From: Propionibacteriales bacterium
Lineage (GTDB): Bacteria; Actinomycetota; Actinomycetes; Propionibacteriales; Nocardioidaceae
Assembly: GCA_025929075.1 (NCBI GenBank)
Contig: JAICMS010000005.1
Coordinates: 1 to 53,741 of the forward strand
DNA: 53,741 nucleotides
Direction of reading: 5' to 3'
In this document: piece by piece, positions 1-53,741 of the stretch
How positions within the stretch are numbered: the stretch's first letter is position 1
Layout: every line of letters starts with the position of its first letter
Translations under genes and position numbers: made by a program
Notes under the pieces: model-generated
The model's input: the letters and a program-made list of their open reading frames with translations, nothing else
What the model was told of the DNA's origin: nothing
Database searches by the model: none

Positions 1-93
1 GCCGCTGCCGCCGCCCGTCAGGACAGCGCCGACGCCGCCCTTGCCGTGCTCGAGGCCGGCCTGCAGCCGGTCGAACGCGAAGACGCCCCTTGA
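1..93 (+). CDS. 3' end of an unidentified gene (partial)
   Basis: Frame 1 is open from the window edge to a TGA at 91-93 and gives about 30 residues, alanine-rich and ending in VEREDAP. The TGA overlaps the TTG start of the next gene by two bases, the usual coupling of co-transcribed genes, so this is probably the upstream member of the same operon. Too little is present to name a family; an alanine-rich helix at a C-terminus is not diagnostic. Confidence 0.6.
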   Translation, partial: AAAAARQDSADAALAVLEAGLQPVEREDAP

Positions 94-983
94 CGGAGGG
101 GCGCATCCCGCCCTACACAGTCGTCTCGTTCCACGCCCATCCAGACGACGAGGCGATGCTCACCGCAGGCACCCTCGCCGCTATGGCCAGCGCCGGGCAT
201 CGGGTTGTCCTCGTGGTGGCGACGGCCGGAGAGGCCGGGCTGGTGAGCTCCGACGTCGCCGGGCGCGGGCCGGTCGGCGTACGCCGGATGGCCGAGCTCG
301 AGCAGGCGGCCGCGGTGCTCGGCTGCGCCCGCACAGTGCTCCTTGGCTACGCCGACTCGGGGCTGACGGCGCCGACACGGGCTGACGCCCGGTCGACGGA
401 GTCCGGCCTGTCGCCGTTCGCGCACGCGGACGTCGACGGGGCCGCGCGGCGGTTGGCGACCATCCTCGTCGAGGAGGACGCCGACCTGCTCACGGTGTAT
501 GACCCGGTCGGCGGTTACGGCCATCCCGACCACATCCAGGTCCATCGGGTCGGCTGCCGGGCGGCCGACCTGGCCGGCACTCCGTTGGTGCTCGCTGCGA
601 CCGTCGACAGGTCGCGACTGCGGCTCGCCGCGCGCCTGGTCGCGCTGCTCGGCCGGGTCGGCATTCTCGGGGCGGGTCTGCAGATCCCGGACTTCAGTGG
701 CGCCTACACCGCGCGGGCCGCGCTGACCCATCGGGTCGACGTCCGCGCGCACCTGGCGGCCAAGCGGGCGGCGATGGCGGCCCACGCGAGTCAGGCCAGC
801 AGCGACTGGGGGACCCGCTCGCTCGCCTTCTACCTCCGGTTGCGGGCACCGCTCTTCCGGTTGGCGTTCGGCTTCGAGTGGTACGTCGAGCGAGGCCGGG
901 CGCCGTCCCGGCAGCTCGCCGGCGATCCGTTCGACTCGTTGCGGTCGGGGGTCGTCACTCGCCGTACCGGCGAGCAGGGCTGA
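90..983 (+). CDS. PIG-L/LmbE-family deacetylase
   Basis: Predicted zinc-dependent N-deacetylase of 297 residues, the size usual for the LmbE/MshB family, which removes acetyl groups from GlcNAc-type substrates. The diagnostic HAHPDDE motif lies at residues 15-21 (H17 and D20 as zinc ligands), and a second histidine cluster, GYGHPDHIQVH, lies near residues 144-154. The TTG start overlaps the stop of the preceding gene, which supports it; no better start is visible. It is followed by a membrane glycosyltransferase gene, so a role in a surface glycan or glycoconjugate is plausible. It could instead act on mycothiol-type conjugates as Mca does; substrate cannot be told from sequence. Confidence 0.85.
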   Translation: MTEGRIPPYTVVSFHAHPDDEAMLTAGTLAAMASAGHRVVLVVATAGEAGLVSSDVAGRGPVGVRRMAELEQAAAVLGCARTVLLGYADSGLTAPTRADARSTESGLSPFAHADVDGAARRLATILVEEDADLLTVYDPVGGYGHPDHIQVHRVGCRAADLAGTPLVLAATVDRSRLRLAARLVALLGRVGILGAGLQIPDFSGAYTARAALTHRVDVRAHLAAKRAAMAAHASQASSDWGTRSLAFYLRLRAPLFRLAFGFEWYVERGRAPSRQLAGDPFDSLRSGVVTRRTGEQG

Positions 984-1062
984 GACGGGCGTAAGAAGTG
1001 CGTGTGGGGGGTGTAAGAACCCTCGGCGCCGAGCGGCATGGACGGCTTGGCGAGCCTCGGCC

Positions 1063-2604
1063 GTGCCTAGCCTCGGCGAGGTGAGGCTCAGGGCGGCGAG
1101 CCCGTGGCGCTGGCTCGAGTCGCATCCGGTGTGGGTCCTGGCGGCAGCGATGGTGCTCGCCGTCTGCCTGCGGCTGCCGTTCTTGGGTGCGCCCATGCAG
1201 CCCGACGAGGGCGGCTTCTTGATGGTCGCCAAGCAGTGGGACACCGGCGGCTCCTGGCTCTATGGCAGCCAGTGGGTCGACCGGCCGCCGTTCCTGATCG
1301 TGGTCTTCCGGTTCGCCAGCCTCTTCGGCAGCAGCGTGGACGCGCTGCGCCTGGTCTCGATGGCGCTCGGCCTGTGCCTTGTCGCGTCGGCATGGTGGGC
1401 GGGGCGCAGCATCGGCGGGGCACGCGGGGCCATCGTCGGCGCCATGGTCGGTGCGGCTGTCGGGTCGGCGTACCTTCTCGACGGCTACGGGCTCGTCGGT
1501 GAGGGGATCGCCGCGACGTTCGTGATGCTGAGCTGCGCCCTGGTGCTGCATGCCCGGCTGATCGAGCAGCGCGAGCGCGTGGCTCTGGCGCTCGCCGTCG
1601 GCGCCGGCCTCGCGGCCGGGCTCGCCTTCCTGACCAAGCAGAACTTCGTCGACGCGGGCATCTTCGGGGCGTTCTTCCTGGGGCTCGACCTGCCGCGCAG
1701 CTGGCGGCTGCTGGTCGCGGAGGGTGTCGGCATCGTGGTGCCGCTGGGCATCACCGCCGGCTGGGCACAGAGTGCGTCCGGGCCCGGCATCTCGGCGCTC
1801 TGGACCGCGATCTTCACCTTCCGCGAGAAGGCCGCAGGGATCATCGCCTCATCCGCTGCGCCGGTCTCGCTGAACCGGCTCAAGGGCATCGTCGTGATCG
1901 CGGTGATCAGCGGCATCGTGCTGCTCGCGTGGCAAGTCTCCGTCGCGATCAGGCGGGCCGACAGCCTCGTCAGCCTCCGGGTGGCACTCGTGGCCATGTT
2001 CGGCTACGCGGTCTTCAGCATGGTGTTCGGTGGCAACTGGTGGCGGCACTACCTCTTGCAACTGACGCCGGTGCTCGTCCTCGGCGCGGCGTTAGCCACG
2101 CGCCGGGCAGACACCAGGTTCCGCATCTACCTCTCGACGTTGGTCGCTGCCTTCTCGGCCGTCCTTGTCAGCGCGCTCCTCCTGCCAGCCGCGGCCTCCG
2201 ACAATTTCCCGGCAAAGGCCGACACCGCCCTTGCCGGCTGGCTCCGCGCGGCGAGCGAGCCTCGCGACAGCGTCATCATCTTCTACGGCGAGCCCAACAT
2301 CATCGAGATGTCCGGCCTGTCGACGCCCTACCCCTACTCATGGTCGCTGCCACTGCGTGCCCGCGATCCCCGGCTGCGCCTGCTGGTGCGCACCATGCGT
2401 GGCCCGCACGCGCCGACCTGGCTGGTGCGCATCGACGGTTTCGACCGGTGGGGCATCGAGACACCGCAGTTCGCCAGCATCCTTCAGAGCGAGTATCACC
2501 AGGTGACTGCGGTGTGCGGTCACGAGATCTGGCTGCACGACGGTGACTTTCGTCAGCTGCCACCCTCACCCTCGCATTGCGGCGCGCAGGCCACCGAGCG
2601 CTGA
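1063..2604 (+). CDS. GT-C-like membrane glycosyltransferase (GT39/ArnT-type)
   Basis: A 513-residue polytopic membrane protein. The first extracytoplasmic loop after transmembrane helix 1 carries PDEGGF (D48, E49), the acidic pair placed as in GT-C transferases that take sugar from a polyprenyl-phosphate donor. About ten further hydrophobic helices follow to roughly residue 375, then a soluble C-terminal domain of about 135 residues, again as in the GT39/ArnT class. The GTG at 1063 is used; a second GTG at 1081 would remove six residues. No strong ribosome binding site is visible. It lies 79 bp after the LmbE-type deacetylase on the same strand. Acceptor and sugar are unknown. Confidence 0.75.
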   Translation: MPSLGEVRLRAASPWRWLESHPVWVLAAAMVLAVCLRLPFLGAPMQPDEGGFLMVAKQWDTGGSWLYGSQWVDRPPFLIVVFRFASLFGSSVDALRLVSMALGLCLVASAWWAGRSIGGARGAIVGAMVGAAVGSAYLLDGYGLVGEGIAATFVMLSCALVLHARLIEQRERVALALAVGAGLAAGLAFLTKQNFVDAGIFGAFFLGLDLPRSWRLLVAEGVGIVVPLGITAGWAQSASGPGISALWTAIFTFREKAAGIIASSAAPVSLNRLKGIVVIAVISGIVLLAWQVSVAIRRADSLVSLRVALVAMFGYAVFSMVFGGNWWRHYLLQLTPVLVLGAALATRRADTRFRIYLSTLVAAFSAVLVSALLLPAAASDNFPAKADTALAGWLRAASEPRDSVIIFYGEPNIIEMSGLSTPYPYSWSLPLRARDPRLRLLVRTMRGPHAPTWLVRIDGFDRWGIETPQFASILQSEYHQVTAVCGHEIWLHDGDFRQLPPSPSHCGAQATER

Positions 2605-2715
2605 CAGGTCGTCTGCCGTCAAGAAACCACGGCCGACGAGTACGGCGGCGACGGACCAAGGGGCTGGACTACGGTGGCTCCGAGTGCCACCCGCGCACCA
2701 AGGGAGTGAATCGCC

Positions 2716-4287
2716 ATGCCGACTGGTCGCCGCGGCCGGCTCTACCAGGTCCCCACCGACACGGTGTCCCTGCGCTCGGCGACCGTTGACGTCAACTCCC
2801 GGATCGGGTGGCTGCTGCTGATGTCCCGCCTGCATCACAGCGACCCGGAGATGGCGCTCGGGGTCCGCTTCAACCAGGAGCTGGCCAAGGCCGGGGTGCT
2901 GGCAGACCGCAGTGCGGTGAGCCGGTGGGAAGCGGGCAAGGCCATGCCGAAGTGGTCGGTCCTGTCGGCGTACGAGCGTGTGCTCGGGCTCGCACCAGGG
3001 CAGATCAGCAGCGTCGTCAACGCGCTGCGCCGTGCCTACCTCGGCAACAAGCGCGCAGTCGGACCGATGCTGGACCCCAGCTCCGTTGCGTTCCAGCACC
3101 ACCTCGACGTGCTCTTCAACCGGCTGCTCGGCGGCGAGGCGACCGGGCGCGACTGGACCGACTTCGGACACCACGTCGCGTCGTCAGATGTCATCTACGT
3201 GCACTCCACCCTGTGGCAGGAGATCACCACCCGGCTGGTGAGCGACATGGCGCGCAGCGTCCGGCTTGCCTACCTGCAGCGGTTCGAGGCGGTGCGCATC
3301 CTGCTCGACCATCGGGTCGCCCACCCGTGGGTGCTGCGCGCGACCGGCGACTACCTCAGCGATCCCGCCGTACAGGTCATCAACGACCCGGTCGGGGTGC
3401 TCGAGATCTCCCGCGCGCCTGAGGCGGGGGAGGTGTTGCTCGAGAAGTTCGCCCGGACGAGCTCTGAGGACGTCTTCCAGGCGTGTGCGACCGCACTCGC
3501 CTACAAGGTCGAAACCGGGCAGTACGACGAGGACAAGCTCAAGTGGATCGAGTCGGCGCTCGCTGACATGCTGCGCACCCGGCACTTCGAGATGACCGGT
3601 GTCGAGGAGCTGGTCATGGTGATGCCCGAGGCGGCGCAGGCCAGGCTGATGCGCGAGGCCCGCGGGTTGGCCCCCCACCGGAGGCTGGAGACCGTGGCCG
3701 CGCACGGTGAGTGGGTGCGACCGGACACCGCCAGGCAAGTGGCGCAGCATCTCGCCGACGCGGCGACCGCACGGATGCCTGGCGCGGAGTCCTACGACGC
3801 CGATCCGATGACCCCGCGGCTGATCCGCGAGTCACTCTTCTCCGCCCGCAGCGACCACCGGCACTATGCGAGCCTCGCGTTGCAGGGGAGCCCGTTTCGC
3901 GCCACGGTGTCGGCTGCGGTCGTCGACCGCCTCGCCGAGATCGGGCTCAGTGATCCGTTGGCACCGAGGCTGGCCCGGCTGCTGCGGTACCTGGCGGGCC
4001 CGGAGCACGAGACGCGGGTGCTCAGCTGGCTTTGCGCTGCTCCCGCCGGGGTCGCGCGCGAGCTGGCGCTCACCATCGGTCACCTGCCCGCCAGCGACGC
4101 CGACTTGAGTGTCTTGGTGCAGCGGTTGACCGGTGATCGGTCGCTCCTCGACCGGGCGTTGCTCTACGGCCTCGGTATGCGTTGCGACGCGGCGTTGGAA
4201 GCCATCGCCGCAGCCGACGACCGGCCCACCACTCTGCGCGAGGCCGCCGGCTGGTGGCATCGCCAGGGCGGCGCACTGCTGAGGTAA
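2716..4287 (+). CDS. Large XRE-type regulator with helical C-terminal domain
   Basis: A 523-residue protein with an N-terminal helix-turn-helix of the Cro/C1 kind: the recognition segment SAVSRWEAGKAMPKW lies near residues 67-81. The remaining 400 or so residues are alpha-helical, leucine- and alanine-rich, with regular helix-loop periodicity suggestive of a HEAT- or TPR-like solenoid; I cannot match it to a named sensor domain. The ATG at 2716 has AGGGAG about 9 nt upstream. It is much longer than WhiJ/Scr1-type XRE proteins (about 280 residues). The next gene, 193 bp downstream on the same strand, is a small orphan protein, an arrangement that recalls XRE-plus-small-protein pairs of actinomycetes, though the families differ. 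Confidence 0.65.
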   Translation: MPTGRRGRLYQVPTDTVSLRSATVDVNSRIGWLLLMSRLHHSDPEMALGVRFNQELAKAGVLADRSAVSRWEAGKAMPKWSVLSAYERVLGLAPGQISSVVNALRRAYLGNKRAVGPMLDPSSVAFQHHLDVLFNRLLGGEATGRDWTDFGHHVASSDVIYVHSTLWQEITTRLVSDMARSVRLAYLQRFEAVRILLDHRVAHPWVLRATGDYLSDPAVQVINDPVGVLEISRAPEAGEVLLEKFARTSSEDVFQACATALAYKVETGQYDEDKLKWIESALADMLRTRHFEMTGVEELVMVMPEAAQARLMREARGLAPHRRLETVAAHGEWVRPDTARQVAQHLADAATARMPGAESYDADPMTPRLIRESLFSARSDHRHYASLALQGSPFRATVSAAVVDRLAEIGLSDPLAPRLARLLRYLAGPEHETRVLSWLCAAPAGVARELALTIGHLPASDADLSVLVQRLTGDRSLLDRALLYGLGMRCDAALEAIAAADDRPTTLREAAGWWHRQGGALLR

Positions 4288-4362
4288 CAGTGGGCTGACT
4301 CCGCGGGCCTGCGGCGGCGATGCCGATGGATGATGCCTCGGATGGGCCGACCGGATGATTTG

Positions 4363-4391
4363 TTGACCGTTTTGTCAGGTTCTGTCAATAA
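4363..4391 (+). promoter_or_regulatory. Possible promoter/operator upstream of the 88-residue gene
   Basis: A TTGACC at 4363-4368 is followed after 17 bp by CAATAA, a weak -10. The same stretch holds two copies of TTYTGTCA at 4370-4377 and 4380-4387, exactly one helical turn apart, and a TGAC-N6-GTCA inverted pair. This AT-rich patch stands out in a GC-rich setting and is the only candidate control region between the XRE gene and the small gene. A regulator has not been shown. Confidence 0.3.
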
Positions 4392-4480
4392 GTCTGCAAA
4401 GTCCAGTTAGCCTGTTTCGTACCGGTAATCCCGCACTGACATCCGGAGTCGCCGGCCGAAGCCACTACCGAGGAGCCGCC

Positions 4481-4747
4481 ATGATCTTGTCGACACTGTT
4501 CAAAACCGGCACTGACCACGACGTGCCAATGCACACCTCGCGCCACTACCAGGTGACCTCCGAGGACCAGGCCTACGCGGTGGCGTTCGCGTTGATGGCT
4601 GTCGGCAGGTATGCCTCGGTCAGCTACACCCTGGGCGGCTGGACGGTGGAGACCCGGCCGAGCGACACAGAGGTCGAGACGACGGAGTACATCGTCCGCG
4701 GCATCGACCCGGCAGCCAGGGTCGCCACCCAGCGCCTCGCGGTCTGA
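4481..4747 (+). CDS. Small conserved protein, paralogue of the 10705-11079 product
   Basis: An 88-residue soluble protein of unknown function with no cysteine and no membrane segment. It shares a 60-residue core with the protein encoded at 10705-11079 (complement): H-(T/S)-S-R-x-Y near residue 18, FALMA then RYA near residues 36-46, GW-x-VETRP near 51-59, and a terminal IV-R-(G/S)-(I/M)-DP. The conserved WxVETRP and DP elements suggest a compact alpha/beta fold. The ATG has GAGGAG 6 nt upstream. It follows the large XRE regulator gene. I do not recognise the family. Confidence 0.75.
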   Translation: MILSTLFKTGTDHDVPMHTSRHYQVTSEDQAYAVAFALMAVGRYASVSYTLGGWTVETRPSDTEVETTEYIVRGIDPAARVATQRLAV

Positions 4748-4806
4748 CCCCGCGTCGACTGCCTGAGGCGAGCATCCCCTGAGCCCTGCCCACGGCGGAT
4801 CCTCTT

Positions 4807-4882
4807 GGGGTGAGTGACGGGACTCGAACCCGCGGCCACCTGGACCACAACCAGGAGCTCTACCAGCTGAGCTACACCCACC
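4807..4882 (-). tRNA. tRNA-His (GTG)
   Basis: The complement folds as a tRNA with a 7-bp acceptor stem (one G-U pair), a TTC-containing T loop and anticodon loop TTGTGGT, giving anticodon GTG. The extra 5' G typical of tRNA-His is present at 4882, opposite discriminator C at 4810, and CCA is encoded at 4807-4809. It lies directly downstream of orn, as in many actinomycetes. Confidence 0.95.
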
Positions 4883-4889
4883 ATGGGAG

Positions 4890-4918
4890 CCGCGATGCAC
4901 CCCGTGGGTGCTCCGCGG
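4890..4918 (-). terminator. Hairpin between orn and tRNA-His
   Basis: An inverted repeat with inner stem GCACCC/GGGTGC (4897-4902 with 4906-4911, 3-nt loop) and outer stem CCGCG/CGCGG (4890-4894 with 4914-4918), separated by a 2x2 internal loop. It lies in the 46 bp between the orn stop and the tRNA. There is no T-tract, as is common for actinobacterial terminators; it could equally be part of the tRNA precursor leader. Confidence 0.45.
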
Positions 4919-4925
4919 CGAGAGA

Positions 4926-4931
4926 AGTCTA
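4926..4931 (-). promoter_or_regulatory. -10 box for tRNA-His, overlapping the orn stop codon
   Basis: TAGACT on the complement, 43 nt upstream of the tRNA 5' end. Its TAG is also the stop codon of orn (4929-4931). No good -35 is visible, so this is a candidate only. Confidence 0.4.
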
Positions 4932-5573
4932 ACCGGTGGAGGCGCCGTTACCGGCTTCGGGAGCGGCAGGGGGAGTGAGCGCGCCACGGTGTTGGAGGGC
5001 GATCTCTCGGGCCACGTCGGAGTCCGGCCCGGGCGACGGCACGAAGATCGCAGCTCGGTAGTAGCGCAGCTCCTCGATGCTCTCGCGGATGTCGGTGAGG
5101 GCACGGTGATGGCCCGCCTTGCCTGGACTGGCGAAGTAGGCACGAGGGAACCAGCGGCGGGCCAGCTCCTTGATCGAGGACACGTCGACGATCCGGTAGT
5201 GGAGGAACGACTCGAGGTCGGGCATGTCGCGGCTAAGGAACATCCGGTCGGTGCCGACGCTGTTGCCTGCTAGCGGCGCCTTACCAGACTCGGAGACGTG
5301 GGCCTGCACATAATCGACGACTGTTCGCTGTGCCGTGGCGAGATCGACGCCGGCCGCGAGCTCCTCGAGCAGCCCGGACTTCGTGTGCATGGCCTTCACC
5401 ACGTCACTCATCTGCTCCAGCGCCGCAGCGGGTGGACGGATCACGACGTCCACTCCCTCGCCGAGGACGGTGAGGTCGTAGTCGGTGACCAGCGCCGCCA
5501 CCTCGATGAGTGCGTCCGCGGCGATGTCGAGACCCGTCATCTCGCAGTCCACCCACACCAGCCTGTCGCTCAC
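4929..5573 (-). CDS. orn: Oligoribonuclease
   Basis: Cytosolic 3'-5' exoribonuclease that degrades 2-5 nt RNA fragments and pGpG. At 214 residues it has the family length plus a short C-terminal tail. The DEDDh signature is visible: [10 protein letters not shown] at residues 7-16 (first D and E), a central aspartate in the GNSVGTDR segment, and [14 protein letters not shown] near 155-168 carrying the last H and D. The GTG start is supported by TAGTGT 7 nt upstream, implying a leaderless transcript. tRNA-His lies immediately downstream, a conserved actinobacterial arrangement. Confidence 0.95.
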
Positions 5574-5580
5574 GCGGCAA

Positions 5581-5586
5581 ACACTA
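5581..5586 (-). promoter_or_regulatory. -10 box (TAGTGT) of orn, leaderless
   Basis: TAGTGT lies 7 nt before the GTG start, which places transcription start at the start codon. It decides the orn start. Confidence 0.55.
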
Positions 5587-5707
5587 CGGGGTCAGCCTCG
5601 CAGCGGAGGCGAGAGCCGACGGCCCGGCTGCATGGCTTGGTCAGGAACCGAGACTACGCCTGACGCGTTGGCTACCATCAGTACCGCATCTGCGACGAGA
5701 GGGTGAG

Positions 5708-6208
5708 ATGGCGGAGTTCCTGCGTGCCCGCTGGCCTTGGCTGAGCGTGGCTGCGCGGCTCATCGTGGGGGGCGTCTGGATAGCCGCCGGCGGACTCAAA
5801 TTGCTGGAGTCTCCGGAGGCCCTCGACCGGGCAGTCCGTGCCTATCAGATCCTGCCCGAATGGCTCGTCCCGTGGATCGGTCGGGGGCTCCCAGCGTTCG
5901 AAGTGATCATTGGGATCCTGCTGATCCTCGGACTCGGTCTGCGGTTGGTGTCGGTGCTTTCCGGCCTGCTGCTGCTGGCGTTCATCATCGGTATCTCGTC
6001 GGCGTGGGCACGTGGCCTGCGCATCGAGTGCGGCTGTTTCGGGGGTGGTGGACAAGCCGCCGCAGGTGAAAACACGACCCGCACCTATGCACTGGAGATC
6101 CTGCGTGACGTGGGGCTCTTCGTGCTCTCCGGCTGCCTGGCACTCTGGCCGCGCAGCCAGGTCGCGCTCGATCGGGTGATCAATCCCCCGGTGGAGGCCA
6201 GCGTCTAG
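5708..6208 (+). CDS. MauE/DoxX-family membrane redox protein
   Basis: A 166-residue integral membrane protein with four hydrophobic segments (about residues 11-31, 50-78, 80-98 and 133-152). It carries a vicinal CGC motif (C108, C110) just after the third helix, characteristic of MauE-like DoxX proteins thought to pass electrons to extracytoplasmic thiol-disulfide proteins. The ATG at 5708 follows GAGAGGGTGAG. The next gene, 83 bp downstream, is a membrane-anchored DsbA-like protein, so the two probably form an oxidase/oxidant pair for protein disulfides. Its partner assignment is inference from adjacency. Confidence 0.8.
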   Translation: MAEFLRARWPWLSVAARLIVGGVWIAAGGLKLLESPEALDRAVRAYQILPEWLVPWIGRGLPAFEVIIGILLILGLGLRLVSVLSGLLLLAFIIGISSAWARGLRIECGCFGGGGQAAAGENTTRTYALEILRDVGLFVLSGCLALWPRSQVALDRVINPPVEASV

Positions 6209-6291
6209 CATCGGCGAGCCGGCGGACAACCCCGTAGACACGAGTCACCTACCACCGGATCATCTGTACGGCGAGCGAGGAAGCGACATCC

Positions 6292-7089
6292 ATGGCCAAG
6301 ACGAACAAGCGGCGTGACGACGAGCGCCGCACCGCCGCGGCCGCGAAGGTCGCCGATATGCGGCGCGAACAGCAGGTTGCCGAGCGGCGCCGGCGCTCCA
6401 TGATCGTCGGCGCCATCGTGGCCGCCGTGATCGTCGTCGTGGTTGGGGTCTTCATAGTCGTGAAGAACAGCGGAGGGACGCCGACGGTTGCCAGCGGCAG
6501 CGTCGGAGGCACCACGGGCAACTACGGCATCATCGTCGGCAAGGCGAGTGCCCCGGTGTCGATGGTCGCCTACGAAGACTTCCAGTGCCCGATCTGCAAG
6601 CAGTTCGAGGACACCAGCGGCAGCATGCTCGCTCAGGAGATCGCCCGGGGGAAGCTCAAGATCGAGTACCGGCCCATCGCCTTCCTCGACCAGGAGTCCT
6701 CGACCACCTACTCCACGCGGGCCCTCAACGCCGCGGCCTGCGTGGTCAACTACACCAACTCGGCGACGTTCAAGAAGTTCCACGACCTGCTCTACGCCAA
6801 CCAGCCTGCGGAGGGCAGCGCCGGGCTTCCCGACAGTCAGCTCGTCGCCTACGCCAAGCAGGCCGGCGCGACGGCACCGGACGTGGCTTCGTGCATCAGC
6901 TCCCTGCAGTTCAAGAGCTGGACGGTGAGTGCTACCACCGCCGCGTCGGAGTCGTCCGCGATGGCCGGCGGGATCAGTACGCCGACGGTCCTCCTCAACG
7001 GGAACAAGCTCAACAACGCCCTGCTCTACAACCCCGCGCAGCTGTCGTCGGTGATCGAGTCGGCGGCCTCAGGCAAGTCCCAGCAGTAG
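6292..7089 (+). CDS. Membrane-anchored DsbA-like thiol-disulfide protein
   Basis: A 265-residue protein with a very basic N-terminus (residues 1-36, RRR-rich), one signal anchor (about 36-58), a linker, and a DsbA/thioredoxin-fold domain from about 78. The catalytic CPIC is at residues 99-102 and the cis-proline loop STPTVLLNG lies near 230. Such proteins oxidise or isomerise disulfides of exported proteins on the outer face of the membrane. It follows the MauE-type gene on the same strand. Its 3' end faces the pepC 3' end, 46 bp away. Confidence 0.88.
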   Translation: MAKTNKRRDDERRTAAAAKVADMRREQQVAERRRRSMIVGAIVAAVIVVVVGVFIVVKNSGGTPTVASGSVGGTTGNYGIIVGKASAPVSMVAYEDFQCPICKQFEDTSGSMLAQEIARGKLKIEYRPIAFLDQESSTTYSTRALNAAACVVNYTNSATFKKFHDLLYANQPAEGSAGLPDSQLVAYAKQAGATAPDVASCISSLQFKSWTVSATTAASESSAMAGGISTPTVLLNGNKLNNALLYNPAQLSSVIESAASGKSQQ

Positions 7090-7091
7090 GC

Positions 7092-7123
7092 GCCCCCGGA
7101 CCCGCCCCGGCGGCGGTGGGGGC
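7092..7123. terminator. GC-rich hairpin between convergent genes
   Basis: GCCCCC (7092-7097) pairs with GGGGGC (7118-7123) around a GC-rich interior able to form further pairs. It begins three bases after the DsbA-type stop codon and lies 13 bp from the end of the convergent pepC gene, so it may serve both. No T-tract. Confidence 0.4.
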
Positions 7124-7124
7124 T

Positions 7125-7151
7125 GCGGGCGAGGGCTAGCGGGCGAGGGCT
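7125..7151. repeat. 13-bp direct repeat at the pepC 3' end
   Basis: GCGGGCGAGGGCT occurs at 7125-7137 and again at 7139-7151, spanning the pepC stop codon. It looks like a small slippage duplication; no function is suggested. Confidence 0.5.
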
Positions 7152-8512
7152 CCCATCGGGTCCCAGGCGGGCAGCACGATGGGCTCGGCGTCGAGGGCCT
7201 GCTGCAGATCGTCGGGCAACAGCTGTCGCCGTACGGCGATCTCGAAGACGTACTGGTCGAACCAGTTGTCGTTCATGGTCCACAGGCCCTTGTCGCCACG
7301 CTCCTCGCCCCAGGAGTTCTCGACCCGCCACTTGCGCGGCTTGCCGTCGACGACATCGACGCCGACGAACAGCATCGCGTGCGTCATCAGCGAGTCGTGG
7401 AGGACGAGGCGGTCCGCCTTGCTCACGCCGAGCTCGGTGGAGTAGACGCCGTCGTAGTCGTAGAGCGCGGCGTCCCACATGCCGATGTCGCCGTTGCTCA
7501 TCTTCCCGGTGTCGCAGCCGAACCACACCGGCTCGCCGCCCACGATCGTCGTCATCGCCAGCTCGCGAAGCATGTCGATGCTGACGTTGAGGTAGGTGAC
7601 CGGAGGAGCGCCGACGACGTTGCCGAGGTACTCGACCGTGTAGGTGCGGCCCTGGATGCTGCTCTCGCGTGGGTCGTGGACGAGGCAGACATAGTCCTCG
7701 AGCGGCAGCGTGACGTAGCGCTCGGCGAACTCCAGCGGGCTGAGCGCACCGTCGCGGTGGAACTCCTTGTCCTCGTCGGTCCACTGCCAGAACGCCTGCT
7801 CGGGCGGCGTGCCGAGGTGGATGGTGAGGATCCGGTACGCCGACTGCAGGACGTCTTCCTTCGCCTCGCGCAGGCCATCGAGGTCAGCGCCGGCGGCCCG
7901 GGCCGCCCGCAGGTCGCGGGCCGCCTTGCGGAGCAGCTGCGTGAGCGCCCGGTTCATCGCCCGGGTGTTCGACGACGACTGGGTCTCCGGCATCGCCGAC
8001 TTGGGCACCAGGCCGTGCTTGCGCACGAGGGCGATGAACATGTTCCACTGGCCGCCGTCGCTGATCGGCTCGTCGAGCAGGTAGGCGACGGTCCGGTCGT
8101 CGATGTCGCGGTCGACCATGTCGATCATCGCTTCGAGGAAGTGGTTGGCCTTCTCGAGCTTGTCCCAGAAGAGCAGGTGGTTCTGGGAGAACTCGAAGTC
8201 CTTGACCTTCAGCTTCTGGGCGGCGCCGGTGCGCAGCAGGTTGACTCCGGCGAAGAGCCAGCAGCGGCCGCTCTTCTCCTGGTTGGTCACCTTGCGGTCG
8301 GTCAGGACGTTAGACATCGAGTGGTCGATCGAGGTGACGATCGAGCGGTCGAGGGCCACGTCGTCGACCGTCGTCTTGGCCACGGCATTCTGCATCAGCC
8401 GGTTGACGGAGCCAGCGGAGAACTCCTTGGCGAAGCGGGCGGTGTCGGCGGCGCTCAGCGATCCGGCGAGATCGGGGGAGTCGGACTCACGGGCGTTCAT
8501 CTGGTCGGTCAT
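7136..8512 (-). CDS. pepC: C1-family aminopeptidase C / bleomycin hydrolase
   Basis: Cytosolic papain-fold cysteine aminopeptidase, 458 residues, the normal size of PepC/bleomycin hydrolase (homohexamer in characterised members). The catalytic triad is visible: C84 in SGRCWLFAG, H378 in THAMLFVGVD and N399 in VENSWGEE. The ATG at 8512 has GAGGAG 9 nt upstream; upstream in-frame sequence is low-complexity and unlike the family. It is divergent from the secreted G1 peptidase gene and convergent with the DsbA-type gene. It probably trims peptides in the cytosol. Confidence 0.92.
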   Translation of the reverse strand: MTDQMNARESDSPDLAGSLSAADTARFAKEFSAGSVNRLMQNAVAKTTVDDVALDRSIVTSIDHSMSNVLTDRKVTNQEKSGRCWLFAGVNLLRTGAAQKLKVKDFEFSQNHLLFWDKLEKANHFLEAMIDMVDRDIDDRTVAYLLDEPISDGGQWNMFIALVRKHGLVPKSAMPETQSSSNTRAMNRALTQLLRKAARDLRAARAAGADLDGLREAKEDVLQSAYRILTIHLGTPPEQAFWQWTDEDKEFHRDGALSPLEFAERYVTLPLEDYVCLVHDPRESSIQGRTYTVEYLGNVVGAPPVTYLNVSIDMLRELAMTTIVGGEPVWFGCDTGKMSNGDIGMWDAALYDYDGVYSTELGVSKADRLVLHDSLMTHAMLFVGVDVVDGKPRKWRVENSWGEERGDKGLWTMNDNWFDQYVFEIAVRRQLLPDDLQQALDAEPIVLPAWDPMGALAR

Positions 8513-8801
8513 GCCTGCATCTCCTCGGTCGGCCGGCTGGGCATCGCCTCCCAGGCTACGTCCGGGCAGAGCGTGTCGGCGACCGGGTTGTCGGCCATCC
8601 GACTGTCGGAGGGTGTTGGTGGAGGAGGTCGCGGGCTTATGCTCACGCCGTACCGCCCGGTGACCCCGGGGAGCGCACTGCCGGCGCCTGCGCGCGTCTG
8701 ACACCTCGACTCTCGCGTTCCCGCCCGGACCCGGTGCGCCCTGTCGCCGCCGCCGCGTGTACCTCACGAAGCCGTTTCATCGACGGAAAGGCAGGTGGCT
8801 T
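8513..8801. other. 289-bp divergent intergenic region
   Basis: Region between the divergent starts of pepC and the G1 peptidase gene. I see Shine-Dalgarno sequences for both (near 8525 complement and 8785) but no convincing -35/-10 pair, operator palindrome or small gene. Confidence 0.5.
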
Positions 8802-9614
8802 GTGAGAGCTTCTCGTAGACGGGGTTTGGCCGCGATGGGGGCACTGGCTGCGGCCGGCGCGCTCGTCGTCGCATTCACCCCAGGAGCGGCGTCGGCGTCA
8901 GCGCCGGCTGGTCAACCAGTGCCGCACTTCAACCCGATCAAGGTGTTGAGGTCACTGCACGTGGGGCCGGCCGGCGATGTCACGTCGACCAACTGGTCCG
9001 GCTATGCCGACACCGCGACCAGCGGAGCCACGTACACCAAGGTGTCGGCCAACTGGACCGAACCGGCAGTCACCTGCACGAGCCAACAGGCGATCACCGT
9101 CTTCTGGGTCGGCATCGACGGCTACACGTCCGGGACAGTCGAGCAGGACGGCACGCTGGCCTGGTGCTCTGGCGGTACGGCGACGTACTACACGTGGTGG
9201 GAGATGTACCCGAGCAACCCGGTGCAGATCGTCGGAAGCTCGGTGTCACCGGGTGACCAGATCAGCTCGTCGGTGGTACGCAGCGGCTCGCAGTACACGC
9301 TGACAGTGACCGACTCGACCCATACGGCGAACTCGTTCAGCCTGAAGCAGTCCTGCTCCACCTGCCAGAACTCCTCGGCGGAGTGGATCGTGGAGCGCCC
9401 GTCCGGCAGCGGCGGCCTCTACCCGCTGGCGAACTTCGGGACGTTCACCTTCACAAGGTCGAAGGTCACCGGGTCCTCGGGCAAGGGGAACATCGCCACC
9501 TACCCGAACGACGCCATCACGATGGTCAACGGATCCGGCCAGCAACTGGCCACGGTGTCGAGGCTGAAGCATCACGGCACGAAGTTCGTGACCACCTGGC
9601 ACCAGTCGCAATAG
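8802..9614 (+). CDS. Secreted G1 (eqolisin-type, glutamic) peptidase
   Basis: A 270-residue exported protein. Residues 1-33 form a signal peptide (RRR, then a hydrophobic stretch ending GAASASA). The mature part matches the G1 fold: NWSGYA near 64-69, FWVGIDGYTSGTVEQDG at 101-117 with candidate catalytic Q115, and SAEWIVERP at 192-200 with candidate catalytic E194. Two cysteine pairs (C92/C122 and C185/C188) could form disulfides, suiting the neighbouring MauE-DsbA pair. G1 enzymes act at acidic pH in fungi; bacterial members are less studied. The GTG at 8802 has GAAAGGCAGG upstream; a more upstream GTG at 8757 would put extra basic residues before the signal. Confidence 0.85.
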   Translation: MRASRRRGLAAMGALAAAGALVVAFTPGAASASAPAGQPVPHFNPIKVLRSLHVGPAGDVTSTNWSGYADTATSGATYTKVSANWTEPAVTCTSQQAITVFWVGIDGYTSGTVEQDGTLAWCSGGTATYYTWWEMYPSNPVQIVGSSVSPGDQISSSVVRSGSQYTLTVTDSTHTANSFSLKQSCSTCQNSSAEWIVERPSGSGGLYPLANFGTFTFTRSKVTGSSGKGNIATYPNDAITMVNGSGQQLATVSRLKHHGTKFVTTWHQSQ

Positions 9615-9619
9615 TCCAC

Positions 9620-9691
9620 ACACAACGGCCCGCACGGACTTGCGGGGCAAACGAAAGGGGCGGCGCGTAAGCGCCGCCCCTCCCGTTGTGT
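9620..9691 (+). terminator. Structured three-way-junction element after the G1 peptidase gene
   Basis: Three nested helices are perfect by eye: P1 ACACAACGG/CCGTTGTGT (9620-9628 with 9683-9691), P2 CCCGCA/TGCGGG (9629-9634 with 9641-9646), and P3 GGGGCGGCGC/GCGCCGCCCC (9657-9666 with 9671-9680) capped by GTAA, a GNRA tetraloop when read on the + strand. It lies between convergent genes and begins 6 nt after the peptidase stop. It probably ends transcription or protects the 3' end; there is no T-tract. Confidence 0.65.
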
Positions 9692-9710
9692 CGCTGTTGC
9701 TGGACTCAGC

Positions 9711-10424
9711 TCAGGACTGCACGCCCTTGAGGGTGAACTCGAAGTCCGGGCCTTCGCCCTGTGCGCCGAGGCAGGTCTGCATGACGCCCCATGTCTGGCA
9801 GCCAACGCCGAAGCCACCACCCGGGTTCTGCCACGCGGCAGCCAGGCCGGTCTGGGTGGCCGGGGTCTCCCAACCCCACTCACCACCGGTGCTGAAGTCC
9901 ATGTTGGCCTGGACCGAGACCCAGTACTTGCCGCTGCTGAGCTTGACGCCCTTCCTGCCCAGCTTGATGGCGAACGTGCCCGCGGTGTCGCCACCGGTCT
10001 TGGTCTTCGACTTCACCAGGGCGCCGGGGAGGCCGGAACTGTTCTTGTAGAAGTAGACGGTCTCGGAGGTCGCTGGGCCGGAGCCGTTGAAGTACACGCC
10101 GGGAGCGTCGACTTCCTTGATCTTCCAGGTGTGACCCTTCGGCACCTTGAAGTCGTCGGCGCCCTGCGCGTCGTACTGGTCGAACGTCGTCTCGAAGTTC
10201 TGGGAGACGATGCCGACACCGGTGTCGTCGGTGGCGTTCTGGAACAGGATCGTCGAGGAGCCGCCCTTGACCGCTGCCGCGCCGCCGTGGCTCGTGCCAC
10301 TCACGCGGACGGTGTGGTTGGCCGCGCCGGCCGACGGAGCCGCGAGTGCGCCGATCGTCACCGCAACGGCACCAGCCGTCACAGCACCGAAGATGCGCGC
10401 GCTCTTGCTGTGCGCTAGTCGCAT
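9711..10424 (-). CDS. Secreted protein of unknown family
   Basis: A 237-residue exported protein. Residues 1-35 form a signal peptide (KSAR, hydrophobic core, then APSAGAA). The mature part is rich in G, S, T, K and aromatic residues and reads as beta-sandwich, with DDFKVPKGHTWKIKEVD near 88-104 and a C-terminal segment holding the only two cysteines (GCQTWGVMQTC), probably a disulfide. I do not recognise the family; such extracellular beta-sandwich proteins are often adhesins or enzyme accessory domains. The ATG at 10424 has AGAAGGGA 6 nt upstream. It is convergent with the G1 peptidase gene. Confidence 0.75.
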   Translation of the reverse strand: MRLAHSKSARIFGAVTAGAVAVTIGALAAPSAGAANHTVRVSGTSHGGAAAVKGGSSTILFQNATDDTGVGIVSQNFETTFDQYDAQGADDFKVPKGHTWKIKEVDAPGVYFNGSGPATSETVYFYKNSSGLPGALVKSKTKTGGDTAGTFAIKLGRKGVKLSSGKYWVSVQANMDFSTGGEWGWETPATQTGLAAAWQNPGGGFGVGCQTWGVMQTCLGAQGEGPDFEFTLKGVQS

Positions 10425-10550
10425 GTGGAATCCCTTCTTGAAGGCTCTGGATGTGCCCTTCCCACCCCATGGCAGGACGCCACAATCGTAGGAAGGACCC
10501 TTGGGCTTTGACATAGTCACAAAGGGCCATAGGGAGGGCACAACGGGACT

Positions 10551-10570
10551 ATTGACAAAGCCTTGTCAAT
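10551..10570. promoter_or_regulatory. ATTGACAA/TTGTCAAT palindrome
   Basis: An 8-bp perfect inverted repeat, ATTGACAA-N4-TTGTCAAT, about 130 bp upstream of the secreted-protein start at 10424 (complement). It also contains TTGACA in both directions. It lies in a 280-bp gap with no gene and is a likely operator or -35 region. TGTCAATA also occurs near 4383 upstream of the 88-residue gene. Confidence 0.45.
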
Positions 10571-10654
10571 ATGCCTCAAGAGGGGATTCATCACGGCGGA
10601 GTCTCGATTCGGTGGCGTCAAGGCAACACGCCGACGTTAGCCCGGCCAGTGAGA

Positions 10655-10703
10655 GGCGCGGTACGGCGACGGGCTGGGCAGCTCCCGTCGCCGTACCCGC
10701 GCC
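10655..10703 (-). terminator. Long hairpin directly after the small paralogue gene
   Basis: A 19-bp arm at 10655-10673 pairs with 10684-10703 with one bulged base; the loop is 10 nt. It starts one base after the stop codon of the gene at 10705-11079 (complement). No T-tract follows, as is usual in this GC range. Confidence 0.65.
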
Positions 10704-10704
10704 C

Positions 10705-11079
10705 CTAGAAACCTGCGGGCTGGAGCACTCGGGCCGCCGCAGCAGTGGCCGGCCCGGCGGACGCGGGTGAGCCGACGCCCCACCGGCCGGCGCCGGTCGC
10801 GAGGCCGACGTCGGCCAGGAGCGCAGAGGTGGAGGCGCCCGGGACGAATGCCGTCGGGTCCATCGACCGGACGATCTGGTCGACAGCCGCGATGTCCTCG
10901 GGCGCCGGCCGGGTCTCGACGAACCAGCCGGAGATGCCGGCGGTCATCGTGGCGTACCGGTCGGCCGCCATCAGTGCGAACACCACCATGTGGGCCGTGC
11001 TCTCGGATCCGATGTGGTAGAGCCGGGAGCTGTGCAGTGGTGCGGGGATCGGGTCGTAGGTGATGCTCGCTACGGTCAT
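10705..11079 (-). CDS. Small conserved protein, paralogue of the 4481-4747 product
   Basis: A 124-residue protein whose first 78 residues align with the 88-residue product at 4481-4747: HSSRLYHI near 16-23, FALMAADRYA at 34-43, GWFVETRP at 51-58 and IVRSMDP at 69-75. Residues 80-124 form an extra glycine- and alanine-rich tail absent from the shorter protein. There is no signal peptide or membrane helix. The ATG at 11079 has AAGGAAGG 6 nt upstream. It lies 77 bp downstream of the TadG-like gene on the same strand and ends in a strong hairpin. Function unknown. Confidence 0.75.
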   Translation of the reverse strand: MTVASITYDPIPAPLHSSRLYHIGSESTAHMVVFALMAADRYATMTAGISGWFVETRPAPEDIAAVDQIVRSMDPTAFVPGASTSALLADVGLATGAGRWGVGSPASAGPATAAAARVLQPAGF

Positions 11080-11156
11080 CGTGACCTTCCTTCTTCGTGG
11101 GTGCGCGGTGTGGATGGGGTTCTGAAAAGAAGTCCAGCGGGCCGAGGCCGCGTCCA

Positions 11157-12917
11157 TCAGTCGACCAGCTGGATGACTTTGGGGCCGTGGCCCTCGTAGG
11201 GGTCCGTGCGACCGGGTGGCGGGGGCGGCAGCGCGTTCTGGTTGAGGAAGACGACCTGTACAGACTGCAAAGCATTGTTTGTGGACGTCGGCCTCAGCCC
11301 GTTGGTCGAGGTCGCGGGGCTCCCCCAGGTGGCCGAGTTGATCTGGTCGGTCACAAAGGCCGGCCTGAAGTCGACGATCTGGTAATAGAAGCTTCCGCCG
11401 CTGGTCGGCACCACCCCCACTATCGGGACGTAGAAGAACCGCGGCGACGTGTAGATCTGCTGCGACAACGCCGGTCCGCCGAGGCTGTAGGTGGGGCTGT
11501 CGATGTCGCCGACGTTCACCGACCCGGTGGTGTCGGTGAGGAAGCACGAAAGGGTGTCGTTGTTGATCGTGTACTGGCCGAGTATCCCGGTGGTCTGGGG
11601 ATCGCCACCGCTGGCGCAGCCGGTGTTTGCCGAGACGTCGGTCAGCCGGCCGGCAAGCCCGTTGACGCCAGTGACGAATCCCCACGTCGCCGCGTCCTGG
11701 GGAAGCCCGGTCTGCGTGCTGACGCAGTTCGTGCCGTCGCTCGGCCACATCACCGAGGGCGCCGCCGAGGTGCACGTCCAGTCGCTGTGTGGCGAAGGGT
11801 AGGTGGCCAGCGAGTGGTCCAGCGGGCCGACGATGTTCTCGGCGATTTGCTCGTCGGCTCCGCCGCCGTGCAGGTTGGTCAGCGGCAAGGTTCCGAAGTT
11901 GCCGGAGCTCGAACCCTGGGCGCAGGTGAGCAGCGGCTGGCCGACGGTGAGCTGCAGAGCGAGCAGGGTGCTGCCCTGTGCCACGGCCGACCACTTGCCG
12001 CCGATCATGACCCGCACGTACCAAAGGTCCTGAACCGAAGTGAGCCCGGTCGGAAGCGGAGCCTTGACCGTGATCTGGCTTCCGGTCGCGTTCACGGTGA
12101 AGCCGGTCGACGGCACGGTCACAGGCGGCGGCCCGGTCACCCCGTTGCCCGACTCGAAGAACCCGATCTGCGTGGTGCCGGTGAGCTTCGAGCCGCTGAT
12201 CGTGAGCGCGGTTGTGGTGTCGTCGAGGGGGATCTGAGGGGGGTTGACAGCGAGCAGGGACGCGGCGTTGGTGTCGCTGGGGTAGGCCAGCATCACAGTG
12301 TCGGCCGAGTGGCCGTTGTTGGTCTGCGCGATCGTCTGCTCGCCGTAGTCGCATCCGCTCGCTGCGTAGAACGGCAGCGTGTCGACCCCAGGAGAGCGGA
12401 CCTCGACGGTGGCCATCGCTGCGACGTCCGCATGGCTGACACCGAGTGCGTTGGCCAAGCCGAAGTTCACCTGGCTCTGCGGCGTGACGACAGTGAGCTG
12501 GTTGACGTTGGGGTCGAAGGTACCGTCGGCGGCGAAGGACCCGTAGTAGACCTGACCATCGGCGTTCTCGTTCGAGCTCAGGCTGGTCAGCTGGACCTCC
12601 AGGTCGGCCAGCGTCGGCTTGGGCCGGCCTGAGTCGTCGGCCGGCCAGTTCTTCAGCAGGTACGTCGCCACAGCGGCCACGGCAGGGTCCGAAGCGAGCG
12701 GAGTGCTCTGCGGCGCCGGCAGGCAGCCGGTGCAGTTGCCGCCCGCCAGCGCGGCGAAGTCAGCCTCTGTCTGGCTGTCGCGGTGCCGGGCGAAGGCGTT
12801 CCCGAGGTCGACGGCGACGGCTCCCACCATGAATATCAGCAGAGCCGAGATCGCAAACAAGACGACGATGACGCCTTGTTCGTCCTTGTCGTGGCGGGCT
12901 TTGCCGAACATGACCAT
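11157..12917 (-). CDS. TadG-like anchored surface protein with IPT-like domain
   Basis: A 586-residue protein with the TadG/TadE N-terminus: a short basic segment, DEQGVIVVLFAISALLIF at about 12-29 including the hydrophobic anchor to about 37, then DLGNAFARHRDSQTEADFAALAGG. Residues about 217-325 resemble an Ig-like IPT/TIG repeat (NPPQIP, then TISGSKLTGTTQIGFF). The rest is extracytoplasmic, with several cysteines and a proline-rich end (PPPPPGRTDP). Tad pilus minor subunits usually sit in tad clusters; no tadA, tadB, tadC or flp is in this window. The ATG at 12917 is chosen; ATG 12911 or TTG 12920 are also possible, and no clear ribosome binding site decides. Confidence 0.7.
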   Translation of the reverse strand: MVMFGKARHDKDEQGVIVVLFAISALLIFMVGAVAVDLGNAFARHRDSQTEADFAALAGGNCTGCLPAPQSTPLASDPAVAAVATYLLKNWPADDSGRPKPTLADLEVQLTSLSSNENADGQVYYGSFAADGTFDPNVNQLTVVTPQSQVNFGLANALGVSHADVAAMATVEVRSPGVDTLPFYAASGCDYGEQTIAQTNNGHSADTVMLAYPSDTNAASLLAVNPPQIPLDDTTTALTISGSKLTGTTQIGFFESGNGVTGPPPVTVPSTGFTVNATGSQITVKAPLPTGLTSVQDLWYVRVMIGGKWSAVAQGSTLLALQLTVGQPLLTCAQGSSSGNFGTLPLTNLHGGGADEQIAENIVGPLDHSLATYPSPHSDWTCTSAAPSVMWPSDGTNCVSTQTGLPQDAATWGFVTGVNGLAGRLTDVSANTGCASGGDPQTTGILGQYTINNDTLSCFLTDTTGSVNVGDIDSPTYSLGGPALSQQIYTSPRFFYVPIVGVVPTSGGSFYYQIVDFRPAFVTDQINSATWGSPATSTNGLRPTSTNNALQSVQVVFLNQNALPPPPPGRTDPYEGHGPKVIQLVD

Positions 12918-13039
12918 CAAGGTACGAGAGCCCTGACCGAGATTCCGACAAAACCCGACAAAGTGACCGGTCAGCCGTTCAGGAATCGGCCGAACGTCGC
13001 ACCGGCGGTCGACCCCCGCTCCACCGATCAGCACTTCGG

Positions 13040-13113
13040 CGCGCCCGGCAGGACTCGAACCTGCGACCATCGGATTAGAAGTCCGGTGCTCTATCCAGCT
13101 GAGCTACGGGCGC
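13040..13113 (-). tRNA. tRNA-Arg (TCT)
   Basis: The complement folds with a perfect acceptor stem GCGCCCG/CGGGCGC, a GGTTCGAGTCC T arm and anticodon loop CTTCTAA, giving TCT. CCA is not encoded (CCG follows). Confidence 0.95.
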
Positions 13114-13141
13114 CGGTGGCCTGACGCCCGGCGAGGCCGTC

Positions 13142-13147
13142 ATCCTA
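13142..13147 (-). promoter_or_regulatory. -10 box (TAGGAT) for tRNA-Arg
   Basis: TAGGAT on the complement, 28 nt upstream of the mature 5' end. No convincing -35. Confidence 0.35.
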
Positions 13148-13170
13148 CAAGCCGGGGCAGCACCGAACGG

Positions 13171-13176
13171 TAGCCT
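13171..13176 (+). promoter_or_regulatory. -10 box (TAGCCT) of the PrsW gene, leaderless
   Basis: TAGCCT ends 7 nt before the ATG at 13184, so the transcript should begin at or next to the start codon. Confidence 0.5.
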
Positions 13177-13183
13177 CAGACGG

Positions 13184-14425
13184 ATGGTTGCCGAGCCCGT
13201 GACGCTGCCGATGACAGGGTCGTCGGCGGGGGTGGGTACGGAATCTGGTCGGGGCAAGAGTCGCTTGGTCATCCTGCTCGTCGTCGTACTGGCGACCGCC
13301 GCAGCCATGTGCGGCTGGGCCATCTACCTGGACCTGCACCACCTCTTCGGCCGGGCCGCGCTCGTCTACGGCGTGCTGTTCGCGTTCGTGCCGGTCGTGC
13401 CGATGACCGCCGCCTTCGTGTGGCTGGACCGGATGCGCCCCGAGCCGCCCTGGCTGCTCGCCCTGGCGCTGGGCTGGGGAGCGCTCGGCGCCGCGTACAT
13501 CGCGATCGAGCTCAACGACTGGCTGGCGCGTCAGGTCGGCGACGCCTATGCAGCGACGGCGCGCAGCGCCGTGTTCATCGCGCCCTGGGTCGAGGAAGCC
13601 GCCAAGGGCGCGATCGTCTTCGTGCTGGTCTGGTGGCGCCGCCATGACTTCAACGCTGTCGTCGCCGGAATCGTGTACGGCGGGCTCGCCGGCGTCGGCT
13701 TCGCCTTCACCGAGAACATTGTCTACTACGCCCAGCTCTTCCAGCGGGTCGCGGACTACAAGGGCGACACCGGGACCGCCCTCGACGCAGTGGAGCGGCT
13801 GTTCCTATGGCGAGGCGTCGCCGCGCCGTTCGTGCATCCGATGTTCACGATGCTGACCGGGGTCGGCATCGGCCTGGCCGTCCGCTACCGACACCGCGCG
13901 GTCCGGGTCCTGGCGCCGGTGGCCGGCTTCTGTTGTGCGGTGTTGCTGCACATGGCGTACAACGCGGCGGCGAGCTTCGTCTCAGGTGAGGCGCTCACCG
14001 CCTTCTATCTGGTTCTGCTGCTGCCGACGCTGCTGTGCGCCGTCGCCCTGGTGCTCGCCGTACGGCGACAGACTGCCGAGGTCGTCGCAGCGCGCCTCGG
14101 GGACTACTCCGCCTTCGGCTGGTTCCCGCCGTCCGACGTGGAGTTTCTCGCCGTGCCGCGCGGTCGCCGGCGGGCGCGACGTCACGTCAAGGATCTGGGT
14201 GCTCTCGAGCGAGACCGGATGCGTCAGTTCCAGCAGACCGGTGTGGAGCTGGGCCTGCTGCGCGACCGGCTGGTCCGCGGGGTGGCCGACGGCGCGCAGC
14301 TCGGCCGGGAGCGGTTGCTGCTCGGCCGACTCCGAGAGCTTCGCGCCGAGGTCATGCTTCCCGCCGGAACCGCGCAGGGCTCGCCGGTCCAGTCCGCTCG
14401 CGCCCGCGGCCAGTCGAGCTGGTAA
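13184..14425 (+). CDS. PrsW-family intramembrane metalloprotease
   Basis: A 413-residue polytopic membrane protein of the CPBP/PrsW group, which cleaves within membranes (PrsW of Bacillus cuts an anti-sigma factor). Family motifs are present: WVEEAAKG near residues 130-137 (glutamate pair), FAFTENIVYY near 173-182, and a histidine in FVHPMFTM near 218-225. About eight helices precede residue 300. A charged cytosolic tail of about 100 residues (helical, RD-rich) is longer than in minimal PrsW proteins. The ATG at 13184 is supported by a -10 box 7 nt upstream. No anti-sigma factor substrate is encoded nearby. Confidence 0.88.
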   Translation: MVAEPVTLPMTGSSAGVGTESGRGKSRLVILLVVVLATAAAMCGWAIYLDLHHLFGRAALVYGVLFAFVPVVPMTAAFVWLDRMRPEPPWLLALALGWGALGAAYIAIELNDWLARQVGDAYAATARSAVFIAPWVEEAAKGAIVFVLVWWRRHDFNAVVAGIVYGGLAGVGFAFTENIVYYAQLFQRVADYKGDTGTALDAVERLFLWRGVAAPFVHPMFTMLTGVGIGLAVRYRHRAVRVLAPVAGFCCAVLLHMAYNAAASFVSGEALTAFYLVLLLPTLLCAVALVLAVRRQTAEVVAARLGDYSAFGWFPPSDVEFLAVPRGRRRARRHVKDLGALERDRMRQFQQTGVELGLLRDRLVRGVADGAQLGRERLLLGRLRELRAEVMLPAGTAQGSPVQSARARGQSSW

Positions 14426-14569
14426 GCCCTAAAATCACCACACGACAGTTGCATCACACCCGGCATCATCCGGCACAGCGATGTGCCCGGCACCTGGCTC
14501 GACCGCTCAAGGCCTGCAGCGAACGGATCATCGCCCGCAGGCGCCGAAGCGTCCGGTGAAGGAGTTCAC

Positions 14570-16297
14570 GTGAGCGACCTCGCTCCGCCCACCGAACTCC
14601 TCTCCGTCCTCGTCCGGTTGCGGCAGTGGCTCGTCGACAGCCCGCTGCCGTTTGAGGCTGCCGACGCCGAGGCGGGGCGGGACGCCCGCGAGGGGTTGAT
14701 CACCCAGCTCGACGACTACGTCGTGCCACGCCTCGTTCAGCTGGACGCGCCGATGCTCGTCGTCGTCGGCGGGTCGACCGGGGCCGGCAAGTCGACGCTC
14801 GTCAACTCCATCGTCGGGACGCAGGTGAGCCGCACCAGTGTGCTGCGCCCGACGACCAGGTCGCCGGTGCTGGTCCACCATCCAGACGACGCCCACTGGT
14901 TCGGCGCCGACCGGCTGCTGCCCGACCTCGAGCGCAGCGAACGCGCCAGTGGCGGTCACAACGTGCTCCAGGTGGTGCCGACCGACGCAGTGCCGCAGGG
15001 GCTGGCAATTCTCGACGCGCCCGACGTCGACTCCGTCGAGGAGCGTAACCGCGTGCTGGCGGCGCAGCTGTTGGCTGCCGCCGACCTCTGGCTCTTCGTC
15101 ACCTCCGCCGCCAGGTACGCCGACCAGGTGCCGTGGGACTACCTGCGGCTGGCCGCTGAGCGCAGCACCGCCGTGGCCGTCGTGCTCGACCGGACCCAGC
15201 CCGCCGCCACCCGCGAGGTCAGCAGCCACCTCGCCCGGATGCTCACCTCCCGCGGCCTTGGCGACTCACCGCTGTTCACGGTGCCGGAGAGCCCGCTGGA
15301 CGAGGCGGGACTGCTGCCGACGGACGCCGTCCGGCCGATCCGGGCCTGGCTGGACTCCCTCGCCGAGGATGCCGAGGCCCGCAACGCGATCGTCCGCAAG
15401 ACGCTCGGCGGGGCGTTGGCGTCGCTTGGTCGCCGTACCCGCACCGTCGCCGCCGCGCTGGCCACTCAGCAGGACATTGCTGCCTCGCTGCGGCGCGATG
15501 TCGACAACGCCTACGCAGCCGCACTTGCCGCCGTCGAGGAGGGCTCCAGTGACGGGACGCTCCTGAGAGGCGAGGTGCTGACCCGGTGGCAGGAGTTCGT
15601 CGGTACCGGGGAGCTGCTGAAGTCGCTCGAGCAGGGGGTCGGCAAGATGCGCGACCGGATCGTCAGCGCTGTGCGCGGCAGACCTCAGCCGGCGCAGCGG
15701 GTCAGCGTCGCCGTGGAGTCCGGCCTGCAGACGCTGATCGTGGAACATGCTGAGGACGCCGCCGAGCGCGCCGCGATGGCCTGGCGCTCGCTTCCCGCCG
15801 GCAAGATGCTGCTCGACGAGGCGCCGGCCGACATCGGCAGGGCCTCGCGCGATCTACGCGGTCGGGTCGAGCGGCTGGTCCGCGACTGGCAGGGGTCTGT
15901 GCTGGAACTGGTCTCCAGCGAGGGTGGTAGCCGCCGCACGACGGCGCGGTTCCTCGCCTACGGCGTCAATGGCCTCGGCGTTGCGCTGATGATCGTCATC
16001 TTCGCGTCGACCGCCGGCGTGACCGGTGCCGAGATCGGGGTCGCCGGTGGCACCGCCGTCCTCGGGCAGAAGATCCTCGAAGCGGTATTCGGCGATCAGG
16101 CGGTGCGCCGGCTAGCGGAGCTGGCCAGGCGCGAGCTCCACGCCCGGGTGGCAGCGGTCTGGGAGGAGGAGAAGGCTCGGTACGTCGACGTACTCGACGC
16201 TCATCCGATCACCATCGGCAGTGCGCCCACTCTGCTGCAACTGTGCCGGGAACTCGACGACGCCCGGCTTGCGGAGGAGAGCAGATGGCAGGGCTGA
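14570..16297 (+). CDS. Dynamin/YfjP-like membrane-associated GTPase 1
   Basis: A 575-residue P-loop GTPase. Walker A is GGSTGAGKST at 67-76, a G3-like LDAPDVDS lies near residue 148, and the middle is helical. Hydrophobic segments near residues 465-505 (GLGVALMIVIFASTAGVTGAE and following) suggest membrane insertion. The GTG at 14570 follows GAAGGAG at good spacing. Its 3' end overlaps the next GTPase gene by 13 bp. Streptomyces DynA/DynB are adjacent dynamin-like GTPases acting at sporulation septa; this pair has similar layout but orthology is not shown. The next genes encode SSB and EttA. Confidence 0.8.
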   Translation: MSDLAPPTELLSVLVRLRQWLVDSPLPFEAADAEAGRDAREGLITQLDDYVVPRLVQLDAPMLVVVGGSTGAGKSTLVNSIVGTQVSRTSVLRPTTRSPVLVHHPDDAHWFGADRLLPDLERSERASGGHNVLQVVPTDAVPQGLAILDAPDVDSVEERNRVLAAQLLAAADLWLFVTSAARYADQVPWDYLRLAAERSTAVAVVLDRTQPAATREVSSHLARMLTSRGLGDSPLFTVPESPLDEAGLLPTDAVRPIRAWLDSLAEDAEARNAIVRKTLGGALASLGRRTRTVAAALATQQDIAASLRRDVDNAYAAALAAVEEGSSDGTLLRGEVLTRWQEFVGTGELLKSLEQGVGKMRDRIVSAVRGRPQPAQRVSVAVESGLQTLIVEHAEDAAERAAMAWRSLPAGKMLLDEAPADIGRASRDLRGRVERLVRDWQGSVLELVSSEGGSRRTTARFLAYGVNGLGVALMIVIFASTAGVTGAEIGVAGGTAVLGQKILEAVFGDQAVRRLAELARRELHARVAAVWEEEKARYVDVLDAHPITIGSAPTLLQLCRELDDARLAEESRWQG

Positions 16298-17970
16298 TCG
16301 AGGCGGCCCGGCGGGTGGTCGGGCGAGGGACCGACCTGGAAAGCCGGGTGGCGGGGCTCGAGCAGGCGGCCGATGCAGCCCGCGGCAGGGTCGACGATGC
16401 AGTCGTCGATGAGGCGTCGGCCGTCGTCGGGCGCGCTGAAGCGCGGCTGCGGCTGTCGGGCGAGCACACGATCGTCGCGCTGGGCGGCTCAACCGGCTCG
16501 GGCAAGTCCTCGCTGTTCAACGCGCTGTGCGGCCTCGACCTCGCCGCAGTGGGCCTGAAGCGGCCGACGACGTCGTGGGCGCTTGCCTGCGCCTGGGGCC
16601 CCGGTGCAGCCGGGGATCTGCTGGACTGGCTCGGCATCCCGCCACGCCATCAGATCGACCGGATGAGCCTTCTTGACACCTCGTCGCCAGAGGCGGACCT
16701 GCAAGGGCTGGTGCTCCTCGATATGCCCGACCACGACTCCACGGAGGTGTCCCACCATCTGGAGGTCGAGCGGCTGGTCACGCTGGCCGACGTGCTGGTG
16801 TGGGTGGTCGACCCGCAGAAGTATGCCGACGCCGCACTGCACGAACGTTTCCTGCGTCCGCTCCGCTCGTACGGCGACGTGATGATGGTCGTGCTCAACC
16901 ACATCGACGAGATCCCGGCGGGGGCGGTCGGCGACGCCGTCGCGGACCTCGAACGGCTGCTCGTGGAGGACGGGCTCGACGCTCCGGTGCTCGCCACCTC
17001 GGCGACCCGCGGGGACGGCCTTGGCGAGCTGCGGGCCGCGATCGTGGAGCGGGTGGCACGCAAGCGGGCGGCGCGGCAGCGGCTGACCGCCGACGTCAAG
17101 CGCGCAGCCGAGGCGTTGCTGCCGCTGACCGGCGGAGAGTCGGGCCGGGAGCCCGACCGGGTCACCAGGGACGTCCGGGCCGGGCTGGTCGACGCCTGCG
17201 CCGCGGCTGCCGGCGTACCGCAGGTTGCTGACGCGATCGAGGCGTCGTCGCTGCGTCGCGCGGAGCAGCTCACCGGCTGGCCGGTGACCCGTTGGGCGAC
17301 TCGGCTGCGGCCCGATCCGCTGCGTCGGCTGCACCTCGACGTCGGCGCGGCTACCGGGTCGACGGGCGCGTCGACCGACCTGTCGACCGGCGCGGTGCCG
17401 CGCACCTCGATTGCCCAGCCGACGCCCGTGCAACGGGCGCGGGTCGATGCGGCGGTTCGGGCGGTTGCCGACGAGGCTTCCGTGGCGTTGGCGCGCCCGT
17501 GGCAGGAATCGGTGCGTCGCGCCTCGGTCGGACGGTCGGGTGACCTCGCTGACGCCCTGGACCGGGCGCTGGGAACCACCGACCTCGGCCTGGCGCGCCG
17601 GCCACTGTGGTGGCGGGCGGTCAACGTGGTGCAGTGGCTGCTCATGCTCGTCGCAGTCGTGGGGCTCATCGGATTGGCCGCGTTCGTGGCGATGGGCAGC
17701 ACCTGGCTGGCGAATCCCGGGAGCGACACCTGGCGACAGCCGGTCGTATCGAGCGCGCTGCTGGTCGGGGGAGTAGTGCTCGGGCTGCTGTTGGGGCTTC
17801 TCTGTGCTGTGCTTGCCCGCCGGTCGGCCCGGCGCCGAGCCGAGCGGGCCGAGGCCCGACTGCACGATGCCGTCGGACACGTGGTCGACGACCTCGTACT
17901 CGCCCCGGTGCAAAGTGAGCTCGAGGCGCACGCGCGCTGTCGCGCCGGACTGGCGGCGGCCCTCGGCTAG
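16285..17970 (+). CDS. Dynamin/YfjP-like membrane-associated GTPase 2
   Basis: A 561-residue P-loop GTPase, partner of the preceding one. Walker A is GGSTGSGKSS at 67-76; G3 is LLDMPDHDS near 148-156; G4-like NHID lies near 205. Residues about 440-520 hold two transmembrane helices followed by an arginine-rich helix (RRSARRRAER). The ATG at 16285 has GGAGGAGA upstream, lying inside the end of the first GTPase gene, so the two are translationally coupled and probably work as a heteromeric pair. The sequence between the G domain and the helices is long and helical, like dynamin stalks. Confidence 0.8.
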   Translation: MAGLIEAARRVVGRGTDLESRVAGLEQAADAARGRVDDAVVDEASAVVGRAEARLRLSGEHTIVALGGSTGSGKSSLFNALCGLDLAAVGLKRPTTSWALACAWGPGAAGDLLDWLGIPPRHQIDRMSLLDTSSPEADLQGLVLLDMPDHDSTEVSHHLEVERLVTLADVLVWVVDPQKYADAALHERFLRPLRSYGDVMMVVLNHIDEIPAGAVGDAVADLERLLVEDGLDAPVLATSATRGDGLGELRAAIVERVARKRAARQRLTADVKRAAEALLPLTGGESGREPDRVTRDVRAGLVDACAAAAGVPQVADAIEASSLRRAEQLTGWPVTRWATRLRPDPLRRLHLDVGAATGSTGASTDLSTGAVPRTSIAQPTPVQRARVDAAVRAVADEASVALARPWQESVRRASVGRSGDLADALDRALGTTDLGLARRPLWWRAVNVVQWLLMLVAVVGLIGLAAFVAMGSTWLANPGSDTWRQPVVSSALLVGGVVLGLLLGLLCAVLARRSARRRAERAEARLHDAVGHVVDDLVLAPVQSELEAHARCRAGLAAALG

Positions 17971-18154
17971 TTCGGTAGGGGTCGACGCGTACTTCCAAGA
18001 CACGATGTAGGCCCACGCGCCGACTGTTTCCCCAGGTGGTGACGGTCGCTTGGGCCGTCCACAGGGCCGGCGTCGGCAGGTGCCACGGTCACATCTCCCC
18101 GGCACGCTGATGGCGTCGCATCGAGAGCGGCCTCGCCGCAGCGCAGGAGGACCC

Positions 18155-18631
18155 ATGAACGAGACCATGCTGTACCTGATCGGCCACGTAGGGACCGACG
18201 TCGACCACCGACGCGTCGGCAACGGCACCGACCTGGCGAGATTCCGGTTAGCGTCGACCCCCCGCCGCTTCGATAAGCATCAGGGGACGTTCGTCGACGG
18301 CAACACCAACTGGATGAGTGTCCAGTGCTGGCGCTCGCTCGCTGTGCACGTGAGCGAGTCGATCCGACGGGGTGACCCCGTCATCGTCGTGGGGAAGCTC
18401 AAGACCGAAGAGTGGGAGAAGGACGGCCAGCGGAACTCTCGGTTCGTCCTTGAGGCAAGCGCCGTCGGGCACGATCTCAGCCGTGGCGTGAGCACCTTCA
18501 CCAAGGCTTCCCGCTCCGAGCCGGCGGGTGATGAGGCGGCCGAAGCGATCCGTGACCTTGAGCGGGCCTTCTCCAGCGGGGCGGCTGGCGAGGCGCCGTC
18601 ACCGCAGCCGCGGCTCGCTGACGCTTCGTAG
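18155..18631 (+). CDS. ssb: Single-stranded DNA-binding protein, lacking the acidic tip
   Basis: A 158-residue protein with an N-terminal OB fold (residues 1-110: NETMLYLIGHVG, then the WMSVQCWR and VGKLKTEEWEKDGQ strands typical of SSB). The C-terminal tail of about 45 residues is short and ends RLADAS instead of the DDIPF-like tip through which replicative SSBs recruit partners. It is therefore probably a second SSB, as in actinomycetes with an SsbB for competence or segregation roles, and not the replicative one next to rpsF. The ATG follows CAGGAGG. It lies between the GTPase pair and ettA. Confidence 0.88.
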   Translation: MNETMLYLIGHVGTDVDHRRVGNGTDLARFRLASTPRRFDKHQGTFVDGNTNWMSVQCWRSLAVHVSESIRRGDPVIVVGKLKTEEWEKDGQRNSRFVLEASAVGHDLSRGVSTFTKASRSEPAGDEAAEAIRDLERAFSSGAAGEAPSPQPRLADAS

Positions 18632-18705
18632 CCTGGCGGCAGCCTCCGAACGTCCGCCCGAAGGGTCGCGGCGCTCGGCGATTCGGCGGGCACGCTAGGT
18701 CGCCG

Positions 18706-18711
18706 TAGGCT
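18706..18711 (+). promoter_or_regulatory. -10 box (TAGGCT) of ettA, leaderless
   Basis: TAGGCT ends 7 nt before the ettA ATG. No Shine-Dalgarno sequence is visible, consistent with a leaderless mRNA. Confidence 0.5.
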
Positions 18712-18718
18712 CGGCTTC

Positions 18719-20387
<1,669 letters not shown>

Positions 20388-20401
<14 letters not shown>

Positions 20402-20912
20402 CGTCTCCCGTCGTCTCGGCGGATCGCCGGCTCTCGCGGATCGCGCCGGCCTCTCTGGGCCCGGCCGAGCCGAGCCGCTCGGCGATTGCTCCGAACGCGC
20501 GGCCGAGCCTCACCAGGTCATCTTCCTCGATGAGGTCGACAAGCGCGTCGCGCACCGACTGCACGTGGTCGGGGGCGGCGTCGACGAGCTTGGCGTAGCC
20601 CTTGTCGGTCAGGGCGGCGATCACGCCGCGTCCGTCGGAGTCGCACTGTCGCCGTACGACGAAACCGTCGGCCGCCAACCGGTTCACCGTGTGGGTGATG
20701 CGGCTGCGGGAGTTCTTCACGGAGTCGGCGAGCTCGGCCATCCGCAACGCCTTGTCCCCCGACTCCGACAGTCGGACGAGGATCTCGTACTCGGCCAGTG
20801 ACAGGTCATGCTTCTCACGCAGGTCGCGCTCCAGCCGCTCACTGAGCAGGGTGCTGCCGAGCAGGTAGGCGCGCCAGGCCCGCTGCTGGTCGGTCGTCAG
20901 CCACTCGGTCAT
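20388..20912 (-). CDS. MarR-family transcriptional regulator
   Basis: A 174-residue winged-helix protein. A helical N-terminus (LSERLERDLREKHDLSLAEYEIL) is followed by the DNA-binding helix SRITHTVNRLAADGFV near residues 69-84, a wing (VRRQCDSDGRG) and the C-terminal dimer helices. It is divergent from a YceI-family gene and shares a 94-bp intergenic region that carries two palindromes, so it very likely represses that gene and itself. The ATG lies 6 nt after TAGACT, pointing to a leaderless transcript. The ligand is unknown. Confidence 0.9.
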
Positions 20913-20918
20913 ACGGTC

Positions 20919-20924
20919 AGTCTA
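20919..20924 (-). promoter_or_regulatory. -10 box (TAGACT) of the marR-type gene, leaderless
   Basis: TAGACT ends 6 nt before the ATG at 20912. The -35 region would fall inside the first operator palindrome. Confidence 0.55.
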
Positions 20925-20930
20925 CAGGCT

Positions 20931-20946
20931 AGTTGACTTTTCAACT
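20931..20946. promoter_or_regulatory. MarR operator copy 1
   Basis: AGTTGA-CTTT-TCAACT, a perfect 6-bp inverted repeat. It covers the -35 of the YceI-gene promoter (TTGACT at 20933-20938) and the -35 region of the divergent marR-type gene. Confidence 0.7.
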
Positions 20947-20961
20947 TAATCGCGCTACTCT
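20933..20961 (+). promoter_or_regulatory. Promoter of the YceI gene
   Basis: TTGACT (20933-20938), 17-bp spacer, TACTCT (20956-20961). Both boxes fit sigma-A consensus. Transcription would start near 20968, just before operator copy 2. Confidence 0.6.
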
Positions 20962-20970
20962 TCTGTAATC

Positions 20971-20986
20971 GGTTGAACATTCAACT
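20971..20986. promoter_or_regulatory. MarR operator copy 2
   Basis: GGTTGA-ACAT-TCAACT, same half-sites and spacing as copy 1 with one outer mismatch. Its centre is 40 bp from that of copy 1, and it lies about +4 to +19 of the predicted YceI transcript. Confidence 0.65.
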
Positions 20987-21006
20987 AGTTGCGAGGAGCC
21001 GCACCA

Positions 21007-21567
21007 ATGACCACGACCACGATCGAAACACGCTTCGCCGGCCTCGTCTCCGGCGTGTGGGCCATCGACCCCGCCCACTCCGAGGTCGGCTTCACCGTCC
21101 GGCACCTGATGAGCAGGGTCCGCGGTCAGTTCCGGTCCTTCGAAGGCGCTGTGACGATCGGTGAGAACCCGCTGGACTCCAGCGCACTCGCCACCATCGA
21201 CCTCAGCTCGGTCGACACCGGCAACGCCGACCGCGACACCCACCTCCGCTCGTCCGACTTCTTCTCCGTCGACACCACGCCGAAGATGACGTTCGTCAGC
21301 ACCGGCATCCGTCTGGATGGCGACGGTGCGATCGTCAGCGGCGACCTGACGATCAAGGACGTCACCAAGCCCGTCGAGCTCTCTGTGGAGTTCCTGGGCA
21401 CCGACAAGGACGCCGCTGGCAGCCTGCGTGTCGGCTTCGAGGCGACCACCGAGATCAGCCGCAAGGAGTGGGGCATCACCTTCAACGTCCCGCTCGAGGG
21501 CGACAAGGTCATGATCGGCGACAAGGTCGCGATCGTGCTCGCCATCGAGGCAGTTCACCAGGGCTGA
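21007..21567 (+). CDS. YceI-family lipocalin-like protein
   Basis: A 186-residue cytosolic protein (no signal peptide) of the YceI family, an extended lipocalin-like barrel that binds polyprenoid lipids in studied members. The opening GVWAIDPAHSEVGFTVRHLM, the LDSSALATIDLSSVDTGNADRDTHLRS region split by the typical loop, and FFSVDTTPKMTF and LTIKDVTKPVEL are family hallmarks. The ATG at 21007 follows GAGGAG. It is under a predicted MarR-controlled promoter. In actinomycetes such MarR-YceI pairs are common; the physiological lipid is unknown. Confidence 0.9.
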   Translation: MTTTTIETRFAGLVSGVWAIDPAHSEVGFTVRHLMSRVRGQFRSFEGAVTIGENPLDSSALATIDLSSVDTGNADRDTHLRSSDFFSVDTTPKMTFVSTGIRLDGDGAIVSGDLTIKDVTKPVELSVEFLGTDKDAAGSLRVGFEATTEISRKEWGITFNVPLEGDKVMIGDKVAIVLAIEAVHQG

Positions 21568-21608
21568 GAGGTGTGCCCGATCGCCGGGCTAACCGCTAGG
21601 TAACGCGA

Positions 21609-21660
21609 GGCGCTGGCCTCGGACGGCTGCAAATGTCAGAGCCGTTCGAGGACCAGCGCC
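21609..21660. terminator. 20-bp hairpin shared by convergent YceI and thiolase genes
   Basis: Arms 21609-21628 and 21640-21660 pair over 20 bp with one bulged A (21652) and one G-T pair; the loop is 11 nt. The right arm is the coding 3' end of the thiolase gene, including its stop, so the intergenic left arm mirrors coding sequence. No T-tract. Confidence 0.6.
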
Positions 21661-22853
21661 ATCCCTTGTCCGCCGCCGACGCACATCGTGATCAGGCCGG
21701 TCTGCTTGTCGTGGAAGTCCAGCGAGTTCAGCATGGTGGCCTGCAGCCGAGCGCCGGTCATGCCGAACGGGTGACCTACCGCGATCGCCCCCCCGTTGAC
21801 GTTGAGCTTGTCGATGTCGATGTCGAGGTCCCGGTACGACGGCACAACCTGTGCAGCGAAGGCTTCGTTGATCTCGACGAGGTCGATGTCGTCGATGGTC
21901 ATTCCCGCCCGGCGTAGCGCCTGGCGGCTGGACTCCACCGGACCCAGGCCCATGATCTCTGGTGACAAGGCGCAGACTCCGGTCGAGATGATGTGGGCCA
22001 ACGGCTTGATGCCGAGCTGGCGAGCCTTGACGTCGCTCATCACGATGACCGCAGCGGCACCGTCGTTGAGCGGGCAGCAGTTGCCCGCCGTCACCACGCC
22101 GTCTGGCCGGAACACCGGTTTGAGCTGCGCGACGGCGTCGTACGTCACTCCCTTGCGCGGCCCGTCATCAGCGGTGACCTTGGTGCCGTCCGGCAGTACC
22201 ACCGGCTCGATCTCGCGCTCCCAGAACCCCGCATCGATGGCGCGTTCTGCGAGGTTCTGGCTGCGGACGCCGAACTCGTCGAGCTCCTTGCGGCTGAGCC
22301 CGCGAGCGAGTGCGACGTTCTCCGCGGTCTGACCCATCGCGATGTAGACGTCGGGGAGTCGGCCGTCCGTCCGGGGATCGCCCCAGGAGCTAGCGCCGCC
22401 CTCGGCGGCCGCTGCCGCACGAGCCCGCGCCTCGTCGAAGAGCGGGTTGCGGGTGTTGGGATGGTTGTCGGAGTTTCCGTTGACGTAGCGGGAGACGGTC
22501 TCGACCCCGGCCGAGATGAAGACGTCGCCCTCACCGGCCTTGATCGCGTGAAACGCCATCCGGGTGGTCTGGAGACTCGACGAGCAGTAGCGGGTCAATG
22601 TGGTGCCGGGCAGATGATCGAACCCCAGCATCACGGCCACCACGCGGGCCATGTTGAAGCCCTGCTCGCCGCCGGGCAACCCGCAGCCGAGCATCAGATC
22701 GTCGATCTCGGTGGGGTCCAGTTGGGGCACCTTGCCCAGCGCTGCCGACACCATCGCGGCCGCGAGGTCGTCCGGCCGCATGTCGACGAGCGAGCCCTTG
22801 GTCGCCCGGCCGATCGGCGATCTGGCAGCGGCGACGATCACGGCTTCGGGCAT
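21636..22853 (-). CDS. Thiolase (acetyl-CoA C-acyltransferase, FadA3-like)
   Basis: A 405-residue cytosolic thiolase. The nucleophile is C90 in TRYCSSSLQ; the histidine is in AVGHPFGMTGAR near 355; the second cysteine is in MCVGGGQGMA near 392. Overall wording is close to mycobacterial FadA3 (Rv1074c) as I recall it, pointing to beta-oxidation or acyl-CoA thiolysis in place of acetoacetyl-CoA synthesis. The ATG has AAGGGAAG 6 nt upstream. No other beta-oxidation gene is adjacent. It ends in a hairpin shared with the convergent YceI gene. Confidence 0.9.
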   Translation of the reverse strand: MPEAVIVAAARSPIGRATKGSLVDMRPDDLAAAMVSAALGKVPQLDPTEIDDLMLGCGLPGGEQGFNMARVVAVMLGFDHLPGTTLTRYCSSSLQTTRMAFHAIKAGEGDVFISAGVETVSRYVNGNSDNHPNTRNPLFDEARARAAAAAEGGASSWGDPRTDGRLPDVYIAMGQTAENVALARGLSRKELDEFGVRSQNLAERAIDAGFWEREIEPVVLPDGTKVTADDGPRKGVTYDAVAQLKPVFRPDGVVTAGNCCPLNDGAAAVIVMSDVKARQLGIKPLAHIISTGVCALSPEIMGLGPVESSRQALRRAGMTIDDIDLVEINEAFAAQVVPSYRDLDIDIDKLNVNGGAIAVGHPFGMTGARLQATMLNSLDFHDKQTGLITMCVGGGQGMALVLERL

Positions 22854-22910
22854 CTGACTTCCCTTCTCAGGCTCTGCTTTGCAGCCTACTGACCAGGCGC
22901 TGGGCGGCCG

Positions 22911-24035
22911 TTACGTCCGCTCCTGGGCAGCACGTTTGGCCGGGTTGCCAGAACCTCGCTTGATGCGCTTCTGCGCCGCCGGCTGGCCGGCCCTCCCACG
23001 CTTGCCGCCGCTCGCGGACATCCGCCTTAACGCGGTGACGAAGATGTTCGCGTATCCGGCGAGGTCCTCGACCACTTCCTCCGGCGCCGCATCGGGGTCG
23101 ACCTCGTTGCTGATCCAGCGGCGGGCCGCGTCAGCGGCAAACACCTCGTTCCAGGGTCGCTGCCAATGCTGTTGCGCGAACGCCTCGTTGTCGGCAGCGA
23201 AGCGGGCCGTGATGCGCGCGGCGGAGTCGGCGTCGACGCCGATGAACGGTTGGGCGAACCAGCCACGCTCGCGCGCCTCGACGAAGCTCGCCTCGCGGGC
23301 CCGGACGCGCAGCGGCGGGTCGAGCTCGAGCGTCCATGGATAGTGCTTCATCAGGTAGCGCAGGCCCGCCACGGTCATGCTGCCGGGGTTCTCGTTGACC
23401 CGCTCGGCCGGCCCCAGATGCGCTCGCTCGACCTGCTCGTCCGGCACGCCGCCGGCGCGGAGCATCAACTCCGCAATGCGTGCACCCTTCGCCTCGACGT
23501 TGAACGGCACTGCCACGAAATGCACCAGCGGCTGCGTGCTCCACGCGTTGAAGCGCCCGTTGTGTTCAAGCCAGGCGTTGTCGTCTGCCGCGAAATCTGC
23601 GAACGGGCCGAGGCGGCGGAAGTCCTTCACTTCCTGGACGTACCAGGAATTCATCATCTCGGCCTGCGGACGGATGAACGCCACGGCCGTCAGCGAGAAC
23701 CCGTGCTCTCGTGCCAGGTCCGCCAGCGCGGCGACCGTGGTCGAAGGAAGCGACGGATTGCTGAAGCCTTCGGAGGACAGCACGACGTAGTCGGCCCTTG
23801 TCGAGCTCATGGTCGCGGCGAGTTCGTCCGGCCCGTAGACCAGCGAGATGCCGGGTCCCGGCCCTGTCCGCATGAAGCGTGCCAGCGAGTGATGCGCCTC
23901 GAGCGGCTGGGTCTTCCGTGACGTCGGATACAGGATTGCGGCCGACTCCAGGCCGCGGCGACCGGCCGAGAGCACCCGCTGAATGGCGGTGGAGCCGGTC
24001 TTGTAGGGACCGATGTGGACGATGAGGCTTTTCAT
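22911..24035 (-). CDS. Sulfotransferase-fold protein with basic tail
   Basis: A 374-residue protein whose start IVHIGPYKTGSTAIQR (residues 5-20) is the PAPS 5'-phosphosulfate loop of sulfotransferases. A later VVLSSEGF and the FIRPQAEMMNSWYVQEVK segment resemble the 3'-phosphate binding region. The last 35 residues are lysine- and arginine-rich (KRGRAGQ, KRIKRGSG), an unusual tail. The ATG at 24035 is preferred to GTG 24044 because TAGAAT ends right before 24044, so a transcript would start between them. Sulfated acceptor unknown; orphan gene. Confidence 0.7.
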   Translation of the reverse strand: MKSLIVHIGPYKTGSTAIQRVLSAGRRGLESAAILYPTSRKTQPLEAHHSLARFMRTGPGPGISLVYGPDELAATMSSTRADYVVLSSEGFSNPSLPSTTVAALADLAREHGFSLTAVAFIRPQAEMMNSWYVQEVKDFRRLGPFADFAADDNAWLEHNGRFNAWSTQPLVHFVAVPFNVEAKGARIAELMLRAGGVPDEQVERAHLGPAERVNENPGSMTVAGLRYLMKHYPWTLELDPPLRVRAREASFVEARERGWFAQPFIGVDADSAARITARFAADNEAFAQQHWQRPWNEVFAADAARRWISNEVDPDAAPEEVVEDLAGYANIFVTALRRMSASGGKRGRAGQPAAQKRIKRGSGNPAKRAAQERT

Positions 24036-24124
24036 GGCGGGCACATTCTAGGCGCGCCGCCAGGCACGGCCCGGGCCGACGAGTGCCGCTGCTGCCGCCG
24101 TACGTTCGGCTGTCAGGATGAGGC

Positions 24125-24541
24125 GTGGCCCGACATGTCTACGCGCTCAAGCCGCGATGGTCCGACCTCGACGCGTTCGGTCACGTCAACAATGTGACCT
24201 GGCTGGAGTACCTGCAGGAGGCGCGCGTGGACATGCTGTTCGTGCATGCTTCCGAGCAGGGCGCCGAGCGGCTTGCCGAGGGCGTCCTCGTCGTCAGGGC
24301 GCAGATCGACTACAAGCGACCGATGGTCTTCCGTCAGGAGCCGTACCTCATCGAGATGACCGTTTCGGGGCTCCGCGCCGCGTCGTTCTCGATCGACTAC
24401 GACATCGTCGACCCTGACGGTCTGGGCGGCGCGCGTTATGGCAGCGCCTCGACGACGTTGGCGCCGGTCGACCTCTCCACGGGTCGGCCGCGTCGACTGA
24501 CCGACGGTGAGCGGGCGGCACTCGTCGCGTTCTCGGGTTGA
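24125..24541 (+). CDS. Hotdog-fold acyl-CoA thioesterase
   Basis: A 138-residue single-domain protein of the 4HBT/YbgC type. SDLDAFGHVNNVTWLEYLQEAR (split here: D16, H20, then VNN and E28) is the active-site helix entry of this family, and RAQIDYKRPM is the matching strand. It would hydrolyse acyl-CoA thioesters in the cytosol. The GTG at 24125 leaves the usual 15 residues before the catalytic aspartate. It is followed by an OsmC-type gene on the same strand. Confidence 0.88.
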   Translation: MARHVYALKPRWSDLDAFGHVNNVTWLEYLQEARVDMLFVHASEQGAERLAEGVLVVRAQIDYKRPMVFRQEPYLIEMTVSGLRAASFSIDYDIVDPDGLGGARYGSASTTLAPVDLSTGRPRRLTDGERAALVAFSG

Positions 24542-24652
24542 GACGCCCGCTTGTCGCCGTACGACGGCGGGCATCGTCGATGGGCGGGAGCCGGGCTGAT
24601 TCGGGCCGGGGCAGGATGGAGGAAAAGCCAACCGACGATCGGAGTGCACGCC

Positions 24653-25081
24653 ATGGCCACGACACGCACAGCCAACGCCCACTGGGAAGGGTCGCTCATG
24701 GAGGGGAGTGGCACGGTCTCGCTCGACTCCTCCGGTGTCGCCTCGTTCGACGTGTCCTGGCCTGCGCGGGCAGAGGAGCCGGGCGGCAAGACCAGCCCCG
24801 AGGAGCTCATCGCCGCCGCTCACTCGGCGTGCTACAGCATGGCGCTCTCGCATGCCCTGAGCCAGGCCGGCCATGAACCGCAGTCGGTGGACACCAGAGC
24901 CGACGTCGACTTCCAGCCCGGCACAGGAATCACCGGCATCAAGCTCACGGTTCGGGCCCGCGTGGACGGGCTCGACGACAAGGAGTTCCAGAAGGCCGCC
25001 GAGGGCGCCAAGACCGGCTGCCCGGTCTCGCAGGCGCTGTCCGCGACCCCGATCTCCCTTGAGGCCACCCTCGAGTCCTGA
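24653..25081 (+). CDS. OsmC/Ohr-family peroxide-reducing protein
   Basis: A 142-residue protein with the two redox cysteines of the OsmC superfamily: C60 in AAHSACYSMAL and C123 in KTGCPVSQAL. The spacing and the preceding TSPEELIAAAHS fit OsmC subgroup members that reduce organic or hydrogen peroxides in the cytosol. The ATG at 24653 has GGAG 9 nt upstream. It follows a thioesterase gene after 111 bp and is convergent with the MFS gene. Confidence 0.9.
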   Translation: MATTRTANAHWEGSLMEGSGTVSLDSSGVASFDVSWPARAEEPGGKTSPEELIAAAHSACYSMALSHALSQAGHEPQSVDTRADVDFQPGTGITGIKLTVRARVDGLDDKEFQKAAEGAKTGCPVSQALSATPISLEATLES

Positions 25082-25120
25082 CTCGTCCCCGCCTGTACCC
25101 ACGCTTCGCTCGGGAAGGAG

Positions 25121-26713
25121 TCAGCCGGCCACGTCGTGTTCGGGGCTTCGGTGCCTAGCGAGGTCCTGACTGCGGATCGTCAGTAGGCACACGAGCCCGG
25201 AGACCGCGGCGATCACAGCAGCGATGATCAGGATCCGGTTCAGGCCTGAAGTGAAGGCGTCGCGGGCGATCGATCGCACCGCCGCCTGAGCGCGCGGCGG
25301 CACGTGACTCGCGGAGGAGCTCAACCGCCCGGACTGAATCGCGTGAGCGAGCTGCGCCCCCTTGCCCACCAGCGCGGGCACCCTGCTTGCCCGCTCGACC
25401 ACGACATCGTGCAGCTGGCTGGAGAACAGGGACCCGAGTAAGGCGATCCCGGTCGCGATGCCGACCTGGCGGAAGGTCGAGTTGATGCCCGACGCCATCC
25501 CGGCCTGGTGGGGCGGCACCACGCCGACAGCAGTCGAAGCGAGCGGTGGGTTGATCATGCCCACGCCACATCCCGAGACCACGAGCCCGGGAATGAGATG
25601 GGTCCACGTCGACCGGGCATCCAGACCCGCCATCAGGTAGAGCCCGACGGCGACGATGAGCAGACCTGGGCCGATGAGGAACCGCACCGGGACATGTGAG
25701 GACAGCCGGCCGGCCGCGGTGGCGACCGCGAGAATGCCGGCCGACGCGACGAGCAGCCGGACGCCGGTCGCCAGCGCCGAATAGCCGAGCACGTCTTGGA
25801 TGTAGAGCACCAGGTACAAGAACATCGAGAAGATCGTGGCGCTGATCCCGAACGCGGCGACGGCCGCCCCGGTGAATGTCGGCAGCCGGAACAGCCGCAG
25901 GTCGAACATCGGATGCGTCACGACCGCATCCGCCACCAGGAAGCCGGCGAGCAGAACCCCCGCGGCGACGAAGCAGCCGACGACCCGACCGTCGGAGAAG
26001 CCGCGCTCGTTGGACTCGATCAGCGCGTAGACGAGGCTCGCCAAGCCGGCGGTGAAGAGAACGAAGCCCAGCCAGTCGGGCCTCGACGCCCGCGGCGAGC
26101 GCGACTCGGCCACCTTCGTCACCGCCAGCGCGATCGCACCAACCCCCAACGGCATGTTGACGAAGAAGATCCACCGCCACGAGATGCCGGTGGTGAGCAG
26201 GCCACCGAGCAGCGGACCGATCGCCACGGCGACGCCTGTGATCGCACCCCATACGCCGAAGGCGATTCCCCTGTCCCTGCCGCGGAAGGCATCGGCCAGC
26301 AGAGCCAGCGACACCGAGAACATGACCGCGCCGCCTACCCCCTGCAGCCCCCGAGCGAGCTGCAGGAACAGCGTGCTCGAGGCAACGCCGCACAACAGGG
26401 ACGCCGACGTGAAGACGGCCAGCCCGACGACGTACAGCAGCTTCCGCCCGTAGATGTCGGCCAAGCTGCCCGCCGTCAGAAGCATCGCCGCCAGCGTCAG
26501 CGCGTAGGCGTCGACTACCCACTGCAGGTCCGAGAAGCTGGAATGTAGGGCGATCTGGATGTCGGGAAGGGCGACGTTCACGATCGTGATGTCGAGCAGC
26601 AGCATGAAGGTGCCGAGGCACACGGCGCCCAGCGTCCACCACTTCGTCGTGCCATGATCGGGCTGCTGCTCGACGCTTGCCGTCTGCGAAGTAGCCGCTC
26701 GTGCCTGGTCCAT
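25121..26713 (-). CDS. MFS drug exporter, DHA2 (EmrB/QacA) type
   Basis: A 530-residue, 14-helix major facilitator. Family marks are LDITIVNVALPDI in helix 1, the QWVVDAYALTLAAMLL segment, and ADIYGRK before helix 3. Members expel cationic or hydrophobic drugs using the proton gradient. The ATG at 26713 has GGAGG 6 nt upstream. It lies 13 bp after the MscS-type gene, so both are probably one transcript. A TetR- or MarR-type partner is not adjacent, so regulation is unclear. Confidence 0.9.
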   Translation of the reverse strand: MDQARAATSQTASVEQQPDHGTTKWWTLGAVCLGTFMLLLDITIVNVALPDIQIALHSSFSDLQWVVDAYALTLAAMLLTAGSLADIYGRKLLYVVGLAVFTSASLLCGVASSTLFLQLARGLQGVGGAVMFSVSLALLADAFRGRDRGIAFGVWGAITGVAVAIGPLLGGLLTTGISWRWIFFVNMPLGVGAIALAVTKVAESRSPRASRPDWLGFVLFTAGLASLVYALIESNERGFSDGRVVGCFVAAGVLLAGFLVADAVVTHPMFDLRLFRLPTFTGAAVAAFGISATIFSMFLYLVLYIQDVLGYSALATGVRLLVASAGILAVATAAGRLSSHVPVRFLIGPGLLIVAVGLYLMAGLDARSTWTHLIPGLVVSGCGVGMINPPLASTAVGVVPPHQAGMASGINSTFRQVGIATGIALLGSLFSSQLHDVVVERASRVPALVGKGAQLAHAIQSGRLSSSASHVPPRAQAAVRSIARDAFTSGLNRILIIAAVIAAVSGLVCLLTIRSQDLARHRSPEHDVAG

Positions 26714-26726
26714 GTGAACCTCCGTT

Positions 26727-27677
26727 TCAGGACCGGCGCTGCCAGACCATGCGCTGCGGCAACGGGATCTCGACGCCGTCGGCGTCGAAGCGCTTCTTGA
26801 TCCTGGCCCGCAGCTCCCGCGCAACCGGGCCTGACTGCGCCGGTGTCGTCTTGACCGCGATGCGGAGGACGATCCCGTCGGGATCCCAGCGCTCAACGCC
26901 CCAGACCTCCGGCTGCTCGAGGATCGAGAAGTCCGGATCCTGGTAGAGCTCCTCGGCTACCTCGGCCAGCAGGTCCCGGACCTCATCCAGGTCGCTGGAG
27001 TAGGCGACCGGTACGTCGAGGACGACCCGCGACCACACCCGACTCGAGTTTCCGACAGCCAGGATCTCACCGTTGCGCACGAACCAGGTGACGCCGTTGA
27101 CGTCACGCAGGCGGGTCACCCGCAGGCCCACGGCCTCGATGGTGCCGGAGGCGGCACCGACGTTGACGGAGTCGCCGACGCCGTACTGGTCCTCGAGGAT
27201 CAGGAAAATGCCGCTGAGGAAATCCTTGACGAGGCTCTGGGCACCGAAGCCGAGTGCGACCCCCACGATGCCGGCGCTGGCCAGCAGTGGTCCGATGTTG
27301 TAGCCGAGCTGGGCGATGATCATGAAGATCACGATCGTGAAGATGACCGTCGTGACGATGCTCTTGAGCAGCGAGGCCATCGTCTCTGCACGCTGTCGTC
27401 GACGCTCGGCGCTGTAGCCGTCGAGCTCGGAGATGACGCGCTGGACCGCGCCATGCGCGAGCACGCTCGGCACCGGACCTTCGGCGGCTCGTTGCGCGAG
27501 GCGGGCGATGAGGCGGTGCAGCACCCATCGCACGACGAAGGCGACGATCAGCAAGACGATGATCGCCAGCGGCTTGGCGATGACCCAGTCGGCGGCCTTG
27601 GCCAGAGTCTCGTTGTGGGTGATGTTCTCGACGATCGTGCACCACGTGCCGTCGCTGGAGCAGACTGGCTGTGCCAC
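26727..27677 (-). CDS. MscS-family mechanosensitive channel
   Basis: A 316-residue membrane protein with three helices (about 33-53, 105-127, 132-152) and a pore-lining segment ASAGIVGVALGFGAQSLVKD that ends in the beta domain. The following LEDQYGVGDSV and the GTIEAVGLRVTRLRD strand are typical MscS beta-domain features. It releases solutes on osmotic downshift. The GTG has GAGGGA upstream. It is the first gene of a two-gene unit with the MFS exporter. Confidence 0.92.
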   Translation of the reverse strand: MAQPVCSSDGTWCTIVENITHNETLAKAADWVIAKPLAIIVLLIVAFVVRWVLHRLIARLAQRAAEGPVPSVLAHGAVQRVISELDGYSAERRRQRAETMASLLKSIVTTVIFTIVIFMIIAQLGYNIGPLLASAGIVGVALGFGAQSLVKDFLSGIFLILEDQYGVGDSVNVGAASGTIEAVGLRVTRLRDVNGVTWFVRNGEILAVGNSSRVWSRVVLDVPVAYSSDLDEVRDLLAEVAEELYQDPDFSILEQPEVWGVERWDPDGIVLRIAVKTTPAQSGPVARELRARIKKRFDADGVEIPLPQRMVWQRRS

Positions 27678-27745
27678 GCCGTTCCCTCGCTGTCCGGGCC
27701 GCTAGGACTCGTGCACCCATGACGCTACACAAGCGGACGGGGCAG

Positions 27746-27751
27746 TAGCGT
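27746..27751 (+). promoter_or_regulatory. -10 box (TAGCGT) of the CtaJ-like gene, leaderless
   Basis: TAGCGT ends 6 nt before GTG 27758, so that GTG, not ATG 27761, is the likely start. Confidence 0.5.
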
Positions 27752-27757
27752 TAGGCC

Positions 27758-28087
27758 GTGATGTTCGACGGCACGCCGACGACTTGGCAGAACCCTCCAC
27801 CGATGTCGATGCTGCACATCATCTTGTTGTTCGGCGGGGTTCCGCTCCTCGTCATCGTGACCGTGGCGCTGCTCGTCTACGCACCATCCTGGGTGAAGGG
27901 ACCGCGCTATCGGCCGGGCCAGCAGTGGGACGCACGCCCGGAGTGGTTCGGCGCTCCCCAGGACCCAGAGCTGGCCGACCTGGCACCCGAGGCCCGCCGC
28001 CACCAGGTGCCGCCCGGATCCGGACACCCTCCGGTGACGATCCCGTCTGAGCACAACGAGCCGGGGGGCGCCAGTGCCCACTGGTGA
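27758..28087 (+). CDS. Small membrane protein resembling oxidase subunit CtaJ
   Basis: A 109-residue protein with one transmembrane helix (about 20-45, ILLFGGVPLLVIVTVALLVY), then a soluble tail with YRPGQQW and PEWFG. The organisation and the PEWFG element resemble CtaJ, a small subunit of the actinobacterial cytochrome bcc-aa3 supercomplex, and in mycobacteria such a gene also lies close to a DUF5130 gene. This is recall, not a search. The last 14 bp overlap the next gene. Confidence 0.55.
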   Translation: MMFDGTPTTWQNPPPMSMLHIILLFGGVPLLVIVTVALLVYAPSWVKGPRYRPGQQWDARPEWFGAPQDPELADLAPEARRHQVPPGSGHPPVTIPSEHNEPGGASAHW

Positions 28088-28463
28088 CGCCTTCACCGCC
28101 CACCAGCGTCAGGACATCTCCCGAGCGATCCTCGATGCCGAGCGTCAGTGCGGCCTCACCTTCTCGGTGCATGTCGGCGAGTCGCTTGGGTCGAGCCGTG
28201 AGTACGCCGAGAAGTTGCACGCCGCGCTGGAGGACCCGCCACGCAGCATCCTGGTGCATGTCGACCCGTCTGGCCGAAGCCTCGACATCGTGACCGGGTC
28301 GTCGATCCGCGGGATCCTGCCCAACCGCGAGGTTGCGCTGGCCGCCATCACCATGCAGACGACCTTCGCGAGCGGCGACCTCACCGGCGGGCTGGTCGCG
28401 GGGATCCGGCAGCTTGGGGAGATGGCTCGCCAGCCGCGCAGCCTCCACACCGACACGCCCTAG
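28074..28463 (+). CDS. DUF5130-like protein
   Basis: A 129-residue soluble protein: FTAHQRQDISRAILDAER at the start, then VHVGESLGSSREYAEKLH, and VDPSGRSLDIVTGSS before a helical end. The fold resembles the TPM-type domain, and the wording matches the actinobacterial DUF5130 family as I recall it. The GTG start at 28074 overlaps the CtaJ-like gene by 14 bp, so the pair is translationally coupled. Function unknown; link to the respiratory supercomplex is inference. It converges with pepN. Confidence 0.65.
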   Translation: MPTGDAFTAHQRQDISRAILDAERQCGLTFSVHVGESLGSSREYAEKLHAALEDPPRSILVHVDPSGRSLDIVTGSSIRGILPNREVALAAITMQTTFASGDLTGGLVAGIRQLGEMARQPRSLHTDTP

Positions 28464-28470
28464 CCACCCC

Positions 28471-28517
28471 GTCTCAGGCGAGACCAGCCCGAACCCGCCC
28501 CGCAATTCCGGGGGAGG
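28471..28517. terminator. Short hairpins between convergent DUF5130 and pepN genes
   Basis: GTCTC-AGGC-GAGAC near 28471-28484 and CCCCG-N6-CGGGG near 28498-28513 fill the 67-bp gap. Stems are only 5 bp, so a terminator role is tentative. Confidence 0.3.
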
Positions 28518-28530
28518 CAGGAGCACGAGT

Positions 28531-31083
<2,553 letters not shown>

Positions 31084-31240
31084 CCTGACACGCCTCCGCC
31101 GCCCACTCGATTCAGCGGCCTCACCCCTTTCCGCGCTTGCCCCGTAGTCATCGCAGTTTCGCTGACTACGGGGGAGATCCGCCCCGGCCGGTTGTCACTT
31201 GCCCCGGCCACCCAGCGCGGCCGGAAGTTGAAGGGGAAAC

Positions 31241-31246
31241 TAAAAT
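31241..31246 (+). promoter_or_regulatory. -10 box (TAAAAT) of the Rv2466c-like gene, leaderless
   Basis: TAAAAT is a near-consensus -10 ending 6 nt before ATG 31253. It selects that ATG over those at 31265 and 31298. Confidence 0.6.
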
Positions 31247-31252
31247 TGGGTC

Positions 31253-31897
31253 ATGACCGATGACATGAGAACTCCGAGCGGGGGCACGTCTTCGCGCATG
31301 ACCTCCGTTGACTTCTGGTTCGACCCCGCCTGCCCCTGGGCCTGGATCGCCTCTCGCTGGATCAAGGAGGTCGAGCAGGTGCGGCCGGTCCAGCCGCGGT
31401 TCCACGTGATGAGCCTGGCGATCCTCAATGAGGACAAGGACGTCTCCGACGGGTACCGCGCCTTCTTGTCCAGCGCGATTCAGCCGGTCCGGGTCTGTGC
31501 GGCGGCTGCCCAGGAGCACGGCGAGGAGGTGCTGGACGCCCTCTACACCGAGCTCGGGACCCGGTTCCACAACGACCACCGAGAGCGCGACGCCGACACC
31601 ATTGAGGAGGCTCTCCTCGCGGCCGGCCTGCCCGGTTCCCTCGTCGAGGCGATGCAGTCCACCGAGTACGACGACGTGCTAGCCAAGTCCCATCGCGCGG
31701 GCATGGACCTCGTCGGGACCGACGTCGGGACGCCGGTGATAGCCGTCGAGGGCGCTGCCCTGTTCGGTCCCGTCGTGACGCCGATCCCGCGTGGCGAGGC
31801 GGCCGGCCGGCTCTGGGACGGCTTCCGGCTCGTCGCCGGCACCGAAGGCTTCTTCGAGCTCAAGCGCACCCGCACCGTATCCCCCAGCTTCGACTGA
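31253..31897 (+). CDS. DsbA-fold protein, Rv2466c-like, with CPWA motif
   Basis: A 214-residue cytosolic thioredoxin-fold protein. FWFDPACPWAW (residues 21-31), HVMSLAILNE, HNDHRERD, DVGTPVI and FELKRTRT track Rv2466c of M. tuberculosis, a mycothiol-dependent reductase that also activates nitro-prodrugs. Rv2466c has CPWC; here the second cysteine is alanine (C27, A30), leaving a monothiol site. The longer N-terminus from ATG 31253 is chosen from the -10 box just upstream. Neighbours pepN, rpiB and a Fpg/Nei gene match the mycobacterial locus. Confidence 0.88.
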   Translation: MTDDMRTPSGGTSSRMTSVDFWFDPACPWAWIASRWIKEVEQVRPVQPRFHVMSLAILNEDKDVSDGYRAFLSSAIQPVRVCAAAAQEHGEEVLDALYTELGTRFHNDHRERDADTIEEALLAAGLPGSLVEAMQSTEYDDVLAKSHRAGMDLVGTDVGTPVIAVEGAALFGPVVTPIPRGEAAGRLWDGFRLVAGTEGFFELKRTRTVSPSFD

Positions 31898-31990
31898 TCA
31901 GACGCCCCCTATCCGGCGAGTCGCGGCCCGCGATGTCCGAATTCGCCGAGCAAGCGGTGTTCGGATGCATGAGGCTGACAGGATCCCCTC

Positions 31991-32452
31991 ATGCGCGTGC
32001 ACCTAGGTAGCGACCACGCCGGCTTCGAGCTCAAGCAGCACCTGGTGAGCTGGCTTGGCGCCAACGGTCACGAGATCGTCGACCATGGCGCCCATGCGCT
32101 CGTGCCAGGCGACGACTACCCGCCGTACTGCCTCGACGCAGCACAGGCGACCGTCGACGACCCGGGCAGCCTCGGGATCGTGATCGGCGGCTCCGGCAAC
32201 GGCGAGCAGATCGCTGCCAACAAGGTGGACGGCGTGCGGGCCGCACTTGCCTGGTCGGAGGAGACCGCTCGGCTGGCCCGGTTGCACAACGACGCCAACG
32301 TGGTGGCCATCGGGGCCCGGATGCACAGCATCGACGAAGCGACCCAGCTCGTCGGCATCTTCGTGTCCACGCCGTTCTCAGGCGACGAGCGCCACCGCCG
32401 GCGCATCGCGATGCTCACCGCGTACGAGCGCACGGGCCGCGCTGATGCCTGA
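31991..32452 (+). CDS. rpiB: Ribose-5-phosphate isomerase B
   Basis: A 153-residue cytosolic enzyme of the LacAB/RpiB family that interconverts ribose 5-phosphate and ribulose 5-phosphate. It shows GSDHAGFELK at residues 6-15, VIGGSGNGEQIAANK near 64-78 and the HNDANVVAIGAR segment near 100-111. The serine in GGSGNGE replaces the catalytic cysteine of E. coli RpiB, as in mycobacterial enzymes. CAGGAT lies 6 nt before the ATG, a possible leaderless -10. The end overlaps the Fpg/Nei gene by 8 bp. Confidence 0.93.
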   Translation: MRVHLGSDHAGFELKQHLVSWLGANGHEIVDHGAHALVPGDDYPPYCLDAAQATVDDPGSLGIVIGGSGNGEQIAANKVDGVRAALAWSEETARLARLHNDANVVAIGARMHSIDEATQLVGIFVSTPFSGDERHRRRIAMLTAYERTGRADA

Positions 32453-33257
32453 GGGCCACACGCTCTACCGGCTCGCGGCAGACATCGAGGAGTCGTTCGG
32501 CGGTGAGGCGGTGCGGGTGAGCAGCCCCCAGGGCAGGTTCGCCGAGGGCGCCGCGCTGGTCGACGGGCAGATCGTCGAGGCGGCCCAGTCGGCCGGCAAG
32601 CACCTCTTCATCCGCTTCGTCGACGAGCAGATCATCCACATCCACCTAGGGCTGATCGGCGCGCTGACGTTCGGTGACGCGCCGGCGCCACCGGCGGTCG
32701 GGGCGGTGCGGCTGCGGATCGAGGGGTCGCGCCGGTACGCCGACTTGCGGGGCGCAATGGTTTGTGAGCTGGTCACCACCGAGGCCATGGGCGGGCTGGT
32801 CGGGCAGCTGGGCGCCGACCCCTTACGGCCCGATGCCGATCCCGACCGTGCGTACGAGCGCATCCACCGCAGTCGCAAGGCCGTCGGCGCCTTGCTGATG
32901 GACCAGACGGTGCTCTCCGGAGTCGGGAACGTCTATCGGTCTGAAGTGCTCTTCCGGGCCAGGCTGCACCCGCTCACCCCCGGCCAGCGGGTGACCCGCC
33001 GCCGCTGGAACGCCATCTGGGACGACCTCGTCGAACTGATGGCGGAAGGGGTCCGGCTCGGCCGCATCGACACGGTGCGGCCGGAGCACGAGCCGGAGGC
33101 GATGCAGCGCCCGCCGCGGGTCGACGACCACGGTGGCGAGGTCTACGTCTACCGCCGGGCGGGCCAGCAGTGCCACGTCTGCGGCTCCATGGTCCGCACC
33201 GAGATCCTGGAGGGGCGGAACCTCTTCTGGTGTCCGAGGTGTCAGCGCCGCCGCTGA
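32445..33257 (+). CDS. Fpg/Nei-family DNA glycosylase
   Basis: A 270-residue bifunctional base-excision glycosylase/AP lyase. The N-terminal MPEGHTLYR supplies the P2 nucleophile and E3, the helix-two-turn-helix segment contains SGVGNVYRSE, and the C-terminal zinc finger has C-x2-C (CHVCGS) and C-x2-C (FWCPRCQ). MPEGHT rather than MPELPE points to the Nei side of the family, as for Rv2464c in the same gene order. The ATG lies inside the rpiB end, so they are co-translated. Confidence 0.92.
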   Translation: MPEGHTLYRLAADIEESFGGEAVRVSSPQGRFAEGAALVDGQIVEAAQSAGKHLFIRFVDEQIIHIHLGLIGALTFGDAPAPPAVGAVRLRIEGSRRYADLRGAMVCELVTTEAMGGLVGQLGADPLRPDADPDRAYERIHRSRKAVGALLMDQTVLSGVGNVYRSEVLFRARLHPLTPGQRVTRRRWNAIWDDLVELMAEGVRLGRIDTVRPEHEPEAMQRPPRVDDHGGEVYVYRRAGQQCHVCGSMVRTEILEGRNLFWCPRCQRRR

Positions 33258-33360
33258 ACGCTGTGGCGTCGGCGAGAACGGGTGCAAAGATGCGGCGAAC
33301 CAGGCAAAAGCCGCATCCCGCGGAAGTATCGGTTCGGGCATGCGGTTCAGGACCGGCAAC

Positions 33361-33366
33361 TACGCT
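33361..33366 (+). promoter_or_regulatory. -10 box (TACGCT) of the phosphatase gene, leaderless
   Basis: TACGCT ends 6 nt before GTG 33373 and lies inside the alternative longer reading frame from ATG 33340, favouring the GTG. Confidence 0.45.
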
Positions 33367-33372
33367 CGTGCC

Positions 33373-34485
33373 GTGGCTGACCCGCCGGTAACGTCTCCGC
33401 TCCCCGCCCGGGTGGCGTTGCGGCGCACGCTCACCCTGCGGTCCTCGGCGCTGCGCCGGCTCGCCCGCGACGCGGAGCTGGGGTGGTTCGTCGGTCTGAT
33501 CGCGATGAGCGGGGTGATCCTCGGCTTCAGCATCGCCTTCCCGCGCAGCTGGCCGCTCGGCGGGTACGTCGTACCGCTGCTGCTCGCCATGAACGTGCTC
33601 TCGGCCCGGCGTGTCGTGCTGCTCGAGGTGGTCGTAGCGGCCTGCCTCATCGTGACGCTGACCAAGATCCACCTGCTCGGCTTCCGATGGGTGGGAGCGG
33701 TCGTCCTGGTCGTGGTCGGCATCATCGTGCTGTGGCAGGCGGTCTACAGGTCGCGGCTGGGTGTTGCAAGCGGGCGAGGTGAGTCGATGCTCGTCGACCT
33801 CCGCGACCGGCTCGCCTTCCAGGGCCAGCTGCCGGCGCTGCCGCGCAATTGGCACGCGGAGGCGGTGATGCGCTCCGCGGGCGGTGCCTCCTTCGCGGGT
33901 GACTTCATCGTGGCGGCGAAGACCGACAACGGCCGCCGGCTCGAGGTGGTGGTGGTCGACGTATCCGGCAAGGGCATCGATGCGGGTACCCGGTCGCTGC
34001 TGCTGTCCGGCGCGTTCGGCGGACTGCTCGGGGCGCTGCCCAGGCAGGATTTCCTACCGGCGGCCAATCAGTACCTGCTGCGACAGGATTGGCGGGAGGG
34101 GTTCGCGACTGCCGTCCATCTGGCCGTCGACCTCGCGTCCGGGGAGTTCGAAGTGCGCGCCGCGGGGCATCCGCCAGCCGTCCAGTTCCATGCGGGCTCG
34201 GGCCGGTGGTCGGTCTACTGGACCGAGGGTCCGGTACTGGGTGTGGTCAACGCGGCGTCGTACACCGTGCAGCGCGGTCAGTTGCTGCTGGGTGACGTGC
34301 TGCTGCTCTACACCGATGGTGTCGTCGAGACGGCCCAGCGCGACATCAGATTCGGCATCGACAAGCTGGTCGGCGAGGCGGAACGGCTGGTGCGTCGCGG
34401 CTGGGACGGTGCAGCCGAGCGGTTGGTGACCAGCATGCGGTCCGAAAGTGACGACCGGGCCATCTTCCTGCTCAACCGCCGCTGA
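33373..34485 (+). CDS. Membrane-anchored SpoIIE/PP2C-type serine phosphatase
   Basis: A 370-residue protein. Three or four helices lie within residues about 37-118, followed by a PP2C-like SpoIIE catalytic domain with its metal aspartates in FAGDFIVA, VVVDVSGKG, YTDGVVE and SDDRAIFLL. Such phosphatases dephosphorylate anti-sigma factor antagonists, linking a membrane signal to an alternative sigma factor. No sensor such as PAS or GAF is present, and no anti-sigma or STAS gene is adjacent. GTG 33373 is preferred from its -10 box; ATG 33340 would add 11 residues. Confidence 0.85.
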   Translation: MADPPVTSPLPARVALRRTLTLRSSALRRLARDAELGWFVGLIAMSGVILGFSIAFPRSWPLGGYVVPLLLAMNVLSARRVVLLEVVVAACLIVTLTKIHLLGFRWVGAVVLVVVGIIVLWQAVYRSRLGVASGRGESMLVDLRDRLAFQGQLPALPRNWHAEAVMRSAGGASFAGDFIVAAKTDNGRRLEVVVVDVSGKGIDAGTRSLLLSGAFGGLLGALPRQDFLPAANQYLLRQDWREGFATAVHLAVDLASGEFEVRAAGHPPAVQFHAGSGRWSVYWTEGPVLGVVNAASYTVQRGQLLLGDVLLLYTDGVVETAQRDIRFGIDKLVGEAERLVRRGWDGAAERLVTSMRSESDDRAIFLLNRR

Positions 34486-34547
34486 GGTGGACCAGCCGGC
34501 GACCGACACGCGTTGCGGGGTCACGAGAAGTCCCGGGGAGGGTGTGG

Positions 34548-35900
34548 TCAGGTGGTGATCGGCAGGCCGGCTGCGGCTGCGTTGCCGAAGTCGTCGTCGA
34601 TGGCGACGACGCGGCGGCCCGCCGCCGCGAGGATCGAGGCGGCGACCGAGGCGCGGTAGCCCGCCGCGCAGTGCACCCACACCTCTCCGGGCGGGATCGA
34701 GTCGGCTCCGTCGAGGAGTTCGTGGAGCGGGCGGTGGACGGCATCGGCGATGTGTCCCTCGGCCCATTCCGCGTGCTGGCGTACGTCGAGGACCACGACG
34801 GCTCGGTGATGCCGGACAGCTTCCAGGTCTGCGAAGTCGGCCATGCCGTGGGACTCGAGATCGTCGGTGGTCCACTGTTCGGGCTTGCCGGTGGCGGCGC
34901 CGGCGAGCTGCTCGACGCCGATCCGGACGAGTTCGCGCTGGGCGTCGGTCACCTCCGCCGGCGTCGAGGCGAGGACCGTCACCGCGGTGCCGGCCGGGAT
35001 CAGCCACCCGAGGTAGGTGGCCAACGACCCGTCGAGCCCGAAGTTCAGCGTGCCTGGGACGTGACCGGCCGCAAAGGCGACCCGGTTGCGCAGGTCGACG
35101 ACCCACTCGCCGGCGCGCAGCCGCTGGTCGAGCGTCGCGGCGTCGACTGGTTCCGGTGGAGTGAGGTCGGCCTCCTCCGGTCCGGAGGCGTTGCGGCTGG
35201 CCATCCGCGCGTAGTAGGCCGGGTAGTCGTCGAGACCGGCGAGCAGCCCCTCGACGTACTCCTCCTCCTGTTGGGTGAGGACCGGGTTGCTGGCGCGCTC
35301 CTGACCGATCGTCGAGGAGTCGGTCGAGGCCTGGGTGGCGGAGCAGAAGCTCCCGAAGCCGTGGGTCGGATAGATCGGTGTCTCATCAGGAAGCATGTCG
35401 GCGAGCCGGCGCGCGGAAACGAACTGGTGGTGCACGAGAGCGTCGGTGTGCTCCGCGCCCATCAGATCGGGACGTCCGGTCGAGCCGAACAGCAGCGACC
35501 CTCCGGTGAACACCGCGACCGGCCCGTCAAGGTCTTCGGCGATGTAAGAGAGGTGGTTGAAGGTGTGGCCGGGAGTCGCGACGGCGCGCAGTCGCAGAGC
35601 CGGACTCACCTCGATGACATCGCCGTCTGCTACCCGGTTCCTGTCGAACGAGACGGTGTCGGCCCCGCTGACGTGGTACGTCGCTCCGGTGCGCTCGGCG
35701 AGCGCGAGGCCGCCGGTCAGATAGTCGTTGTGGATATGCGTCTCCACCACGTGGGCGATACGGACTCCGAGCTTGTCGGCCAGCTGCAGCAGCCGGTCGA
35801 TGTCGCGCTGCGGGTCGACCACGACCGCGTGCCGGCCGTCGTGCACGACGTAACTGCGGTCGCCCAGACTCGGCGTCTCGACGGTGACGACATCGATCAT
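34548..35900 (-). CDS. Metallo-beta-lactamase/double-rhodanese fusion (persulfide metabolism)
   Basis: A 450-residue cytosolic protein. The N-terminal metallo-hydrolase domain (about 1-250) has THIHNDYLTGG (H55, H57, D59) and PGHTFNHLSY, the ETHE1-like persulfide dioxygenase pattern. Two rhodanese domains follow: the first (about 262-345) has VTVLASTPAE where the cysteine would be, so it is catalytically dead, and the second (about 365-450) keeps VHCAAGYRAS with the active cysteine. It probably oxidises or transfers persulfide sulfur. The ATG follows GAAGGGTGCGCTC. It converges with the phosphatase gene. Confidence 0.88.
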   Translation of the reverse strand: MIDVVTVETPSLGDRSYVVHDGRHAVVVDPQRDIDRLLQLADKLGVRIAHVVETHIHNDYLTGGLALAERTGATYHVSGADTVSFDRNRVADGDVIEVSPALRLRAVATPGHTFNHLSYIAEDLDGPVAVFTGGSLLFGSTGRPDLMGAEHTDALVHHQFVSARRLADMLPDETPIYPTHGFGSFCSATQASTDSSTIGQERASNPVLTQQEEEYVEGLLAGLDDYPAYYARMASRNASGPEEADLTPPEPVDAATLDQRLRAGEWVVDLRNRVAFAAGHVPGTLNFGLDGSLATYLGWLIPAGTAVTVLASTPAEVTDAQRELVRIGVEQLAGAATGKPEQWTTDDLESHGMADFADLEAVRHHRAVVVLDVRQHAEWAEGHIADAVHRPLHELLDGADSIPPGEVWVHCAAGYRASVAASILAAAGRRVVAIDDDFGNAAAAGLPITT

Positions 35901-36000
35901 GAGCGCACCCTTCGGAGGATCTCGCCATGCTAGTGCGGCAGTTATCCGGTTGCCGCCAGCGCGGACCGCTCGGGACACTGGCGCAACGACGGCTCGCGGC

Positions 36001-36024
36001 GGTCCCTACGACGGTCCCTACGAC
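36001..36024. repeat. Tandem 12-bp repeat
   Basis: GGTCCCTACGAC occurs twice in tandem, followed by two degenerate GACCGCGTACGAC-like units to about 36050. It lies in the 192-bp gap between the MBL-rhodanese start and the GNAT gene. No function evident. Confidence 0.6.
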
Positions 36025-36092
36025 GACCGCGTACGACGACCGCTGTGACGGGCTGCCGAACAGATCATCGCGAGGTGAATGGTGGTGCAGAG

Positions 36093-36758
36093 ATGAGGAT
36101 CTTGGGGGAGATCTGGCCGGTCTTCGGGTTGCGGATCACTGCGGGTCCGATCGGACTGGCACCGATCTTCGACAGCGACATCCCCGACCTCGTCGCACTG
36201 GCCGAGGCGGGGATCCATGACCCCGACGCGATGCCGTTCTACATTCCCTGGTCGACCGCACCGCAGCCCGAGCTGGAGCGCGGCATGGTTGCCTACTACT
36301 GGCGGACCCGGGCCGAATTCAAGCCCGAGAGCTGGACGCTGGAGTTCGTGGTGCGCTACCGCGGCGAGATCGTCGGATCGCAGGGCATCTCGACGAAGGA
36401 CTATGCGGTCACCCGGACCGGAGAGACGGGGTCGTGGTTAGGGCGCGCATATCAGGGGCGCGGCATCGGGACACTGATGCGGCAGACGATCTGCGCCTTC
36501 CTCTTCGACCACCTCGACGCTGTCGAGATCGCGTCGGGTGCCTTCCTCGACAACCCGGCGTCGCTGGCAGTCAGCCGCAAGGTCGGCTACCAGCCGAACG
36601 GCCAGGAGCGGCTCAAGCGGCGCGACGGCGAGGTCGCCCTCAGTCAGAAGTTGATGCTGCGCCCGGAGACGTTCGTCCGGCATGACTACCCGCTGGAGGT
36701 CGAGGGCGTCGACGCCGTACGGCGACTGATCGGCCTCGACCCATCTGGACCGGCCTAA
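36093..36758 (+). CDS. GNAT-family N-acetyltransferase
   Basis: A 221-residue acetyltransferase of the RimJ/RimL type. Acetyl-CoA motif A is GRAYQGRGIGTLMR near residues 124-137, and FLDNPASLAVSRKVGY near 150-165 is the typical follow-on helix. The substrate is unknown; proteins like this acetylate ribosomal proteins, antibiotics or small amines. The ATG is preceded by GAGGTGAATGG. A large hairpin follows the gene. Confidence 0.85.
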   Translation: MRILGEIWPVFGLRITAGPIGLAPIFDSDIPDLVALAEAGIHDPDAMPFYIPWSTAPQPELERGMVAYYWRTRAEFKPESWTLEFVVRYRGEIVGSQGISTKDYAVTRTGETGSWLGRAYQGRGIGTLMRQTICAFLFDHLDAVEIASGAFLDNPASLAVSRKVGYQPNGQERLKRRDGEVALSQKLMLRPETFVRHDYPLEVEGVDAVRRLIGLDPSGPA

Positions 36759-36791
36759 CCACCTCACACCCCGGCGGCGCGTCCAGTCGGT

Positions 36792-36871
36792 GTGGCCGAT
36801 CCCGGCGACGATTGGCGAGAGTGGCCGCCCTCGACACCGAATCCGTCGATATCGGTGCCGGGATCGGCCAC
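36792..36871. repeat. 15-bp perfect inverted repeat enclosing two small stems
   Basis: GTGGCCGATCCCGGC (36792-36806) pairs perfectly with 36857-36871. The 50-nt interior can form CGAG/CTCG (36816-36819 with 36830-36833) and ACCGA/TCGGT (36836-36840 with 36852-36856). It lies 33 bp after the GNAT stop and about 106 bp before the VOC start. It may be a terminator, a structured RNA or a small mobile repeat remnant. Confidence 0.6.
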
Positions 36872-36965
36872 CTTCGCTGCGGGCTCAATGGCTGGCGGGC
36901 GGGAACTCGACAGCTGAGCTTCTGCAGTTCCTCACGGACCGGCCCGCATTGTCGGAGGGCGCAGT

Positions 36966-36971
36966 TACGGT
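36966..36971 (+). promoter_or_regulatory. -10 box (TACGGT) of the VOC gene, leaderless
   Basis: TACGGT ends 6 nt before ATG 36978, and no Shine-Dalgarno sequence is seen. Confidence 0.5.
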
Positions 36972-36977
36972 AGTCGA

Positions 36978-37358
36978 ATGATTGGACGGCTTCATCATGT
37001 GATCGTCGACTGCCCGGATCCGACCGCGCTTGCCCGGTTCTACTCCGAGTTGCTGGGGATGACCGTCACCTACGAGTCCGACGACTTCGTCGTCGTCGCC
37101 GCGAGCGACCGCAACAGCGGCATCGCCTTCCAGTTGGCTCCGAGCCACGAGCCGCCGCACTGGCCCGACCCAGCGTCGTCGTTGCAGATGCACTTCGACG
37201 TGATGGTCGACGATAAGGAGGAGGCCGCTGCGCGGGTCCTCGCCCTCGGGGCGCGGCCGCTGCCCGCCGGCGACCACGTATACGCCGACCCGGCCGGTCA
37301 CCCGTTCTGCCTGATCGCCCGCCCGTCGTGGGCGGAGCCGATCAACGCCGACCGATGA
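36978..37358 (+). CDS. VOC-family (glyoxalase/dioxygenase fold) protein
   Basis: A 126-residue protein with two beta-alpha-beta-beta-beta modules: GRLHHVIVDCPDPTALARFY at the start and LQMHFDVMVDDKEEAAARVL in the middle, with DPAGHPFCLI near the end. This is the common actinobacterial glyoxalase-like form; histidines at 7 and 75 could bind metal, but substrate is unknown. It converges with a phosphotransferase-type gene across only 4 bp. Confidence 0.85.
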   Translation: MIGRLHHVIVDCPDPTALARFYSELLGMTVTYESDDFVVVAASDRNSGIAFQLAPSHEPPHWPDPASSLQMHFDVMVDDKEEAAARVLALGARPLPAGDHVYADPAGHPFCLIARPSWAEPINADR

Positions 37359-37362
37359 GTCG

Positions 37363-38268
37363 TCACAGGTCGATTTCGAAGGCGCGCAGGACCCACGTCA
37401 GATGCTTGCCGACCTGGTCGGGGTCGTCACGCGCTGCCTCGGCTAGCCAGGTCAAGCTCAGCATCTTCGTCCACCAGTCGAGCCGGTCGCGGAAGCCGCC
37501 GTCGACCGTCAACCGATAGTCAGCGAGGACCGCCGCCACAAAGCTGTGGTCGCCGAGGCCGATCAGGCCGACGAAGTCCATGACCGGGTCACCGACCACC
37601 GCGTCGCTCCAGTCGATCAGGCCCGTCAGTTGACCCGTGACGGGGTCGACGAGCACATGGTCGGGGCAGATGTCGTTGTGGATGAAGCGCGCGTCGAGCG
37701 AGGCTGCCGGCGGTTCGTGTTCGTCGAGCAGGTACGGCGACACCTTGGCCAACAGCGCCGCCTCAAGCAAGGGGGGTAGCAGCTCGGTCAGCGCGGACAT
37801 CCGGCTCAGCAGGTCGGCTGTGCTCGCCGGGCCATCCTCGGGTGGTAGCGGGATACGCGCCGGGTCCACGCGGTGAAGGCGGCTGAGTGCATCGCCGAGT
37901 TGGTGGGCAAGGGCCGGCGTCGCCCTCAGCTCCACCTGGTCGGCGCCGACACCTGGTTGGTGGCGGTAGCCGACGAACGGGTAGGGGAAGGCGGCCGAGG
38001 GCTCGCCGTACCACTCAAAGGTGGGCACCAGCTCGCCCAACGTGGCGCCCACCAGCGGCATCAGCGCGATCTCTCGGATGAGCCACGCAACGCACCCCGC
38101 CCGCTTGGGAAATCGGAAGATCAGATCCTCGTCGACGAGAAACAGCTCGTTGTCCCAGCCGGCGCTCCAGCGCTGCACGTGTCTGCCCGCCAAGTCGGGG
38201 AACTGCTGTGCGAGCAGTGCCTCGACAAGCACCGTGTCGAGCGGTCTGTCGACACGGCCCGGCGGCAT
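37363..38268 (-). CDS. Aminoglycoside-phosphotransferase-family kinase
   Basis: A 301-residue protein of the APH/choline-kinase fold. The catalytic loop FIHNDICPDHVLVD (near 190-203) carries the D, and GLIDWSDAVVGDP (near 212-224) the metal-binding aspartate. An N-terminal lobe with FRFPKR holds the ATP lysine. Many such proteins phosphorylate metabolites, not drugs, so a resistance role should not be assumed. CAAACT lies 6 nt before the ATG, a possible leaderless -10; TGGAGCC could also act as a ribosome binding site. Confidence 0.88.
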   Translation of the reverse strand: MPPGRVDRPLDTVLVEALLAQQFPDLAGRHVQRWSAGWDNELFLVDEDLIFRFPKRAGCVAWLIREIALMPLVGATLGELVPTFEWYGEPSAAFPYPFVGYRHQPGVGADQVELRATPALAHQLGDALSRLHRVDPARIPLPPEDGPASTADLLSRMSALTELLPPLLEAALLAKVSPYLLDEHEPPAASLDARFIHNDICPDHVLVDPVTGQLTGLIDWSDAVVGDPVMDFVGLIGLGDHSFVAAVLADYRLTVDGGFRDRLDWWTKMLSLTWLAEAARDDPDQVGKHLTWVLRAFEIDL

Positions 38269-38531
38269 GGCTCCAGTTTGTCCGGCGGCGGTCCCGGCCC
38301 ACCAGCCAATTCGTCGCGGGGGTTCTCTTTAGCCGGCTCGCGGACTGATCCGGCGGGGCAGCTGCTGACCCGAAGGGAGCCAAACAAACTGTCATCCGCC
38401 ATCGGCGGGTGGCTGTGCTGGCGCACGGGGTGCACAATGTCGATGCTGCCTGACCGAGACGGCGCTCTGGCTGGGTTTGCCGACCTGACCGCTCCGTCCT
38501 GGGATATCCAAAGCGAAAGCAGGAGGAATCA

Positions 38532-38780
38532 GTGCCTCTGTATATGGACGTTCACAACCTGGGCGACGTGACGGTCGACGCTGTGGCCGAGGCCCACAAG
38601 GCCGACCTGCAGGTGCAAGGCGAGCACGACGTGCAGTTTTTGCGCTACTGGGTTGACGAGGAGCATGGCAAGGTCTTCTGCCTTGTCGACGCTCCGACGC
38701 CCGACGCGGCCAACACCGTGCACCGCGAGGCGCATGGCCTGGTGGCCGACGAGATCTACCCCGTCCAGGAAGGTTCGTAA
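38532..38780 (+). CDS. DUF4242 (SCO4226-like) small protein
   Basis: An 82-residue ferredoxin-like protein: MPLYMDVHNL at the start, VAEAHKADLQVQ, and KVFCLVDAPTPDAANTVHRE with ADEIYPV at the end, matching DUF4242. SCO4226 of Streptomyces, in this family, was reported to bind nickel; histidines here (H8, H21, H34) could do so, but that is not shown. The GTG start is preceded by AGGAGGAATCA, a strong ribosome binding site. Confidence 0.8.
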   Translation: MPLYMDVHNLGDVTVDAVAEAHKADLQVQGEHDVQFLRYWVDEEHGKVFCLVDAPTPDAANTVHREAHGLVADEIYPVQEGS

Positions 38781-38827
38781 GACTGGGCGAAACATCGCGA
38801 CTCCGGCCGGCCGGTCTGCTTGCGAGC

Positions 38828-39664
38828 GTGACCCGCCGGCTGCGTGCTGCTGGCTGCGTGTTCGCCGAAGAGGAGGCGCGGCTCCTCGTGAACGAGTCCG
38901 GTACGGCGGCCGAGCTGGCGACGATGGTCGACGCCCGGGCCAGCGGTGTGCCGCTGGAGTATGTGCTCGGCTGGGCTGAGTTCTGCGCGTTGCGGATCGC
39001 CGTCGAGCCCGGGGTCTTCGTGCCGCGGCGGCGGACCGAGTTCCTCGTCGACCAGGCCGTCTCCCGACTGCTCGCCCGGCCGCAGGGCCGCGAGGTTGGC
39101 GGCGGCCCTGTAGTCGTGCTCGACATCTGCTGCGGAACCGGCGCTCTAGGGCTGGCCGTCGCCGAACGGGTCGACGGCGTCCAGCTGCACGCCGTCGACG
39201 TCGATCCGGTGGCTGTGCACTGCGCGCGTCGCAATCTGGCGGTGGCGGAGCGGGAGGTCGCTGTCTATGAGGGCGACCTGTTTGCCCCCTTACCTGAGCG
39301 GCTGCGCGGCGGGACGGACGTTGTGCTGGCCAACGTGCCGTACGTGCCCACGCAGCAGATCGCGCTGCTGCCGGCCGAGGCACGTGAGCATGAGGCGCTA
39401 ACAGCCCTCGACGGGGGCTCGGACGGTCTGGATGTGCTGAGACGGGCTGCCTTCGAGGCGCCGCGCTGGCTCGCGCCGACCGGTTTCATGCTCGTGGAGA
39501 CGAGTCGTGACCAGGCGCCGGGCGCCGCCGAGGCCTTCACGGCTGCCGGGCTCTCAGTCGAGATCCGGACCTCGGACGACGCATCCGCGACCGTCCTCCT
39601 TGCCACCCAATCCCGGCGAGATGGCGCCAAACGCACCGGTTTTGCCGACGTGGCCGTGCAGTGA
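38828..39664 (+). CDS. PrmC/HemK-related N5-glutamine methyltransferase
   Basis: A 278-residue class I methyltransferase. The SAM motif VLDICCGTGALG lies near residues 98-109, the N-terminal helical part resembles PrmC, and FVPRRRTEFLV matches the PrmC hallmark region. The substrate motif is NVPY (ANVPYVP near 170) in place of NPPY, as in the PrmC-related subgroup whose target is not release factor. The GTG at 38828 is the only sensible start. It lies 47 bp after the DUF4242 gene. Confidence 0.85.
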   Translation: MTRRLRAAGCVFAEEEARLLVNESGTAAELATMVDARASGVPLEYVLGWAEFCALRIAVEPGVFVPRRRTEFLVDQAVSRLLARPQGREVGGGPVVVLDICCGTGALGLAVAERVDGVQLHAVDVDPVAVHCARRNLAVAEREVAVYEGDLFAPLPERLRGGTDVVLANVPYVPTQQIALLPAEAREHEALTALDGGSDGLDVLRRAAFEAPRWLAPTGFMLVETSRDQAPGAAEAFTAAGLSVEIRTSDDASATVLLATQSRRDGAKRTGFADVAVQ

Positions 39665-39869
39665 AGACCTCTCGCCGCGTCGGGCTGCCGGATAACGATT
39701 CGACCGTCGAGGGTGCCCAGGTGCAACCACCCGGCGCATTGTCGCGTCAACCCATCAGCCGCGGCAACGACGTCACCCGGCTGACAGCCGTCTCACAGCC
39801 GGTGGACAGCAGCCGGACAGCCGACTGGCCGACCGTGATCACGTGACGAGCAGCCGGCAAGGAGGAGCA

Positions 39870-40104
39870 ATGTCGACCCTGCCGTCCACGATGCTGAGCA
39901 GAGCGACCACGTATCGAGCGGGCATGCTGCTGATGGCAGACCGGCTTTTCGCCGAGTTCGACCGCCTGCCCGTGCGCCTCGTGCTGGACGCGATTGCGTC
40001 CGCTCATCGCACGTTGCGCGAGCGTGGCGTGCTGCTACCTGCGCCCGGCCGAGGTAGAGGCGCTGGCACGGGAGACGCTCCGGTCGCATCTGCGGGCCGC
40101 CTGA
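39870..40104 (+). pseudogene. Frameshifted small helical protein gene
   Basis: ATG 39870 has a strong AAGGAGGAG upstream and opens a coding-like frame (MSTLPSTMLSRATTYRAGM to ERGVLLPAP). From about 40043 that frame turns to glycine- and arginine-rich noise, while the +1 frame continues AEVEALARETLRSHLRAA and stops at TGA 40102-40104. Removing one G from the GG at about 40049-40050 restores a 77-residue helical protein resembling small actinobacterial three-helix-bundle proteins. This is either a real mutation or an assembly error. Confidence 0.6.
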
Positions 40105-40143
40105 TCGCCCCGACACCCGGCATGCCTCCTGGCTCCATGCGCG

Positions 40144-40629
40144 ATGCTGGTGCACATGGCCGAGGCGCCGACGTACAAGAAGCCGGACTGGTTCACCCAG
40201 CACCTCTTCAACCCCGCGGTCAAGGCGCTGACTCGCATCGGCATCAGCGTGATGGGCTCGCGGATTTTGCGGGTCCGGGGCCGGTCGAGTGGGCAGTGGC
40301 GCGAGACAGCGGTCAACCTCTTGCCGTTCGAGGGTGATCGGTACCTGGTCGCGCCGCGCGGCGAGACTCAGTGGGTGCGCAACCTGCGCACGGCCGGGTC
40401 CGGTGAGCTGCGCGTCGGACGGCGAGTCGAGCGGTTCACCGCCGAGGAGGTCATGGAGGGCAAGGAGCCGGTGATGCGGGAGTACCTGCGACGCTGGCGT
40501 TGGGAGGTCGGCATGTTCTTCAACGGTGTGACAGCAACATCGCCCGACGACGCGGTGCGCGAGGAGGCGCAGCGGCATCCCGTCTTCCGGCTCCACGCCG
40601 ACCAGCCCAGCGGTTCTGCCGGGCTCTGA
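40144..40629 (+). CDS. Deazaflavin (F420)-dependent reductase, Ddn-like
   Basis: A 161-residue split-barrel protein of the nitroreductase/quinone-reductase Ddn family. NPAVKALTRIGISVMGSRIL, VRGRSSGQWRETAVNLLPF, YLVAPRGETQWVRNLRTAG and LRVGRRVERF follow the family strand order, with the RGR-SG and W-V-RN segments that contact F420. Members reduce quinones or nitro compounds with F420H2. A nearby ATG at 40156 is an alternative start. The gene implies that the organism makes F420. Confidence 0.9.
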   Translation: MLVHMAEAPTYKKPDWFTQHLFNPAVKALTRIGISVMGSRILRVRGRSSGQWRETAVNLLPFEGDRYLVAPRGETQWVRNLRTAGSGELRVGRRVERFTAEEVMEGKEPVMREYLRRWRWEVGMFFNGVTATSPDDAVREEAQRHPVFRLHADQPSGSAGL

Positions 40630-40652
40630 CGCAACCGGAACCGACCCGCCAC

Positions 40653-41255
40653 GTGACCAATGATCGGGTGGTTCTCGTGGTCACCGGCCTACCCGGATCG
40701 GGCAAGACGACCTTAGGCAAGGCGCTCGCGCGGGCCCTCGATGTCTCGCTGCTCAGCCTCGACGAGCTCAAGGAGCGGTTGTACGTCGAGCGGCCGGGCC
40801 TCGATGCCTACGCCCTACGCCTTGCTGCCGAAAACCTTCTCGCTTCTCGGCTCGACCAGTTGGCGCGACGGCCCGGCGGCGACGTCGTAGCGGTCGTTGA
40901 CATCTGGGTCGCGCCCACCCGCGACGCGGCTCGCGTGCGTGAGCTCCTCAACGGCCGCGGCTGCACGGTCGTCGAGCTCGTCTGTCGAGTGTCCGCGGAG
41001 CAAGCCGCCGAACGGTACGCCGCTCGACCTCGAACGGCGCCGCACCTGCCACCTGATGCGGCGACGCTTCAGCGCATCCGCGAGGCAGCCCCGCGGATCA
41101 CCTCACTCGGGCTGGGGCGGAGCATCGACGTCGACACAAGCCGATCTGTCGACGTGCCGGAACTGCTGGCCTCCCTTTACCCCGTGAACGCAGCGCGTGG
41201 CGAACAAACGGACGCCGCCGCTGCCCCGCAGGGGGCGTCAGCTCGTCCAGACTGA
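40653..41255 (+). CDS. P-loop kinase of the AAA/zeta-like small-molecule type
   Basis: A 200-residue P-loop protein. Walker A is GLPGSGKTTLGKAL near residues 12-25, a DELKERLY element follows, and VVDIWVAPTRD resembles Walker B with a lid region RTAPHLPP near 130. It is probably a small-molecule or nucleotide kinase; the substrate is unknown. The last 18 bp overlap the convergent hemerythrin gene. A GTG at 40653 is used, with no strong ribosome binding site. Confidence 0.7.
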   Translation: MTNDRVVLVVTGLPGSGKTTLGKALARALDVSLLSLDELKERLYVERPGLDAYALRLAAENLLASRLDQLARRPGGDVVAVVDIWVAPTRDAARVRELLNGRGCTVVELVCRVSAEQAAERYAARPRTAPHLPPDAATLQRIREAAPRITSLGLGRSIDVDTSRSVDVPELLASLYPVNAARGEQTDAAAAPQGASARPD

Positions 41256-41870
41256 GGCAACGTCGCGGCGGTAGGGCCGACCGAAGACGCCGCTGAGGAC
41301 AGCCAGCACCGGCTTGGGAACGTTGGCGGTGATGGCCGCGTTCTCCTCATGGCTGGCGCCGTTGGTCACCCAGGCGAAGAAGATGCCACCGGTGCGTGGC
41401 CCGACCTTGGCGAACTCCCGCCCCATCGCCTTGATCGTCGGATCGTCGTGCTTGGCGGCGTAGATGGGCTCGAGCTGCGCCTCCTCATGCTCCATGTGGG
41501 CGCCTGCCACCTGCTGGAGCTCGCGCATGGCCGTTAGTGCGGTTTGCGCAGCCTCCGCGGACGCGGTCTGTCGTAGCTGCGCCATCGCGCCACCTGCACG
41601 CGCCAATGCAGCGGCCAGGCCTTCGTGTTCGGCGTCCATCTCCGCGAGCAGGTCGCTGCTCACGCCGACCTGCTGCAACGCCGGCCAGGCGATGTCGTGC
41701 TCACCCGTGTGGTGACGGGTCAGTTGGTCGTCGAAGTTCTGCCAGGCGCGCCAGAGCTGTGCGGCTCGCGTGGAGTCGCCGACCGGGAACCGCTGTAGCG
41801 CATCGATGAAGCGGTCGAGATCGCGTCGGAAGGCGCCATGGATTGCCTTGTTCATGCTCATCTCTGCCAT
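41238..41870 (-). CDS. Hemerythrin-like domain protein
   Basis: A 210-residue four-helix protein. Metal ligands of the HHE pattern are present: H11, HHTGEHD near 54-60, EHEGL near 81, and HMEHEEAQLEP near 121-131 (His and Glu ligands), expected to hold a di-iron centre that binds O2 or NO. It lies 9 bp after a kinase gene in a minus-strand operon (43783 to 41238). The C-terminal 80 residues extend beyond the minimal domain. Confidence 0.85.
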   Translation of the reverse strand: MAEMSMNKAIHGAFRRDLDRFIDALQRFPVGDSTRAAQLWRAWQNFDDQLTRHHTGEHDIAWPALQQVGVSSDLLAEMDAEHEGLAAALARAGGAMAQLRQTASAEAAQTALTAMRELQQVAGAHMEHEEAQLEPIYAAKHDDPTIKAMGREFAKVGPRTGGIFFAWVTNGASHEENAAITANVPKPVLAVLSGVFGRPYRRDVASVWTS

Positions 41871-41879
41871 GGATCGACC

Positions 41880-42497
41880 CTAACGAGGCGCGGTCGCAGG
41901 GCCAGCGCGGTCTTCGTCGGTAGTGGACCCGGCCTTGTCAAGCGCCTGCAGCAGGGCGCGGTAGGTGACCTCGATGTCGCCTTCGATGCTTCGTACGGCG
42001 ACGGCCGAGTCTGGGTCATCCGCCCGATCACGGATCTTGTTCAGGAGTGTGTCGACCATGCAGCGCAGAGCGTCGTCGCCACCGGCCTCTTGGATCACGC
42101 GGTCGACTTGCTGGAGCCAGGGGTCGTCGGGATGACGCCTGGTGCGGCGGTGATACCGGCGCACCGACTCGTCGCGATCGGCGGTCAGTACGCACTCGAA
42201 GAAGGCTGCGCCACTGTGGTTGGCGGCGGCGCGGAACCTCATGAGCTCGGCCGGGTCAAGCAGCATCTGCGGCAGCACCACGTCGTTGCCGCTGGCGAGA
42301 TACGCGCCGATCATCGCTAGGGACGCCGACCTGACGAGGCTGCCGGTCCGGTAGAAGTCCGTCTTCCAGCCGCCCACGAGTCGGCGTAGCACGTCGATGT
42401 CGCAGTTGAAAGTTCCGGGGTGGTCGTCGACGTACCGCCGCGCGAGCGTCGATTTACCGATCCCCGGTGCCCCGTTGAGGTGGATCAGCCGCGCCAC
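41880..42497 (-). CDS. P-loop kinase/AAA-type NTPase
   Basis: A 205-residue P-loop protein. Walker A is GAPGIGKSTLARRY near residues 9-22; the rest is helical with RRYHRRTRRHPDD near 120-132, a basic lid segment. It is probably a small-molecule kinase; the substrate is not evident. The GTG start at 42497 is coupled to the gene upstream by a 9-bp gap, and the hemerythrin gene follows after 9 bp, so the three are one operon. Confidence 0.7.
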   Translation of the reverse strand: MARLIHLNGAPGIGKSTLARRYVDDHPGTFNCDIDVLRRLVGGWKTDFYRTGSLVRSASLAMIGAYLASGNDVVLPQMLLDPAELMRFRAAANHSGAAFFECVLTADRDESVRRYHRRTRRHPDDPWLQQVDRVIQEAGGDDALRCMVDTLLNKIRDRADDPDSAVAVRSIEGDIEVTYRALLQALDKAGSTTDEDRAGPATAPR

Positions 42498-42506
42498 GCC
42501 AGCAGC

Positions 42507-43175
42507 TCAGTCGCACCAGGGAAAGCCGGACGGGTTGGCGGCGGCCCGAGCGGAGAGCACCTCGACGTCATGGCTGTTGACGTCGTCGAGAAACGGGAAG
42601 TCGTCGGGACCCACCTCCAGTACGGCGAGCGGCGTGGCGGGCTCGAGGCTGGCCCATTGGTTGATCTGCACCCGCATGCCGAACTCCTCCTCGTCCGGCT
42701 GACGCTGGAAGCCTGCGCGAGGAAGCAGGTAGACGACCCCCGGACGCCACGGCTCGCCGTCGAAGGCGTCGTCGTTGATCGAGAAGTAGTAGTACGACGC
42801 CGGCGTCGGCGGATGCCACAACACGAAGCTGCCGTTAACGAGCGAGCTCACGGCCGGGCGGTTCACGATCGCGAAGAACATGGCCCAGATCCCGTCGGAG
42901 GCTGCAAAGACCGCCTCCTGGGCGCCGAACTCCGTCGCGTCGTTCGCGGCCCGCGGCTCGAGCCGAGTCAGACCACGGTGGCCGGAGCCGTGCAGGAGCA
43001 CGTCCCGACTCTCGGTCAGCCAGCAGAGGAACTGCCACTTCGGCGCGGTCAGCCGGTAGTCGAGGATCCGGCCGGTTCCCGGCCGCACTTGCTCGTCGTA
43101 CAAGTGCCCGAACTCGCTGGCATCCGCTTCGGACCAGCAGACCGGGCGCGCCAGGTAGTAGTCGGGCAGCTTCAC
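42507..43175 (-). CDS. Unrecognised conserved-type protein
   Basis: A 222-residue soluble protein rich in aromatic residues (YYLARPVCW, WAMFFAIV, SYYYFSIND, GVVYLLPRAGF), with no signal peptide. It ends NPSGFPWCD. I cannot name the family. Its GTG start overlaps the stop of the upstream membrane-protein gene in GTGA (43175-43172), so translation is coupled. Being between a membrane protein and two small enzymes says little about role. Confidence 0.65.
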   Translation of the reverse strand: MKLPDYYLARPVCWSEADASEFGHLYDEQVRPGTGRILDYRLTAPKWQFLCWLTESRDVLLHGSGHRGLTRLEPRAANDATEFGAQEAVFAASDGIWAMFFAIVNRPAVSSLVNGSFVLWHPPTPASYYYFSINDDAFDGEPWRPGVVYLLPRAGFQRQPDEEEFGMRVQINQWASLEPATPLAVLEVGPDDFPFLDDVNSHDVEVLSARAAANPSGFPWCD

Positions 43176-43783
43176 TTCGAGACCGGTCGGTGGCGGTTGC
43201 GAGTGGTCGTGTGATAGCCGCGTGCCACCGAGATGGCCAGCAGGGCGATGCCGGCGATGCACTCGGCGACGTACGGCGTCCAGCTGTCGACCCCCCACGC
43301 GAAGTACAACGGTCGGGGCAGCAGCTGATGTCCTTGTACGGCGCCAACCACGGCGATCTCCGCCGTGACGATCGCTCCCGCCACGACGCCGACCCACTGG
43401 CGGTGGCGGCGTCCGAGCCAGGCGCCGAACACGCCGAAGACCGGCCCGGTCACCAGGCCGGCGAGGAAGTAGATCCGGTTCGCGCGGACCTCGGTCAGCA
43501 GCTCCAGTAGGTAGCCGCCGTCACCGAGGTGTCCCGCCAGGACGACGGTGAGCGCGGCGTAGAAGCCCACCAGTGCCGCGAGCGTGCTCGCCAACCCGGT
43601 GAGCGCTCCGCGCAGCGGGCCACCCGCCCAGACCGCCGGCAGCAGCGCCACCAGAATCCACGGCGCGCTGAGATTGCCGAGCCCGCCGCGCAGGTCAGTC
43701 TCGTTGCCCTTGAAGAACCCGACGACGACACCGAAAGCCAAGGCGAGCATCAGCAAACACACCAAGCGCTTGGTGGTCGGCAT
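43172..43783 (-). CDS. Six-helix membrane protein (DUF6518-like)
   Basis: A 203-residue polytopic protein with about six hydrophobic helices (residues 7-25, 39-57, 60-83, 98-121, 130-150, 168-190). It resembles the actinobacterial DUF6518 group as I recall it; no catalytic residues stand out. It opens a four-gene minus-strand operon. The ATG has TAGCCT 6 nt upstream, suggesting a leaderless message. Confidence 0.65.
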   Translation of the reverse strand: MPTTKRLVCLLMLALAFGVVVGFFKGNETDLRGGLGNLSAPWILVALLPAVWAGGPLRGALTGLASTLAALVGFYAALTVVLAGHLGDGGYLLELLTEVRANRIYFLAGLVTGPVFGVFGAWLGRRHRQWVGVVAGAIVTAEIAVVGAVQGHQLLPRPLYFAWGVDSWTPYVAECIAGIALLAISVARGYHTTTRNRHRPVSK

Positions 43784-43789
43784 GGTCAG

Positions 43790-43795
43790 AGGCTA
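43790..43795 (-). promoter_or_regulatory. -10 box (TAGCCT) of the 43783-41238 operon, leaderless
   Basis: TAGCCT on the complement ends 6 nt before ATG 43783. No -35 of quality is visible. Confidence 0.5.
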
Positions 43796-43890
43796 ACAGC
43801 GGGCGGGCTCGTCGGTGGCCGGAAATAGCCGCCGCGCGCCCCGTGCGGGGCCCGGGCCAGATCCAACGCCACGATGGCGAGAATGGCGGC

Positions 43891-44391
43891 ATGCATCCTG
43901 AGCCAAGCGAACCCACCGGTCAGCTGGACGTGGAGGGCTGCCTGGCCTGTGATCTGACCAGCGGGCGACAGTCGCTGCCTGGCGGGGTGGTCTGGCAAAG
44001 CGCCCACTGGCGGGTCGAGCACTGCGTCGGGCCGCTGGGCGTGGGCACCTTGCTGCTCAAGCCACTCCGACACGTGGAAGGGATCGCAGAGCTGACGGTC
44101 GACGAGGCAGCCGAACTCGGTCCCGCGCTGCGCCACACCAGCGCGGTGGTGTCCGAGCTCTGTGAACCCGAGCAGGTCTACACCTGTCTGTGGTCACACG
44201 CCGGTCGGCGGCGAGGGCACATCCACTTCGTCGTGCAGCCCGCAACCCGAGCGGCGATCGACACGCACGGTGGTGCCTACGGACCGGCCCTGCAGGTAGC
44301 GATGTTCGAGGCGGCCGTCTCGCCGGGCGCGGCCGCGGTCGAGGACTTCGCCGACCGCGCCCGGGCGCTGTTCGGACAGCCGGGCTCCTGA
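43891..44391 (+). CDS. HIT-family protein with degenerate triad
   Basis: A 166-residue histidine-triad nucleotide-binding-like protein. GCLACDLTSG near 16-25 and the VGTLLLKPLRHVEGIAEL strand fit the HIT fold. The triad segment reads GHIHFVVQP instead of HxHxHxx, so the third histidine is valine. It may still hydrolyse nucleotide substrates weakly or only bind them. GAGAAT lies 6 nt before the ATG, a weak leaderless -10. It diverges from the DUF6518-like gene. Confidence 0.75.
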   Translation: MHPEPSEPTGQLDVEGCLACDLTSGRQSLPGGVVWQSAHWRVEHCVGPLGVGTLLLKPLRHVEGIAELTVDEAAELGPALRHTSAVVSELCEPEQVYTCLWSHAGRRRGHIHFVVQPATRAAIDTHGGAYGPALQVAMFEAAVSPGAAAVEDFADRARALFGQPGS

Positions 44392-44455
44392 CCCAGCAGA
44401 GGAGACCGCGGCTGGCCGGTCGTCGGGCTCGGCGTTCAACCCGAGCGAGGGAGCC

Positions 44456-45010
44456 TCACTCCCCTGTCTCGCCGTCGATCGACTCGCGCAGCAAGTCGGC
44501 ATGCCCGTTGTGTCGCGCATACTCCTCGATCATGTGCGCCAGCACCCACCGCAAGGAGAAACTCTCCCGTCCGTCCGACCGGGAGTGCGGCTCGGCGAGC
44601 GCTTCGGACTCGCCACGCTGCAGCTGCTCGTCGACGATTGCGCGCGACCGCGCGACGTTCTCCTCCCACAGCGCCCGCAAGTAGTCGCCTGAGTCATCGG
44701 CTGCAGTGTGCCACTCCCAGTCGCGGTCGGCCTCCCAGTCGACGCTCGCCCAGGGCTCGGACGCCGGTCGACCGGCGATCACCTTCGTGAACCAGCCGTC
44801 CTCTACCACCGCCAAGTGCTTGAGCATGCCTCCGAGCGTCATCGGGCTCGGCGAGATGGTGACCTGCAGCTGCTCGTCGGTCAGCCGACTGCACTTCCAA
44901 GCGAAGGTCGCTCGCTGGTAGTCCAGGAAGCCCAGCAGCGTCGCGGCCTCGCTTGCGACTAGCGGCGGCTCGGGCCGGCCGTGGTCATCGATCTGTACGT
45001 CGTCGCTCAT
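44456..45010 (-). CDS. DinB-family (DUF664) protein
   Basis: A 184-residue four-helix protein of the DinB/YfiT superfamily, often mycothiol- or bacillithiol-linked transferases. The three metal histidines fit HLAVVEDGWF near 70, and LAHMIEEYARHNGHADLL near 155-172. Arrangement of H, H, H with long spacing is typical. The ATG at 45010 follows TACGTT by 7 nt, so it is preferred to TTG 45040. Substrate unknown. Confidence 0.85.
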   Translation of the reverse strand: MSDDVQIDDHGRPEPPLVASEAATLLGFLDYQRATFAWKCSRLTDEQLQVTISPSPMTLGGMLKHLAVVEDGWFTKVIAGRPASEPWASVDWEADRDWEWHTAADDSGDYLRALWEENVARSRAIVDEQLQRGESEALAEPHSRSDGRESFSLRWVLAHMIEEYARHNGHADLLRESIDGETGE

Positions 45011-45017
45011 GCCAGCC

Positions 45018-45023
45018 AACGTA
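45018..45023 (-). promoter_or_regulatory. -10 box (TACGTT) of the DinB-type gene, leaderless
   Basis: TACGTT ends 7 nt before ATG 45010 and lies within the alternative extension from TTG 45040, ruling against that start. Confidence 0.45.
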
Positions 45024-45045
45024 GTGGTCTGGTCCGACAACCGCG

Positions 45046-45597
45046 TCAGGTCGCGGCGGCTCTGGCCAACGCCCGGATGTAGCGCGTCGCCGCCATCGAC
45101 TGGCCGAGCCGAACAAATGGTCCGCCAGCACTGACAAGCGGGTTCGCCGGACGACTGAATGAAAGGATCTGCACACTGACCGCGCCCCCGTCATCGATCG
45201 TCACGGTAAACGCTTCCTCACCGGTCAGCGGGTGACCGGACACTGTGCCTGTCGCGAGGACGCGGCGCTGCGGCTCTTCGACGAGGTAGGCCACCCGGCA
45301 AGGAATCACCAGCGACAGCGGCCGCCCGAGGCCCAGCAGCGCGGTCTGACCGGTGCTCGCTGTCGAGCCGCCGGCGGCGACGGCCAACCCGGCCGCCTCA
45401 TGCATCCGCCAGGCCATCAGTGCATGCGCCGCCCGCTCGAACGCCGCGTCCCCGCTTCCGATGATCGCCCGCCGCTGGAGCAGCCGGTAGCCGTCAGGCG
45501 GGCGGGTCGCCGTGGCGCCGACCTCCGGATAGGTGAACGAACGGTCGACGTACGTCGACAAGAGCTCGCCGAGGCGACCGCTCCGGACCACGCGCAT
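45046..45597 (-). CDS. DUF1990-family protein
   Basis: A 183-residue protein: SFTYPEVGAT near the start, then RRAIIGSGDAAFERAAHALMAWRMHEAAGL, and PCRVAYLVEEPQRRVLATGTVSGHPLTGEEAF, which are the conserved blocks of DUF1990 (split here by variable loops). The fold is probably a START-like or hotdog barrel; function unknown. GACGAT lies 6 nt before ATG 45597, a weak leaderless candidate. It is followed on the same strand by the DinB-type gene. Confidence 0.8.
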   Translation of the reverse strand: MRVVRSGRLGELLSTYVDRSFTYPEVGATATRPPDGYRLLQRRAIIGSGDAAFERAAHALMAWRMHEAAGLAVAAGGSTASTGQTALLGLGRPLSLVIPCRVAYLVEEPQRRVLATGTVSGHPLTGEEAFTVTIDDGGAVSVQILSFSRPANPLVSAGGPFVRLGQSMAATRYIRALARAAAT

Positions 45598-45670
45598 CGA
45601 CTGATCGTCGCACCTGCACCCCATCGGCCCGGTGCCGCGCAGCGGCAGGACGCGCCGAAACGCCCGGCGC

Positions 45671-45676
45671 TAGCGT
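45671..45676 (+). promoter_or_regulatory. -10 box (TAGCGT) of the methyltransferase gene, leaderless
   Basis: TAGCGT ends 6 nt before GTG 45683; the sequence is identical to the box of the CtaJ-like gene. Confidence 0.5.
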
Positions 45677-45682
45677 GCTGGG

Positions 45683-46507
45683 GTGGCAGACGACGTGTGG
45701 ACCGGTCTAGCCGACCGGTTTGCAGATGGTGCCTATGCCTCGGCGAAGGGGCGGGTACGCACCTCTGTCATGCACCACCAGTTGATGGAGCACCTGCCAC
45801 CGCCGCCGGCCACGGTGCTCGACGTCGGTGGGGGCGCGGGCCATCAGTCGCTGCCGCTGGCCCGCGTCGGCTATCAAGTGACGCTGCTGGACCCCTCGCC
45901 CGCGATGCTCGACAAGGCAAGGGCGCGGCTGGAGCGGTTGCCGGACGACGTACGTCGACGGGTGACGTTCATCCAGGCGGGCGGCGAGAATGCCGAGGCA
46001 GCCGTCGGCGGGCAGCTCTTCGCGGCAGTGCTCTGCCACGGCGTGCTGGGCTACCTCGATCGGCCCGACGACGTGGTCGAGCAGCTCTGCCGGCGCACTG
46101 AGGCCGGTGGACTCGTCTCCATCATGGCGGGCAACGCACATGCGGCGGCGGTCCGGCCAGCGCTGGAACGTCGTTGGAGCGATGCGCTGGCGGCCTTCGA
46201 CACCGACCGGGAGATCGGGGTGCTCGGGCTGCCGACCAGAGGGGACACGGTGGAGGGGCTCAGCGGGCTGCTGCGGGGCTACGGCGTGGAACCGGTGCGC
46301 TGGTACGGCATCTGGCTGTTCGTCGACTGGCTAGACCTGGCCGGCGTCGCCGTCGACCCCGGTGACGAAGAACGACTGGCTTCGCTGGCGGCAGTCGAGC
46401 TCGAAGCCGGGCGCCGAGACCCCTACCGTCAGCTCAGCCGGATCTTCCACCTGGTCGGCCGCAAGGTCCAGCAGTCACCTACTCCTGGACCGGCCGGCCG
46501 TAGGTGA
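45683..46507 (+). CDS. Class I SAM-dependent methyltransferase
   Basis: A 274-residue methyltransferase. Motif I VLDVGGGAGHQ lies near residues 44-54, motif II VTLLDPSPAML near 65-75, and ENAEAAVGGQLFAAVLCHGVL carries the post-I and motif IV regions. Overall layout resembles SmtA/CmoM-type enzymes (which act on modified tRNA uridine), but that assignment is loose. The end overlaps the convergent carboxymuconolactone-decarboxylase-like gene by 29 bp. Confidence 0.85.
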   Translation: MADDVWTGLADRFADGAYASAKGRVRTSVMHHQLMEHLPPPPATVLDVGGGAGHQSLPLARVGYQVTLLDPSPAMLDKARARLERLPDDVRRRVTFIQAGGENAEAAVGGQLFAAVLCHGVLGYLDRPDDVVEQLCRRTEAGGLVSIMAGNAHAAAVRPALERRWSDALAAFDTDREIGVLGLPTRGDTVEGLSGLLRGYGVEPVRWYGIWLFVDWLDLAGVAVDPGDEERLASLAAVELEAGRRDPYRQLSRIFHLVGRKVQQSPTPGPAGRR

Positions 46508-47066
46508 TGGCGTCGGTCACGATCGTCGGCAGCGATTCGACGAGTCGTGCGTCGGGATGGGCGCCTAGGGCGTCGTTGACGGTGGAGAAGGCGAGCCTCA
46601 GCGCAACGAAGGCCGTGATCGCGAAGATTTGCTCGTCGCTCATCCCCGCGTCCCGGAGACCCTGAACGTCGGCGGGCGACGTCGCATTGGGGTCCCTCAC
46701 AACCGATCGAGCCCAAGTCGACATGGCGGCCTCCTGCTCGGTGAGCCCCTCGTCCGTGCCAGTGAGCACGCCAGCCGCCAACTCGGCGTCGGAAGCCTCA
46801 GCCAGCTTGCCGCCCCACGCGAGGGAACAATAGGAGTCACCACGAGTCGACGCCGTGGCAGCCACGAGGATGCCGCGCTGCCGGAAGGACAGCCCGCTCG
46901 GTTCGAACGCGGCTGTCATCAGTTGGAACAACTGGCCGATCGTCTCGGGCTGGTAGGCCCAGAGCCGTGAGAAGTTCCGGATGAAACCGGAATCGGCGAC
47001 GTCGTCGTCGTACAGCGACTGTGCTTGCGGTGTCGTCGGCGGCTCGTCCAAGAAGCTGCCGGTCAT
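46479..47066 (-). CDS. Carboxymuconolactone decarboxylase/AhpD-like protein
   Basis: A 195-residue helical protein of the AhpD-like fold. FRQRGILVAATASTRGDSYCSLAWG (residues split across the catalytic helix) holds a single cysteine at about 82 where AhpD has CxxC and a histidine; the second cysteine is absent and W-G replaces the H. It may be a peroxidase-related member without AhpD-type reducing activity. The 3' end overlaps the methyltransferase gene end. The ATG at 47066 is chosen. Confidence 0.8.
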   Translation of the reverse strand: MTGSFLDEPPTTPQAQSLYDDDVADSGFIRNFSRLWAYQPETIGQLFQLMTAAFEPSGLSFRQRGILVAATASTRGDSYCSLAWGGKLAEASDAELAAGVLTGTDEGLTEQEAAMSTWARSVVRDPNATSPADVQGLRDAGMSDEQIFAITAFVALRLAFSTVNDALGAHPDARLVESLPTIVTDAITYGRPVQE

Positions 47067-47114
47067 GCCGCCAAGTGTCACACGGGTCCGGTGTCTCCGT
47101 CTTTCGGCTCTAGG

Positions 47115-47185
47115 AGCGGGTGAGGGGAATCGAACCCCCATGACCAGCTTGGAAGGCTGGGGCTCTGCCATTGAGCTACACCCGC
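47115..47185 (-). tRNA. tRNA-Gly (TCC)
   Basis: The complement folds with acceptor GCGGGTG/CACCCGC, a GGTTCGATTCC T arm and anticodon loop CTTCCAA, giving TCC. CCA is not encoded. Confidence 0.95.
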
Positions 47186-47345
47186 GAGCGGCCGCTGCCC
47201 GACCAGCGCCGGACCTGAACCGCGGCGTCTATGGTGCCATGTTCGAGGACGCCGAGCGATCGGGCGACTCGACTGGGATGTGGCCGAGCCGGTCTCCGTA
47301 CGGCGACGAAGATCTCGCCGAATGGGAAGCCGGACGCCGCTCGTC

Positions 47346-47351
47346 TAGACT
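47346..47351 (+). promoter_or_regulatory. -10 box (TAGACT) for tRNA-Pro
   Basis: TAGACT 39 nt upstream of the tRNA-Pro 5' end. It matches the box before tRNA-His exactly, but no -35 of quality is seen. Confidence 0.4.
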
Positions 47352-47390
47352 CGGCGGCTGGGCGTCGCCGCGAATCGGCACGCCGAGCAC

Positions 47391-47463
47391 CGGGGCGTAG
47401 CGTAGTGGCTAGCGCGCCTGCTTTGGGAGCAGGAGATCGCAGGTTCGAGTCCTGTCGCCCCGA
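47391..47463 (+). tRNA. tRNA-Pro (TGG)
   Basis: Folds with acceptor CGGGGCG/CGCCCCG, a GGTTCGAGTCC T arm and anticodon loop TTTGGGA, giving TGG. Discriminator A at 47463; CCA is not encoded. It lies 74 bp upstream of tig, as in related genomes. Confidence 0.95.
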
Positions 47464-47537
47464 CTCGCCCCGCCGCAACCCGAGCACCGGCCATGACCGG
47501 CCCGTCGTCCCGAGTCGAGATCCCAGAGGAGCCAGAA

Positions 47538-49031
47538 GTGAAGAGCGCCGTCGAGACGTTGAACCCGACCCGGGTGAAGCTCACCGTCGAGGTGCCCTTC
47601 GCCGAGCTCAAGCCCAGCCTGGACGAGGCCTACCGCAAGATCGGTCAGCAGATCACCGTGCCCGGCTTCCGCAGGGGCAAGGTGCCTGCACTGGTCATCG
47701 ACCAGCGGGTCGGTCGCGAGGCGGTCGTCCAGGAGGCGGTGTCCGAGGCACTGCCCGGCTTCTACTTCCGGGCGCTGCAGGAGAACGAGATCACGGCCCT
47801 GAGCCAGCCTGAACTTGACGTCGCCGAGGTCGCCGACGGGGTCGACCTTAGCTTCACCGCCGAGCTCGACGTCAAGCCCGAGATCAGCTTGCCGGACTTC
47901 GACAACCTCGAGGTCGAGGTCGACGACGCGACGGTCACTGACGAGGACGTCGAGGAGCAGGTCGAGGCGCTGCGCACGAGGTTCGGCAGCCTCAACCCGG
48001 TCGAACGTCCCGCTCAGGACGGCGACTTCGTGACGATCGACCTGTCGGCGTCCGACGACGGTACGGCGATCGAGGAGGCCCAGGCCACGGGGATGAGCTA
48101 CCAGGTCGGGCGGGCGACCATGCTCGAAGGGCTCGACGAGGCACTGGTCGGCATGTCGTCGGGTGACGAGAAGACGTTCTCAACCACGCTGATCGGCGGT
48201 GAGTACAAGGACCGTTCGGTCGACGTGACCGTGAAGGTCACCGCGGTCAAAGAGCAGGAGCTCCCAGAGCTCGACGACGAGTTCGCGCAGACGGCATCGG
48301 AGTTCGACACCATCGAGGAGCTGCGAAACGACCTTCGCGACCGGCTCACCCGAGGCGCACGTCTGCAGCAGGCCGAAGCGGCCAGGGACGCCGTGCTCGA
48401 GCGGCTCCTGTCGATGACCGAGATCCCCCTTCCCGAAACACTGATCGCCGAGCAGATTGCGGCGCGGCGTGACGCGGTCGACCAACAGCTCGCCTACGCC
48501 GGGATGACCAAGGCGGACCTGCTCTCGGCCAACGAGCAGACCGAGGAGGAGTTCGAAGCCGAGCTCGAGAAGCAGGTGAAGGACGCTATCGCCTCCCAGT
48601 TCCTGCTCGACGAGATCGCCAACCGCGAGGCCGTTTCGGTCGACCAGCAGGAGCTGACGGCCCTGGTGCTGCGCCGGGCGCAGCAGGCCGGGGTTTCGCC
48701 GGACGAGTACGCCAAGCACGCGACCGAGCACAACCACCTGCCCGAACTGGTGGCGGAGGCACGGCGCGGCAAGGCGCTCGCGACCCTGGTCGAGGACGCC
48801 ACGGTGACCGACAAGTCCGGCAACCGTGTCGAGCTGAGGTTGCTGCTGCCCGACGGCAGCTACGCCGAGGACACGCCGACCGGGCAGGACGCGGACGGTG
48901 CAGAGGGTGCAGAGGAGACCGTCGACGAACCGGACGCTGCCGGGCGCGAAGCCGGCGCGCGTCGGTCAGGGGCCGACCTTGCCGCTGGCATCACTGTCTC
49001 CGGCGACTATCTGTCCGCACCGGAGGAGTGA
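47538..49031 (+). CDS. tig: Trigger factor
   Basis: Ribosome-bound chaperone and prolyl isomerase, 497 residues (typical 430-470). The ribosome-binding loop GFRRGKVP lies near residues 44-51, the FKBP-type PPIase domain spans about 150-240, and helical arms follow. The last 60 residues are an acidic, low-complexity tail (TPTGQDADGAEGAEE and so on), as in other actinomycetes but long. The GTG at 47538 has GAGGAGCC upstream. It heads the tig-clpP1-clpP2-clpX cluster. Confidence 0.97.
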   Translation: MKSAVETLNPTRVKLTVEVPFAELKPSLDEAYRKIGQQITVPGFRRGKVPALVIDQRVGREAVVQEAVSEALPGFYFRALQENEITALSQPELDVAEVADGVDLSFTAELDVKPEISLPDFDNLEVEVDDATVTDEDVEEQVEALRTRFGSLNPVERPAQDGDFVTIDLSASDDGTAIEEAQATGMSYQVGRATMLEGLDEALVGMSSGDEKTFSTTLIGGEYKDRSVDVTVKVTAVKEQELPELDDEFAQTASEFDTIEELRNDLRDRLTRGARLQQAEAARDAVLERLLSMTEIPLPETLIAEQIAARRDAVDQQLAYAGMTKADLLSANEQTEEEFEAELEKQVKDAIASQFLLDEIANREAVSVDQQELTALVLRRAQQAGVSPDEYAKHATEHNHLPELVAEARRGKALATLVEDATVTDKSGNRVELRLLLPDGSYAEDTPTGQDADGAEGAEETVDEPDAAGREAGARRSGADLAAGITVSGDYLSAPEE

Positions 49032-49036
49032 CCTCG

Positions 49037-49053
49037 TCCGCTGTCGGCGAACA
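49037..49053. promoter_or_regulatory. ClgR-type box upstream of clpP1
   Basis: The palindrome CGCTGTCGGCG (49039-49049) reads CGCCGACAGCG on the complement, fitting the ClgR consensus CGCY-NAN-RGCG. Its centre is about 60 bp upstream of the predicted clpP1 transcription start. ClgR activates clpP1P2 in Streptomyces, Corynebacterium and Mycobacterium. clgR itself is not in this window. Confidence 0.55.
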
Positions 49054-49090
49054 CCGCGCCGAGTCCCCTGGGAATGTCGATCCCTGCCGA

Positions 49091-49096
49091 TAGTGT
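49091..49096 (+). promoter_or_regulatory. -10 box (TAGTGT) of clpP1, leaderless
   Basis: TAGTGT ends 7 nt before GTG 49104, placing the start of transcription at that codon and excluding ATG 49074. Confidence 0.55.
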
Positions 49097-49103
49097 CGGT
49101 GCC

Positions 49104-49760
49104 GTGACCCCAGACAAATCATCGCCAGCACGCGCGGGCGTCAGCATCGAGGCCAATGGTCGATCGTCCACTGCTGGCCTCGACGACCGAATCTACGAAC
49201 GGCTGCTCAGGGAGCGCATCGTCTTCCTCGGGTCGGAGGTGCGCGACGACAACGCGAACGTCATCTGCGCCCAAATGCTGCTGCTCAGCGCGGAGGACCC
49301 CCGCAGTGACATCTTCCTCTACATCAACAGCCCCGGCGGTGCCGTCGACGCCGGCATGGCGATCTACGACACGATGCAGTTCGTCCCCAATGACGTCGCG
49401 ACGGTCGGGATGGGCCTGGCGGCATCGATGGGCCAGTTCCTGCTCTGCGCCGGCTCCAAGGGCAAGCGGTTCGCACTGCCGCACGCGCGCATCATGATGC
49501 ACCAGCCGTCGGGTGGATTGGGCGGCTCGGCGTCCGACATCAAGATCCAGGCCGAGCAGTCGCTCTACATCAAGAAGGTCCTCTTCGAACTGATCAGCAA
49601 GCACACCGGGCAGGGCGTCGAGCAGGTCGAGCGTGACGCCGACCGCGACCGCTGGTTCACGGCGCAGGAGGCCAAGGACTACGGCTTCATCGACGACGTC
49701 GTCGAGCAGGCCTCCGACGTCAGCGGTGGCAAGTCCAACTCCGCGAGGGGGTTCGAGTGA
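49104..49760 (+). CDS. clpP1: ATP-dependent Clp protease proteolytic subunit 1
   Basis: Serine peptidase of the ClpP1P2 heterotetradecamer, 218 residues from GTG 49104. The triad is S108 (LAASMGQF), H133 (MMHQPSGG) and an aspartate near 185; the YINSPGG strand is at 73-79. Actinomycetes need both ClpP1 and ClpP2 for an active barrel. The GTG is chosen from the -10 box 7 nt upstream. A ClgR-type box lies further upstream. The last four bases overlap clpP2. Confidence 0.97.
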
Positions 49761-50404
49761 CCGACAACCAGCAGTTCGGCTTGATCACGCCGCGAGCTGA
49801 GTACTTCATCCCGCAGTGGGAGGAGCGGACGTCGTACGGCGTGCGGCGGATCGACCCCTTCGCGAAGCTCTTCGAGGACCGCATCATCTTCCTCGGCACA
49901 CCGATCAGCGACGACATCGCCAACGCGGTGATGGCCCAGCTGTTGTGCCTGCAGGCCATGGATTCCGAGCGCATGATCAGCATCTACATCAACAGCCCGG
50001 GTGGCTCGTTCACGGCGCTCACCGCCATCTACGACACCGTGCGCTACCTCAAGCCCGACGTGCAGACCGTCTGCCTGGGGCAGGCGGCGTCGGCAGCGGC
50101 GGTTCTCCTGGCGGCCGGCACTCGCGGCAAGCGGATGGCGCTCCCCAACAGCCGGATCCTGATCCACCAGCCCTACACCGAGGGCGCCTACGGACAGGCC
50201 AGCGACATCGAGATCCAGGCCAACGAGATCCTGCGGATGCGGACGCTGCTCGAGCAGATGATTTCTGAGAACACCGGCCGCTCGATCGAGGAGGTCAGCC
50301 GGGATATCGAGCGCGACAAGATCCTGACTGCCGAACAGGCGATCGAGTACGGCCTGATCGACCAGGTGCTCGAGTCACAGAAGGCGACACCGGCAACGGC
50401 TTGA
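49757..50404 (+). CDS. clpP2: ATP-dependent Clp protease proteolytic subunit 2
   Basis: Second Clp peptidase subunit, 215 residues. The nucleophile S112 is in [10 protein letters not shown]137 in LIHQPY, and YINSPGGS lies at 77-84. The AASAAA surrounding is typical of ClpP2, which docks ClpX and ClpC1. The GTG start overlaps the clpP1 stop in GTGA (49757-49760), giving coupled translation of the two barrel halves. Confidence 0.97.
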
Positions 50405-50508
50405 CCGAACTTACCCACGGTTGACGGCTTCTGCCGGTACCGTCGACACTTGAACGGCAGGTCGAGGTGCCCAGGCACCGAGGCCGGACGACGAAGGAGA
50501 CCTCACGG

Positions 50509-51792
<1,284 letters not shown>

Positions 51793-51801
51793 CCCTCTGC
51801 C

Positions 51802-51842
51802 GAGCCGCGGCGCCAGCCGCTCACGCCGTCTCCCCGCGGCTC
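51802..51842 (+). terminator. Hairpin after clpX
   Basis: GAGCCGCGG (51802-51810) pairs with CCGCGGCTC (51834-51842), loop 23 nt. It begins 10 bp after the clpX stop. No T-tract. Confidence 0.5.
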
Positions 51843-51869
51843 CTCCCTCGCCGCCGTTGGGAAGGTACC

Positions 51870-51896
51870 GGTGGTCGCGAGCGAAGAGGGACCACC
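51870..51896 (+). promoter_or_regulatory. Hairpin upstream of bioY
   Basis: GGTGGTC (51870-51876) pairs with GACCACC (51890-51896), 21 bp before the bioY GTG. It could be an attenuator, an operator or a second terminator arm. It does not resemble a BirA or BioQ site that I recognise. Confidence 0.35.
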
Positions 51897-51917
51897 CGTC
51901 TCGAGCAAGGAGCGCCC

Positions 51918-52493
51918 GTGGCCTTCTCCGTCGCCGTACCCGACCGCAGAGTCCTCGCCGACCTGATCCCCGGCTCGCTGGCCCGAGATGCCGGCCTTGT
52001 GGTCGCCGGAGCGGGGCTCACTGGCCTGGCTGCCCAGATCTCGATTTTGACGCCGCTCTCGCCGGTGCCGTTCACGCTGCAGACGCTGGCCGTGCTCGTG
52101 ACCGGCGCGGCCCTGGGCACCCTCCGCGGTGCTCTGTCGATGGTCGTCTACCTGTTGGCGGGCATCGCCGGCGTGCCGTGGTTCGCCGACCACTCAGGCG
52201 GGCTCGGCGGCCCATCGTTCGGGTACATCGTCGGGTTCGTCCTCGCGGCGGCCCTAGTGGGAGCGCTGGCCCGACGTGGCGCCGACCGGCAGGTCGCGAC
52301 CACGTTGGCGCTCATGGTCGCCGGCAGTCTCGTCGTCTACGTCGTCGGCACGGCCTGGTTGGCGCTCGACCTCGACCTCAGCGCCGGGCGGGCCTTCGAC
52401 CTCGGTGTACGGCCGTTCCTCGCGACCGACGCGATCAAGCTGGCCGTGGCTGCGCTGGCTTTCCCCGCCGCCTGGCGGTTGGCCCGACGCTGA
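51918..52493 (+). CDS. bioY: Biotin transporter subunit BioY
   Basis: S-component of an ECF-type biotin importer, 191 residues with six hydrophobic helices. PLSPVPFTLQTLAVLVTGAALG near 48-69 and the GGPSFGYIVGF segment near 90-100 are the biotin-binding BioY blocks. bioM and bioN (energy subunits) are not adjacent; BioY can act alone or share subunits. The GTG has AAGGAG at good spacing. Confidence 0.93.
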   Translation: MAFSVAVPDRRVLADLIPGSLARDAGLVVAGAGLTGLAAQISILTPLSPVPFTLQTLAVLVTGAALGTLRGALSMVVYLLAGIAGVPWFADHSGGLGGPSFGYIVGFVLAAALVGALARRGADRQVATTLALMVAGSLVVYVVGTAWLALDLDLSAGRAFDLGVRPFLATDAIKLAVAALAFPAAWRLARR

Positions 52494-52567
52494 CTCGCCG
52501 TACGGCGACGACCGGACTCGACGACCGGACTCGGCGGCCGGGCTCGACGCGAAGGCAGACTGGTCGA

Positions 52568-52972
52568 ATGGCCGACGCGATCCAGTTCCGGTGGCGTGAG
52601 CAGCTCGATGACAGCCAGCTCGTCACCCTCACGCTGTCCCACGGTGGCAATGCGGAGCCTGGCTGGTGGAACCAGATCCGTCGTCACAGTCTCGGATGGG
52701 TCAGCGCCCATACCGGCGGCAGGGTCCTGATCGGCTTCGCCAATGTCGCGTGGGACGGAGGCGACCATGCTTTCCTTCTCGACCCCAAGGTGCATGCCGA
52801 CTACCAGCGCCGCGGCATCGGGACGGAGCTGGTGCGGCGGTGCGAGCAAGCCGCCCGCGATGCCGGCTGTTCCTGGTTGCACGTCGACTTCCGCCCGGAG
52901 CTGCGGCCGTTCTACTTTCAAGCCTGCGGGTTCCGCGCAACCGACGCTGGCCTCATCGACCTGTCCGGGTGA
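52568..52972 (+). CDS. GNAT-family N-acetyltransferase, small
   Basis: A 134-residue acetyltransferase. Motif A is DYQRRGIGTELVRRCEQAAR near residues 77-96, with FYFQACGFRATDAGL near the end as motif B. It is the short general GNAT form; the substrate is unknown. CAGACT lies 6 nt before the ATG at 52568, a possible leaderless -10. It sits between bioY and a convergent methyltransferase gene. Confidence 0.85.
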   Translation: MADAIQFRWREQLDDSQLVTLTLSHGGNAEPGWWNQIRRHSLGWVSAHTGGRVLIGFANVAWDGGDHAFLLDPKVHADYQRRGIGTELVRRCEQAARDAGCSWLHVDFRPELRPFYFQACGFRATDAGLIDLSG

Positions 52973-52996
52973 GGCTCGGCTCCCGCGAGTGGGCGG

Positions 52997-53662
52997 CTAC
53001 CCGCGGCCCACTACAGCGCGCTCTCGAACCAGGCCGACGACGTCCCAGTCCCACGAGTGGTGTCGAGACGCGGTCGTCAGGCCGCTCGCCTCGGCGACCG
53101 CGACCATCGCCTTCGGCGGGTGCACGAACGCCCGGAAGCTGTTACGGCGCAGCCGTTGCAGCATGTTCTCCGAGCCGAAGGCCAGCCTGGTGATCGCGTT
53201 GTCGGCCGGGTGGCTGTAGACGAGCAAGCGCCGAGCATGGTCGGCGGCCGCGGTCAACAAGCTGCGGTAGTCGGGGTAGCAGCAGACGACTCGATGCAAA
53301 ACCACCACGTCGACAACCTCGACCTCGCCTGGTGCTGTGGCGATGTCGACGAAGCGGCGCGTCACCCGGTCGGCCATGCCTGCTTGCTCCAGCAAGCGTG
53401 CCGCCTCGGCCTCGTACGTCGTGGAGATCTCCAGGTTGGTCACATGGGAGGCGCCGTGACGCAGCAACTCGATGTGGAGATTGCCGACGCCGCCGCCGAT
53501 CTCGAGCACCGATGCTCCGCTGACTCCGTGGCTGGCGACGAAGTCGACGATCCTGCTCGCCGTCGGGTTAAGCCCTGACTTGGCGTACCGCTTGGCGACC
53601 CGGCGCGCGAACCGTCCGGTGAAGACGGACTCATAGTCGTCGTGGTCGCAGCAGCCGGCCAT
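52997..53662 (-). CDS. Class I SAM-dependent methyltransferase, cysteine-led type
   Basis: A 221-residue methyltransferase of the kind seen in actinomycetes with a CC near the start (GCCDHDDYE). Motif I is VLEIGGGVGNLHIELL near residues 50-65, and VVDVVVLHRVVCCYPDYRSLL near 113-133 holds motif IV and an unusual CC. It resembles mycobacterial relatives of Mg-protoporphyrin-type methyltransferases, without proof of substrate. CATACT lies 6 nt before ATG 53662, supporting that start over ATG-like sites upstream. Confidence 0.82.
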   Translation of the reverse strand: MAGCCDHDDYESVFTGRFARRVAKRYAKSGLNPTASRIVDFVASHGVSGASVLEIGGGVGNLHIELLRHGASHVTNLEISTTYEAEAARLLEQAGMADRVTRRFVDIATAPGEVEVVDVVVLHRVVCCYPDYRSLLTAAADHARRLLVYSHPADNAITRLAFGSENMLQRLRRNSFRAFVHPPKAMVAVAEASGLTTASRHHSWDWDVVGLVRERAVVGRG

Positions 53663-53741
53663 CGACCAAGTATGGCGGCCCAACCCGTTCGTCGGGCGAT
53701 GTGGCGGAATGAGGCAGGATGGTGGCGCAGTCGGCGGCAGA
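53663..53741. other. Window end, 79 bp upstream of the methyltransferase start
   Basis: Contains the probable methyltransferase promoter. On the + strand an ATG at about 53724 opens a frame to the window edge (MVAQSAA), perhaps the start of a divergent gene, but too little is present to call it. Confidence 0.3.

Follow-up and report, generated by a model that had tools for sequence, protein, structure and literature searches.

The marR–yceI intergenic region and its palindromes

The window (the whole 53,741-base stretch of DNA analysed here) carries a MarR-family repressor gene and a yceI-like gene, arranged divergently around a 94-nt gap (20912 to 21007; Table 1). The marR product scored above the curated cut-offs of two Pfam domains (MarR_2, PF12802, 41.1 bits against a cut-off of 27, E = 2e-10; MarR, PF01047, 39.2 bits against 24.6, E = 6.4e-10). 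The yceI product aligned with positions 1–150 of the 150 in PF04264 and matched the structure of TT1927b (PDB 1wub_A, 2e-32), and a signal peptide was not obvious in it when judged by eye. Together with the conservation described below, these matches bear out the divergent MarR/YceI pair with twin operators that an initial annotation of this DNA had proposed. An EttA-like ABC-F protein gene precedes marR in window coordinates, and an OsmC-family frame adjoins a 4HBT thioesterase-like gene on the far side of yceI, which makes a peroxide- or lipid-stress neighbourhood possible.

Table 1 Features of the marR–yceI locus and nearby genes (positions in the window)
Feature	Positions	Strand	Remarks
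EttA-like ABC-F protein gene	18719–20401		NCBIfam PRK11819
marR, MarR-family repressor gene, SCO3205/AbsC-like	20388–20912 (20391–20912 without stop)	-	174 aa
Predicted marR -10, TAGACT	20919–20924	-	6 nt from ATG; leaderless transcript predicted from 20912
Operator 1, AGTTGACTTTTCAACT, AGTTGA-N4-TCAACT	20931–20946	none	Centre 20938.5; on predicted yceI -35, just upstream of marR -10
Predicted yceI -35, TTGACT	20933–20938	+	Within left arm of operator 1
Predicted yceI -10, TACTCT	20956–20961	+	17 nt after -35; start point expected near 20968
Operator 2, GGTTGAACATTCAACT, GGTTGA-N4-TCAACT	20971–20986	none	Centre 20978.5; about +4 to +19 from the predicted yceI start point
Likely RBS of yceI, GAGGAG	20993–20998	+	From sequence; 8 nt before ATG at 21007
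yceI-like gene	21007–21567	+	186 aa; Pfam YceI (PF04264) 6.7e-49
377-aa frame	22911–24044	-	No NCBIfam match
4HBT thioesterase-like gene	24125–24541		Adjoins OsmC-family frame
OsmC-family frame	24551–25081		3 kb from yceI

Both palindromes were found where they had been annotated, with a centre-to-centre distance of 40 bp. Allowing up to two mismatches, the palindrome pattern gave 9 strand-hits against 2.56 expected, a number attained in none of 100 shuffles. The core TTGA-N4-TCAA occurs exactly twice in the window, both times in the marR–yceI gap, and among 20,000 dinucleotide shuffles of this intergenic stretch none contained two such cores and 33 contained one. The annotated yceI promoter, TTGACT-N17-TACTCT, is likewise present (20933–20961). 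A stricter built-in promoter scan found no promoters and did not call it, which is accounted for by a -10 element with only three of six consensus bases; the sequence does match a less strict TTG/TANNNT form that occurs among relatives.

Conservation of the twin site and its promoter geometry

We collected MarR homologues by protein alone (E up to 1e-20) from 116 of the 117 genomes of the order, the source genome included, and examined the best locus of 70 of these 116 genomes (30 supplied by the search itself, and 40 selected manually off the ranking so that families were covered, at a stage when no site had been viewed). A pair was defined as two TTGA-N4-TCAA elements, each with at least 7/8 core bases, lying 25–60 bp apart. 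Such a pair was present in 31 of the 35 loci with a close divergent yceI (window included) and in none of the 35 without one, compared with 0/1,750 and 1/1,750 shuffled regions. A good pair was absent from four yceI-linked loci (L019, L036, L040, and L050). Of the 35 unlinked MarR loci, 7 have a single exact site in front of marR and the other 28 have none. Thus, the twin site follows yceI and not marR alone, and the half-sites, whose conservation in relatives had been named beforehand as a test, are kept in these 31 of 35 linked loci. An earlier PWM count over 55 loci was set aside in favour of this site-blind count as partly circular, given that its sites had been drawn from the very loci being counted, twin-site scans had supplied 20 of the 55, the threshold was generous, and in two cases the region had been truncated at the yceI match.

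The promoter elements are conserved together with the operators. Of the 31 twin-site loci (window included; linked loci below 7/8 core matches, four in number, are omitted from the promoter and spacing counts), 25 have a TTG inside operator 1 or immediately before it that is followed 16–18 nt on by TANNNT, against 5.6% after shuffling of the sequence that separates the two operators, and loci of several families have TTGACA contained in operator 1. The TTGA of operator 2 starts 8–13 nt past the -10 element, at about the start point, in all 25 loci with this promoter form; all four loci spaced at 46 bp are among the six that lack it. On the marR side, a possible start codon is preceded by TANNNT at a distance of 5–8 nt in 31/31 loci (3.2% in shuffles), from which a leaderless marR message is predicted, with operator 1 upstream of its -10 element. 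This geometry agrees with the placement given in the initial annotation, in which copy 1 covers the yceI -35 element and overlaps the marR promoter (here its upstream part) and copy 2 lies just after the yceI start point. Site 1 could therefore block both promoters and site 2 that of yceI alone.

We further scanned for the twin site by pattern only, without regard to genes, and found it in 82 of 394 genomes of the class (9 in the reversed control) and in 56 of 197 genomes of the family (2 in the control). A SCO3205/AbsC-like MarR was detected in 29 of 30 fetched family loci and yceI in 23, compared with 17 and 3, respectively, in 30 class loci fetched among the matches listed. These gene counts rely on profiles built from the order-wide MarR homologue loci, and several of the family loci belong to genomes already in the order-wide survey and are thus not fully independent; in two of them (L113 and L135) the MarR match lies within a long stop-to-stop frame. 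Among the 13 fetched class loci without this MarR, three (L097–L099) end near contig edges, and a more distant MarR-like frame adjoins the site in another (L082). The other nine of the 13 (L101–L109) carry near-identical TTGATCGTTCAA twins, and in the two that were read (L101 and L105) the frame beside them is of LacI type by our reading of its sequence, so TTGA-N4-TCAA alone is not specific to MarR. In five further class loci (L087–L091), three TTGA-N4-TCAA elements 31–34 bp apart lie directly before the MarR gene, and no yceI occurs within the fetched 3 kb.

Operators were also found before yceI genes away from the regulator. In 20 genomes where yceI does not adjoin the best MarR, we found 25 yceI homologues (L144–L168), of which 9 have an exact TTGA-N4-TCAA within 250 nt upstream (0.01 in shuffles), compared with none in 279 other stretches of the same loci. 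These unlinked homologues share 40–49% identity with the window YceI, against 52–63% for linked ones, and on this ground may be paralogues. Another MarR-like frame (30–38% identity) lies near 3 of the 25, and in several genomes there are multiple SCO3205/AbsC-like MarR genes, so a paralogous MarR may use the unlinked sites. Alternatively, regulation may persist at a distance in lineages where marR and yceI are apart, in which the DNA-reading residues of MarR are kept.

The regulator and its characterized relatives

The nearest solved relatives of the window MarR are 3zmd_A (6.8e-31) and 3zpl_A (7.1e-31), with the next best match at 2.2e-11. According to the portions of the structural report used here (PMC3737563), these are AbsC (3ZMD) and DNA-bound SCO3205 (3ZPL) of Streptomyces coelicolor, which places the window protein, judged by sequence, in the SCO3205/AbsC subfamily. 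The window protein retains the SCO3205 DNA contacts Arg60, Met61, Arg72, Ser73, Arg74, His77, and Arg81; among the backbone contacts given in those portions, it has Ala for Thr62 and Thr for Ser76. The base-reading Arg72, Ser73, and His77 are unchanged in all 73 aligned rows (the 70 loci, window included, plus L080, L083, and L139 from the twin-site scans; the L139 protein is 66% identical to the window MarR). The Trp16/His119 pair is also kept in these rows (Trp13/His116 in the window pocket). The same pair holds salicylate in AbsC (3ZMD; PMC3737563, in part). Since homologues not linked to yceI have it as well, it gives no hint of a ligand particular to yceI. In a quick-method tree, used for family grouping only (31 of 71 inner branches were open, and SCO3205 and AbsC sat on long branches), homologues grouped largely by family, with four yceI-label changes against a shuffled mean of 24.7. 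This pattern fits, without proving, an old marR–yceI pair that may have been lost in some lineages.

SCO3205 offers the closest precedent. As described in the same portions of its report, it has two operators in the 119-nt sco3204–sco3205 gap, with 24-bp footprints, KD values of 1.3 and 2.4 nM, and the consensus TTnAAnnnTCAA; surface plasmon resonance indicated two independent sites, each bound as a separate 24-mer with nanomolar KD (PMC3737563). Operator 2 of the window fits this consensus exactly, and operator 1 is off by one base (C for A). The two systems thus resemble each other in subfamily, in a pair of TTGA/TCAA operators within a divergent gap (94 nt here), in the base-reading residues, and in the Trp/His pair. 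They differ in that, in the account available, the divergent gene of SCO3205 is class III extradiol dioxygenase-like and not yceI, and one operator core (TTTAATGTTCAA) is not a clean TTGA-N4-TCAA palindrome. AbsC (SCO5405) is equally close in sequence and shares the Trp/His pair, but carries Lys in place of the base-reading Arg72, and the partial account links it to zinc-dependent antibiotic control with one predicted site of its own.

Two regulators of Corynebacterium glutamicum also invite comparison. AesR, in the extract consulted, is a MarR protein with two operators in a divergent gap, but its motif is ACTATG-N3-CATAGT and its targets are different (PMC13413800). RosR (Cg1324), of MarR type, has two sites of its own in the excerpted description (PMC7764795), and its neighbour cg1322 is proposed to encode a polyprenyl-compound binder (PMC5401885, in part). 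Its likeness to the window system, as far as these descriptions go, lies in the MarR-type regulator, the two own sites, and the polyprenyl-linked neighbour. The RosR consensus is reportedly TTGTTGAYRYRTCAACWA, with GTTGA-N4-TCAAC in common with the window operators, and RosR is said to sense peroxide through three cysteines and to control a wider regulon. The window MarR differs in having a single cysteine, and the window YceI in its lack of an obvious signal peptide, cg1322 being a proposed secreted protein. A search for the C. glutamicum rosR locus via the published site returned two unrelated records only (L078 and L079).

Elsewhere, a YceI-family gene adjoins the methylglyoxal-responsive Burkholderia regulator MgxR, according to part of the relevant report (PMC4349456). 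No SCO3205-type regulator of yceI was found among the matches listed for the open-licence PubMed Central literature. SCO3205 and AesR have already established this kind of system, a divergent gap that holds two operators for a MarR protein, and the new points are modest, namely a twin site tightly tied to yceI and a -35 element embedded in an operator.

Proposed regulation and alternative readings

We consider it probable, at roughly 0.8, that a local, autoregulated MarR of the SCO3205/AbsC subfamily represses yceI and its own gene. As we infer from the sequence features, their conservation, and the conserved DNA-reading residues, a MarR dimer on each palindrome would shut the yceI promoter, with operator 1 occupancy hiding the -35 element and operator 2 covering the start point, and operator 1 would also block the promoter of the predicted leaderless marR. 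MarR would be released by a signal, for which a small acid of aromatic or lipophilic character bound in the conserved Trp13/His116 pocket is the likeliest candidate, and the lipocalin-like, lipid- or isoprenoid-binding YceI and the regulator itself would then be produced. Repression of both genes with autoregulation was foreseen in the initial annotation, and the prediction is well supported by conservation (31/35 linked loci; promoter geometry). Counted against it are the single-base departure of operator 1 from the SCO3205 consensus, the different divergent gene of SCO3205, and the 28 of 35 unlinked loci without an exact site though the DNA-reading residues are kept. The arrangement also leaves room for activation by one of the two sites.

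A different trigger is conceivable though rather unlikely, namely a redox switch like that of RosR, in which oxidation of a conserved cysteine would free the repressor and induce YceI under oxidative or quinone stress. Such a switch would accord with RosR as a MarR-type, peroxide-sensitive, autoregulated protein with two own sites, with the OsmC-family gene 3 kb away, and with Cys90, the single cysteine of the window MarR, a residue conserved in 32 of 38 yceI-linked rows and in 15 of the 35 remaining rows. Cys90 is also common to the SCO3205 and AbsC structures. However, it is replaced by S or A in the other 6 linked rows; one cysteine also contrasts with the three ascribed to RosR, as does a YceI without a signal peptide by eye with a cg1322 product proposed to be secreted.

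A more far-reaching version of the local-repressor reading seems doubtful to us. It would make this MarR a dedicated YceI-repressor lineage of the Actinomycetes, with an operator half-site serving as the -35 element and a second operator at the start point as a two-site clamp, and with a tie to yceI so firm that operators persist before yceI genes away from the regulator. The ligand would then be the isoprenoid or lipid bound by YceI, which would buffer its own inducer. YceI proteins bind lipids or polyprenyl compounds, and their roles are mostly unclear. The possibility that the unlinked yceI genes are paralogues weakens this version.

We judge it improbable that repression is cooperative or looped through an interaction of two same-face dimers over 40 bp, as the initial annotation had predicted from a distance of four helical turns. 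With 10.5 bp to the turn, this distance amounts to 3.8 turns and misses the fourth by some 70 degrees. The spacing is not kept in relatives either, since the 31 loci range from 34 to 46 bp (34 in nine loci, 36 in two, 37 in three, 38 in three, 39 in two, 40 in three, 41 in four, 42 in one, and 46 in four). It varies by up to 8 bp inside one genus (38, 39, and 46 bp), with 34, 37, 38, and 39 bp in another. Looping would be in keeping with two nearly alike sites that hold their order around the promoter, and with a weak phase trend after collapse to 17 genus-by-spacing values (R 0.39, P about 0.08), but over the 31 loci no clear phase preference emerged (Rayleigh, P about 0.4). Four-turn phasing as a conserved design is rejected on these 31 loci, and a common DNA face is not supported. 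Promoter geometry (the positions of the -35 element and the start point), and not helical phase, seems to dictate the spacing. A loop of 40 bp would be very short for duplex DNA. The SCO3205 operators, in the portions of the report used here, are moreover bound independently (PMC3737563), and nothing in our data calls for looped or same-face cooperative repression at this one locus.

That the palindromes belong to another regulator, with the adjacency of marR incidental, is highly improbable, because the LacI-type frames beside such twins and the lack of upstream sites in most unlinked relatives of the window MarR are outweighed by the association with MarR and yceI in both the gene-blind and the site-blind scans and by base-reading residues and an operator core as in SCO3205.

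If yceI is controlled by a local SCO3205/AbsC-like repressor, as we favour, a conserved regulator with a strict operator would offer a handle on YceI, in that whatever frees MarR from DNA is probably a physiological signal for YceI. The operator, as defined by its conservation, can also serve directly as a model when regulons are sought across this order of Actinomycetes. The 2.69-Mb draft genome itself contains TTGA-N4-TCAA four times (once in the reversed control) and GTTGA-N4-TCAAC three times (control 0). Two of the four exact sites are the marR–yceI pair, which, with exact sites alone counted, suggests that the regulator probably acts locally; a wider regulon in this genome was rejected, with only two extra exact sites against one in the reversed control. 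The two further sites lie at C10:601 and C129:37474, of which the latter precedes a 401-aa frame by about 100 nt and may be a chance occurrence.
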